A stretch of 37,317 nt of DNA from Glycocaulis sp. (lineage in GTDB: Bacteria; Pseudomonadota; Alphaproteobacteria; Caulobacterales; Maricaulaceae): assembly GCA_022565665.1 (NCBI GenBank), contig JAIUMI010000022.1:1-37317 (forward strand), given 5' to 3'. The translations under genes were made by a program, and so were the position numbers. Below are positions 1 to 37,317 of the stretch, in pieces (positions within the stretch are counted from its first letter, which is position 1; the number at the start of each line of letters is the position of its first letter). A model generated the notes under the pieces. The model was not told where the DNA came from. It saw only the letters and a list, made by a program, of their open reading frames with translations, and ran no database searches.

Positions 1-63
1 ACCGGCGTCGTGCTCGCGCAGCATGCCGATAATCTGCTCTTCCGAATAACGGCTCTTTCGCAT
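1..63 (-). CDS. IS3-family (IS407-group) transposase OrfA, N-terminus only
   Basis: The 21 codons visible on the minus strand begin MRKSRYSEEQIIGMLREHDA, the characteristic start of OrfA proteins of IS3-family elements (IS407 group), which carry a helix-turn-helix that binds the element ends. The gene runs off the left edge, so I cannot tell whether it is intact. The ATG is preceded on the minus strand by a GAGGAGAGGA stretch that serves as ribosome binding site. OrfB would lie further left, outside the window. Confidence 0.8.
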   Translation of the reverse strand, partial: MRKSRYSEEQIIGMLREHDAG

Positions 64-124
64 GGTCCATCCTCTCCTCGATGGACTCTACCATTCAATG
101 GCCGGAAATCAGGGGGCTGGGTCA
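1..124 (-). mobile_element. Right-hand end of an IS3-family insertion sequence
   Basis: The sequence between the transposase start and about position 124 contains, on the minus strand, TGACCCAGCCCCCTGATTTCC, the kind of C-rich terminal repeat that begins with TGA in IS407-group elements. The element boundary is therefore placed near 124. The exact end and any target-site duplication cannot be fixed because the other end is outside the window. Confidence 0.6.
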
Positions 125-200
125 CTGGACGTGCTGGGCGTGGCCACGCTGACAGCCTCGCTTTAAGATAGCCATTTTGCTAACAAAGGGCTAATTTATC

Positions 201-548
201 TTGGTCGTGAGAGCGCTCTCCAATGCGGTAACAGATAATGGAAATCTAAAGATGAACCCATCTGAACAGGTGCAAGATTCAACTCAATCAACAAAAAAAG
301 GCAGCGCCTATAAGCCCAGCCTATTAGTAAAAATACTTGAGCAATCATGCTCCTGGATATTAACTATAAGTGCATTATTTATTTTGGGTCTCATACCAGC
401 GTATATTTTGGATATATTTATCGGCATTGCTTTAACTATGGTACTATTATTTTCGTGTGCAACCGCATTGATGTTTTTGTGGGCTTCAGCTGTTTTGAAA
501 GTTCTAGAGAGAATGGCTTGGTTCACGATAGACGCATCTGATCAGTAA
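201..548 (+). CDS. Small two-helix membrane protein of unknown function
   Basis: The 115-residue frame opens with TTG at 201, about 11 bases after AAGGG. An ATG at 252 (98 residues) is an alternative with a weaker ribosome site. The N-terminal third is polar (Gln, Ser and Thr rich), followed by two hydrophobic segments at about residues 50-72 and 74-95, predicted to span the inner membrane, and a short polar tail. I do not recognise a family. The gene is strikingly AT-rich compared with the GC-rich neighbourhood and uses codons such as ATA, TTA and TTT that nearby genes avoid. It sits between an insertion sequence and a decayed gene, which suggests recent horizontal arrival. Confidence 0.5.
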   Translation: MVVRALSNAVTDNGNLKMNPSEQVQDSTQSTKKGSAYKPSLLVKILEQSCSWILTISALFILGLIPAYILDIFIGIALTMVLLFSCATALMFLWASAVLKVLERMAWFTIDASDQ

Positions 549-663
549 CATGTTCAGCTGATACCACCCCTTAACTCGCGGCGGTCTGTCCGGCGCCACC
601 CGAATTGCCTTGTAAAGCGCGAGCACGCCCTGCAAGGTGTTGGTTCAGCAACCGGGGGCTATC

Positions 664-1209
664 ATGCGAATTCTCACTGTCTGCCTATCCGTGCTCGCAC
701 TGACCGCGTGCGAGACATACAGTTCATCGCCCTACATGGCCTCCACACAGAACGTGATCGATATTGAGGACCGGGTAGGCGACGCTCGTGTGCGCCTGGG
801 CGATTTCACCTCTGACCCTGATGTCAACAACCGGCCTATGTGCAGGCTAAATTCCGCGCTGGACGTATCGCCGGGTGTACCCGTGTCCGATTATGTTCGA
901 CAGGCGATGTAGACCGAGCTTCATCAAGCCCGCGTCCATAGCTCCAATGCGGAAACAGTGATTGAGGGCGCGCTGGATCGACTCGAATTGAGTTCGTTTG
1001 GGACTGGAAATTGGGGGATGACATTGACCCTTCGCAGCAGTCGCCACACCGACGGCTACACAGTGACCGTGGATCACCCTTTCTCTAGCTCTGCTGATAC
1101 GCACCTTGCGTGCCAGAATGCGGTGAGCGCATTTGCACCCGCTGTAAGCAGCCTCATTAACGCCGCCGTGAATCACCCTGAGTTTCCGCGACTGGCGGGT
1201 GCTGAGTAA
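664..1209 (+). pseudogene. Lipoprotein gene interrupted by an in-frame amber codon
   Basis: From ATG 664 the frame encodes MRILTVCLSVLALTAC, a signal peptide with a lipobox ending in Cys16, so the product would be lipidated and periplasmic or outer-membrane anchored. After 82 residues a TAG at 910-912 stops translation. The same frame then continues without interruption for 98 codons to TAA at 1207-1209, and the continuation reads like the second half of a known kind of hypothetical lipoprotein (Ser-rich strands, then ACQ-type and AFxPAVxxLI motifs near the end). The simplest explanation is a CAG-to-TAG change. Only the first half would be made unless the stop is suppressed. It lies in accessory DNA beside an insertion sequence. 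Function unknown. Confidence 0.7.
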
Positions 1210-1338
1210 GCGCCGCCTGATGTCCATGGACACGGAATCAAGAATCCCCGCCCCCTTCGGACACGTGACGGACAAAGTTTGAGCGCCCTTGGACCGGCGC
1301 CCATGGACCGGGTTAAGTGCTTGTCTTTTAAGGGTAAA

Positions 1339-1415
1339 TGGCGCGCCCGAAAGGATTCGAACCTCTGACCCCCAGATTCGTAGTCTGGTGCTCTATCCAG
1401 CTGAGCTACGGGCGC
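1339..1415 (-). tRNA. tRNA-Arg (anticodon ACG)
   Basis: Read on the minus strand, the 77-base sequence begins GCGCCCGTAGCTCAG, has D-stem and D-loop features (AGCTCAGCTGGATAGAGC), an anticodon arm CCAGA-CTACGAA-TCTGG giving anticodon ACG, a T arm with GGTTCGAATCC, and a closing acceptor strand CGGGCGC followed by discriminator G and an encoded CCA. The two acceptor strands pair over seven bases. ACG (read as ICG) decodes CGN arginine codons. Its 3' end faces the accessory region on the left, a common position for integrated DNA, although no duplicated tRNA 3' end was seen in the window. Confidence 0.97.
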
Positions 1416-1612
1416 GCTTTGCTGACGGTTTGAGGCAGAGCCCCTCGTCAAGGCGCGCGAAACTAGCCGCGAGGCCGGGGCTTGGCAAGCCGGTCAGATG
1501 AAAAACCCGCAGGCCAGCGCACTGCCCCCTGCCGCGCGGTCCGCAACCGGGCAGGAACCGGGCAGGAACCGCCTGTCACAGTCAGCCGCCACGCCGGGCT
1601 GCAAGCTGGTTC

Positions 1613-2401
1613 TCAGGCCGGAGCGGCAGCCACCGCCGGGCGGGGCTGTTCCTCAAAGAACAGGGCCTGCGAGATGGCCGCCTTCACCGCATTGGCCAGG
1701 AAAGGCTTGGTGATCAGGAAGGCCGGTTCGGGCCGCTCGCCGGTCAGCAGGCGCTCGGGAAAGGCCGTGATGAAGATCACCGGCACGGGTGTTGCGGCGA
1801 GAATATCATTGGCTGCGTCAATGCCGGACGAGTTGTCGGCCAGCTGGATGTCGGCCAGCACCAGTTTCGGCCCGTGCATGGAGGCTGCTGCCGTCGCTTC
1901 GGCGCGGGTGCGGGCCACCGCGCAGACATCATGGCCGAGATCACTGACGATCGCTTCGAGATCGGCGGCAATGATGGGCTCATCCTCAATGATGAGCACG
2001 CGGGTCTTCAGCCCGGTTTCGATATCGGCATGGGCGCGGGCCACCAGCGCATCCACCTCGCCTGGCGGCAGGGCGAGGATCTGGCCGGCCTCCTCATTGG
2101 AAAAGCCTTCCATGGCCGTCAGCAGCAGAGCCTGGCGGGCATGGGCGTCCAGCGTCTGCAGACGCGCATCGGGCCCCGAAGCGGCCTGCGCTGCGCCGCG
2201 GCCGCCATCCTCCAAGGTGTCATGAAACAGGCGGAACAGGGCAATGCGCGGTGCAAGCCCTTCATTAAAGCCTGCCGACCCGCTGATGGCAGCCTCCAGC
2301 GCGGTGCGCACCTGCGCATCGCCCCTGTCCTGGTCACCGGTCAGCGCGCGCGCATAACGGCGCAGGAAGGGGAGGTGAGCCTTGATTTGTTCAACTTGCA
2401 T
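1613..2401 (-). CDS. phyR: PhyR general stress response regulator
   Basis: This 262-residue protein has the PhyR layout: a sigma-factor-like output domain at about residues 1-130 resembling the sigma2/sigma4 regions of an ECF factor, followed by a C-terminal receiver domain at about 133-250. The receiver shows the acidic pocket E139-D140, phosphoacceptor D184 in VLADIQLAD, and a T212-A-F-P-E-R loop with K232 (the FATGUY type found in PhyR receivers). In the family, phosphorylation exposes the sigma-like domain, which captures the anti-sigma factor NepR and frees EcfG. It is divergent from nepR-ecfG and preceded by a probable EcfG promoter, so it should be under positive feedback. Length is normal for PhyR. 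Identification is by domain order and gene context together. Confidence 0.96.
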   Translation of the reverse strand: MQVEQIKAHLPFLRRYARALTGDQDRGDAQVRTALEAAISGSAGFNEGLAPRIALFRLFHDTLEDGGRGAAQAASGPDARLQTLDAHARQALLLTAMEGFSNEEAGQILALPPGEVDALVARAHADIETGLKTRVLIIEDEPIIAADLEAIVSDLGHDVCAVARTRAEATAAASMHGPKLVLADIQLADNSSGIDAANDILAATPVPVIFITAFPERLLTGERPEPAFLITKPFLANAVKAAISQALFFEEQPRPAVAAAPA

Positions 2402-2472
2402 GCGTCGTCAATTCCTTTATCCGACATACAGCCCCGCCGGGCGGCCAAGCGCGGACGCGCCCCGCACTCGCA

Positions 2473-2498
2473 TACGCGCAAGCCCCGCCTGTGGTTCC
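2473..2498 (-). promoter_or_regulatory. EcfG-type promoter for phyR
   Basis: On the minus strand GGAAC (2498-2494) is followed after exactly 17 bases by CGTA (2476-2473). The consensus of the EcfG/SigT general-stress sigma factors is GGAAC-N16/17-CGTT, so this is a full -35 match and three of four bases at -10. It sits about 72 bases upstream of the phyR start codon. Confidence 0.65.
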
Positions 2499-2532
2499 CG
2501 CACACCATATGAACATAAACTCTGCCAGCGTG

Positions 2533-2558
2533 GGAACCGCCCGATTTTATCATGCGTT
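2533..2558 (+). promoter_or_regulatory. EcfG-type promoter for nepR-ecfG
   Basis: GGAAC at 2533-2537, a 17-base spacer and CGTT at 2555-2558 give a perfect match to the alphaproteobacterial EcfG consensus. It lies 65 bases before the nepR start and only about 35 bases from the opposing phyR promoter. It implies autoactivation of the sigma factor operon. Confidence 0.85.
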
Positions 2559-2622
2559 AGCTCTCCCGACGATGTTGCCGGGGTCGACCGGCAGCCACGC
2601 TTCAGAGTAGGGTCAATATCCC

Positions 2623-2859
2623 ATGTCACAGAAAGCCAAGGATAATACGCCGGAAGACACGCCCGGCACCGCTGATCCGGCTCTCGCCGGACAGAGTGCG
2701 CGGCGGCGCGTTCTCGGCGACCGGCTGCGTGCCTATTATGACGCGGTGGCCAGCGAACCGGTGCCTGACGCCTTTGCCGATCTGCTGGATTCGCTTGCCA
2801 CCAGTGGCGACCAGGCGGGCCAACCTGAAGATGACGGACATGGGCAGGACCGGTCATGA
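2623..2859 (+). CDS. nepR: NepR anti-sigma factor
   Basis: This 78-residue protein contains the conserved NepR core LGDRLRAYYDAVASEPVP, about residues 31-48, continuing into DAFADLLDSL, with disordered acidic ends, as in other NepR proteins. NepR binds and inactivates the EcfG sigma factor until phosphorylated PhyR takes it away. The start ATG at 2623 follows a short AGGGTCAAT region. The stop codon overlaps the ATG of the sigma gene (ATGA at 2856-2859), so the anti-sigma and sigma proteins are likely made in coupled amounts. Its position between phyR and ecfG is the canonical arrangement. Confidence 0.95.
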   Translation: MSQKAKDNTPEDTPGTADPALAGQSARRRVLGDRLRAYYDAVASEPVPDAFADLLDSLATSGDQAGQPEDDGHGQDRS

Positions 2860-3455
2860 GCACGGCACAGCCTGCGGCCGCTTCGGCCGCCTTCCAGCGC
2901 GAGCTGACCGCCGCGATCCCGCACCTGCGCGCCTTCGCCCGCTCCTTGTGCGGCAATGCGGCGGAAGCCGATGATCTGGTGCAGGAAACGCTGATCAAGG
3001 CCTGGACCGCGCGCGATCGGTTCGAGGAAGGCTCCTCCATGCGGGCCTGGACCTTCCGCATCCTGCGCAATCATTTCTATTCCGAGCGCCGGCGCGCCTG
3101 GCGCAAGCAGGAACAGGGCGGGGAGATCCCCGAAGCCGCCGCCATCACCGGTACTGCCCAGAACTGGGCAGTGGAACTGGATGATGTGCGCCGGGCCCTG
3201 CTGGACCTGCCCGAGGAGCAGCGTGAGGCGTTGATACTCGTCGGCGCAGGCGGATTGAGCTATGAGGAAGCGGCCCAGGTGTGCGCCTGCGCCATCGGTA
3301 CGGTAAAAAGCCGCGTCAGCCGCGCCCGCGCTTCGCTGGAAAAGCGGCTGGATGACAGCTCCGCCCTGCAGGCCTCTCCGGGCAGCGCGGCCAAAGCCGC
3401 AGAGGATCTCGTTGACCACGTCCGGAACGCAACCCTCCAGACCGCAGAAAGCTGA
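2856..3455 (+). CDS. ecfG: EcfG-family RNA polymerase sigma factor
   Basis: This 199-residue ECF sigma factor carries region 2 at about residues 15-85 (RELTAAIPHLRAFARSLCGN, followed by the EADDLVQETLIKAW core) and region 4 at about 110-175 (LPEEQREALILVGAGGLSYE, then AQVCACAIGTVKSRVSRAR). These are typical of the EcfG group that directs the general stress response in Alphaproteobacteria. It follows nepR with a four-base overlap and is driven by the GGAAC-N17-CGTT promoter upstream. The 3' end overlaps the following histidine kinase gene, which may also be coupled. NepR, PhyR and the kinase in the same cluster make the assignment firm. Confidence 0.95.
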   Translation: MSTAQPAAASAAFQRELTAAIPHLRAFARSLCGNAAEADDLVQETLIKAWTARDRFEEGSSMRAWTFRILRNHFYSERRRAWRKQEQGGEIPEAAAITGTAQNWAVELDDVRRALLDLPEEQREALILVGAGGLSYEEAAQVCACAIGTVKSRVSRARASLEKRLDDSSALQASPGSAAKAAEDLVDHVRNATLQTAES

Positions 3456-5178
3456 AACCGGCGACGCCGCGGAACCGCGTGCGCCGTTCTGGCGGGTAGG
3501 TCTGCGTGCACGGCTTCTCGCCGTCATCACGCTGGCGCTTCTGCCAATGCTGGTGCTCAGCGCGGTATATACGCAGGCACGTTTCGATGCCGCGCGCGAG
3601 ACCCAGCGCGAACTGCTCGCCGCGCGCGCCGAGCTGACCGCGCAAAGCCAGCGCCAGGTCATACTGGGCGCCGGCGCCATGATGAGCGCTCTGGCCCAGC
3701 AGGCCCCTGTACGCCTTGGCGGCGCGCTGTGTGCACGTGCCCTTGCCCAAGCGCTGGCCGACCAGCCGGTATACGCCAATATCATGCGCATAAGCGCTAC
3801 GGGCCATACGGCCTGCTCGGCCGAACCCCTCGAGACGCCGGTGCGCTTTGACGAGGCAACCTGGTTCACCGAAGCGCGCGATACGGGCCGTTTCCTCGTT
3901 GGCGCGCTGGAGATCGACCCGGTCACCAATGGTGCGATCATCCGCGCCGTCAGCCCCGTTTTCGACCCCGATGGCGCGTTTTCAGGCGCGCTGACCACCG
4001 GCATCCGCCTGCAGGCCCTCCAGCAGCTGGGCCGCGAACGCGCCGGGGAGGCCCGCGCCGCGCTGGTGGACAGGGAAGGACGCCTGCTTACCGAAAGCCG
4101 TGAGCTGGGCCTTACCCGCGTAGATGCCGGGCTGATGAACACCGCCATCGAGGCCGGCAGTGCGCAGTTCACCCGCTCCGGCCCGGAAGGCGAGCCGCGC
4201 ATCTATGTGCTGGTGCCGCTGCTCTCCACCGAACTCTACGCCCTATTGGCCGAGCCCGCCCCGCAATTCATCGATTTTGCCTTTGTGGACATCGCCGGCA
4301 CGATTTTGCTTCCGCTGGCCATGCTGGCGCTGGCCGGCACGGTGATCTGGATGGCCACCGACATCATGGTGCTGCGCTGGCTGCGCTATATGCGCCGGCT
4401 GGCCGACGCCTATGGGCGGGGCCGTTATTCGGTGCGTTCGCTGCGCGCTGCATCGGCGCCAGCTGAAATACGCGAGCTGGCTGATGCCTTCGACACCATG
4501 GCCGCCTCCGTCGCAGAGCGCGACGAGGCACTGACAGAGGCGCTTGGCTATCAGGAAATGCTCCTCAAGGAGGTGCATCACCGCGTCAAGAACAACCTGC
4601 AAATCATCACCAGCCTTATTAATCTGCAGATGCGCGCGGTGGATGATCCGGCCGCCGCCAAAGTGCTGGGCGACGCACAAACCCGGATCAACGCGCTCGC
4701 CCTGGTCCATCGCAGCCTCTATGAGGCCGGCGATGTCAGCCGCATCAATCTCAAGCCCTTCTTCGAGGATCTGTGCGGTCTTACCCATTCCGCGCTAGGC
4801 GGGCAGGAGCGCGCCATCACCCTGCACACCGATATCAGCCCGGCGATACTCGATGCGGAGCGCTGCATACCGCTCGCCCTGTTCGTGACTGAAGCGATGA
4901 CCAATGCCTACAAGCACGCGTTTGAAGGGCGCGCGCAGGGCGTGCTTACCGTGCGGGTCTATGTCAGCACCGATGACAAGCTGATCGCAGAGGTGAGCGA
5001 TGACGGGGTGGGGGCATCACAGCCTGACCCCAGCCGCCGGCGCGGCGTGGGCGGCGCACTCTTTGATGCGTTCGCGCGTCAGCTGGGCGGGTCCAGCCAG
5101 GCCGGCGCCACAGCCAGTGGCGGTCACGGCGTGACGCTGACCTTCCCGCTCCAGGAAGGCGAGGGGCTGGCGCAGTAG
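3412..5178 (+). CDS. Membrane sensor histidine kinase (HisKA_2), probable PhyR kinase
   Basis: I favour the TTG at 3412, six bases after AGAGGA, which gives 588 residues and a 44-base overlap with ecfG. An ATG at 3352 would overlap ecfG by 104 bases. Domains in order: transmembrane helix near residues 30-52, an extracytoplasmic sensory region to about 285, a second helix near 290-320, a HAMP-like linker, then a HisKA_2 dimerisation domain with EVHHRVKNNLQ (phosphoacceptor His390 or its neighbour) and a HATPase with the N-box FVTEAMTNAYKHAF and a C-terminal GVGG/GGHGVTLTFP region. HisKA_2/HWE kinases of this type phosphorylate PhyR in relatives. The position directly after nepR-ecfG supports that role here, but the signal sensed is unknown. 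Confidence 0.88.
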   Translation: MTTSGTQPSRPQKAETGDAAEPRAPFWRVGLRARLLAVITLALLPMLVLSAVYTQARFDAARETQRELLAARAELTAQSQRQVILGAGAMMSALAQQAPVRLGGALCARALAQALADQPVYANIMRISATGHTACSAEPLETPVRFDEATWFTEARDTGRFLVGALEIDPVTNGAIIRAVSPVFDPDGAFSGALTTGIRLQALQQLGRERAGEARAALVDREGRLLTESRELGLTRVDAGLMNTAIEAGSAQFTRSGPEGEPRIYVLVPLLSTELYALLAEPAPQFIDFAFVDIAGTILLPLAMLALAGTVIWMATDIMVLRWLRYMRRLADAYGRGRYSVRSLRAASAPAEIRELADAFDTMAASVAERDEALTEALGYQEMLLKEVHHRVKNNLQIITSLINLQMRAVDDPAAAKVLGDAQTRINALALVHRSLYEAGDVSRINLKPFFEDLCGLTHSALGGQERAITLHTDISPAILDAERCIPLALFVTEAMTNAYKHAFEGRAQGVLTVRVYVSTDDKLIAEVSDDGVGASQPDPSRRRGVGGALFDAFARQLGGSSQAGATASGGHGVTLTFPLQEGEGLAQ

Positions 5179-5230
5179 CCACCGCCTGGCCGCTCTGGCG
5201 CGCACCCGCGATTGGTTCTATGTCAAGGCC

Positions 5231-6400
5231 ATGACGACCCTCACCCGCCCTGCCCCGCACGATGCCATCGGCCTGGCACAGGCCCTGATCCGCGCGCCTT
5301 CAGTGACGCCGCGCGATGAGGGAGCGCTCGATACGTTGCAGGGGGCGCTGGAGGCGCTGGGCTTTGCGTGTGAGCGCATGCCCTTTGGCGAGGTGGACAA
5401 TCTCTATGCGCGCCTAGGCACGGCAGAGCCGGTCTTCTGCTTTGCCGGCCATACCGATGTGGTGCCCGAGGGCGATGCCGCGCAATGGCAGTCAGCCCCG
5501 TTCGGGGCAGCCCTGCGCGATGGCGTGCTGATCGGGCGCGGCGCGGTGGACATGAAGGGCGCGATTGCCGCCTTCGTTGCCGCCACCGCGCGCCATCTGG
5601 AATCGCAAGGCCAGCCAAACGGTTCCATCGCCTTTCTCATCACCGGGGATGAAGAGGGCCCGGCCGTCAACGGCACGAAGAAGATGCTGGAAGCCCTTGC
5701 GGCGAAAGGCGAAAAATTCTCGCACTGTCTGGTGGGCGAGCCGACCAATCCGAGCGTTATGGGCGAGACCATCAAGATCGGGCGGCGCGGCTCGCTGAAC
5801 GCGGTTGTGACGGTGACGGGCAGGCAGGGCCATGTTGCCTATCCGGACCGCGCTGTGAACCCGCTTCCCCCCCTCATGGCCCTGCTGGCACGCCTGAAGG
5901 CACGCACGCTCGATGAGGGCAGCGAGCACTTCCAGCCGTCGAATCTGGAGGTGACGACGATTGATGTGGGCAATGCCCCGCACAATGTGATCCCGGGCAA
6001 GGCCACCGCGAAATTCAATATACGGTTCAACACGGCCCATACCGGCGAGGCGCTGAAAAGCTGGATCGAGGCCGAGGCCGCCGAGGTGCAGAAGGGCTTT
6101 GCAGGGCAGATCGCGCTCGACCTCACCGTCACCGGCGAGGCCTTCCTGACGCCGGAGGGGCGCTTTACCGCGCTCCTGTCAGAGGCCGTGGAGGAGGTAA
6201 CGGGGCGCAAGCCGGTGCTGAATACGGGCGGGGGCACGTCCGATGCGCGCTTTATCAAGGATTATGCGCCGGTCGCCGAGTTCGGCCTGGTCGGCGCCAC
6301 CATGCACCAGGTGGACGAGCGCACGCCCGTTGGCGATATCGAAGCGCTGACAGACATTTATGAGCGCATCCTCGCCCGCTATTTCGAGGTCTATGCGTGA
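5231..6400 (+). CDS. dapE: Succinyl-diaminopimelate desuccinylase
   Basis: DapE hydrolyses N-succinyl-LL-2,6-diaminopimelate to LL-diaminopimelate and succinate in the lysine and peptidoglycan precursor pathway, in the cytoplasm. The 389-residue protein is of normal length for this M20 metallopeptidase. The di-zinc and catalytic signatures are present: FAGHTDVVPEGD, GRGAVDMKG, ITGDEEG (catalytic Glu), VGEPTNP, and GATMHQVDE near the C-terminus. The specific motifs GRRGSLN and TGGGTSDARF are typical of DapE and not of related carboxypeptidases or ArgE. The start ATG at 5231 lies 52 bases after the kinase stop. The downstream membrane protein starts within its stop codon. Confidence 0.96.
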   Translation: MTTLTRPAPHDAIGLAQALIRAPSVTPRDEGALDTLQGALEALGFACERMPFGEVDNLYARLGTAEPVFCFAGHTDVVPEGDAAQWQSAPFGAALRDGVLIGRGAVDMKGAIAAFVAATARHLESQGQPNGSIAFLITGDEEGPAVNGTKKMLEALAAKGEKFSHCLVGEPTNPSVMGETIKIGRRGSLNAVVTVTGRQGHVAYPDRAVNPLPPLMALLARLKARTLDEGSEHFQPSNLEVTTIDVGNAPHNVIPGKATAKFNIRFNTAHTGEALKSWIEAEAAEVQKGFAGQIALDLTVTGEAFLTPEGRFTALLSEAVEEVTGRKPVLNTGGGTSDARFIKDYAPVAEFGLVGATMHQVDERTPVGDIEALTDIYERILARYFEVYA

Positions 6401-6984
6401 TGCGCGCCGCGCTGGCCGAGATCCGCGCTGGCGTCACGGGCGTTTACGCCATGCTGGCCTTCCAGCCGGACTGGCAGCGGCATTTCGACGTGTCGGTGGA
6501 CGGATTTGTCAATTCGTTCAAGGCCGCGCTCTACGCCCTGCCCGCCTTCATCCTGATCATGCTCTCGGCCAATCATTTCCTTGCGGGCGAGGCCAATGCC
6601 GCCGATGCGCGTGTGGGCCTTGGCGAAGCCGTGCTGCAATATGCACGCATCTGGCTGGTCTTCCCGGTGCTGGCCTTCGTAATCGTCAAGCTGCTGGGGC
6701 TGAAAACCGGCTTCTCCGCCTGGGTGGTGGTGCATAACTGGGCGGTGTTCGTGCTCTTGCACGTGCAGGCGCTGATCTGGGTGCTGAACGCGGCAGGCAT
6801 CGCCAATGCGCAGGTTCTGGCGACGCTGATCGCCTTCTACCAGATCGCCCGGCTGTTCGTGCACTGGCGGGTGGCGGCGGGCACTCTGGACATGCCCTGG
6901 GGGCTCGCGGCCGGGGTGGCGTGCATCCCGCTCGTGGTAGACGCGCTGCTGGTTTACGGGTTTTCCACCACGCCCGCAGGGTAG
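6397..6984 (+). CDS. Polytopic membrane protein of unknown function
   Basis: This 195-residue protein begins at an ATG overlapping the dapE stop codon (ATGA), so it is co-translated with dapE. It has about five hydrophobic stretches, roughly residues 46-62, 85-108, 112-135, 140-155 and 168-188, and should sit in the inner membrane. I do not recognise a catalytic motif. Proteins of this general kind are found after dapE or near tRNA-modification genes in related alphaproteobacteria, but I cannot name a function. Its last 31 bases overlap the end of the convergent truA gene on the other strand, so the two 3' ends are interlocked. Confidence 0.75.
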   Translation: MMRAALAEIRAGVTGVYAMLAFQPDWQRHFDVSVDGFVNSFKAALYALPAFILIMLSANHFLAGEANAADARVGLGEAVLQYARIWLVFPVLAFVIVKLLGLKTGFSAWVVVHNWAVFVLLHVQALIWVLNAAGIANAQVLATLIAFYQIARLFVHWRVAAGTLDMPWGLAAGVACIPLVVDALLVYGFSTTPAG

Positions 6985-7715
6985 CGCACGAAGGCGAGGT
7001 AAAGCCCGTCCGGCGGTGCCACCGGTCCGCAGCGCGTACGGTCAGCAGCCTCCAGCGCATCGCGGAAATCATCCACGCTCCAGCGGCCACGGCCCACCTC
7101 CACCAGAGAGCCGGTGATGGAGCGGATCTGGCGGTGCAGGAAGCTGATCGCTTCCACTTTAAGCTCGATCACCTCGCCGTGGCGGACAATGCTAATCGCA
7201 TCGAGGGATTTGACCGGGCTGTCGGCCTGGCACTGCGCATCGCGAAACGTGGTGAAATCATGCGTGCCGACAAGGCATTGCGCCGCCTTGTTCATGGCTT
7301 CGGCATCAAGGGGCACCCGCACCTGCCAGGCCCGGCCCGCTTCCAGCGCCAGCGGGGCACGCCGGTCGATCATGCGATAGACATAGCCACGCCTGATGGC
7401 GGAGAAGCGGGCATGGACCTCATCGCTCACCCGCCGCGCGCTCAGCACCGCGACCGGATGGGGCCTCAGATGATGGTTCAGCGCATCGCGCACCACATCC
7501 TCCGGCCAGTCCTTGGCGAAATCGACATGGGCGGTCATGGCGAGCGCATGGACGCCGGAATCGGTGCGGCCCGCGCCATAGACCTCGTGGCGGCCCTCTT
7601 CGAGCGTATCGGCGGCGCGCTCCATCACCTCCTGCACGGAGAGGCCGTTGTCCTGACGCTGCCAGCCGACAAACGGCCCGCCATCATACTCGATGGTGAG
7701 GAAGTAGCGGGGCAT
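6954..7715 (-). CDS. truA: tRNA pseudouridine(38-40) synthase
   Basis: TruA isomerises uridines 38, 39 and 40 in the anticodon arm of many tRNAs. The start was set at ATG 7715 (MPRYFLTIEYDGGPFVGWQR) because the family begins there; the open frame extends about 38 codons further but only into fmt. The 253-residue product has the catalytic aspartate D52 in GAGRTDSGVHA and the family C-terminal segment with FLHRQIRSITGSLVEVGRG. The start lies two bases after the fmt stop, indicating translational coupling in a fmt-truA operon. Its 3' end overlaps the convergent membrane protein gene by 31 bases. Confidence 0.96.
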   Translation of the reverse strand: MPRYFLTIEYDGGPFVGWQRQDNGLSVQEVMERAADTLEEGRHEVYGAGRTDSGVHALAMTAHVDFAKDWPEDVVRDALNHHLRPHPVAVLSARRVSDEVHARFSAIRRGYVYRMIDRRAPLALEAGRAWQVRVPLDAEAMNKAAQCLVGTHDFTTFRDAQCQADSPVKSLDAISIVRHGEVIELKVEAISFLHRQIRSITGSLVEVGRGRWSVDDFRDALEAADRTRCGPVAPPDGLYLAFVRYPAGVVENP

Positions 7716-7717
7716 CG

Positions 7718-8647
7718 CTAAAGCTTCGCGCCCGCTGGCACATCCGTGCCCCGCAGGAAGGCGTCGGCCTCCATCACGCCCCTGCCCTCGCGCTGCAGGC
7801 GGAGAAGGCGCACAGCGCCGCGCCCGCATGCGACAAGCAGATTATCGTCCAGCACCTCGCCCGGCTCGCCGGAGCCCTTTTCCGGTTCTGCAAAATGCAC
7901 CTTCACACGCACCTCGCCCTTCGGCGTTACAAGCGCAAACCACGCACCGGGAAAGGGAGAGAGCCCGCGAATATGGTCACACACCTCACCTGCGGGGCGG
8001 GACCAGTCGATGCGGGCTTCTGCGGAGGTAATTTTCTTCGCGTAGGTGACACCCTCATTCGTCTGAGGCACGGCCTGCAGCGAGCCGCGTTCAAGGGCAG
8101 CAAGGGTGCGCGGCCACAGCTCCGCGCCCGTTTCCATCAGCTTGTCGTGCAGCGTGCCGGCAGTGTCATCAGGCGCGATACGCACCGTTTCGCTCATCAG
8201 GACAGGGCCGGTATCAAGCCCCTCCTCCATCTGCATGATCTGCACGCCCGTCACCTCATCACCCGCCATTATGGCGCGCTGGATAGGCGCTGCGCCGCGC
8301 CAGCGCGGCAGCAATGAGGCGTGCAGGTTCAGACAGCCAAGGCGCCGCGCGGCAAGCGCCTCTTTCGGCAATATCTGGCCATAGGCGACGACGCAGGCCG
8401 CATCGAGATCAAGCGCGGCGAAGTCCGCCAGCACGTCTGCATCCCGGAAGCGTTCGGGCGTTCGAACCGGAATGCCAAAGCTGTCGGCAAGGGTGTGTAC
8501 AGGGCTCTTGCGCGGGCTCTGGCCACGTCCGGCAGGCCGGGGCGGCTGAGTGTAGACGCAGACAACCTGATGGCCCGCAGCGATGATCGTGCCGAGCGAG
8601 CGGGCGGCAAAGTCCGGCGTTCCCATGAAGGCAAGGCGAAGGGGCAT
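7718..8647 (-). CDS. fmt: Methionyl-tRNA formyltransferase
   Basis: Fmt formylates initiator Met-tRNA using 10-formyltetrahydrofolate. The start at ATG 8647 ([14 protein letters not shown]) is chosen over an upstream ATG at 8683 because it matches the family N-terminus; the product is then 309 residues, the usual length. The formyltransferase domain shows [20 protein letters not shown] with catalytic Asn, His and a later Asp (EGLDTGPV). The C-terminal OB-fold covers about residues 205-305. It is usual in this group for fmt to follow def (peptide deformylase), but the upstream 370 bases hold only repeats, so def must be elsewhere. truA follows after two bases. Confidence 0.97.
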
Positions 8648-8757
8648 GACAGCTAAAACATCCCGGAGCGCAATCGCTTCCATCTGACTCGATGACGCTC
8701 TTTTAAGCGCCGATCACCAGAACCGCTACTCACCCTCATGAACAGAGCTCACCACCT

Positions 8758-9010
8758 TGTCATCCTCCGGCCGAGTGTCAGCGAGGTCCGGGGGACCCAT
8801 GCCTCACAGCGTCTCGGCGTTTCACCGGCGACAAGCCGGGGCCCAGTCTTTCTGGATCCCGACTTTCGTCGGGAAAACACCATAAATTACAAAACGCCCA
8901 TTGATGTCATGGGCCGGTTTATCCGGGCCACCCAAGCCTGAAAGGTCCGTGTTACCCGTTCGGTGCAGGCATGGGTTCCCCGGACGGCTACGCCGCCGGA
9001 GAATGACACC
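8758..9010. repeat. Composite block of dispersed palindromic repeats
   Basis: This gap between fmt and the LysR gene is filled by repeat units. A partial unit A (8758-8808, TGTCATCC... GGGACCCATGCCTCACA) is followed by unit B (8818-8880, GTTTCACCGGCGA... TCTGGATCCCGA... CGGGAAAAC), an AT-rich spacer, and a full unit A in reverse orientation (8905-9010). The full unit A recurs at 29119-29216 and unit B recurs inverted at 29602-29664, so both are dispersed families. Unit A has ends TGTCAT and ATGACA and internal CCATGCCTG/CAGGC(A/T)TGG, so it folds as a long imperfect hairpin. No coding gene is supported here. Confidence 0.8.
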
Positions 9011-9020
9011 CCCTGCCGCC

Positions 9021-9917
9021 TCACACACTTCCCTTGAACCAGCCGGCCAGATGATCCACGAGCAGGCGCACCCGGTGGGCGAGATAGCGGTTGGAGGGGA
9101 AGACCGCCCACAGCTCGCGCCCTTCAGGCACCCAGTCCTCCATCAGCGCCAGCACGCGCCCGTCCGCGATGGCCGCGCGCGCGGCCCAGCTCGGCGTGCA
9201 GGCAATGCCGGAGCCCGCACAGGCCGCGGAGACAGCCGCGCTCGCCCCGTTCAGGGACAGCCGCCCGCTTACCTTCACCTCGGCCTTCTCCCCGCCCTTC
9301 TCAAAGCGCCAGAGCAGGGGCGCGGGCCGGTTGCGGTCAATGATGCAGGCATGGCCCGCCAGATCGGCCGGACGGGCGGGCGCGCCATGACGCTCCAGAT
9401 AGGCAGCGCTGGCAATCGTGGTCATCGGGGCCTCGGCGAGGCGTTTGGCGATCAGGCTGGAATCGGGCAGATGGCCGAGCCGCACGGCAAGGTCATAGCC
9501 CTCATCCACCAGATCGACCATGCGATCAGAGAGGTCGAGGCGCACCTCCACTGATGGCCATTGCTCCATGAAGGCGGTGATCGGCTCGATGAGGCGCGCC
9601 GAGCCGAAATCGACCGGCGCCGCCACGCGCAAGCTGCCCGCCGCGGCCGCATTGTCGGCCACCAGACCGTGCTCGATGGCCTCGTATTCCGAGAGCCACG
9701 GCTTTACCCGCTCCAGCAGCGCCCGGCCCGCATCGGTAAGCCTGACTGAGCGCGTGGTGCGCTCCAGCAGGCGCGCCTGCATCCGCTCTTCCAGCGCCGC
9801 GATCTGCTTGGACGCGGCGCCGGGCGTCAGGGAGTGGCGCTCGGCCGCGCGGGTGAAACTTTCCAGCTCCGCCACGGCCAGAAACAGGCGCAGGTCGTCA
9901 ATACGATCCATGGGCAT
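9021..9917 (-). CDS. LysR-family transcriptional regulator
   Basis: The 298-residue protein has an N-terminal winged helix-turn-helix (MDRIDDLRLFLAVAELESFT, then AAERHSLTPGAASKQIAALEERMQARLL) and a C-terminal substrate-binding domain from about residue 90, matching the AaeR/DsdC-like branch of LysR regulators that starts with MDRID. A second ATG at 9911 is as likely as the first at 9917. LysR proteins bind DNA as tetramers and respond to small ligands. The target is not clear because it stands alone: downstream lie repeats and fmt, and upstream is a terminator from a gene on the same strand. It may control an unlinked gene or the 10065 gene. Confidence 0.92.
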   Translation of the reverse strand: MPMDRIDDLRLFLAVAELESFTRAAERHSLTPGAASKQIAALEERMQARLLERTTRSVRLTDAGRALLERVKPWLSEYEAIEHGLVADNAAAAGSLRVAAPVDFGSARLIEPITAFMEQWPSVEVRLDLSDRMVDLVDEGYDLAVRLGHLPDSSLIAKRLAEAPMTTIASAAYLERHGAPARPADLAGHACIIDRNRPAPLLWRFEKGGEKAEVKVSGRLSLNGASAAVSAACAGSGIACTPSWAARAAIADGRVLALMEDWVPEGRELWAVFPSNRYLAHRVRLLVDHLAGWFKGSV

Positions 9918-9991
9918 TTCCGAATGGGAAAAAGTAAGGGCTTTGCGCCTCCATTAGCGAAGGAGCACGGGCGCGTCACGTGAAATGTCAT

Positions 9992-10024
9992 AAAAAAAAC
10001 GGCCCCGGAGCGTGTCCGGGGCCG
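9992..10024 (-). terminator. Rho-independent terminator
   Basis: On the minus strand a 10-base-pair GC stem (CGGCCCCGGA / TCCGGGGCCG, loop of about five) at 10024-10000 is followed by eight T residues (9999-9992). It terminates the gene ending at 10065 and insulates the LysR gene. Confidence 0.93.
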
Positions 10025-10064
10025 GTCTGAGGTGTGGGTGTGGTACAGGTAATTTCAGCAAAGA

Positions 10065-10940
10065 TCAGTTATATCCGCCGACCCCGCCATCGAGCATCAG
10101 GCCGAGCGAGGAGGCGGTGCGGCGCTCCCGGCGGCGCTCGCGCACTTCGGTATAGCGTTCCTCATAGCGCATGTAGATCAGGCGTACGCCCGGCCCGTAC
10201 AGGCGCAGGAGCGAGCGCTCATGGCAGTCGCGCTCTGGCGTGGCCTCGGCGCAATAGACGTCGCCCGAGCGATAGCGCAGGGCCTGGCCCTTGCGGCAGG
10301 CAATCGTGCTGCCGCCTTCAAAATCATCGCCGCCATCGCGCCGCCAGCCGAGCGTAGCCTGCAGGGCCGTGCCGGGCATGCAGCGGAAAATCTCGCCCTC
10401 AAAGCCTTCGGCCACGCGCTCATCACGTTCGGGCCGTGAAGCCGGATGCGGCGTGCCGTTATCGTCCACGCACACGGCGCGCACGATGCGCCAGCCTTCC
10501 ACCATGCGCATATAGCTTTCTTCCTCGGCCTCATACTCGCCGGCCAGCGCCAGCGCGCCGATGGCGGTCGCTGCGGGCGGGGCCCCGCGCGGAATGAAGC
10601 CGCCCCCGCCATAGACGATGGTGTTGGACTGAGCCTGCGCGCCGGCAACGGCCATCGCACTGGCAGACGCAGACGCGTTCACATTCACATTGATCTGGTT
10701 ATTCAGATGGATACCGCCGACATGTATGCGCGGTCCCCCGATATGGATGCGCGGCCCGCCAATACGGATGGAGGGGGCGTGCACCTGCGGCCCGTGCCCG
10801 TGCTGGCAGCAATGATGGCTGGGCGGCGGCGGGGAAACCGGCGTCGGCCCGGCATTCGCGGCAGCCGCGCTTGCCGCGCTGGCGATCAGGGCTGCGGCCA
10901 CTTTGGCGGCAAGGCCGGCGTATCGAGATGAAACGCGCAT
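10065..10940 (-). CDS. Exported repeat-containing protein of unknown function
   Basis: The ATG at 10940 follows GGGAG and opens a signal peptide (charged start, Ala-rich core, cleavage near ANAG about residue 33), so the longer open frame upstream is not used. The mature 291-residue precursor product has a Pro/His-rich segment with HHCCQHGHG, then short repeats IRIGGPRIHIGGPRIHVGG, an Asn/Ala-rich NNQINVNVNASASASA stretch, and a C-terminal domain of about 150 residues with four spaced cysteines (AVCVDD, FRCMPG, IACRKG, VYCAEA) and an Arg/Glu-rich end. The His/Gly and Ile-Gly-Gly repeats suggest a surface or metal-binding strand structure, but this is inference. No family recognised. It has its own terminator. 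Confidence 0.75.
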   Translation of the reverse strand: MRVSSRYAGLAAKVAAALIASAASAAAANAGPTPVSPPPPSHHCCQHGHGPQVHAPSIRIGGPRIHIGGPRIHVGGIHLNNQINVNVNASASASAMAVAGAQAQSNTIVYGGGGFIPRGAPPAATAIGALALAGEYEAEEESYMRMVEGWRIVRAVCVDDNGTPHPASRPERDERVAEGFEGEIFRCMPGTALQATLGWRRDGGDDFEGGSTIACRKGQALRYRSGDVYCAEATPERDCHERSLLRLYGPGVRLIYMRYEERYTEVRERRRERRTASSLGLMLDGGVGGYN

Positions 10941-11127
10941 GGGGGTACTCCCGTCTGTTTGCCCGCACTCACGCAAGGCGCGTGCCGTTTGCCGTCCCTG
11001 CCCCTCAATTCTTCCTGGCCAAACGCCTTGGCAAGGGGTTTGCAGTTGACCGCTGCCAGACGGCCCGCCCTGTCCCTCATCAGGACTGAGCGTGCACCGG
11101 TGAGGACTGCAAGAGGGATGGCTGCGC

Positions 11128-11688
11128 ATGCGCCATGTAAACACAAAGACGCTGTTCGCGTACTGGGATGCCAGACGGCTTGGCCGCTCTGCGCCGGCGC
11201 GCGGGGACATTGCCCCGCGTGATCTGGCCGGGCTCTTGAGTCATCTGTTCATCCTGCGCCGGATGGACCGCGATCATCACATATTCCGCCTGGCGGGCAC
11301 GGCGCTGTGCCAGATGCATCAGCGCGAGTTCAAGGACCAGAACTTCCTCGGCATGTGGCGCGGCCATGACCGCCAGCACATGACCGCGCTGCTGGAAGGC
11401 GCGCTGAGCGTGCCGGCACCGGCCTGTGCGCTGGCTGATGCGGTCTCGCTTGAGGGCCACTCGGTGGAGGTGGAGATCGCGCTTCTGCCCTTGCGCGGAC
11501 CTGAAGGGTGGGTGGACCGGTGCCTTGGGCTTTACCAGCCTTTGCATGCCGGCCGGCTGGATGGCCGTCCTGCGGTACGCCATGTGCTCAAGGAGCTGCG
11601 TCCGGCCATGGAGCCGGAAACCGCCCTGCATGCATTTGCCCGCACCGCCCGGCTGAGCGTGCCGGCCCGTGCGGCCAATGATTTCTGA
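11128..11688 (+). CDS. PAS_5-family protein
   Basis: This 186-residue protein matches the alphaproteobacterial PAS_5 family (PF07310 type): an N-terminal LFAYWDARRLGRSAPARGDI, the LSHLFILRR...FRLAGTALCQMHQREFKDQNFL core with MWRGHD, and a C-terminal strand region PLRGPEGWVDRCLGLYQP. Members are single-PAS cytoplasmic proteins, presumed signalling or sensory adaptors; their ligand is unknown. The start ATG is ten bases after GAGGG. It begins a run of three plus-strand genes (PAS, PilZ, GYF_2) that are all small signalling-type proteins, though each gap is large enough for separate promoters. Confidence 0.85.
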   Translation: MRHVNTKTLFAYWDARRLGRSAPARGDIAPRDLAGLLSHLFILRRMDRDHHIFRLAGTALCQMHQREFKDQNFLGMWRGHDRQHMTALLEGALSVPAPACALADAVSLEGHSVEVEIALLPLRGPEGWVDRCLGLYQPLHAGRLDGRPAVRHVLKELRPAMEPETALHAFARTARLSVPARAANDF

Positions 11689-11765
11689 TACTTGGGACCG
11701 CCGCTGGCTTGGCCAAAAATTAACCGGGGTCTCTCTATCATACAGGGTATGGATGAGAGGCATTC

Positions 11766-12374
11766 ATGGGCAATGTGAGTGATATCGGCGTCCGGCTGGA
11801 CCGGCGCAAAATCCGCATAGCTGCGCTGGGTGCGCAGGAACAGCGCCGCCACCGGCGTGTGCCCTTGCGCCTGCCCGGCCGCTTCCTTGACCCGGTCCAT
11901 GGCGAGTTTCCCTGCACACTGATCGATATCTCCCCCGGCGGCGCCAGGATCGCAGCTGACATTCCGCCCGCGCTGGGCGAGCGTATCGTCATGCTGTTTG
12001 AAGGCCTCGGACGGATCGAGGGCGATGTGGTGCGCGCAGGCGCCAAGGGGTTCGCGGTGCGCTTTGCCGCCACCCAGCGCAAGCGCGACCGGCTGGGCGA
12101 TGCGATCACCTGGCGTTTCAACATGGAACGCCTCGGCCTTGAGGAAGACCGTGCCGCTCCGAGAAAGCCGGGCACCGGCAAGGTGAAGATCCGCCTGAAG
12201 GACGGCGTGCTGATCCATGCCGACCTTGTGGATGTGTCAGTTTCAGGGGCCGCCTTCGCCTGTCTGGAGCGTCCGCGCAAGGGCGAGCCGGTCAGTGTCG
12301 GCGATCTGAAAGGCCATGTGACTCGCTGGCTGGACAATGGCTTCGCCGTAGCGTTCGATCCCCCCAGGAGTTGA
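11766..12374 (+). CDS. Tandem PilZ domain protein
   Basis: The 202-residue protein has two PilZ-like halves. The first (about residues 25-105) has the c-di-GMP motif RRHRR at about 26-30 followed by DISPGG (DxSxxG), so it should bind cyclic di-GMP. The second (about 135-200) has DVSVSG but its first strand (VKIRLKDG) lacks the RxxxR arginines, so it is probably a non-binding partner domain. Such proteins couple c-di-GMP to motility, adhesion or polysaccharide production. The start follows GAGAGG eight bases upstream. No diguanylate cyclase or phosphodiesterase is in the window, so the output is unknown. Confidence 0.85.
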   Translation: MGNVSDIGVRLDRRKIRIAALGAQEQRRHRRVPLRLPGRFLDPVHGEFPCTLIDISPGGARIAADIPPALGERIVMLFEGLGRIEGDVVRAGAKGFAVRFAATQRKRDRLGDAITWRFNMERLGLEEDRAAPRKPGTGKVKIRLKDGVLIHADLVDVSVSGAAFACLERPRKGEPVSVGDLKGHVTRWLDNGFAVAFDPPRS

Positions 12375-12524
12375 CCGGGCTGACGTCCGGCAGTCTGCCA
12401 CCGGTGGGGGCCAAGGCAGAAAAAGTCACAATCTTGGCGCATAAGGAAGCAAGCGGCCTGAATCTTGCCGTATGCCATCCATAGCCTCTGTTCCACGCGA
12501 AGGCTCGAAGGAGTTAAATCGCCA

Positions 12525-13049
12525 ATGCCGCGGGATGATGGGATCGCAATGTCCTGGTTTGTAAAAGTCGATGGCCGCGTTTACGGCCCCTACACCGGAG
12601 CGCAGATGCGCGCCTTTGTCGGGGAAGGCCGGATCGCCGCCCACTCTCTGGTCTCCCAGAGCCGTGACGAGGGCTGGGACAAGGCAGAGGCGGTCTCCCA
12701 GTTCAAGCTGTGGCTGGACGAGGCCCGGCGCAGCCCCGGCACTAGGAAGCCCGTCTCCAGCGACACGCGTACGGCCAATTTCGTGATTATCGCCACGCTG
12801 GGCGAGGATAGCCTGGCCGGCTTTGAAGCCGCGCTGAAGGATTTCGGCGATGCCGAGCCGGTGGCACCGGGCGTATGGCTGTTGCGTGCGCCGTCCACGG
12901 CGGCCACGCTGCGCAATGAGCTGAGCCATCTTCTGGCCCGCGATGACAGGCTGATCGTGATCGACGCCTCGCGCGATCGTACGGCCTGGTTCAATTTCGG
13001 CCGCGATACCGACCAGCGCATCCGCGAGCTGTGGGGCCGGCCGCAATAA
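12525..13049 (+). CDS. GYF_2 domain protein
   Basis: From ATG 12525 the protein is 174 residues; ATG 12549 (MSWFVKVDGRVYGPYTGAQM) is an alternative and matches the domain start closely. The N-terminal 50 residues fit the GYF_2 fold (WFVKVDGRVYGPYTGAQMRA, then GEGRIAAHSLV), a bacterial module thought to bind Pro-rich or membrane partners. The remaining 110 residues (FVIIATLGEDSLAGFEAALKDF, then LRNELSHLLARDDRLIVIDASR) form an alpha/beta domain that I cannot assign. No transmembrane segment is present. AAGGAG lies about 11 bases before the first ATG. Function unknown. Confidence 0.75.
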   Translation: MPRDDGIAMSWFVKVDGRVYGPYTGAQMRAFVGEGRIAAHSLVSQSRDEGWDKAEAVSQFKLWLDEARRSPGTRKPVSSDTRTANFVIIATLGEDSLAGFEAALKDFGDAEPVAPGVWLLRAPSTAATLRNELSHLLARDDRLIVIDASRDRTAWFNFGRDTDQRIRELWGRPQ

Positions 13050-13065
13050 GATTGCTCATTTAGTT

Positions 13066-13205
13066 CCGCAGCCCATCCGGGCTGCGATGTTCCGCGCACG
13101 AGCGCGGGCGCGCGTTCGCGCTCTCAGGCCGCTAGGCGGCCTGCTAGGCCGACCGGCCGCCCGAGCCTATGCGAGGAGCGGCGCACGCAGGTGCGGAGCA
13201 TCACT
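13066..13205. repeat. GC-rich palindromic repeat (family C)
   Basis: This gap contains several short inverted repeats (GCAGCCCATCCGGGCTGC; GGCCGCTAGGCGGCC) and the segment AGGCCGACCGGCCGCCCG. A closely similar arrangement, with AGGCCGAACGGCCGCCCG after a GGCCCC...GGGGCC hairpin, is found at 36465-36600, so the two look like members of one dispersed family. I see no gene in it. Confidence 0.5.
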
Positions 13206-13218
13206 AAGAAAAGCCCCC

Positions 13219-13740
13219 TCACACCTCCATCAGGCCCTTGGCGAAGCGCTGTGCGTTGGCGACGTAATGGTCTGCGCTGGCCTTGAAGATATCGCCCATC
13301 CCCTCCTCCAGCGTCTTGACCACCTTGCCCGGTGAGCCCAGCACCATGGAATTGTCCGGGATTTCCTTGCCTTCGGTGATCAGGGCATGCGCGCCGATGA
13401 GGCAGTTCTTCCCGATTCTAGCGCCATTGAGGATGGTCGCGCCTATCCCGACCAGCGAATAATCCCCGATCGTGCAGCCATGCAGCATGGCCTGATGGCC
13501 GACCGTGATACCCTTGCCCAGACGGGTGGGCTTGCCCGGATCAGCATGGATCACCGCGCCGTCCTGGATATTGGTGTCCTCGCCGATCTCGATATCTTCC
13601 ACATCCCCGCGGATCACCGCGCCGAACCAGACCGAGGCGTTCTTTGACAGCTTCACCCGGCCGATCACGCTGGCCGAGGGCGCGACCCACACACCCTCAC
13701 CGATGTGCGGACGGATGCTATCGAGTTCATAAACGGGCAT
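13219..13740 (-). CDS. Gamma-class carbonic anhydrase-like protein
   Basis: The start at ATG 13740 ([16 protein letters not shown]) is chosen because GGAGAG lies about ten bases upstream and the longer frame adds an unmatched tail. The 173-residue product is a left-handed beta-helix of hexapeptide repeats with the metal-site residues of the gamma-CA/PaaY/YrdA group: [32 protein letters not shown]. The three histidines (in VIH, GH and LHG) would bind zinc or iron in a trimer. It may hydrate CO2, or be an acyltransferase-like hexapeptide protein without activity. Genes of this type are widespread in Alphaproteobacteria as monocistronic units. Confidence 0.9.
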
Positions 13741-13878
13741 GGAATTGCTCTCCTTCCGGGCAGGCCTGCTGCGTATCTGCGTGACGCCGCGCATTCTTCA
13801 ACATGAAGTTTCTGCGACGGGCTGACTAACACTCCGTTAGGTGTCTTAACATGAAACTGTAGAGGCGATTCGAGAGGG

Positions 13879-14089
13879 GATCAGCCGCAAGGCTGATCAA
13901 ACGTTTCACGAAACGCGCGTGAGGGTTCGCGGCGCATCATGCGTCATCGTTGTGGAGGACCGGGGCTAAATGCCTGAGGCACCCCCAAATCCTGGCCCGG
14001 CAGTCCGAGCACCGGACTGTGCGCACCGCGGCCCCTTTTCTGCACCGCATTTTTCCGCCCCTTACGCACTCCCGCGTGAGGGGTTTTTT
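13879..14089 (+). promoter_or_regulatory. Structured leader of phoH (candidate attenuator or sRNA)
   Basis: The 370-base gap before phoH holds consecutive hairpins: GATCAGCC-GCAA-GGCTGATC at 13879-13898 (eight pairs closed by a GNRA loop), CGTTT-CACG-AAACG at 13902-13915 with one inner pair more, GGGG/TGCC-TGA-GGCA/CCCC at 13962-13985, CAGTCCG-AGCAC-CGGACTG at 14001-14019, and a terminator at 14058-14089. GCGTGAGGG at 13917-13925 repeats the terminator's 3' arm and can pair with its 5' arm (CCCTTACGC, 14059-14067), which would prevent terminator formation. This looks like an attenuation device, or alternatively a free small RNA ending at the terminator. I do not recognise a known riboswitch class. 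Confidence 0.55.
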
Positions 14090-14113
14090 CTTGTCCGGAG
14101 GACGCCAGCATGA
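13970..14113 (+). CDS. Possible leader ORF overlapping phoH
   Basis: An ATG at 13970, about 11 bases after GGAGGA, opens 47 codons that run through the terminator hairpin and end in TGA overlapping the phoH ATG (ATGA at 14110-14113). The peptide (MPEAPPNPGPAVRAPDCAH...) is about one quarter proline. If translated, ribosomes would melt the terminator and be coupled to phoH. It could equally be a chance frame in GC-rich DNA; no homologue is recognised. Confidence 0.3.
   Translation: MPEAPPNPGPAVRAPDCAHRGPFSAPHFSAPYALPREGFFLVRRTPA
14058..14089 (+). terminator. Intrinsic terminator inside the phoH leader
   Basis: CCCCTTACGC (14058-14067), loop ACTCCC, GCGTGAGGGG (14074-14083) form ten pairs including one G-T, followed by six T residues (14084-14089). 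It lies only 20 bases before the phoH start, so transcripts from upstream would stop before phoH unless it is bypassed. Confidence 0.9.
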
Positions 14114-14862
14114 GCAAGCGCACCGCCAAACGCCGTCAGGGCGGGTTCAACGCCGAGCATTACGAGGAGGAGAAGGTCCGCGCCCTCTTCCCCGGCACGA
14201 ACTGGAGCCCGGATGACAGCGAACCCATGCGGGACCAGCGCTATATCAAGACCGTCAAGCCACGCTCTGAGGGCCAGGCGAGGCTGATGGACGCGATCGA
14301 CAATCATAATCTCGTCATGGCGATGGGCCCGGCGGGCACCGGCAAGACCTATCTGGCCGTTTCCAAGGCGGTGGAAGCGCTCGAAAGCGGGCAGATCGGC
14401 CGCATCGTGCTGTCCCGCCCGGCGGTCGAGGCAGGCGAGCATATCGGCTTCCTGCCCGGCGCACTTGAAGAGAAGCTCGCGCCCTATTTGCGCCCGCTCT
14501 ATGACGCACTGGCCGACCGGCTGAGCCCGAAGCGCCTGAAAGCGCTGATGGCCGAGGGCCTGATCGAGATTGCTCCAATAGCCTATATGCGCGGGCGCAC
14601 GCTCAACAATGCCTTCATCGTGGTCGACGAAGCCCAGAACTGTACCTATGGCCAGCTGAAAATGCTGCTCACCCGTCTGGGCTGGAATTCCACCATGGTG
14701 GTGACCGGCGACCCCGCCCAGACCGATCTCTTGCCCGAACTCTCCGGCCTGGCTGATATCTGCCAGCGCCTGGAAACGGTGGACGATATAGCGGTGGTCC
14801 AGCTGCAGGCGCAGGACATTGTGCGCCACCCGCTGGTCGCTTCCATGCTCGACGTGCTCTAG
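14110..14862 (+). CDS. phoH: PhoH family ATPase
   Basis: The 250-residue protein is a PhoH-type P-loop ATPase, related to the helicase-like domain of phosphate-starvation protein PhoH. Walker A is GPAGTGKT at about residues 76-83, Walker B is AFIVVDEAQN at about 166-175, with the family motifs SRPAVEAGEHIGFLPG, PYLRPLYDAL and GDPAQTDL. It lacks the KH-linked extension of YbeZ proteins and is the short form common in Alphaproteobacteria. The ATG follows GGAGG by about ten bases. The leader upstream contains a strong terminator, so expression probably depends on antitermination or on a promoter inside the leader. A terminator follows the gene. Confidence 0.93.
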   Translation: MSKRTAKRRQGGFNAEHYEEEKVRALFPGTNWSPDDSEPMRDQRYIKTVKPRSEGQARLMDAIDNHNLVMAMGPAGTGKTYLAVSKAVEALESGQIGRIVLSRPAVEAGEHIGFLPGALEEKLAPYLRPLYDALADRLSPKRLKALMAEGLIEIAPIAYMRGRTLNNAFIVVDEAQNCTYGQLKMLLTRLGWNSTMVVTGDPAQTDLLPELSGLADICQRLETVDDIAVVQLQAQDIVRHPLVASMLDVL

Positions 14863-14886
14863 CTGCAGGACCCTCTGGCAGCACGA

Positions 14887-14918
14887 AGGCCCCGGCGTTT
14901 GCGCGCCGGGGCCTTTTT
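14887..14918 (+). terminator. Rho-independent terminator of phoH
   Basis: AGGCCCCGGCG (14887-14897) pairs with CGCCGGGGCCT (14903-14913), followed by TTTT. It lies 25 bases after the phoH stop, between phoH and the convergent beta-barrel gene, and may serve both. Confidence 0.92.
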
Positions 14919-14940
14919 CATGCCGTCCGGAAGCTGCGTA

Positions 14941-15687
14941 TCAGAAGCGCAGATTGAGACCGGTGCGGATCACGTCGAACTCGGTATTGATCGTGGCACG
15001 GCCGACCGTGCCATCCTCATAGCTGGTATCGAAGCTGTCCCGGCCAAGATCCACTTTCAGATACTCGGCCCGCACGGTCCAGAAATCGCCCAGCGCATAT
15101 TCGGCGCCCGCACCATAGGTCCAGCCATGACGGTTGGCGTTGGCGCTGGCAGTCAGCTCTGCCGATCCCACCCGGTAATTGCGGTCAAAATCCACGCGGC
15201 CATAGGCGTAACCGCCGGTCGCATAGATCAGGAAGCGGTCCATCGCCACTCCGGCCCGTGCGCGGGCTGTGGCGAAATAGTCCACTTCAAACCGCAGATC
15301 GGTGAAGCCGTCGGGATTGGCGGTATCGCCGCCCGGCGCATTGGCAATCGAGGTGGAGGAGGAAATGTCGGAGAGTTGAATATCGACCTCGCCGCCCCAC
15401 ACGAACATGCCGGTCTGGGCATTGAAGCCGCCCTGTATGCCGCCCACCAGGCCATCACCGCCAAAGCGGCGCGAGGTGGGGAAGGTTTCACCGGTCAGGG
15501 CGCCGGGAAAGAAGGTGGAGTCCGAAGCGATATCCAGTTCCGCATTCAGATTGAAGTCCGCATCGCGGCCCTGGCCGAGATTCACCCCGATATACGGGCC
15601 GGTCCAGTCATAATCCATCTGGGCATGGGCTGCGGCCGCCGAAAGCGGGAGGGCGGCCGCCGCTGCGAGAATTGCGAGTTTACGCAT
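14941..15687 (-). CDS. Outer-membrane beta-barrel protein (Omp25/OMP_b-brl type)
   Basis: A signal peptide (MRKLAILAAAAALPLSAAAA, cleavage after AHA near residue 22) precedes DWTGPYIGVNLGQ, the typical start of small alphaproteobacterial beta-barrels. The 248-residue protein has alternating amphipathic strands (GGIQGGFNAQTGMFVWGGEV, RAGVAMDRFLIYATGGYAYG, WTYGAGAEYALGDFWTVRAE) and ends in LNLRF, with the C-terminal Phe needed for barrel insertion. It should be an eight-strand barrel in the outer membrane, for structural or adhesion roles rather than a large porin. It stands alone on the minus strand after the phoH terminator. Confidence 0.9.
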   Translation of the reverse strand: MRKLAILAAAAALPLSAAAAHAQMDYDWTGPYIGVNLGQGRDADFNLNAELDIASDSTFFPGALTGETFPTSRRFGGDGLVGGIQGGFNAQTGMFVWGGEVDIQLSDISSSTSIANAPGGDTANPDGFTDLRFEVDYFATARARAGVAMDRFLIYATGGYAYGRVDFDRNYRVGSAELTASANANRHGWTYGAGAEYALGDFWTVRAEYLKVDLGRDSFDTSYEDGTVGRATINTEFDVIRTGLNLRF

Positions 15688-15847
15688 CAGTCTTGCCTTT
15701 CAAGCGCGGAGCCGCCTTTAGCTGGCAGCCCCTTATGGCGCCCAATCCACACCCGGCCTACGCGTGAGACGGCCGATGCGTTGCAGGCAAGGCTGAGGTC
15801 CGGCAAGCGGTGTTGCCGTCTTGCGACATTTCCCCTGAGGACAGGCC

Positions 15848-16075
15848 CTAGAGATCGTCCAGATCGATATCGAGAATGGTGATCTCGAAGGAGTATGAGG
15901 TCTCGCCCTCGTCAATATTCTTCGAGACGACGCCGAGGCACTCCGCGCCCAGATAGATTTCCGCGCATTCGTCGGGCCGCTGGCGCATCTGCACCTTCAG
16001 TTCCGGATTGAGGCGCTGGCGCAGGAAGGTCTCGACCTTGGCCGCTTCACTATGATTGAAAACTTTCTGGGACAT
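15848..16075 (-). CDS. DUF3126 family protein
   Basis: This 75-residue acidic protein (MSQKVFNHSEAAKVETFLRQ, then RLNPELKVQMRQRPDECAEIYLG and a C-terminal FEITILDIDLDDL) fits the small alphaproteobacterial DUF3126 family. It has no signal peptide or membrane segment and no known activity. It lies 112 bases downstream of cysE on the same strand, a neighbourhood I recall from other Alphaproteobacteria, so a link with cysteine synthesis is possible but unproven. Confidence 0.85.
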   Translation of the reverse strand: MSQKVFNHSEAAKVETFLRQRLNPELKVQMRQRPDECAEIYLGAECLGVVSKNIDEGETSYSFEITILDIDLDDL

Positions 16076-16187
16076 GGGGGGCGTCTCGCCTCATTTGATG
16101 ATGAACGGACCGGAACCGGTCTGGAAGATGCGGGGATTCGCGCGCGAATGCGCGTTCAGGCGCAAACTAGCGGCCCGTCAGAAAGGT

Positions 16188-17003
16188 TCAATCAGGAAGG
16201 CTGTGATCCATGGTGCGCGAGGGCTCCGCGCACGCCCCGCCCACCGGCTTGGCCGGTACACCCGCCACCGTGCAGCGCGCCTCGACGGGTTGCAGCACCA
16301 CAGAGCCTGCCGCGATGCGCGCATGCTCGCCCACGGCGATATTGCCGAGAATCTTCGCCCCTGCCCCGATCAGCACGCCCTTGCCGATCTTGGGATGGCG
16401 GTCGGCCTCTTCGGAGCCCGTGCCACCCAGCGTCACCTCGTGCAGGATGGACACATCATCGTCCACCACTGCCGTCTCGCCGATCACCACAGAGGTGGCA
16501 TGATCGATCATGATGCCCTTGCCGATGCGCGCGGCGGGATGGATGTCGACCGCGAAAAGCTCGGAAATCCGGCTTTGCAGATGGAAGGCGATGGCCTCCC
16601 GGCCCTGCGTCCACAGCCAGTGGCCGATGCGATAACCCTGCAGGGCCTGAAAGCCCTTGAAGTAGAAGAAGGGCTGGAGCAGCGATCTGCAGGCCGGGTC
16701 GCGCTCATCGACCGCCACCATGTCGGCCGCCGCGCTCTCGGCTATGGACGGGTCCGCACGCAGCGCCTCGCTGACCACATCATGGAGGAGTACCGCGTCG
16801 AGCTGGCCATCGGCGAGCTTGGACGCGATGCGGTGGGCGAGCGCGTCAGCAAAGCTGTCATGGCGCAATATGCCGGCATTGACGAAACCGGCGAGCATCG
16901 GCTCTTCGGCGGCCGTCGCGGCTGCTTCCACGCGCAGGCGGTTCCATATCTGGCGCGAGAGATCGCCTGCGGCAATCGGCGTGGCGGCTTGGGCGCTCGT
17001 CAT
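16188..17003 (-). CDS. cysE: Serine O-acetyltransferase
   Basis: CysE transfers acetyl from acetyl-CoA to serine, giving O-acetylserine for cysteine synthesis. The 271-residue protein has the N-terminal helical domain (about residues 15-150, with WNRLRVEA and the HRIASKLADG motif) and the C-terminal hexapeptide beta-helix with FAVDIHPAARIGKGIMIDHA, VVIGETAVVDDDVSILHEVT and LGGTG, plus GVLIGAGAKILGNIAVGEHA. The catalytic His in IDHAT and the Asp/His of DIHP are present. It begins 14 bases after the Nudix gene with AAGGA before the ATG, so the two are co-transcribed, probably also with the upstream efflux operon. The C-terminus is a little longer than usual. Confidence 0.95.
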   Translation of the reverse strand: MTSAQAATPIAAGDLSRQIWNRLRVEAAATAAEEPMLAGFVNAGILRHDSFADALAHRIASKLADGQLDAVLLHDVVSEALRADPSIAESAAADMVAVDERDPACRSLLQPFFYFKGFQALQGYRIGHWLWTQGREAIAFHLQSRISELFAVDIHPAARIGKGIMIDHATSVVIGETAVVDDDVSILHEVTLGGTGSEEADRHPKIGKGVLIGAGAKILGNIAVGEHARIAAGSVVLQPVEARCTVAGVPAKPVGGACAEPSRTMDHSLPD

Positions 17004-17017
17004 GGGCAGTATCCTTG

Positions 17018-17623
17018 TCAGGCCGGGCCGAGGATCAGGCGTGCCAGCGCCGGATCGATAAGGCGGTTGCGTGCCATGTAGTCAGCCTTCAGCAGCATTG
17101 CCAGAGTGAAGGCGTCACGAATACGCCCGTCCATCGCCTCTGCCAGCGCCTCGGCGAACGGTACGAGGCGGGTGACGATATCTTCTGTGCCTTCCGGTTC
17201 AGCCTCGCCTTCAGCCAGATCCCAGGCGAGATAGGCAATGGCGCGCTCGTCCGTGATGGAGTTGGACATGTGCATATCCATGAATTCCAGCCAGTGCGCG
17301 GCAACGAGGCCTGTTTCCTCCGCCAGCTCGCGCTTTGCGCTCTCCAGCGGGTCCATGTCCTTCGGCCCGCCACCCTCGGGCAGTTCCCAGCTCCAGCAAT
17401 CAAGCGCGAAGCGGTACTGGCCGACCAGCATCACCGTGCCGTCCACGAAAAGCGGCAATATCCCGATGGCGAGATTGGCCGGTGACACCACGCCATAAAG
17501 CCCCGGCTTGCCGTCTGGCCGGATGACATCGTACTCGCGCACTTCCATCCACGGATTTTCATAAGCCGTGCGCATGGATTTCACCGTCCATGGCCCGCGT
17601 ACGCTATGGCCCTTCGCGTTCAT
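17018..17623 (-). CDS. Nudix hydrolase
   Basis: The 201-residue protein has the Nudix fold of ADP-sugar pyrophosphatase type: GVVSPANLAIGILPLFVDGT, VLVGQYRFALDCWSWELPEG, then the box GGGPKDMDPLESAKRELAEETGL. The REL-x-EE-x-G part that binds metal is intact, but the glutamate expected at G-x5-E is Met here, with Glu displaced to PLE. It probably hydrolyses a nucleoside diphosphate derivative such as ADP-ribose, substrate unknown. GGAGG precedes the ATG. It lies between the RND gene and cysE on the same strand with short gaps. Confidence 0.9.
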   Translation of the reverse strand: MNAKGHSVRGPWTVKSMRTAYENPWMEVREYDVIRPDGKPGLYGVVSPANLAIGILPLFVDGTVMLVGQYRFALDCWSWELPEGGGPKDMDPLESAKRELAEETGLVAAHWLEFMDMHMSNSITDERAIAYLAWDLAEGEAEPEGTEDIVTRLVPFAEALAEAMDGRIRDAFTLAMLLKADYMARNRLIDPALARLILGPA

Positions 17624-17657
17624 CGCCCCTCACCTCCAGCCCGTGCCCATATCCTGC

Positions 17658-20600
17658 TTACGATGCAGGCTGGGCTACCGGCAAGGCTTGTCCCTTGCGG
17701 CTCTGCAGGCGCACCAGAATGGTGAAGGCCGCCGGCGCAAAGACCAGCGCCAGCATGGCAGAGCCCGCCACCCCGCCTGCCACCGAGGCAGCAAAGGGCA
17801 GCCAGAACGAATCGCCCTCGATGATCAGGGGCGCGAACCCGCCGATTGTAGTGAGTGTGGTCGCGATGATGTGGCGGGTGCAGTCCATCACCGTCTCGCG
17901 TATGGCCAGCGCCTCGCCCGCCAGAGCCGCCGCATTGCCCCGCAGGGCAGAGAGCACCACGATCGTGCCATTGATGGAGAGGCCCACGAGCCCCATCGCG
18001 CCCACTATGGCATTAAAGCCCAGCGGCGTGCCGAACATCCACACCCCGAACAGGGCAAGCCCCACCGACAGAGCGCCGACCGTGAAAACGATCCCCGCAT
18101 AGCGGAAGGAATTGAAGGCGAGCACGACCGATCCGATCATCAGGATAAGGAGCGGTATGGCGGTAGACATGAGATCGGCCATGGCCTCGCCCTGGCTTTC
18201 GGCTTCCCCGCCAATATCCAGCCGGTAGCCGGGCGGGATCTCGATACCCGCCGCATCCAGGCGCGCGAAGAAATCCGCCAGCGCCGGGGCGGGCAGGACG
18301 AAGGGGGAGAGATATCCATAGATCGGATTGGCCCGCTCACCATCAAGGCGAATGATCGCCGAGGTCTGCGGCGCCAGTGTCAGCTCGCCCAGCGCACCGA
18401 TGGTGGACATGCCGCCCCGCCCTGCACCGGGCAGCGGCACCGCGCTGACATTGCCCGCCGCGCCGCGCCGGTCCACAGGCCCCATGACGCGCACAGGCAG
18501 CACCTCAATGCCCTCCACCACGCTGCCGCCTGTCACGCCATCGAGATCAGCGCGCACCCGGCCCGCCACATCGCCAAGGCGCAATCCGGCGAGCGAGGCG
18601 GCCGCCTCATCGGCGGACAGGCGCGCCACGGGCTCTCCCAGCAGCATCTGCGCCTGCGTGTAGGTGACACCCGGCGTATCGGAGAGCACACGGCGCACCT
18701 GCTGGCCCAGCGCCTCCAGCACGGCCAGCTCCGGCCCGATGATTTTCAGCTCGATGGGCGCGGGGATGGGCGGTCCCTGCTCGAACGGCAGGGCCAGCAC
18801 CATGGTATCGGGGAAGGCATCGCGGGCACGCTCCTGAAAGTCCTGCGTGATACGGCGGGTATCCTCCGGCGAGCGCGTGCGCACCCAGCCGGCGGCATAA
18901 TTGGGACGGCCCGCCTGCCCCCTGCGCATATTGTAGTAGACGCGCGGGGAGGAGCTGCCGAGCACCCAGCCAACATCCTCCACGCCTTCATATTCGCGCA
19001 GCATGGCGGTCACGTTAGCCGTGCGCTGGCGCGTCTGCTCCATGGAGACGCCAGAGGGCAGCGTTACGGCGATCTCGAACATGTCACGGTCGGTCTGCGG
19101 AAAGAATTGAGACGGCAAAGTGGTTGCGGCCACCAAGCCGGTGATGGGCAGGATCATGGCAAGTACGATCCCCACCGCGGGCTGGGCGATCACCGCGTCC
19201 AGCAGCTTGCGATAGACCCACGCAAGCGGGCGCGAGCGCAGCCCGTCCCGCCAGAAGGGCGGGTTTTCCTCCTCCGCCCGGCCATCATCGAACCAGGCCG
19301 AAAGGGCCAGGATCACCGTGAAGGCCAGCACGAAGGAGGAGATGACGGCAAAAATCACCGATACCCCGATCATGGAGATGAACTCGCCCGCCGTGCCCGG
19401 CATCAGCGCAATCGGGGCGAAGGCGAAGACGGTCGTCATGGTGGACGCCAGAAGCGGCACGAAGAGCGTGCGCGCGGCCTTGTCCACCGCAGCAAGCCGC
19501 TCCATGCCCCGTCGGCGGAGCAGGCGGTAATCGTCCGCCACCACGATGGCGTTATCGATCAGGAGGCCCAGCGCCACGACCAGGCCGGTCACCGACATCT
19601 GGTGCAGGGGCTGGCCATAGGCATTGATGAGAATGAGGACCAGCAGCACCGTCAGAGGCAGCGCCGCGCCGACAATCAGCGCAGAGCGCCAGCCCATCAT
19701 CAGGAAGAGCACGCCGAACACGATCAACGCAGAGAAGCCCAGATTGGCCGCAAGCCCGTTGAGGCGCCGGTCCACATAATCGGCCTGTGAGAAGATGATT
19801 TGCACATCAAGGCCGGGCGTGGATGCCGTGAACGCATCCACCGCCCGGCGCGCGCCATTGGCCCAGTTGTCCACCCGGCGGTCCGGCTGCACATAGGCGG
19901 CGACAAACACCGTCCGCGCGCCGTTGAACCAGGCTTGCGTGCTGTCAGGCTCGCGCCGCGAACGCTCAATAGTGGCGATATCGCCCAGCCGGACAAAGCC
20001 TGCGCCGTCGCGCCCGGGCAGGGTCACATCGCGCACCCGGTTCAGCGAGTTGAAAGCCCCGCCAACCTCCACCGTCAGATCATAGCCGTCGCCTGCCAGC
20101 CGGCCCGCCGGCGCGCGGGCATCGGAGCGGGCAAGGATCGCGGCCACGTCATTTGCCGTGATCCCCAGTGCGGCGGCCGCTTCCGGGTCCAGCACCACCC
20201 GGATCTCCTCCTCCGGCGCGCCGGAGAGTTCGGTGCGGTAGGTGGCATCCAGATTGCGCAGACGGTCTTCCAGATCGCGCGCCAGTCTCCCCAGCGCGCC
20301 AAGGCTCGCTTCGGAACCTTCAGGCCAGGAGAGCGCCACGATCAAGCTGGACGCGCCCATATACTCGCGGATCACGACCGGCACGCCTGCGCCCTCAGGC
20401 AGGCGGGCCTGCGCGGAGCCGGCCTGTTCGCGGATCTTGGTCCAGGCGGTTTCCACCTCGGAGGCGCTCAGGTCCTCGCGAATGCCGAAATTGATCACGG
20501 AGATATTGGAGCGGGAGGTGGAGGTGGTCTCGTTTACCTCCGCCAGTTCCAGCAAGGCCCGCTCGACCGGTTCGGTCACCAGCGCCTCGACCCGCTCCGC

Positions 20601-20759
20601 GTCAGCGCCGGGGAAAAGCGTGACGATCCGGCCAAACCGCTCTGTGAGATAAGGATCCTCCTGACGCCCCATCGTAACAAGCGCGGCGAGGCCAGCTACC
20701 AGCACCAGAAAGAGCGCGAGCCCCGTCAGACGGGGGAAGCGGAAAAAAAGCGTGCTCAT
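17658..20759 (-). CDS. RND efflux transporter, inner-membrane permease
   Basis: The start is ATG 20759 (MSTLFFRFPRLTGLALFLVL), which overlaps the stop of the adaptor gene by four bases; the upstream part of the open frame is only a shadow. The 1033-residue protein has the RND layout: first helix, a periplasmic pore domain (residues about 40-335), a bundle of helices (about 340-540) with GLVVALGLLIDNAIVVADDY in helix 4, a second periplasmic domain, and a final helix bundle. It exports small molecules using the proton gradient with an adaptor and an outer-membrane channel; the channel gene is not in the window. Substrate unknown. Confidence 0.95.
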   Translation of the reverse strand: MSTLFFRFPRLTGLALFLVLVAGLAALVTMGRQEDPYLTERFGRIVTLFPGADAERVEALVTEPVERALLELAEVNETTSTSRSNISVINFGIREDLSASEVETAWTKIREQAGSAQARLPEGAGVPVVIREYMGASSLIVALSWPEGSEASLGALGRLARDLEDRLRNLDATYRTELSGAPEEEIRVVLDPEAAAALGITANDVAAILARSDARAPAGRLAGDGYDLTVEVGGAFNSLNRVRDVTLPGRDGAGFVRLGDIATIERSRREPDSTQAWFNGARTVFVAAYVQPDRRVDNWANGARRAVDAFTASTPGLDVQIIFSQADYVDRRLNGLAANLGFSALIVFGVLFLMMGWRSALIVGAALPLTVLLVLILINAYGQPLHQMSVTGLVVALGLLIDNAIVVADDYRLLRRRGMERLAAVDKAARTLFVPLLASTMTTVFAFAPIALMPGTAGEFISMIGVSVIFAVISSFVLAFTVILALSAWFDDGRAEEENPPFWRDGLRSRPLAWVYRKLLDAVIAQPAVGIVLAMILPITGLVAATTLPSQFFPQTDRDMFEIAVTLPSGVSMEQTRQRTANVTAMLREYEGVEDVGWVLGSSSPRVYYNMRRGQAGRPNYAAGWVRTRSPEDTRRITQDFQERARDAFPDTMVLALPFEQGPPIPAPIELKIIGPELAVLEALGQQVRRVLSDTPGVTYTQAQMLLGEPVARLSADEAAASLAGLRLGDVAGRVRADLDGVTGGSVVEGIEVLPVRVMGPVDRRGAAGNVSAVPLPGAGRGGMSTIGALGELTLAPQTSAIIRLDGERANPIYGYLSPFVLPAPALADFFARLDAAGIEIPPGYRLDIGGEAESQGEAMADLMSTAIPLLILMIGSVVLAFNSFRYAGIVFTVGALSVGLALFGVWMFGTPLGFNAIVGAMGLVGLSINGTIVVLSALRGNAAALAGEALAIRETVMDCTRHIIATTLTTIGGFAPLIIEGDSFWLPFAASVAGGVAGSAMLALVFAPAAFTILVRLQSRKGQALPVAQPAS

Positions 20760-21895
20760 GCGCCACTGCGCCCTGCAGGCACAACACGCTGGCCGGGCGT
20801 GACCCGCTGCAGCCCGCCGGAAAGGATCATGGCGCCCTCGTCCACCGCGCCGCGCAAATAGACCTCGCCGCCTTCGGTGTGGAGCAGTTCCACACTGCGC
20901 GGCTCGAGCGAGTAGCCCTCTGCCCCGTTGGTCAGGAGATAAACCGTCCACAATCCCCGGCGGCCTTCCGCCAGAGCGGTAAGCGGGGCCCAGAAGCCGC
21001 GCTCTGCCAGCGCGCCGGGCACAACAAGCCGGGCCACCTCGCCAGCGGAAACGCCCTGCCCCGCTGGCACCTCGAACACCGCTTCGACCGATCGCGAGGA
21101 CCGGTCTACCACGCCGGTGAGCGCGCGCAGGCGTGCTTCGGCACTGCGCCGTCCTGCCTCCAGCGTGTAGGTGCCACCGCGTTCCAGACGGGCGGCATCG
21201 GTGGCAGGCAGACCGACGCGGAACTCCAGCACGCCGTCCTCAACCAGATGAAAGAGCGGCGCACCGGGCGCGAGCACCGCGCCCTCATCGGCCAGCCTTC
21301 GCGTGATCACCCCATCGAAAGGCGCATCAAGCCGGGCCAGCTCCAGTTGAACCTCCAGAGCGCGCGCAGCAGCGCGGGCAGCCTCCGCCTGCGCCTCGGC
21401 CGCGCGGGCGCTGGCACCGGCTTCATCAAGGCGCTGGGCGGAGACATGGCCCCGCTCCACAAGCTGTTCCTGACGAATGAAAGTGGTGCGGGCGAGCGCG
21501 GCCTGTGCGCCCGCTGCGGCTGCATCGGCGCGCGCGGCAGCCAGCTGGGCTTCCAGCGTACGGGTATCGAGCGAGGCCAGTGTGTCACCCACCGCCACCC
21601 GGTCGCCGACATTGACCGCAATATCCGCCAGCCTTCCGCCGGACTGGAAGCCCAGCGCGCTCTCGCGCCGCGCGGTTACAAGGCCAGGAAAGCGCGCCTC
21701 GATACCCGCTTCATCGAGATAGGAAACGGTGAGAACCTCGACGATGACCGGCTGCACGCCAGGACGCGGAGAACCCGCCTCCGCACCGGCACCACGGATG
21801 AAGGTGACCAGCACCGCCACAGCTGCAACTGCCATGGCGATGGATAGGACACCAGCGGCAAATCCGTGCCGGCGCAGGAGTATCGCAGATGCCAT
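20756..21895 (-). CDS. RND efflux periplasmic adaptor (membrane fusion protein)
   Basis: The 379-residue protein starts with an N-terminal membrane anchor (residues about 13-34), then a barrel-sandwich half (PGLVTARRESALGFQSGGRL, then ADIAVNVGDRVAVGDTLASLD), an Ala-rich alpha-helical hairpin (about 105-195), the second lipoyl half (LARLDAPFDGVITRRLADEG) and a beta-barrel. It should bridge the RND permease to an outer-membrane channel. The gene is 67 bases after tetR on the same strand, with a palindromic operator between, and its stop overlaps the permease start. Confidence 0.94.
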   Translation of the reverse strand: MASAILLRRHGFAAGVLSIAMAVAAVAVLVTFIRGAGAEAGSPRPGVQPVIVEVLTVSYLDEAGIEARFPGLVTARRESALGFQSGGRLADIAVNVGDRVAVGDTLASLDTRTLEAQLAAARADAAAAGAQAALARTTFIRQEQLVERGHVSAQRLDEAGASARAAEAQAEAARAAARALEVQLELARLDAPFDGVITRRLADEGAVLAPGAPLFHLVEDGVLEFRVGLPATDAARLERGGTYTLEAGRRSAEARLRALTGVVDRSSRSVEAVFEVPAGQGVSAGEVARLVVPGALAERGFWAPLTALAEGRRGLWTVYLLTNGAEGYSLEPRSVELLHTEGGEVYLRGAVDEGAMILSGGLQRVTPGQRVVPAGRSGA

Positions 21896-21947
21896 GACCC
21901 GTCCTCACATGATCGTGGGACAGATATAGTTCCCTTAACGGCGTTTG

Positions 21948-21970
21948 AAAAGTGAACGATGTTTACTTTT
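21948..21970 (-). promoter_or_regulatory. Probable TetR operator upstream of the efflux operon
   Basis: AAAAGTGAAC (21948-21957), spacer GAT, GTTTACTTTT (21961-21970) is an inverted repeat with ten-base arms and one mismatch. Its core AGTGAAC-N3-GTTTACT fits the usual dyad recognised by TetR/AcrR proteins. It overlaps the last codons of tetR and lies about 55 bases before the adaptor start, where it could block the promoter. Confidence 0.75.
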
Positions 21971-22649
21971 TTGCTTTTTTGGCGTCCAGCCATGCATGCA
22001 GCTTGGGCGTGGCGAGGCCGCGTGCCGTTGCCTCCGCGTGGAAGGCTATCACATCGTCCAGCGTCAGGTGAGCGCATTTTTCCTTGCCATGGGGAAAATC
22101 GGGGATGGTGACGGCCAGCATGGTCAGCCCGTGTGCGCCCGACCAGACGAACATGGAGGCAAGATAGGTGTCGCAAGGAGCAAACCAGCCGTCCGCAACG
22201 CCCTTTTCGATCATCAGATCGAGCCGCTCCGAAGCGGCGTAGCCAAATGAATCCTGCCGCTCCTCGAAATCACTCTCGAACCAGCTGGAGAAGGCGAGCC
22301 GGTAATGCGCCGGTTGTTCCAAACCGGTCTCCACATAGGCGCGCAGACACTGCTCGCACACCAGAGGGCCTTCGGTAACCGTTTCCGCAACCGCCACCAT
22401 GCGCCCATACAGCCGCTCAAAGAACTGTTCGCGGATTTCGTCGAACAGGGCTTCCTTGGAATTGAAATATTTGTAGAGCGCGGCTGGGGAGTAATCGATG
22501 CGTTCGGCGATGCGCCGCATGGAGATACCCGCCTCGCCTTCCTCGGTGAAGATGGCTTCTGCGGCCTCCAGAATGGCGTCACGCACCTTGCGCCTGCGGC
22601 GCTCGGCCGGGCTCAGCTCATCTTCTTCGAGCGCCGTTTCAGCGGTCAT
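21963..22649 (-). CDS. TetR-family transcriptional repressor
   Basis: The 228-residue protein has an N-terminal TetR helix-turn-helix (RRRKVRDAILEAAEAIFTEE, then GISMRRIAERIDYSPAALYKYFNSKEALF) and a C-terminal ligand-binding domain of WHG/TetR_C_33 type (residues about 95-210). It is the first gene on the minus strand of the tetR-adaptor-RND group, so it most probably represses the pump until an effector binds. An Arg/Glu-rich stretch precedes the HTH. The tail is Lys-rich (DAKKAKK). It is divergent from the nitroreductase gene, and the 138-base gap could carry shared regulation. Confidence 0.95.
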   Translation of the reverse strand: MTAETALEEDELSPAERRRRKVRDAILEAAEAIFTEEGEAGISMRRIAERIDYSPAALYKYFNSKEALFDEIREQFFERLYGRMVAVAETVTEGPLVCEQCLRAYVETGLEQPAHYRLAFSSWFESDFEERQDSFGYAASERLDLMIEKGVADGWFAPCDTYLASMFVWSGAHGLTMLAVTIPDFPHGKEKCAHLTLDDVIAFHAEATARGLATPKLHAWLDAKKAKK

Positions 22650-22787
22650 CCATTATCCCTTTGCGCATGGCATGCCCTATGTCAGCCCCCGCTTGAAAAT
22701 GGCATACCCAAGGCTTGATATAAGACCGGCTTTACCAATCCGTCAAAATCCCGCGCAGTTGACACGGAAATAGGAGCGCGCCCCTGC

Positions 22788-23414
22788 ATGACCATTTTCA
22801 ACGCCCCGCCTGCCCCCCAGGATGGTGAAATCCTGACCGTTCCTGCTGCCTCCGCCAGCATGCTGACCCGTCTGGCACGGCGGCGCTCCACGCGCGCTAT
22901 CGACATGTCCGGGCCCGGCCCTTCGCGCGAACAACTCGATGCGCTTTTGCGGATCGGTGCGCGCGTGCCCGACCACGGCAAGCTCTTTCCCTGGCGCTTC
23001 ATCGTGTTCGAGGGTGAATCGCGCGCGCGCTTTGGCGAAATACTCGAAGAGATCACCCGCGCCGATCATCCCGACGCTCCGCCCGAAAGGCTGACACTGG
23101 AGCGGGGCCGGTTTGACCGCGCGCCCGTGGTGATTGCCGTGATCTCGCAGGTCACCGTGCCGCATAAAATACCTGAATGGGAGCAAGTTCTCTCGGCGGG
23201 CGCTGTCTGCCAGACCATGCTGCTGGCCGCCGACGCGATGGGCTTTGGCGCGCAATGGCTGACCGAGTGGTACGGCTATGATGCGCGCGTGCTTGCCCGG
23301 CTGGGACTCGCCGCCAACGAGCGCGTGGCCGGTTTCATCTATGTCGGCACACAGGCCGTCCCGGCAGTCGAGCGCCCCCGCAAGGCCCCGTCCGTGACCC
23401 GCTGGGCGGGCTGA
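22788..23414 (+). CDS. Nitroreductase family protein (YdjA-like)
   Basis: This 208-residue FMN-binding oxidoreductase has the family core: RRSTRAIDMSGPGPSREQLD, the segment LRIGARVPDHGKLFPWRFIV, GAVCQTMLLAADAMGFGAQW and the closing GFIYVGTQ. The RRST motif and the PDHGKLFPWRF form match the YdjA/TdsD branch. It should act as a cytoplasmic flavin-dependent reductase of nitro compounds or quinones using NAD(P)H. It sits divergent from the tetR efflux operon, where a redox or detoxifying enzyme would make sense as a co-regulated partner, but no shared operator was seen in the gap. Confidence 0.9.
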   Translation: MTIFNAPPAPQDGEILTVPAASASMLTRLARRRSTRAIDMSGPGPSREQLDALLRIGARVPDHGKLFPWRFIVFEGESRARFGEILEEITRADHPDAPPERLTLERGRFDRAPVVIAVISQVTVPHKIPEWEQVLSAGAVCQTMLLAADAMGFGAQWLTEWYGYDARVLARLGLAANERVAGFIYVGTQAVPAVERPRKAPSVTRWAG

Positions 23415-23454
23415 TAGCCTGATGCCATCAACCCGCCATCCCGTGCGGGGCAAC

Positions 23455-23934
23455 TCAGTAGCGGTAGTGGCAGATCTGCCGCCCGCGGGCATCGAACACC
23501 CGCAGCCTCGCCTCATATCCGTACATCTCTATCGGTTGGGGCGTATTCCATCCGCGCGTGGTGCGCACGATGGTGACATTGCCCTCCTGCACGCCGGTGG
23601 TGGCCGCAGGGCCGATGCCACCACGTTGGTGCTGGGCACCGACGAAGATGCTGCTGAGCAGGCTGGGCCTCAGGCCATTGCCACGGAAACTGCCGGACTG
23701 TTCAGCGATTACCTGGCCGAGCCCGTCATTCTGGAAGATCTCCAGCTGGTATCGGCCATTCACATGGCGTCCCGCGTAGAAGAGAAGCGAGCCAGAACCG
23801 GGTCTTGCACGCTCCTCGATCCAGCACACGCCCCGGTCCGGGCGGGCATTGGGCGCAAGCTGGGCTGACGCTGGTGACGGGATGGCCGAAGCCGCAAGGG
23901 CCAAACCAGTAAGCAGTATCAGGGCGGATTTCAT
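23455..23934 (-). CDS. Exported protein beside curlin gene, possible CsgH-like accessory
   Basis: This 159-residue precursor has a signal peptide (MKSALILLTGLALAASAIPS, cleavage near ASA at about 24). The mature part contains NGRYQLEIFQNDG and EQSGSFRG, the sort of strand pattern seen in CsgC/CsgH curli chaperones, then a C-terminal beta domain with YEARLRVFDARGRQICHYRY. Two cysteines (CWIEE and CHYRY), near the two ends of the mature chain, could form a disulfide. Its position directly downstream of a curlin gene on the same strand, separated by a hairpin, supports a curli-related role. The family call is tentative because the sequence match is weak and the protein is longer than CsgC or CsgH. 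Confidence 0.5.
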   Translation of the reverse strand: MKSALILLTGLALAASAIPSPASAQLAPNARPDRGVCWIEERARPGSGSLLFYAGRHVNGRYQLEIFQNDGLGQVIAEQSGSFRGNGLRPSLLSSIFVGAQHQRGGIGPAATTGVQEGNVTIVRTTRGWNTPQPIEMYGYEARLRVFDARGRQICHYRY

Positions 23935-23957
23935 CTTGGAACTCCTTTCCCCCTGCC

Positions 23958-23985
23958 ACCCGGCAGACGATTACGCCTGCCGGGT
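23958..23985 (-). promoter_or_regulatory. Intercistronic hairpin between curlin and partner gene
   Basis: ACCCGGCAG (23958-23966) and CTGCCGGGT (23977-23985) form nine perfect pairs around a ten-base loop. On the minus strand no T-run follows, so it may act as an mRNA stabiliser or partial terminator that keeps curlin mRNA in excess over the downstream gene. On the plus strand it is followed by TTT and could stop readthrough. Confidence 0.55.
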
Positions 23986-24008
23986 TTTATGGGGTTTCAA
24001 CGGGCAGC

Positions 24009-24521
24009 CTAGTGGTTGCCCTGGATGACGACGGCCACGCTGCCCGAGCCGGACTGGCGGACATTGGCGGTCTGGCCATTGCCGACCTGGATCACGCCGA
24101 GCGTGTTGTGATTGCCGGTCTGGTTGGTGTTGGCGGTATTGCCCGAACCGATCTGGGCGACGCCGACGGCATTGTTGGTACCGGTCTGGATCGCGGTGCC
24201 GCGATTGAACGCGCCTTCCTGGCCCACCACCGCCGTATTGCGCCGGCCAAGCTGGTCGACATAGGCGTCATTGGCATAGCCGCCCTGGCCGACCGTCACA
24301 CCATTGCGCGAACCGGCCTGGATGGTCTGGACATAGTGGTAGGCGCCGCGCTGCTCGATCGCGAGCCGGTTCTGGTGGCCCTGCTGGCGGGCGGCCAGCT
24401 CGTGATTATAGCCGGACTGGTTGATATTCACCCGGTTGCGCTGCTGGGCCTCGGCCGCTGTGGCCGTGCCAACGAAAGCAGCGAGGCTGAGGCCGAGTAC
24501 GAGGGCGTTGCGAAGTTTCAT
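24009..24521 (-). CDS. Curlin-repeat protein (CsgA/CsgB-like amyloid subunit)
   Basis: The ATG at 24521 (MKLRNALVLGLSLAAFVGTA) has GGAG upstream and opens a signal peptide with cleavage after AEA, so the longer open frame is not needed. The mature 147 residues are made of about seven to nine imperfect repeats of the curlin type, N-x5-Q-x-G-x2-N (for example NRVNINQSGYNHELAARQQG, NTAVVGQEGAFNRGTAIQTG, GVAQIGSGNTANTNQTGNHN). This pattern folds as a beta-helical amyloid at the cell surface. The gene is small and has no CsgG secretion channel nearby, so export must rely on genes elsewhere. Confidence 0.92.
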   Translation of the reverse strand: MKLRNALVLGLSLAAFVGTATAAEAQQRNRVNINQSGYNHELAARQQGHQNRLAIEQRGAYHYVQTIQAGSRNGVTVGQGGYANDAYVDQLGRRNTAVVGQEGAFNRGTAIQTGTNNAVGVAQIGSGNTANTNQTGNHNTLGVIQVGNGQTANVRQSGSGSVAVVIQGNH

Positions 24522-24589
24522 GTCTGCTCTCCAGTTTTCCTGCCGGGCGCTGGACTGCGCCATCAGCAAGACCGGTTTTAGGGAGCAGC

Positions 24590-24617
24590 GTCTGAACGCC
24601 GTCAGACAGAGGCGTTC
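24590..24617. promoter_or_regulatory. Nested inverted repeats upstream of curlin gene
   Basis: GAACGCC (24594-24600), spacer GTCAGACAGA, GGCGTTC (24611-24617) form a perfect seven-pair dyad; an overlapping dyad GTCTGA-N6-TCAGAC spans 24590-24607. They lie 70-95 bases before the curlin start and are candidates for an operator or a transcript end after queF. Which one is not clear. Confidence 0.4.
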
Positions 24618-24661
24618 AACCTCGCGTCATTTACATAAATGAATGGAAAGACAGGCGCTAT

Positions 24662-25126
24662 TCAGCCCCGCCCGCGATAGGGCGCGACGCCCTGATCCGG
24701 TACCCACACGCCCTTGGGGCACTCGCCCCACTGGCCGAAAATATCGATGGGGATGCCCCCGCGCGGATACCAGTAGCCGCCAATGCGCAGCCATTTGGGT
24801 GCAATCTCGTCCACCAGCCGCTGGCCAATCATCATCGTGCAGGCCTCATGGAAGGCACCGTGATTGCGGAAGCTGGTCAGGAAAAGTTTGAGCGACTTCG
24901 ATTCGACGATCCAGTCGCCCGGCACATAGTCGATGACCAGATGGGCAAAGTCCGGCTGGCCCGTCACCGGGCAGATGGAGGTAAATTCCGGGCAGGTAAA
25001 GCGGATCAGGTAATCATTGCCCGCCGCGGGATTGGCCACGCGCTCCAGCCGCGCAGCCTCGGGGCTCTCCGGCGCGCCGGTCTGGGCGCCCAGCTGTTCC
25101 AGCCTGGTATAGCGTTCATCTGTCAT
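24662..25126 (-). CDS. queF: NADPH-dependent 7-cyano-7-deazaguanine reductase
   Basis: QueF reduces preQ0 to preQ1 in queuosine synthesis. The 154-residue protein is the short form. The catalytic cysteine lies in [14 protein letters not shown], the NADPH-binding motif is ESKSLKLFL, and HGAFHE carries the substrate-binding His and Glu. The C-terminal [11 protein letters not shown] is typical of the family. The ATG at 25126 is followed on the minus strand by the curlin gene 140 bases beyond the stop, with no sign of a functional link. queCDE are not in the window. Confidence 0.96.
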
Positions 25127-25176
25127 GGGCGGGGATGTAGCGCCTGACTGCGCAATTGGCGAGAGGCAGGGCCGCC

Positions 25177-25335
25177 TTATTCAGCGGAGGTGTGCACCGA
25201 ATCGCGATCCAGCTCATCACGTTCTGCCGCCTTGCGCCGTGCGCTGGCTTTTGTGGCATACGGCCAGACAATGCGGATCAGCCCGGCCAGTAGCAGAGCG
25301 CCGCCTGCGATGTTTATGATCAGCAGCAATTCCAT
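25177..25335 (-). CDS. Small single-helix membrane protein
   Basis: A 52-codon frame ([20 protein letters not shown], then [20 protein letters not shown] and an acidic tail ending HTSAE) has one hydrophobic helix at residues 3-25 followed by a basic cytoplasmic segment, a plausible membrane miniprotein. It starts 20 bases after the stop of the 66-residue protein gene on the same strand. No strong ribosome site precedes the ATG, so translation may be coupled. No family recognised. Confidence 0.5.
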
Positions 25336-25355
25336 TCGGCCATTCTAGCAGATAT

Positions 25356-25556
25356 TCACTGCGGCAGTGAGCGATAGTGCAAAACGGCGCCGACGGTGCA
25401 AAGACCCAAACCCAACAAGGCAGCAAGCCCCAGCATCACGCTGACAATCTGCTCGCCGTCAACGTAAGTCACCGAGCCAATAATCCCTCCTGACAGCATG
25501 CCCCCGCCGACGGTCAACGAAACGGCCGCAAAAGCACTATCTGTACGGTCGATCAT
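25356..25556 (-). CDS. Small two-helix membrane protein
   Basis: The ATG at 25556 follows GGGAGGGAG about nine bases upstream. The 66-residue product has two hydrophobic helices (about residues 9-28 and 36-58) separated by TYVDGEQ, with a short polar end HYRSLPQ. The start of the divergent antiporter gene is 60 bases away, so both would share a promoter region. I do not recognise the family. Confidence 0.6.
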   Translation of the reverse strand: MIDRTDSAFAAVSLTVGGGMLSGGIIGSVTYVDGEQIVSVMLGLAALLGLGLCTVGAVLHYRSLPQ

Positions 25557-25615
25557 TCGGCAAACTCCCTCCCACACAGCCACCAACCCTACACTGAAAG
25601 CGCGAAGGCAGACCA

Positions 25616-27322
25616 ATGAGCGAAGTGGAAGCCATCCTGCCCGCCATCAAGCTGTTGGGTGTTGGCATCGCCGCCATCATGCTGGCGCGGCTTCTGAAGA
25701 CCTCGCCCATTGTCACCTTCATCGCGGCAGGCCTGCTGATCGGCCCGTTCGGCCTCGGGCTGATCGAGGAGAACGGCACCACCCGCCTGCTGGCCCAGCT
25801 GGGCGTGGTGTTCCTGCTCTTCGATATCGGCCTCACCTTCTCGCTCAAAACCGTACGCGAGAGCGGGCGGGATCTGCTGGGCCTTGCGCCCATGCAGATG
25901 CTGCTGTGCACGGCCGGGTTCGGTCTTGTCGGCTGGCTGGCGGGCATGGACTGGGTGCTGGCCCTGCTGATCGGCGCGGCGGCGGGCATCTCGGCGACCG
26001 CCGTGGTGACGCAGACGCTCGCAGAGCGCGGCATCGCCACCTGCCCGCTGGGGCGCTCCACCACCGCCGTGCTGGTCTTTCAGGACGTGGCGGGCATTTT
26101 CCTGCTGGTGATTGCCGTCTCGCTGTCATCTGAGGGCGGGGGCGATGCGCTGGGCGTGACGCTCGGCTGGGCGGCCCTGAAGGCGCTGCTGGCCGTAGGT
26201 GTAGCGCTGCTGGCCGGACGCTTCGTGATCGGGCCGCTCTTTCGCCTGCTCTCGCTCACCCGCAATGACGACATCTTCACTGCTGCGGCCCTGTTCCTTG
26301 TGCTGGCCACCGCTGCCGCCACCGGCGCACTGGAGCTGTCCCTGACGCTGGGCGCCTTCCTCGCCGGCATGATCATCGCCGATACGCCGTTCAAGACGGT
26401 GATCCGAACAGAGGCCAAGCCCTTTGGCGCACTCCTGCTCGGCTTCTTCTTCATCACGGTGGGCATGGCGCTCGACTGGCGGATGATGCTGGGTCAGGCC
26501 CACTGGATACTCGCCGCGCTCGCCGTGCTGTTCGTCCTGAAAACCGCGCTGACATGGGCGGCCGCCATCATCAATGGATGGAGTCTTGCCGGGGGGACGC
26601 AGCTTGGTTTCGCGCTGGCGCAGGGTTCCGAGTTCGGCCTTGTCATCCTCGCCCTGCCCGGCATTACAGCGGCGCTGGGCGCGGAGCTGGCGGGCATACT
26701 GGTGGCGGCGAGCGCCATATCGCTGGCCCTGACGCCGCTTTGGGCCTCGCTGGGGCTGAAGCTGGCCCGGCGCATTGCCGATGCAACCGCCAGCCGCAAA
26801 CCGGTGAGCGCGCCTGAGGAGATGAACTGCCCGGTCCTCATCTATGCCATGACCCCTTCAGGGCGGATGGCGTATGACGCGTTGACCCGCTTCGGGATTC
26901 CCGTGATCGCGGTGGAGAATGATCCGGACCGGTTTCTTGCCGCCATCGCGGACGGCTATGCGGTGACCTTTGGCGACCCGTCCGACACGCGGCTCTTGCG
27001 CGCCATCGATGTGACCGAAGCGCGCGCACTGGCGGTCGCCAGGCCGCGCTATGAAATCTCCGCCGAGATCACGCCCTATGTCCGTGAGCACTTTCCCGAT
27101 CTGGAACGCTTCGTGGCCGTGAGCGACGAGCACGACCAGCGCCGCCATCAGACGCTGGGCATCCATGCCATCCTCAACCGCAGCCAGCCTGAAGGGCTGG
27201 ACTTCGCGCTGGCGCTTCTGCGCTACGCCGAAATCCCTGAAAGCCAGATCCATGCCTGGATGCGTGACGTGATGGAGGCCTACACCCCGGACAGCGCCTT
27301 GCGTGTGGCCGAACCGGCCTGA
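25616..27322 (+). CDS. KefB/KefC-type CPA2 cation:proton antiporter
   Basis: The 568-residue protein has an N-terminal CPA2 antiporter domain of about 12 helices (residues 5-395) with the motifs SPIVTFIAAGLLIGPFGLGL, GVVFLLFDIGLTFS, GAAAGISATAVVTQ, LGAFLAGMIIADT and FGLVILALPG. A cytoplasmic RCK/TrkA-N-like domain covers about residues 400-520. It should exchange K+ or Na+ for protons in the inner membrane. The nucleotide-binding loop expected as GxGxxG reads YAMTPSGRMAY, so NAD(H) binding is doubtful. The 3' end overlaps the convergent lrp-type gene by 43 bases. Confidence 0.93.
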   Translation: MSEVEAILPAIKLLGVGIAAIMLARLLKTSPIVTFIAAGLLIGPFGLGLIEENGTTRLLAQLGVVFLLFDIGLTFSLKTVRESGRDLLGLAPMQMLLCTAGFGLVGWLAGMDWVLALLIGAAAGISATAVVTQTLAERGIATCPLGRSTTAVLVFQDVAGIFLLVIAVSLSSEGGGDALGVTLGWAALKALLAVGVALLAGRFVIGPLFRLLSLTRNDDIFTAAALFLVLATAAATGALELSLTLGAFLAGMIIADTPFKTVIRTEAKPFGALLLGFFFITVGMALDWRMMLGQAHWILAALAVLFVLKTALTWAAAIINGWSLAGGTQLGFALAQGSEFGLVILALPGITAALGAELAGILVAASAISLALTPLWASLGLKLARRIADATASRKPVSAPEEMNCPVLIYAMTPSGRMAYDALTRFGIPVIAVENDPDRFLAAIADGYAVTFGDPSDTRLLRAIDVTEARALAVARPRYEISAEITPYVREHFPDLERFVAVSDEHDQRRHQTLGIHAILNRSQPEGLDFALALLRYAEIPESQIHAWMRDVMEAYTPDSALRVAEPA

Positions 27323-27786
27323 ACCCCGGACAGGGGCAGGGCGGTGCGGGTGAACACCTTGCGCATGGCGATATTGGAGATGAGGCGCGCCACGCCGGGC
27401 AGGCCGGACAGGCGTTCGCGGTGGACGTGCTCATAATCGCGCGCATCACGCACCATCAGACGCAAGAGATAATCCTCCGCCCCGGTGGTGAGGTAGCAGT
27501 CCATCACCTCCTCCACCTTCTCCACCGCTGTTTCGAAAGCCTGCATGGTCTCGCGGCGCTGGTTCTCCAGCGTGACCAGCACCAGAACGGTCAGGCCGCG
27601 GCCCACCGCCTCCGCATTGAGCAGGGCGACATAGCGGTCAATCACCCCGCCATTTTCCAGCGCCCGCACCCTGCGGTGACATGCCGAAGCCGAAAGCCCT
27701 GCCCGCTCGGCCAGCTCCGCATTGGTCAGTCTTCCCTCGCGCTGCAGCAGGGTGAGAAGGGCGGTGTCCAGAGCATCGAGGCGCAT
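27280..27786 (-). CDS. Lrp/AsnC-family transcriptional regulator
   Basis: The start at ATG 27786 (MRLDALDTALLTLLQREGRL) follows GAAGGA by about seven bases and matches the usual Lrp start. The 168-residue protein has an N-terminal HTH (TNAELAERAGLSASACHRRV) and a C-terminal RAM domain (VLVLVTLENQRRETMQAFET, then VMDCYLTTGAEDYLLRLMV). It is divergent from alanine dehydrogenase, and Lrp-type proteins adjacent to ald (AldR type) activate it in response to alanine, so that role is likely here. Its 3' end overlaps the antiporter gene by 43 bases on the opposite strand. Confidence 0.94.
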   Translation of the reverse strand: MRLDALDTALLTLLQREGRLTNAELAERAGLSASACHRRVRALENGGVIDRYVALLNAEAVGRGLTVLVLVTLENQRRETMQAFETAVEKVEEVMDCYLTTGAEDYLLRLMVRDARDYEHVHRERLSGLPGVARLISNIAMRKVFTRTALPLSGVQAGSATRKALSGV

Positions 27787-27870
27787 GCGGATTCCTTCGA
27801 AGAGTTTGCCATGGCAGGCGGTAGCGCCGCCCTTCAATCAGCAGGATAGCATACTTGGAGAGCATATTGT

Positions 27871-27883
27871 GCAAGATTCTTGC
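27871..27883. promoter_or_regulatory. Candidate Lrp/AldR binding palindrome
   Basis: GCAAGATTCTTGC is a perfect 13-base palindrome (six-base arms, one central base) in the AT-rich control region between the Lrp-type gene and ald. Lrp sites are short degenerate dyads around an AT-rich centre, so it is a reasonable operator. It lies 100 bases before ald and 85 before the regulator. Confidence 0.45.
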
Positions 27884-27983
27884 GTTTTTTGTCCTCTAAT
27901 TGCTGACACCCGCCGCATAATGTAATTTCGCCGCAACTATGGCCTGCCCCGCGGGGCGGCAGCAAAGTCAGGGAGAGACCCTC

Positions 27984-29102
27984 ATGCGCGTTGGTGTGCC
28001 CAGAGAAATCAAGATCCACGAATACCGTGTCGGCCTTACGCCCATGGGCGCGGCCGAGCTGGTACAGGCCGGCCATGAGGTTTTCGTGGAGACCAAGGCT
28101 GGCGACGGCGTCGGCTTTGCCGACAGCGCCTATGAGGCGGTCGGCGCGAAAATCCTGCCCGACGCGGAGGCCGTGTTCAAATCGGCCGAGCTGATCGTGA
28201 AGGTGAAGGAGCCGCAGCCCATCGAGTATGCGCGCCTGACGCCGGAGCACACCCTCTTCACCTATCTCCATCTCGCGCCGGATCCTGAGCAGACCAGGGG
28301 GCTGATGGAATCGGGCTGTATCGCGATCGCCTATGAGACGGTGACGGACAATGAAGGCCGCCTGCCGCTCCTCAAACCCATGTCCGAAGTCGCCGGCCGC
28401 ATGTCGATTCAGGTCGGCGCCACGGCGCTTGAAAAATCCCATGGCGGGCGCGGCATGCTGCTCGGCGGCGTGCCGGGCGTGCAACCGGCCAAGGTCGTTA
28501 TCCTCGGCGGCGGCGTCTCGGGCACGCATGCGGCGGAAATGGCCGTCGGCCTGCGCGCGGACGTGACTATTTTTGACCGCTCGATAAAGCGCCTTGCCGA
28601 GCTGGACACCCAGTTCCAGGGCCGCGCGAAAACGGCATTCTCGACCGCGGCCTCGGTTGAGGAGGCTGTTATCGGTGCTGACCTCGTGATCGGTGCGGTG
28701 CTGATCCCGGGCGCGGCAGCGCCCAAGCTCGTCACCCGCGAGATGCTGAAAAAGATGAAAGATGGCGCGGTGCTGGTCGATATCGCCATAGATCAGGGCG
28801 GTTGCTTTGAGACCTCAAAGCCCACCACCCACCAGAGCCCGACCTTCATCGTCGACGGCGTGGTCCATTACTGCGTGGCAAACATGCCCGGCGCCGTGGC
28901 GCGCACCTCAACGCTCGCGCTGACCAACGCCACCCTGCCCTTTACGCTGGCCATCGCCAACAAGGGCGCCAAGAAGGCGATGAATGACGATCCGCATCTG
29001 GCGCGCGGCCTGAACGTGGCCGAAGGCCATGTCACCTACGAGCCCGTCGCCCGCGATCTCGGCCACACATATGTGAAGCCAAGCTGGCTGACGAGTATCT
29101 AG
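27984..29102 (+). CDS. ald: Alanine dehydrogenase
   Basis: Ald interconverts L-alanine and pyruvate with NAD. The ATG at 27984 ([20 protein letters not shown]) follows GGGAGAG by eight bases and matches the family start exactly; the product is 372 residues, the usual length. The substrate-binding Lys lies in LIVKVKEPQ and the catalytic His in FTYLHLAP. The NAD-binding Rossmann motif is [20 protein letters not shown]. The signature region [20 protein letters not shown] and [17 protein letters not shown] is also present. It is probably induced by the adjacent Lrp-type regulator during growth on alanine. Confidence 0.97.
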
Positions 29103-29118
29103 GGCGCGGCTTATCCAT

Positions 29119-29216
29119 GTGTCATCCCCCGCTTTATGCGGGGGACCCATGCCTGCAAAATTCGATCTGGCGGCCGCTCTCAGGCATGGGTGGCCCGGAT
29201 AAACCGGGCCATGACA
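29119..29216 (+). repeat. Dispersed palindromic repeat, unit A
   Basis: This copy begins TGTCATCCCCCGC and ends CCGGGCCATGACA. The reverse-strand copy at 8905-9010 shares ACCCATGCCTGCA and TGGGTGGCCCGGATAAACCGG in the same order. Internal dyads (CCCCCGCTTTATGCGGGGG; CCATGCCTG/CAGGCATGG) fold it into a compound hairpin. It begins 17 bases after the ald stop, so it could also end the ald transcript. Confidence 0.85.
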
Positions 29217-29601
29217 ACCATGCGAGGCAGCGCGTCTGATAAGCTGCGCGCGCCCCAACTTATCCCCCTCCCCTGCACCTGCCCGTATGATGCTCGCTAC
29301 CGGTCTGGTGGAAGGGCATGTTCGCGACACGCTCACATGACAGACCGGCGCGAGGGATCACGTCCCCCGCTCCGGGTGTCGGGTGGTTGTCCGAAATGGA
29401 TGGCGCACCCTTCACTGCCCCGAATGGGGCTTAATGGGGATACGGGAAGACAAAGCCTCGCCAGTGCGGACGGCACTTCAAGGCCACGCATGGATTGCCC
29501 CGCCTACCCCATCCGGCCCCACGGGCCGTCCGCACCCCTTCCATGCTCTCGCGGCAAAAACCGGCGGAGATATCGGCGCGTGGGTTACGGTATCCACATC
29601 C
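29217..29601. other. Gene-free interval after the unit A repeat
   Basis: Between the two repeat copies I find no frame with a credible start, ribosome site or recognisable protein. The frames present are short and change strand repeatedly. It is GC-rich with small dyads (for example GGCCCCACGGGCC at about 29515) and may be decayed repeat sequence. Confidence 0.4.
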
Positions 29602-29664
29602 GCGTTTTCCCGGCGAAAGCCGGGATCCAGAAGGGCTGGGCACCGGCTTTCGCCGGTGAAACGC
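29602..29664 (-). repeat. Dispersed palindromic repeat, unit B
   Basis: Read on the minus strand this copy has GCGTTTCACCGGCGAAAGCC, CTTCTGGATCCCGGCTTTCG and CCGGGAAAACG in order, the same as 8818-8880 with a few substitutions. It contains two stems (CCGGCGAAAGCCGG and CCCGGCTTTCGCCGGG), so it is a double-hairpin repeat. It lies 15 bases before the end of the nitronate monooxygenase gene. Confidence 0.85.
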
Positions 29665-29678
29665 AAAATTAAATGCCG

Positions 29679-30638
29679 TCAGCACACCCGCTTTTTCGCG
29701 GCTTCATACTGCGCTTTGAGCAGGTCCACATAGTCAGCCGTGGAGCGCACCGCATCCACCGAGCCGATGCCCTGGCCCGAACCCCAGATATCCTTCCACG
29801 CCTTGGCCGCGGAATTGCCGCCAGAGCCGAAATTCATCTTGGACGGGTCGCTTTCGGGCAGGTTGTCGGGGTCCAGCCCAGCATCAGTAATGGACTTTTT
29901 GAGATAATTGCCGTGCACGCCGGTGAAGAGATTGGTGTAGACGATATCGTCCGCCCGCCCCTCCACAATGCCCTGCTTGTAGGCTTCGCTGGCGCGCGCT
30001 TCAGCCGTCGCAATGAAGGCCGAGCCGATATAGGCATAGTCCGCGCCCATGGCCTGCGCAGCCAGCACGCCGGCCCCGGTGGAGATGGCGCCGGACACCA
30101 GAAGCGGGCCGTCGAAGAACTCGCGGATTTCGGCAATCAGCGCGAAGGGAGAGAGCGTCCCGGCATGGCCGCCCGCGCCGGAGCATACGGCGATGAGGCC
30201 GTCCGCGCCCTTTTCCAGCGCCTTGCGCGCAAAGCGCACATTGATGATGTCGTGCAGCGTCTTGCCGCCCCATGAGTGGACGGCATTGTTCAGGTCCTCA
30301 CGCGCACCCAGCGAGGTGATGACCAGCGGCACCTTGTATTTCGCGCAGGTTTCCATGTCCGCCTCCAGCCGCTCATTGGAGCGGTGGACGATCTGGTTCA
30401 CGGCAAACGGCGCGGCGGGCTTATCCGGATTGGCGCGGTTATAGCTGTCAAGCTCGGAGGTGATCTGGTCGAGCCATTCATCGAGCTGGCTCTGCGGACG
30501 GGCATTGAGCGCCGGGAAGGAACCGACCACGCCTGCCTTGCACTGGGCGATCACCAGATCGGGATGGGAAATGATGAAAAGCGGCGCGCCAATGACGGGC
30601 ACGCTCAGCCGCCCGTCCAGAATCTCCAGTCCGGCCAT
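29679..30638 (-). CDS. Nitronate monooxygenase (2-nitropropane dioxygenase family)
   Basis: The start is ATG 30638 (MAGLEILDGRLSVPVIGAPL) with GGGGAGGG just upstream; the longer frame adds unrelated residues. The 319-residue FMN-dependent TIM-barrel enzyme has GAPLFIISHPDLVIAQCKAG, VCSGAGGHAGTLSPFALI with the catalytic His, LLVSGAISTGAGVLAAQAMG and ADYAYIGSAFIATAEA. It oxidises alkyl nitronates or related compounds in the cytoplasm. It follows the sulfurtransferase gene by about 80 bases on the same strand. The true substrate is not shown by the sequence. Confidence 0.93.
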   Translation of the reverse strand: MAGLEILDGRLSVPVIGAPLFIISHPDLVIAQCKAGVVGSFPALNARPQSQLDEWLDQITSELDSYNRANPDKPAAPFAVNQIVHRSNERLEADMETCAKYKVPLVITSLGAREDLNNAVHSWGGKTLHDIINVRFARKALEKGADGLIAVCSGAGGHAGTLSPFALIAEIREFFDGPLLVSGAISTGAGVLAAQAMGADYAYIGSAFIATAEARASEAYKQGIVEGRADDIVYTNLFTGVHGNYLKKSITDAGLDPDNLPESDPSKMNFGSGGNSAAKAWKDIWGSGQGIGSVDAVRSTADYVDLLKAQYEAAKKRVC

Positions 30639-30719
30639 ATGGCCCTCCCCTGCAATTGTTTGCTGCACCGCAAGCTAGCGCGGTTTGGCGCGGTGTCGAG
30701 ATGGGGAAGTGAACACTGT

Positions 30720-31550
30720 TCAGTCGGTCACGATCGGCAGATCGCCCCGGCCGGCCCATTCGGTCCATGACCCGTCATAAAGCCAGACATCGTTAAAGCC
30801 CGCTGCCGTGAAGCCGGCATGGAGCGTTGCGGCGGTGACGCCGGACCCGCAGGTGCAGATAATGCGCTGCTGACGGTCCTGCGTGGGCAGCACGGCTTCC
30901 AGCGCCCCGCCGTGAAGGAAGCGGCCATCACCGCCCAGCAGCCTGCCTGCGGGCAGATTTATGGCGCCCGGCATGTGACCGGATTTCACACCCGCACGCG
31001 GCTCCGGCTCGGTGCCAGCGAAACGCCCCGGTGGACGGGCATCGACGATCAGCGCGTCGCCTGCCCCGATATGGTGGAGCACGTCATTCCAGCGCATCGC
31101 ATCATCCTTGATGAGGTGCAGGTCCGGGCCGCTGGCTGCTGAGGCAGGCTCGGGCGCACCGGATTCCACCGCGCCGCCTGCCGCTATCCACGCCTCCATC
31201 CCGCCATCGAGGATAAGCGGCGAGAGGCCGAAGCGGCGCAGCGTCCACCAGACGCGCGGCGCGGCGAAATTGCCGTTCTGGGCGTAGACGATGAACGTGC
31301 GTCCCGGCTCGAGTTCGTTGGCGGCCATCCAGCGGGAAAGCGTCGCGCTGCCCGGAGCCATATGCGGCAGGGCGCTTGTGAGGTCGGCCACCGCGTCGAG
31401 ATCGAAGAAGGCGGCGCCGGCAATGTGCTGCGCGGTGTAGGCATCGCGCCCGGTCTGCCCGGCAGAAGGCATGAACCAGCTGGCATCGACAAAGGTGGCG
31501 TCGCTGCGCGCCAGCGCCTCTTCGGCGGCTACAAGAATGCGCGAGGACAT
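30720..31550 (-). CDS. sseA: 3-mercaptopyruvate/thiosulfate sulfurtransferase
   Basis: The start at ATG 31550 (MSSRILVAAEEALARSDATF) follows AAGGGG. The 276-residue protein has two rhodanese domains: residues about 10-135 (inactive, with VDASWFMP and GGMEAWIAAGG) and about 160-275 (active). The active-site loop is CTCGSGVTA, the CG(S/T)GVTA form typical of mercaptopyruvate sulfurtransferase rather than rhodanese. It transfers sulfur from 3-mercaptopyruvate to thiols or cyanide in the cytoplasm. Upstream on the same strand are a long hairpin and a very short ORF with a perfect ribosome site. Confidence 0.93.
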   Translation of the reverse strand: MSSRILVAAEEALARSDATFVDASWFMPSAGQTGRDAYTAQHIAGAAFFDLDAVADLTSALPHMAPGSATLSRWMAANELEPGRTFIVYAQNGNFAAPRVWWTLRRFGLSPLILDGGMEAWIAAGGAVESGAPEPASAASGPDLHLIKDDAMRWNDVLHHIGAGDALIVDARPPGRFAGTEPEPRAGVKSGHMPGAINLPAGRLLGGDGRFLHGGALEAVLPTQDRQQRIICTCGSGVTAATLHAGFTAAGFNDVWLYDGSWTEWAGRGDLPIVTD

Positions 31551-31585
31551 ATCAAAGCCCCTTGCCTGTATTAGCCAACATGAAA

Positions 31586-31630
31586 CGGGCCGCACCCCGT
31601 CCCGGTGTCACCGGCTTGGTGTGCGGCCCG
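31586..31630 (-). promoter_or_regulatory. Long hairpin upstream of sseA
   Basis: CGGGCCGCAC (31586-31595) and GTGCGGCCCG (31621-31630) form ten perfect pairs, and the loop carries a second dyad CCGGTG-T-CACCGG (31602-31614). On the minus strand only TTT follows, so it is a weak terminator at best. It lies between a 30-codon ORF and the sseA start, 36 bases away, and could be an attenuator. Confidence 0.6.
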
Positions 31631-31657
31631 CGCAGAATGTGAAGCCGTTTCAGGCTA

Positions 31658-31750
31658 TTATTCGGTGCTCGAGACCCTCACCGAAGGCTGCCCCGGTGAC
31701 CGGAAGCCGAGCACCCCTGATACGGACACTCCAATCATTCCACTGATCAT
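31658..31750 (-). CDS. 30-residue ORF with an exceptionally strong ribosome site
   Basis: ATG 31750 is preceded, seven bases away, by AGGAGG within AGAAAGGAGGTGATCC (31767-31752), which is complementary to the last 16 bases of alphaproteobacterial 16S rRNA. The peptide (starting MISGMIGVSVSGVLGFRSPG and ending SSTE) is 30 residues with seven serines, has a hydrophobic first half, and is not related to any family I know. It is followed by a long hairpin and then sseA on the same strand. It could be a leader peptide, a membrane-active peptide, or a precursor peptide. The match to the 16S 3' end could also be a decayed rRNA fragment. Confidence 0.5.
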   Translation of the reverse strand: MISGMIGVSVSGVLGFRSPGQPSVRVSSTE

Positions 31751-31820
31751 CGGATCACCTCCTTTCTCGTTGCTGACAACAGATATGAGGCTGTGCTGCG
31801 CCGCGCGAACCGTCAAGAAT

Positions 31821-32195
31821 CTAATTCACGGCGCCCATATGCTTGTCGAGCAGAACCTTGAGATCTTCAGGCGTCATCAGGTCGAGCTTGGCAAACGGGC
31901 CGACGACCCGTTTGTAACGGGAGAGATCCACCTTCTCGAAGGTATGCGCCGTTACCAGCAGGATCACTGCATCGCCCGCAGCAGGCGCCACGAGCGGCAG
32001 GGTCTCGTCAAAACTGGTGTAGGGCGGCAGGCGGCGATCCAGAAAGATCAGGTTGAAACGCGCGCGCTCTGCCTCACGCAGAAAGTCGCTGACCGAGAGG
32101 AAGGACTCAACTTCAACCTCGTCAAACACTTCGCTCATCAGGATGGACAGGATATCGGTCTCGACCGGATCATCATCGATGATGGCGACGGCTAC
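31821..32195 (-). CDS. Stand-alone receiver domain, reached by -1 shift from kinase
   Basis: The receiver domain reads from VAVAIIDDDPVETDIL through FLDRRLP (phosphoacceptor Asp, residue 53) to VTAHT and GPFAKLD, ending at TAG 31821. The acidic triad IIDDDP is upstream of the first ATG (32138), so a product starting there would lack beta-1 and the metal pocket. Between the previous in-frame stop (32273-32271) and these residues there is no ATG, GTG or TTG. The frame is instead -1 relative to the kinase, joined at A-AAG-GGG (32201-32195) just before the kinase stop. The coordinates given begin at GTA 32195, where the shifted frame continues. Either frameshifting, a rare start codon, or a base change in the G run is involved. 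Confidence 0.7.
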   Translation of the reverse strand, partial: VAVAIIDDDPVETDILSILMSEVFDEVEVESFLSVSDFLREAERARFNLIFLDRRLPPYTSFDETLPLVAPAAGDAVILLVTAHTFEKVDLSRYKRVVGPFAKLDLMTPEDLKVLLDKHMGAVN

Positions 32196-35100
32196 CCCTT
32201 TCTCGCGGGCGTTCTCCGCCCGGCTGTCTTCTGTGTCAGACGCGACAATGCGCCTCGCAAGGCCTCCAGATCAACCGGTTTGGCCAAATATTCGTTAGCG
32301 CCAGCTTTCAGACATTGCTCGCGGTCCTGGGAAGAGGCGTGCGCCGTCAAGGCCAGGATCGGCACCCGGGCGCGCTTTTTCCTGGCGGCGCGTATCTCGC
32401 GCATCGCATCAAGGCCCGACAGGACAGGCATGGAGACGTCCATGATCACGACATCGAAATCACCCGACAGCGCCGCGTCGACGGCCTTGCGGCCATCGGC
32501 CACGCATACCGGCTCTCCAATGCCCAGCTCCTGCAGGAACATGATCAGCGTTTCGCGGTTGGTGGCGTTGTCCTCCGCCAGCAAGACCCGCAGACCAGCC
32601 TCCTGTCCGGCCACAGCCGGGCCGGAACCGGGCGCGGGGATGGCCTTTTCCATCTCCGCAGGGGTGAGCGGCACATCAAGGCGGAAGCGTGCGCCCTTGC
32701 CCGGCTCGCTATCCACGCTGACATCGCCGCCCATCAGCGTCGCAAACTCCCGGCACAGGGCAGGGCCGAGGCCTGCGCCCTCGTGAGCGCGCGAGAAGGA
32801 GGCGTCCACCTGCCGGAACCGGTCGAATATCAGTTGCTGCTGCTGGGCCGATATGCCGGGGCCCGTGTCCGCGACTTCGAAGCGGATCACACCCCGCTCC
32901 CGCGCGCTGACCGTGAGCGTCACCGAACCGGACGGCGTGAACTTCACCGCATTGCCCAGAAGATTGATCAGCACCTGGCTGAGCCGGCGCCGGTCCGCCT
33001 GAACCGCGGCTGGCACGGCCGCGTCGATCTCGAAGCCGAGCGCCAGCCCCTTCTCCCGGGCCGCAGCGGTGACCGAGGACAGCGCCTGCTCGCACACCGC
33101 GCGCAACTCCACGGTTTCGGGCTCCAGCACCATCAGGCCGGCCTCGATCTTGGAAATGTCCAGAATGTCGTTGATGATCCCCAGCAAGGCCCGGCCCGAT
33201 GACTGCACCGTATCAATCATCTTCTGCTGGCGCGCGTCCAGCGTGGTTCTGGCCAGCAATTGTGACATGCCCAGCACGCCGTTGAGCGGCGTGCGGATTT
33301 CATGGCTCATATTGGCCAGGAATTCCGATTTCAGCCGGTTGGCTTCTTCCGCCTCATCGCGCGCGATGCGCAAGGCCTCTTCGGACCGCTTGCGCTCCGT
33401 GATGTCGCGCAACACGCCAAGCCAGTGGGTGTGACGGCCGTCCGCATCGACAACCGGAACCGTATCGACATCCATCCACCGCCCTTCGCCGGATTTCGTG
33501 TAGTGCACGATCTCGGTGCGCATCGGCAGTGCAGCCCTGAACGCGGCGAATACTCTGGCAAGGGTCTCCGGATCGGTTTCCGGCCCTCGCAGAATACTCG
33601 TGCCGCGGCCAATCGCCTCGGTGCGGGAATAGCCGAACACGCGCTCGAACGCGTCATTGACATAGACAATGCTCGGCCCGTCATCGGTGATTTCGTTATC
33701 CGTGATGATGACCACGTCATTGGCCCGCGCGACCGCCGCTTCGAGCAGGTATAGCTGCTGGCGGGCTTCGCGCTCCTGCGTGATGTCCTGGAAATAGACG
33801 GCAAGCACTTCGCGTCCGGGATGTGCCTGAAGGCGGAACCAGGCCTGCATGGGCTGGAACCAGAACTCCAGCTTCTGGGAGGTGCCGGTAGCCATCGCGC
33901 TTTCATAAGCTGCCCGAAGCGCTTCTGGCGGGCTCTTGGGGAAAATATCCCAGACATACCGGCCCAGAAGGTTGTCGCGCTCGGTACGCAACAGCCGCTC
34001 GGCCTCGTCATTCACGAAAGTGAAGTGCAGGTTCTCGTCCAGCAGGTAAAAGCCATCGCTCATTGAGTTGAGCGTACGCCGCAGGCGCTCGGCCATCTCC
34101 TCGCTTTCCTGACGGGCCGCGATCAGTTCGCTGACATCCTGAAACGCGCCGCGCACGCCCACTATGCGGCCGCTGGCATCACGCTCCGCCTCGCCGAGCG
34201 TCCGGCACCAGATCCGGCGGCCCTTCGCCGTGATGAGTGTGAGCAACTCGTCATACGGTTCCCCGTGGTCCACACAACTTCTGAAAACCTCCCGGATACG
34301 GTCGATGCTTTCAGGGGCGTAGAAGTTGATGCCGTCCTCGATCGGGACTTCCCGCACACCCGGCAAATCGTGGATCTCCGCCACCTCCTCGGACCACTCG
34401 ATGACGTCATTTTGCAGATCGACGCGCCACGCGCCGAAACGCGCAGACTTGCCGGCAAGACGCAGCAGATTGTCTGCCTCGTTCAGCCTCGCATCGGTTT
34501 CCAGCTGTCCGGTAATGTCCTGAACGAACCCGGTCGTCACCTCGCCTTCCGGTGTGGCAGCGCGCTCGGCCACACCGCGCACCGTGATCACACGCCCGTC
34601 CGGCCGGACAACGCGGTGCCAGAATTCGTAACTGCTCGCGCCCGATGACAGGAAATCGGCAAACTGGCGTTCCATCCGGGGCCGGTCTTCGGGATGAACA
34701 ACACTTACATAGAGATCGTAGTCGAGCTCGTGTTCGTCCGGATCCAGCCCGTACATGCGAAACGTGCTGTCCGACCATTCCAGCTTCTGGGTCTGCAGAT
34801 TGAACCGCCACTGCCCGAGTGCCAGCAGGCGCTCGGCCGTGCGGATGCTCGCCTCGCGCTCTTTCAGCCTGAGCGTTGCCTCGCGCAGCTCGCGCGAATG
34901 CATGACCAGCTCAAGCTCCAGGGGACGGTCCTTGATGTTCGCCTCAATAGCGCCCGGATCGCCTCCTCCGCTCTGGACCAGTGCCGTTACGTCCTCGGAC
35001 CGGCAGATGATGTAGCTGATAGTACCGTCCGGGGCCTTAATCGCCGAGACCACGCCGATCCACCAGCGCTCCTCCATCCCTCCGCCCTGGTCGGCAGGCC

Positions 35101-35797
35101 GCTCAATGGCATAGCGTGTAATGGGTATCGCTTCGGGCAGACCGGTCGCCTTCACCTTGTCGAGCAAGGCCTCGATCACCTTGCGGCCCTCATCTTGCCC
35201 CTCATCGTCCGCGCCGGGAAACAGGTCGAATAATGGCCGCCCCATGATCTCGGAGCGCTTGCGCATGACCGCTTCAAGATACTGGTCACTGATGGCGACG
35301 ACCCGGTATTCGTCCGGTTCCAGCACGAGAAACTTGCTCGGGGCCGATTCAAACAGGGACTGGAAGTGGAAAGCCGCCGCCTCGGCCTGGTTGCGCAGCC
35401 TTTCCTCGCGTTTCAGGAGTGCGGCGCGTTCGCGTTCAAACTCCACGCTGGCGGTCACATCGCGCAACACCGCGAGCTCGCACGCCTTGTCATCATAGGT
35501 CAGCGTATGGGAGGTAACCTCCGCAAGAATGATCTCGCCGGGTTTTGAAAGCGTGGTCCAGACGCCTGCCCGATCAAGACCTTCCGTAACGGCCGCCACG
35601 TTTGAAGCCAGCCGCTCCAGCTCCTCAGGCGTGTGCAGATCATCCAGACGCAGCTCACCCAGTTCGCCCTGTGTATAGCCGTAGCGTTCCGTGAAGGCGT
35701 GGTTCACGACGAGAATGCGCCGGGTGGCGAGCTCGTAAATGAGCATCGGGTCGGGATGATTCTCAAAGAAGATATCGCGGGCAAGCTCTGTGCTCAT
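32192..35797 (-). CDS. Multi-PAS hybrid sensor histidine kinase
   Basis: This 1201-residue protein has no signal peptide or membrane helix and should be cytoplasmic. It carries six PAS domains: about residues 10-120, 150-270, 325-435, 450-560, 580-690 and 700-815. Then come a HisKA domain with NMSHEIRTPLNG (H832), a HATPase with the N-box LINLLGNAVKF and the G1 box DTGPGI, and a receiver with acidic pair ED in LLAEDNA and phosphoacceptor D1120 in IMDVSMP, with K in LAKPVD. The G2 region reads GAGLGPALC where GxGLGLA(I/L) is usual. It probably relays phosphate to its own receiver and to the receiver protein encoded directly downstream. The signals sensed are unknown. Confidence 0.94.
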   Translation of the reverse strand: MSTELARDIFFENHPDPMLIYELATRRILVVNHAFTERYGYTQGELGELRLDDLHTPEELERLASNVAAVTEGLDRAGVWTTLSKPGEIILAEVTSHTLTYDDKACELAVLRDVTASVEFERERAALLKREERLRNQAEAAAFHFQSLFESAPSKFLVLEPDEYRVVAISDQYLEAVMRKRSEIMGRPLFDLFPGADDEGQDEGRKVIEALLDKVKATGLPEAIPITRYAIERPADQGGGMEERWWIGVVSAIKAPDGTISYIICRSEDVTALVQSGGGDPGAIEANIKDRPLELELVMHSRELREATLRLKEREASIRTAERLLALGQWRFNLQTQKLEWSDSTFRMYGLDPDEHELDYDLYVSVVHPEDRPRMERQFADFLSSGASSYEFWHRVVRPDGRVITVRGVAERAATPEGEVTTGFVQDITGQLETDARLNEADNLLRLAGKSARFGAWRVDLQNDVIEWSEEVAEIHDLPGVREVPIEDGINFYAPESIDRIREVFRSCVDHGEPYDELLTLITAKGRRIWCRTLGEAERDASGRIVGVRGAFQDVSELIAARQESEEMAERLRRTLNSMSDGFYLLDENLHFTFVNDEAERLLRTERDNLLGRYVWDIFPKSPPEALRAAYESAMATGTSQKLEFWFQPMQAWFRLQAHPGREVLAVYFQDITQEREARQQLYLLEAAVARANDVVIITDNEITDDGPSIVYVNDAFERVFGYSRTEAIGRGTSILRGPETDPETLARVFAAFRAALPMRTEIVHYTKSGEGRWMDVDTVPVVDADGRHTHWLGVLRDITERKRSEEALRIARDEAEEANRLKSEFLANMSHEIRTPLNGVLGMSQLLARTTLDARQQKMIDTVQSSGRALLGIINDILDISKIEAGLMVLEPETVELRAVCEQALSSVTAAAREKGLALGFEIDAAVPAAVQADRRRLSQVLINLLGNAVKFTPSGSVTLTVSARERGVIRFEVADTGPGISAQQQQLIFDRFRQVDASFSRAHEGAGLGPALCREFATLMGGDVSVDSEPGKGARFRLDVPLTPAEMEKAIPAPGSGPAVAGQEAGLRVLLAEDNATNRETLIMFLQELGIGEPVCVADGRKAVDAALSGDFDVVIMDVSMPVLSGLDAMREIRAARKKRARVPILALTAHASSQDREQCLKAGANEYLAKPVDLEALRGALSRLTQKTAGRRTPARKG

Positions 35798-35939
35798 GGG
35801 CGCACAGCCTTCTCAAGCCGTTGAAAACACCGGTCCGTCTGGCCGCTCGGCGCGCCCTGGCATGACTGCACAGCCCAATCCATGGCGCATAGCGTTATGC
35901 CTGCGGCTCCCATTGGCAAGGGTATTGGCCGAAACGTGC

Positions 35940-36392
35940 CTAGCGCGGCAATAACCGTTTGCGCTGGGTTACCACGCCAATACCGTTCCGGTCTGTCTCG
36001 AAGCCGGTAATGACGAAGCCCGATTTCAGGTTCAGTACGATCATGGCCGCATTTTCTGCCCGGGTGCGCGTCTCTACCTGGCGATAGCCCGCCCGGGCCG
36101 CCCAGCCGTGCTGGCGCCCCATCAAGGCACTCGCCAAACCCTGCCGCCGGGCAGAAGGGTGCACCGCCCCCAGCCAGCTGTAGAACAGGCTGGAACCGCG
36201 CCGATAGCCCAGCTTGAAGCCTGCTAGCTTGCCGTGCTCGCCACGTGCGGTGACCAGCGATGGCGCAGTGATCGTCGTCAGCCTGTCGGTCAGATAGGCG
36301 GGATCAAACTCCCCGAACGCTGCCACGCAGAGCTCCACCAGCTCTGCCGGGCGTTCATGGACCTCATCGCCTTCAAGGATTTCGAAATTCAT
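35940..36392 (-). CDS. GNAT-family N-acetyltransferase
   Basis: The start at ATG 36392 (MNFEILEGDEVHERPAELVE) is preferred over 36425 because it fits the domain length (150 residues). The GNAT fold shows GFKLGYRR, then YSWLGAVHPSARRQGLASALM with the acetyl-CoA-binding R-x-x-G-x-A motif (RRQGLA), and VETRTRAENAAMIVLNLKSG, FVITGF at the end. It transfers an acetyl group from acetyl-CoA to an amine, identity unknown. The gene is divergent in orientation from nothing nearby and lies between the kinase gene and the tRNA-Leu remnant. Confidence 0.9.
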   Translation of the reverse strand: MNFEILEGDEVHERPAELVELCVAAFGEFDPAYLTDRLTTITAPSLVTARGEHGKLAGFKLGYRRGSSLFYSWLGAVHPSARRQGLASALMGRQHGWAARAGYRQVETRTRAENAAMIVLNLKSGFVITGFETDRNGIGVVTQRKRLLPR

Positions 36393-36464
36393 GGCGCGCC
36401 TCGCAAAGCATCGATACTGCATCATTTTAGCGGCGCAAGCGCGCGGTTATCATTGATCCTCCGC

Positions 36465-36600
36465 GCATCCGCGCGTCGCTGCGCGCCGGAGTGCCAGTCC
36501 GGCCCCGTAAGGGGCCACCAGGCCGAACGGCCGCCCGCGACTGCCTGTGCCCGTGCAGGCGGGTATTCGCGGAATATCGCAACGCGGGTGCGTTGCGGAA
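36465..36600. repeat. GC-rich palindromic repeat (family C)
   Basis: The sequence contains GCGCGTCGCTGCGCGC, GGCCCCGTAAGGGGCC, CAGGCCGAACGGCCGCCCG and GCCTGTGCCCGTGCAGGC, a run of short inverted repeats. The order resembles 13066-13205, sharing AGGCCGANCGGCCGCCCG. Together with that copy it suggests a dispersed family; alignment over the full length is only partial. It lies immediately left of the tRNA-Leu remnant. Confidence 0.5.
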
Positions 36601-36608
36601 ACCAGGAA

Positions 36609-36666
36609 TGGTGCGGGCGGCCGGAATCGAACCGGCACGGAGGTTGCCCTCCAACGGATTTTAAGT
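36609..36666 (-). other. tRNA-Leu(UAA) 3' half: attachment-site remnant
   Basis: On the minus strand this 58-base segment reads ACTTAAAATCCG (the anticodon loop with UAA), a variable arm GGAGGGCAACCTCC, a T arm GCCGGTTCGATTCCGGC, acceptor strand CGCCCGC, and ACCA. These are tRNA-Leu positions from the anticodon stem to the 3' end. The 5' half (acceptor GCGGGCG, D arm) is absent to the right. An element that integrates by site-specific recombination in the tRNA anticodon loop would leave just such a copy, with the rebuilt intact tRNA at its other end. The break at 36666 is therefore the junction. Confidence 0.85.
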
Positions 36667-36982
36667 ATATTACGTTAAATCATAAGCCATTGATATAAAA
36701 TAATAATTTCTGTGATTTTGTGTGTATGTGTAAGAAAATGTGTAAAAAAATTCCCCTTTTTGGGGGGTGCGTGTGACTAAATTCCTAGATTTTCCCAATT
36801 TATCTGCTGGAAGTTGCCCGAGGCTTAACGGGTGAGCGTCATCACTTGCTATGAAATTATCATAGGCCGTCGAATTTCTCAATAAAATTATTAGCTTACA
36901 TGAGCATGGGGTGCCCATGCGCCCCCAAGAATGTCTCCTTCCAGGCGGATGTTACCCCTCGTCCTGTCAATCCGCGAGAGCG
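36667..36982. other. AT-rich element end with no gene
   Basis: This stretch is much more AT-rich than the chromosome and shows no credible gene. It contains a direct repeat ATGTGTAA at 36726-36733 and 36738-36745 (12-base period) and CCCC-TTTTT-GGGG at about 36754-36766. Such short direct repeats close to an attachment site can be arm-type integrase sites, but this is inference. Confidence 0.4.
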
Positions 36983-37129
36983 ATGCCGTTTGAATTGTCG
37001 GCATGAATCTCCTGACTTTCGCCTCACCCTTTCCGGTGAGCCCTTCTTCCCATGGTTATGGCACAAGCCCGTGCGTTGCCCGCGCAACAGCGGAACCGAA
37101 GCGTTCCCGCTGTCCTTCTCTGCGTTGCG
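36983..37129 (+). ncRNA. Hairpin-rich tract, candidate structured RNA
   Basis: Successive perfect dyads are ATGCCG/CGGCAT (36983-37004), CTCACC/GGTGAG (37023-37040), GCAC/GTGC (37061-37074), and ACAGCGG-AAC / GTT-C-CCGCTGT (37087-37113, one bulge), enclosed by CGCAA/TTGCG (37083-37129). A GNRA-like CGCGAGAGCG precedes them. The density of stems and the absence of a gene suggest a structured 5' leader or RNA for the gene at 37227. I do not recognise a known RNA class. A minus-strand frame here is a shadow. Confidence 0.4.
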
Positions 37130-37226
37130 GCTCCCTGTGGGGAATGCGCGATGCCCGTAGCTGGTGCTGCCCCCTGTCACATGAAGGTCTCGAAGGGCGA
37201 GGCCGGAAAAAGACAGGAGAAAGACC

Positions 37227-37317
37227 ATGCCAGCCTATATCGACACAGCATCACTGAACGCTCTGACGGAAGCGGAGTTAAACTCCTTGTGGCGGATTAT
37301 CGCAGACGAAATGGCGG
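37227..37317 (+). CDS. N-terminus of an element-encoded protein
   Basis: ATG 37227 has AGGAG seven bases upstream and opens a frame that runs off the right edge. The visible 30 residues begin MPAYIDTASLNALTEAELNS, then LWRIIADEMA, an amphipathic helical start. I do not recognise the family. It lies inside the probable integrated element that begins at 36667, after a hairpin-rich leader. Confidence 0.6.
   Translation, partial: MPAYIDTASLNALTEAELNSLWRIIADEMA

Follow-up and report, generated by a model that had tools for sequence, protein, structure and literature searches.

In this genome a stand-alone receiver gene follows a hybrid histidine kinase gene without any ATG, GTG or TTG from which an intact receiver could start, and this missing start codon, not the slippery-looking heptamer beside it, is the real anomaly at the junction. 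We tentatively explain it, with slightly less than even confidence, as an ordinary kinase–receiver pair whose receiver ATG was lost in one lineage, the receiver probably still being made by re-initiation at GTA or at another near-cognate codon. The window, that is the whole stretch of 37,317 nucleotides analysed here, is an entire contig (C22) of a 2.74 Mb genome available as a draft assembly of 31 contigs. The features that matter for the argument are the following.

32192..35797, minus strand: hybrid histidine kinase of 1201 aa, with several PAS domains, HisKA, HATPase_c and a C-terminal receiver.
31821..32195, minus strand: stand-alone receiver of 124 aa if counted from GTA, read in the kinase's -1 frame, with its stop at 31821.
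32195..32201, minus strand: AAAGGGG, a heptamer of the form X_XXY_YYZ that can also be read as a Shine-Dalgarno sequence.
32193..32195, minus strand: GTA, candidate non-NTG initiation codon, in a 4-nt overlap with the kinase stop (GTAG).
32247..32249, minus strand: ATT, a second and weak near-cognate candidate in the receiver frame.
32214..32217, minus strand: GGAG, spotted by eye 12 nt ahead of the heptamer; a putative Shine-Dalgarno-like frameshift stimulator.
32136..32138, minus strand: first ATG of the receiver frame, residue 20 of 124.

The Pfam matches of the kinase comprise PAS families, HisKA (residues 823-887), HATPase_c (935-1045) and Response_reg (1071-1184). On the minus strand its 3' end reads AGA AAG GGG TAG, with the TAG at 32194-32192, and the receiver opens in the -1 frame with GTA(32195) GCC GTC GCC ATC ATC GAT GAT GAT; the assembly gives the junction as AAAGGGGTAGCC. 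This arrangement had been described in an earlier sequence-only reading of the same DNA and is confirmed on the sequence, as is the form of A_AAG_GGG, which is indeed an X_XXY_YYZ heptamer in the zero frame ahead of the zero-frame stop. The same reading had stated that the receiver frame lacks a usual start, and a codon list showed zero ATG, GTG or TTG codons between the stop TGA at 32273-32271 and the ATG at 32138. Near-cognate codons in the receiver frame before this ATG include ATT 32249, GTA 32195, ATC 32183 and ATC 32180. The ATT at 32249 stands in the context GCATTG, which is kinase coding sequence common to the four congeners that carry the gene pair.

We found that the part of the receiver frame ahead of ATG 32138 is truly coding, as had been claimed; both the codon differences and the first strand of the AlphaFold model bear this out. 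In the 18 codons from 32192 to 32139, the window differs from each of the four congeners by 4-9 synonymous and 2 non-synonymous codon differences, showing conservation at the protein level, and the rest of the receiver shows 26-38 synonymous and 35-38 non-synonymous codon differences against each of them. The AlphaFold model of the receiver translated from GTA has a mean pLDDT of 91.7 and places beta-1 at residues 2-6. The earlier expectation that a start at ATG 32138 would cut off beta-1 thus agrees with the model, in which most of alpha-1 would be lost too, and because of the loss of beta-1 we reject this ATG as the start of a working receiver. The residues D7-D9, D53 and K103 are invariant in 10 of 10 aligned receiver sequences, the proposed phospho-Asp53 among them. 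Judged by their titles, the best PDB fold matches are receivers or receiver-containing proteins, with TM-scores (query) of 0.57-0.76 among the 50 PDB matches listed. By model and alignment, the protein is predicted to have a receiver fold with the acidic pair, the phospho-Asp and the Lys. An alpha-4 helix is expected between the fourth and fifth strands of receivers. In the model this interval, residues 83 to 96, is free of helix, and the Pfam Response_reg match of the stand-alone receiver (E 5.8e-05, 23.7 bits) lies under the curated cut-off of 30.2; for these two reasons we call the receiver divergent.

The relatives have ordinary starts. A search of 61 genomes, own included, returned 15 with a receiver match at E <= 0.001. 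Four of five congeners possess the receiver orthologue, and all four keep the order kinase, receiver, sulfurtransferase, nitronate monooxygenase, with kinases 63-67% identical to that of the window. In the fifth, G004, no receiver matched and the kinases were all distant, the best reaching 41% identity across part of the query, so this genome is uninformative. The receivers of the four other congeners use an ordinary ATG (first residues MGQA...), placed 8 codons ahead of the position that GTA 32195 occupies in the alignment. The distance from kinase stop to receiver ATG is 11, 32, 21 and 0 nt in these genomes, and the receiver stands in the -1 frame relative to the kinase in two of them and in the zero frame in the other two. 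The genome also has a paralogous pair on contig C17 (L030, G000 contig C17, 12500-18500: a hybrid kinase of 1047 aa and a stand-alone receiver of 123 aa, 35% identical), in which the receiver ATG lies 5 nt after the kinase stop. Elsewhere in the family, in G026 and on contig C5 of G009, the receiver ATG shares 1 nt with the stop codon of a preceding frame that has a receiver-like end, while the homologues on contig C1 of G009 and in G014 start at ATG with no such frame directly upstream; on G009 C1 a 329-codon frame ends 78 nt upstream of the receiver, and GTG and TTG precede the ATG taken. All nine other aligned receivers start at ATG (the one on G009 C1 chosen below GTG and TTG), and in the alignment GTA 32195 stands opposite the start codon, ATG, of the receiver from G014. 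The seven other pairs have their own receiver ATG in 7/7 cases, 0-32 nt behind the upstream stop or in 1-nt overlap with it, with the -1 relation in 5/7 and the zero frame in 2/7; two of the upstream frames are known only as receiver-like-ending. There is no fused kinase-receiver-receiver homologue among these seven pairs, the four congeners included. The alignment of 10 sequences omits seven weaker matches (E 9.7e-7 to 9.1e-4), and in six of those, all but L016, beta-1 contains or is preceded by an ATG, GTG or TTG.

Two other parts of the window deserve mention in their own right. Between receiver and sulfurtransferase lie about 270 nt (31551-31820, minus strand), where in the congeners the two genes are almost adjacent. 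By eye, this gap contains a 30-codon ORF (31661-31750) behind a strong Shine-Dalgarno-like stretch and then a G+C-rich inverted repeat. Searched against 41 genomes, the peptide of this ORF matched nothing in the five congeners and gave six weak matches in other genomes (E 0.011 to 1.11), and a DNA search with 31551-31820 returned, besides itself, short chance-like matches only (E 0.17 or worse). At 36609-36666 (minus strand) we noticed a tRNA-Leu(UAA) gene of which the 3' portion is present, 58 nt with one mismatch by eye to G. albus L018, and the 5' half is replaced by A+T-rich DNA that continues to the contig end at 37317. An incomplete survey of the tRNA genes of this genome returned no tRNA-Leu(UAA). 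From its sequence, the partial gene resembles an attachment site at which an element has integrated, the rest of that element lying beyond the contig end.

How the start codon was lost can be approached from the junction itself. Measured from the last conserved kinase codons to the receiver core, it spans 57 nt in the window versus 78, 96, 85 and 91 nt in the four congeners, and is thus the shortest of the five. The stretch AAAGGGGTA, which contains AAAGGGG, is identical to the Shine-Dalgarno stretch just before the ATG in G002 (AAAGGGGTATTGAATG); before the ATG, G005 has GGAAAGGG and G003 has GAAAGG. The longest junction stretch in common with G002 is 9 nt, the best of the four congeners, a length that was reached by 63 of 2000 shuffled versions of the window's junction. 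Only the pairwise alignment with G002 sets AAAGGGG opposite the Shine-Dalgarno. Aligned with G001 it falls opposite the first codons of the receiver, and with G003 and G005, the latter giving the best score, GAAAGGGG is found opposite GAATGGGG, that is the ATG GGG of these congeners (the AATGGGG start region). MAFFT in turn aligns GCG GAG AAC GCC with ATG GGR CAR GCN, so that GCG replaces ATG. In every one of these alternative alignments the ATG is gone. A deletion from just after the Shine-Dalgarno into the first codons of the receiver would yield the sequence of the window, a path to which these comparisons lend modest support. The AAAGGGG may accordingly be a remnant either of the old Shine-Dalgarno, as G002 suggests, or of the old start region, as G003 and G005 suggest.

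The following course of events would account for the junction. In the ancestral state the receiver would have started at its own ATG, placed after the upstream stop or overlapping it by 1 nt, and would presumably have been translationally coupled to the kinase. A small rearrangement at the junction would then have removed this ATG in a single lineage, leaving the AAAGGGG remnant joined straight to the receiver core. Ribosomes stopping at the TAG (32194-32192) would now start afresh on the GTA that overlaps it, or on another near-cognate codon, and -1 slippage on A_AAG_GGG, if it happens at all, would be a minor by-product. It counts against this proposal that a start at GTA would be unusual, that the alignments disagree about the origin of AAAGGGG, and that on the window branch the receiver outpaced the kinase (see below); in its favour, the receiver core is intact and retains 12 of 12 columns that are invariant in the other nine sequences. 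We think re-initiation at GTA the likeliest route because the G014 receiver has its ATG at this alignment position, because two homologues overlap the upstream stop, and because there is precedent, in that PMC6728339 describes termination-reinitiation as demonstrated at overlapping gene pairs in E. coli and Haloferax. The sequence-only reading had offered programmed frameshifting, a rare start codon, or a fault in the four-G run. Its start-codon alternative fits best. Relatives have an ordinary ATG, and an NTG start is absent here; that GTA is the codon actually used is what we infer.

Programmed or otherwise useful -1 frameshifting before the TAG, which would make a minor kinase-receiver-receiver fusion, appears improbable to us. 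The heptamer does have the right form and stands in the right frame directly before the stop, with the GGAG upstream of it, and the tRNA set is compatible with slippage. Among 38 Rfam tRNA matches in the genome, an incomplete survey with no tRNA-Trp among them, the sole lysine tRNA has the anticodon UUU, and tRNA-Gly(CCC) is present. G001 and G003 also have tRNA-Lys(UUU), and a pattern that also fits CUU found no tRNA-Lys(CUU) in these two or in the genome under study. In PMC5009743, a review, a sole tRNA-Lys(UUU), E. coli-like, is tied to shift-prone AAG. Against our prior expectation, the tRNA findings do not weaken slippage. The -1 relation of 5 of the 7 other pairs can also be counted in its favour, although every one of these has an ATG of its own. 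The relatives, however, do without any shift, the four congeners and the paralogous pair having their own ATG, and the site together with the need for it is conserved in 0/4 congeners. In-frame A_AAG_GGG occurs once (the junction itself) in 45,921 zero-frame sites of 132 ORFs of the genome, versus 1.03 expected; because this count matches chance, the heptamer alone is weak evidence. X_XXY_YYZ heptamers within 12 codons of an ORF end number three in the 132 ORFs, junction included. RNA folding without pseudoknots gave z values of +0.83 and +0.52 just after the stop and of +0.48 and -0.38 over wider stretches, and with all folds inside the range of shuffles we reject a downstream stem-loop as stimulator. 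As a test of frameshifting it had been proposed to look for an ordinary start in relatives at the equivalent of 32195, and this is essentially what we found, the ATG lying 8 codons upstream of the GTA-aligned position. Conserved frameshifting is rejected on the ordinary ATG of the congeners and on their mixed -1/0 frame relation. Low-level slippage is physically possible and shows no sign of use. That the receiver, having lost its start in a single small rearrangement, is now made solely as a minor frameshift-dependent kinase-receiver-receiver fusion seems to us less probable again. Transcriptional slippage on the A3G4 run as the source of such a fusion has a negligible chance: a short homopolymer is present at the junction, but the A3 and G4 runs fall well short of the lengths known to slip, and we reject it for this shortness.

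Two further accounts, each unlikely in our estimate, concern the sequence itself and the fate of the gene. An error of sequencing or assembly, or a mutation found in this strain alone, could lie at the junction, while the species has an ordinary start or a single-frame kinase-receiver-receiver fusion. The anomaly does rest on one draft assembly, and the nearest comparisons are congeners with 63-67% kinase identity. The sampled assembly is otherwise clean, however, the four-base run is short, and 0/4 congeners have a fusion. We compared the frames of 135 genes with those of G003 (31 from the window and 104 from 200 kb of C1; GC3 >= 0.70, 70% of length covered). Nine of the 135 were flagged and none has a frame break in the gene body: seven have stops in the first 25%, likely from over-long starts in the comparison, one is a tandem duplication, and in the ninth the first 42 residues lie in another frame. 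A systematically poor assembly is rejected on this survey; a single error at the junction, although frame errors do not abound in the part sampled, is still a minority prospect. Alternatively, the receiver could be at the start of decay, being untranslated or giving a broken product from ATG 32138 only, which we rate as no better a prospect than a fault. Relative to the kinase, the receiver evolved faster on the branch of the window: hand sums, over trees that differ in shape, give 0.697 for the window branch versus 0.442 for the other branches together in the receiver, and 0.519 versus 0.747 in the kinase. This could reflect relaxed or altered selection. Additionally, 16 of 92 positions invariant in the four congeners are altered in the window receiver, where like tests on each congener gave 0/76, 1/77, 0/76 and 4/80, an excess that is partly due to the longer branch. 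Against decay stand the open frame, the 12 family-invariant positions kept and pairwise dN/dS well under 1 (dN 0.25-0.30, dS 0.95-1.55 against the congeners), from which any loss must be recent. These dN/dS values and the retained positions also tell us that selection has acted on the receiver through most of its past.

If the receiver is still made, as re-initiation after start loss would have it, the junction offers a natural example in which a conserved bacterial gene has outlived the loss of its NTG start, and it would test how far termination-coupled re-initiation or slippage can reach as a gene rescue. If it reflects a sequence fault or early decay, the case is ordinary. It is also a caution that slippery-looking heptamers between genes can be remnants or look-alikes of a Shine-Dalgarno or a start region.

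Known systems resemble the junction in part. Non-canonical start codons occur, for example the AUU of infC, and such genes share with the receiver a conserved coding sequence without an NTG start; here the candidate codons, GTA and ATT, are confined to a single genome, and initiation there is what we would predict. Frameshifting of the dnaX type has an upstream Shine-Dalgarno and a 3' stem-loop. The junction shares with the dnaX site, A_AAA_AAG as given in PMC5009743, the X_XXY_YYZ form, a putative Shine-Dalgarno-like GGAG upstream and a tRNA-Lys(UUU) as the sole lysine tRNA found. It differs in its heptamer, A_AAG_GGG, in having no 3' structure above chance, in that a shift is unneeded in congeners, and in a downstream gene that is normally self-standing. 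Pairs of a hybrid kinase gene and a stand-alone receiver gene with stop and start adjacent or overlapping, for which termination-reinitiation coupling (PMC6728339) would be the model, are matched in strand and in gene order. What sets the junction apart from them is that its overlapping codon is GTA and not NTG and that the kinase stop is TAG, where a 4-nt overlap with an NTG start would require TGA.
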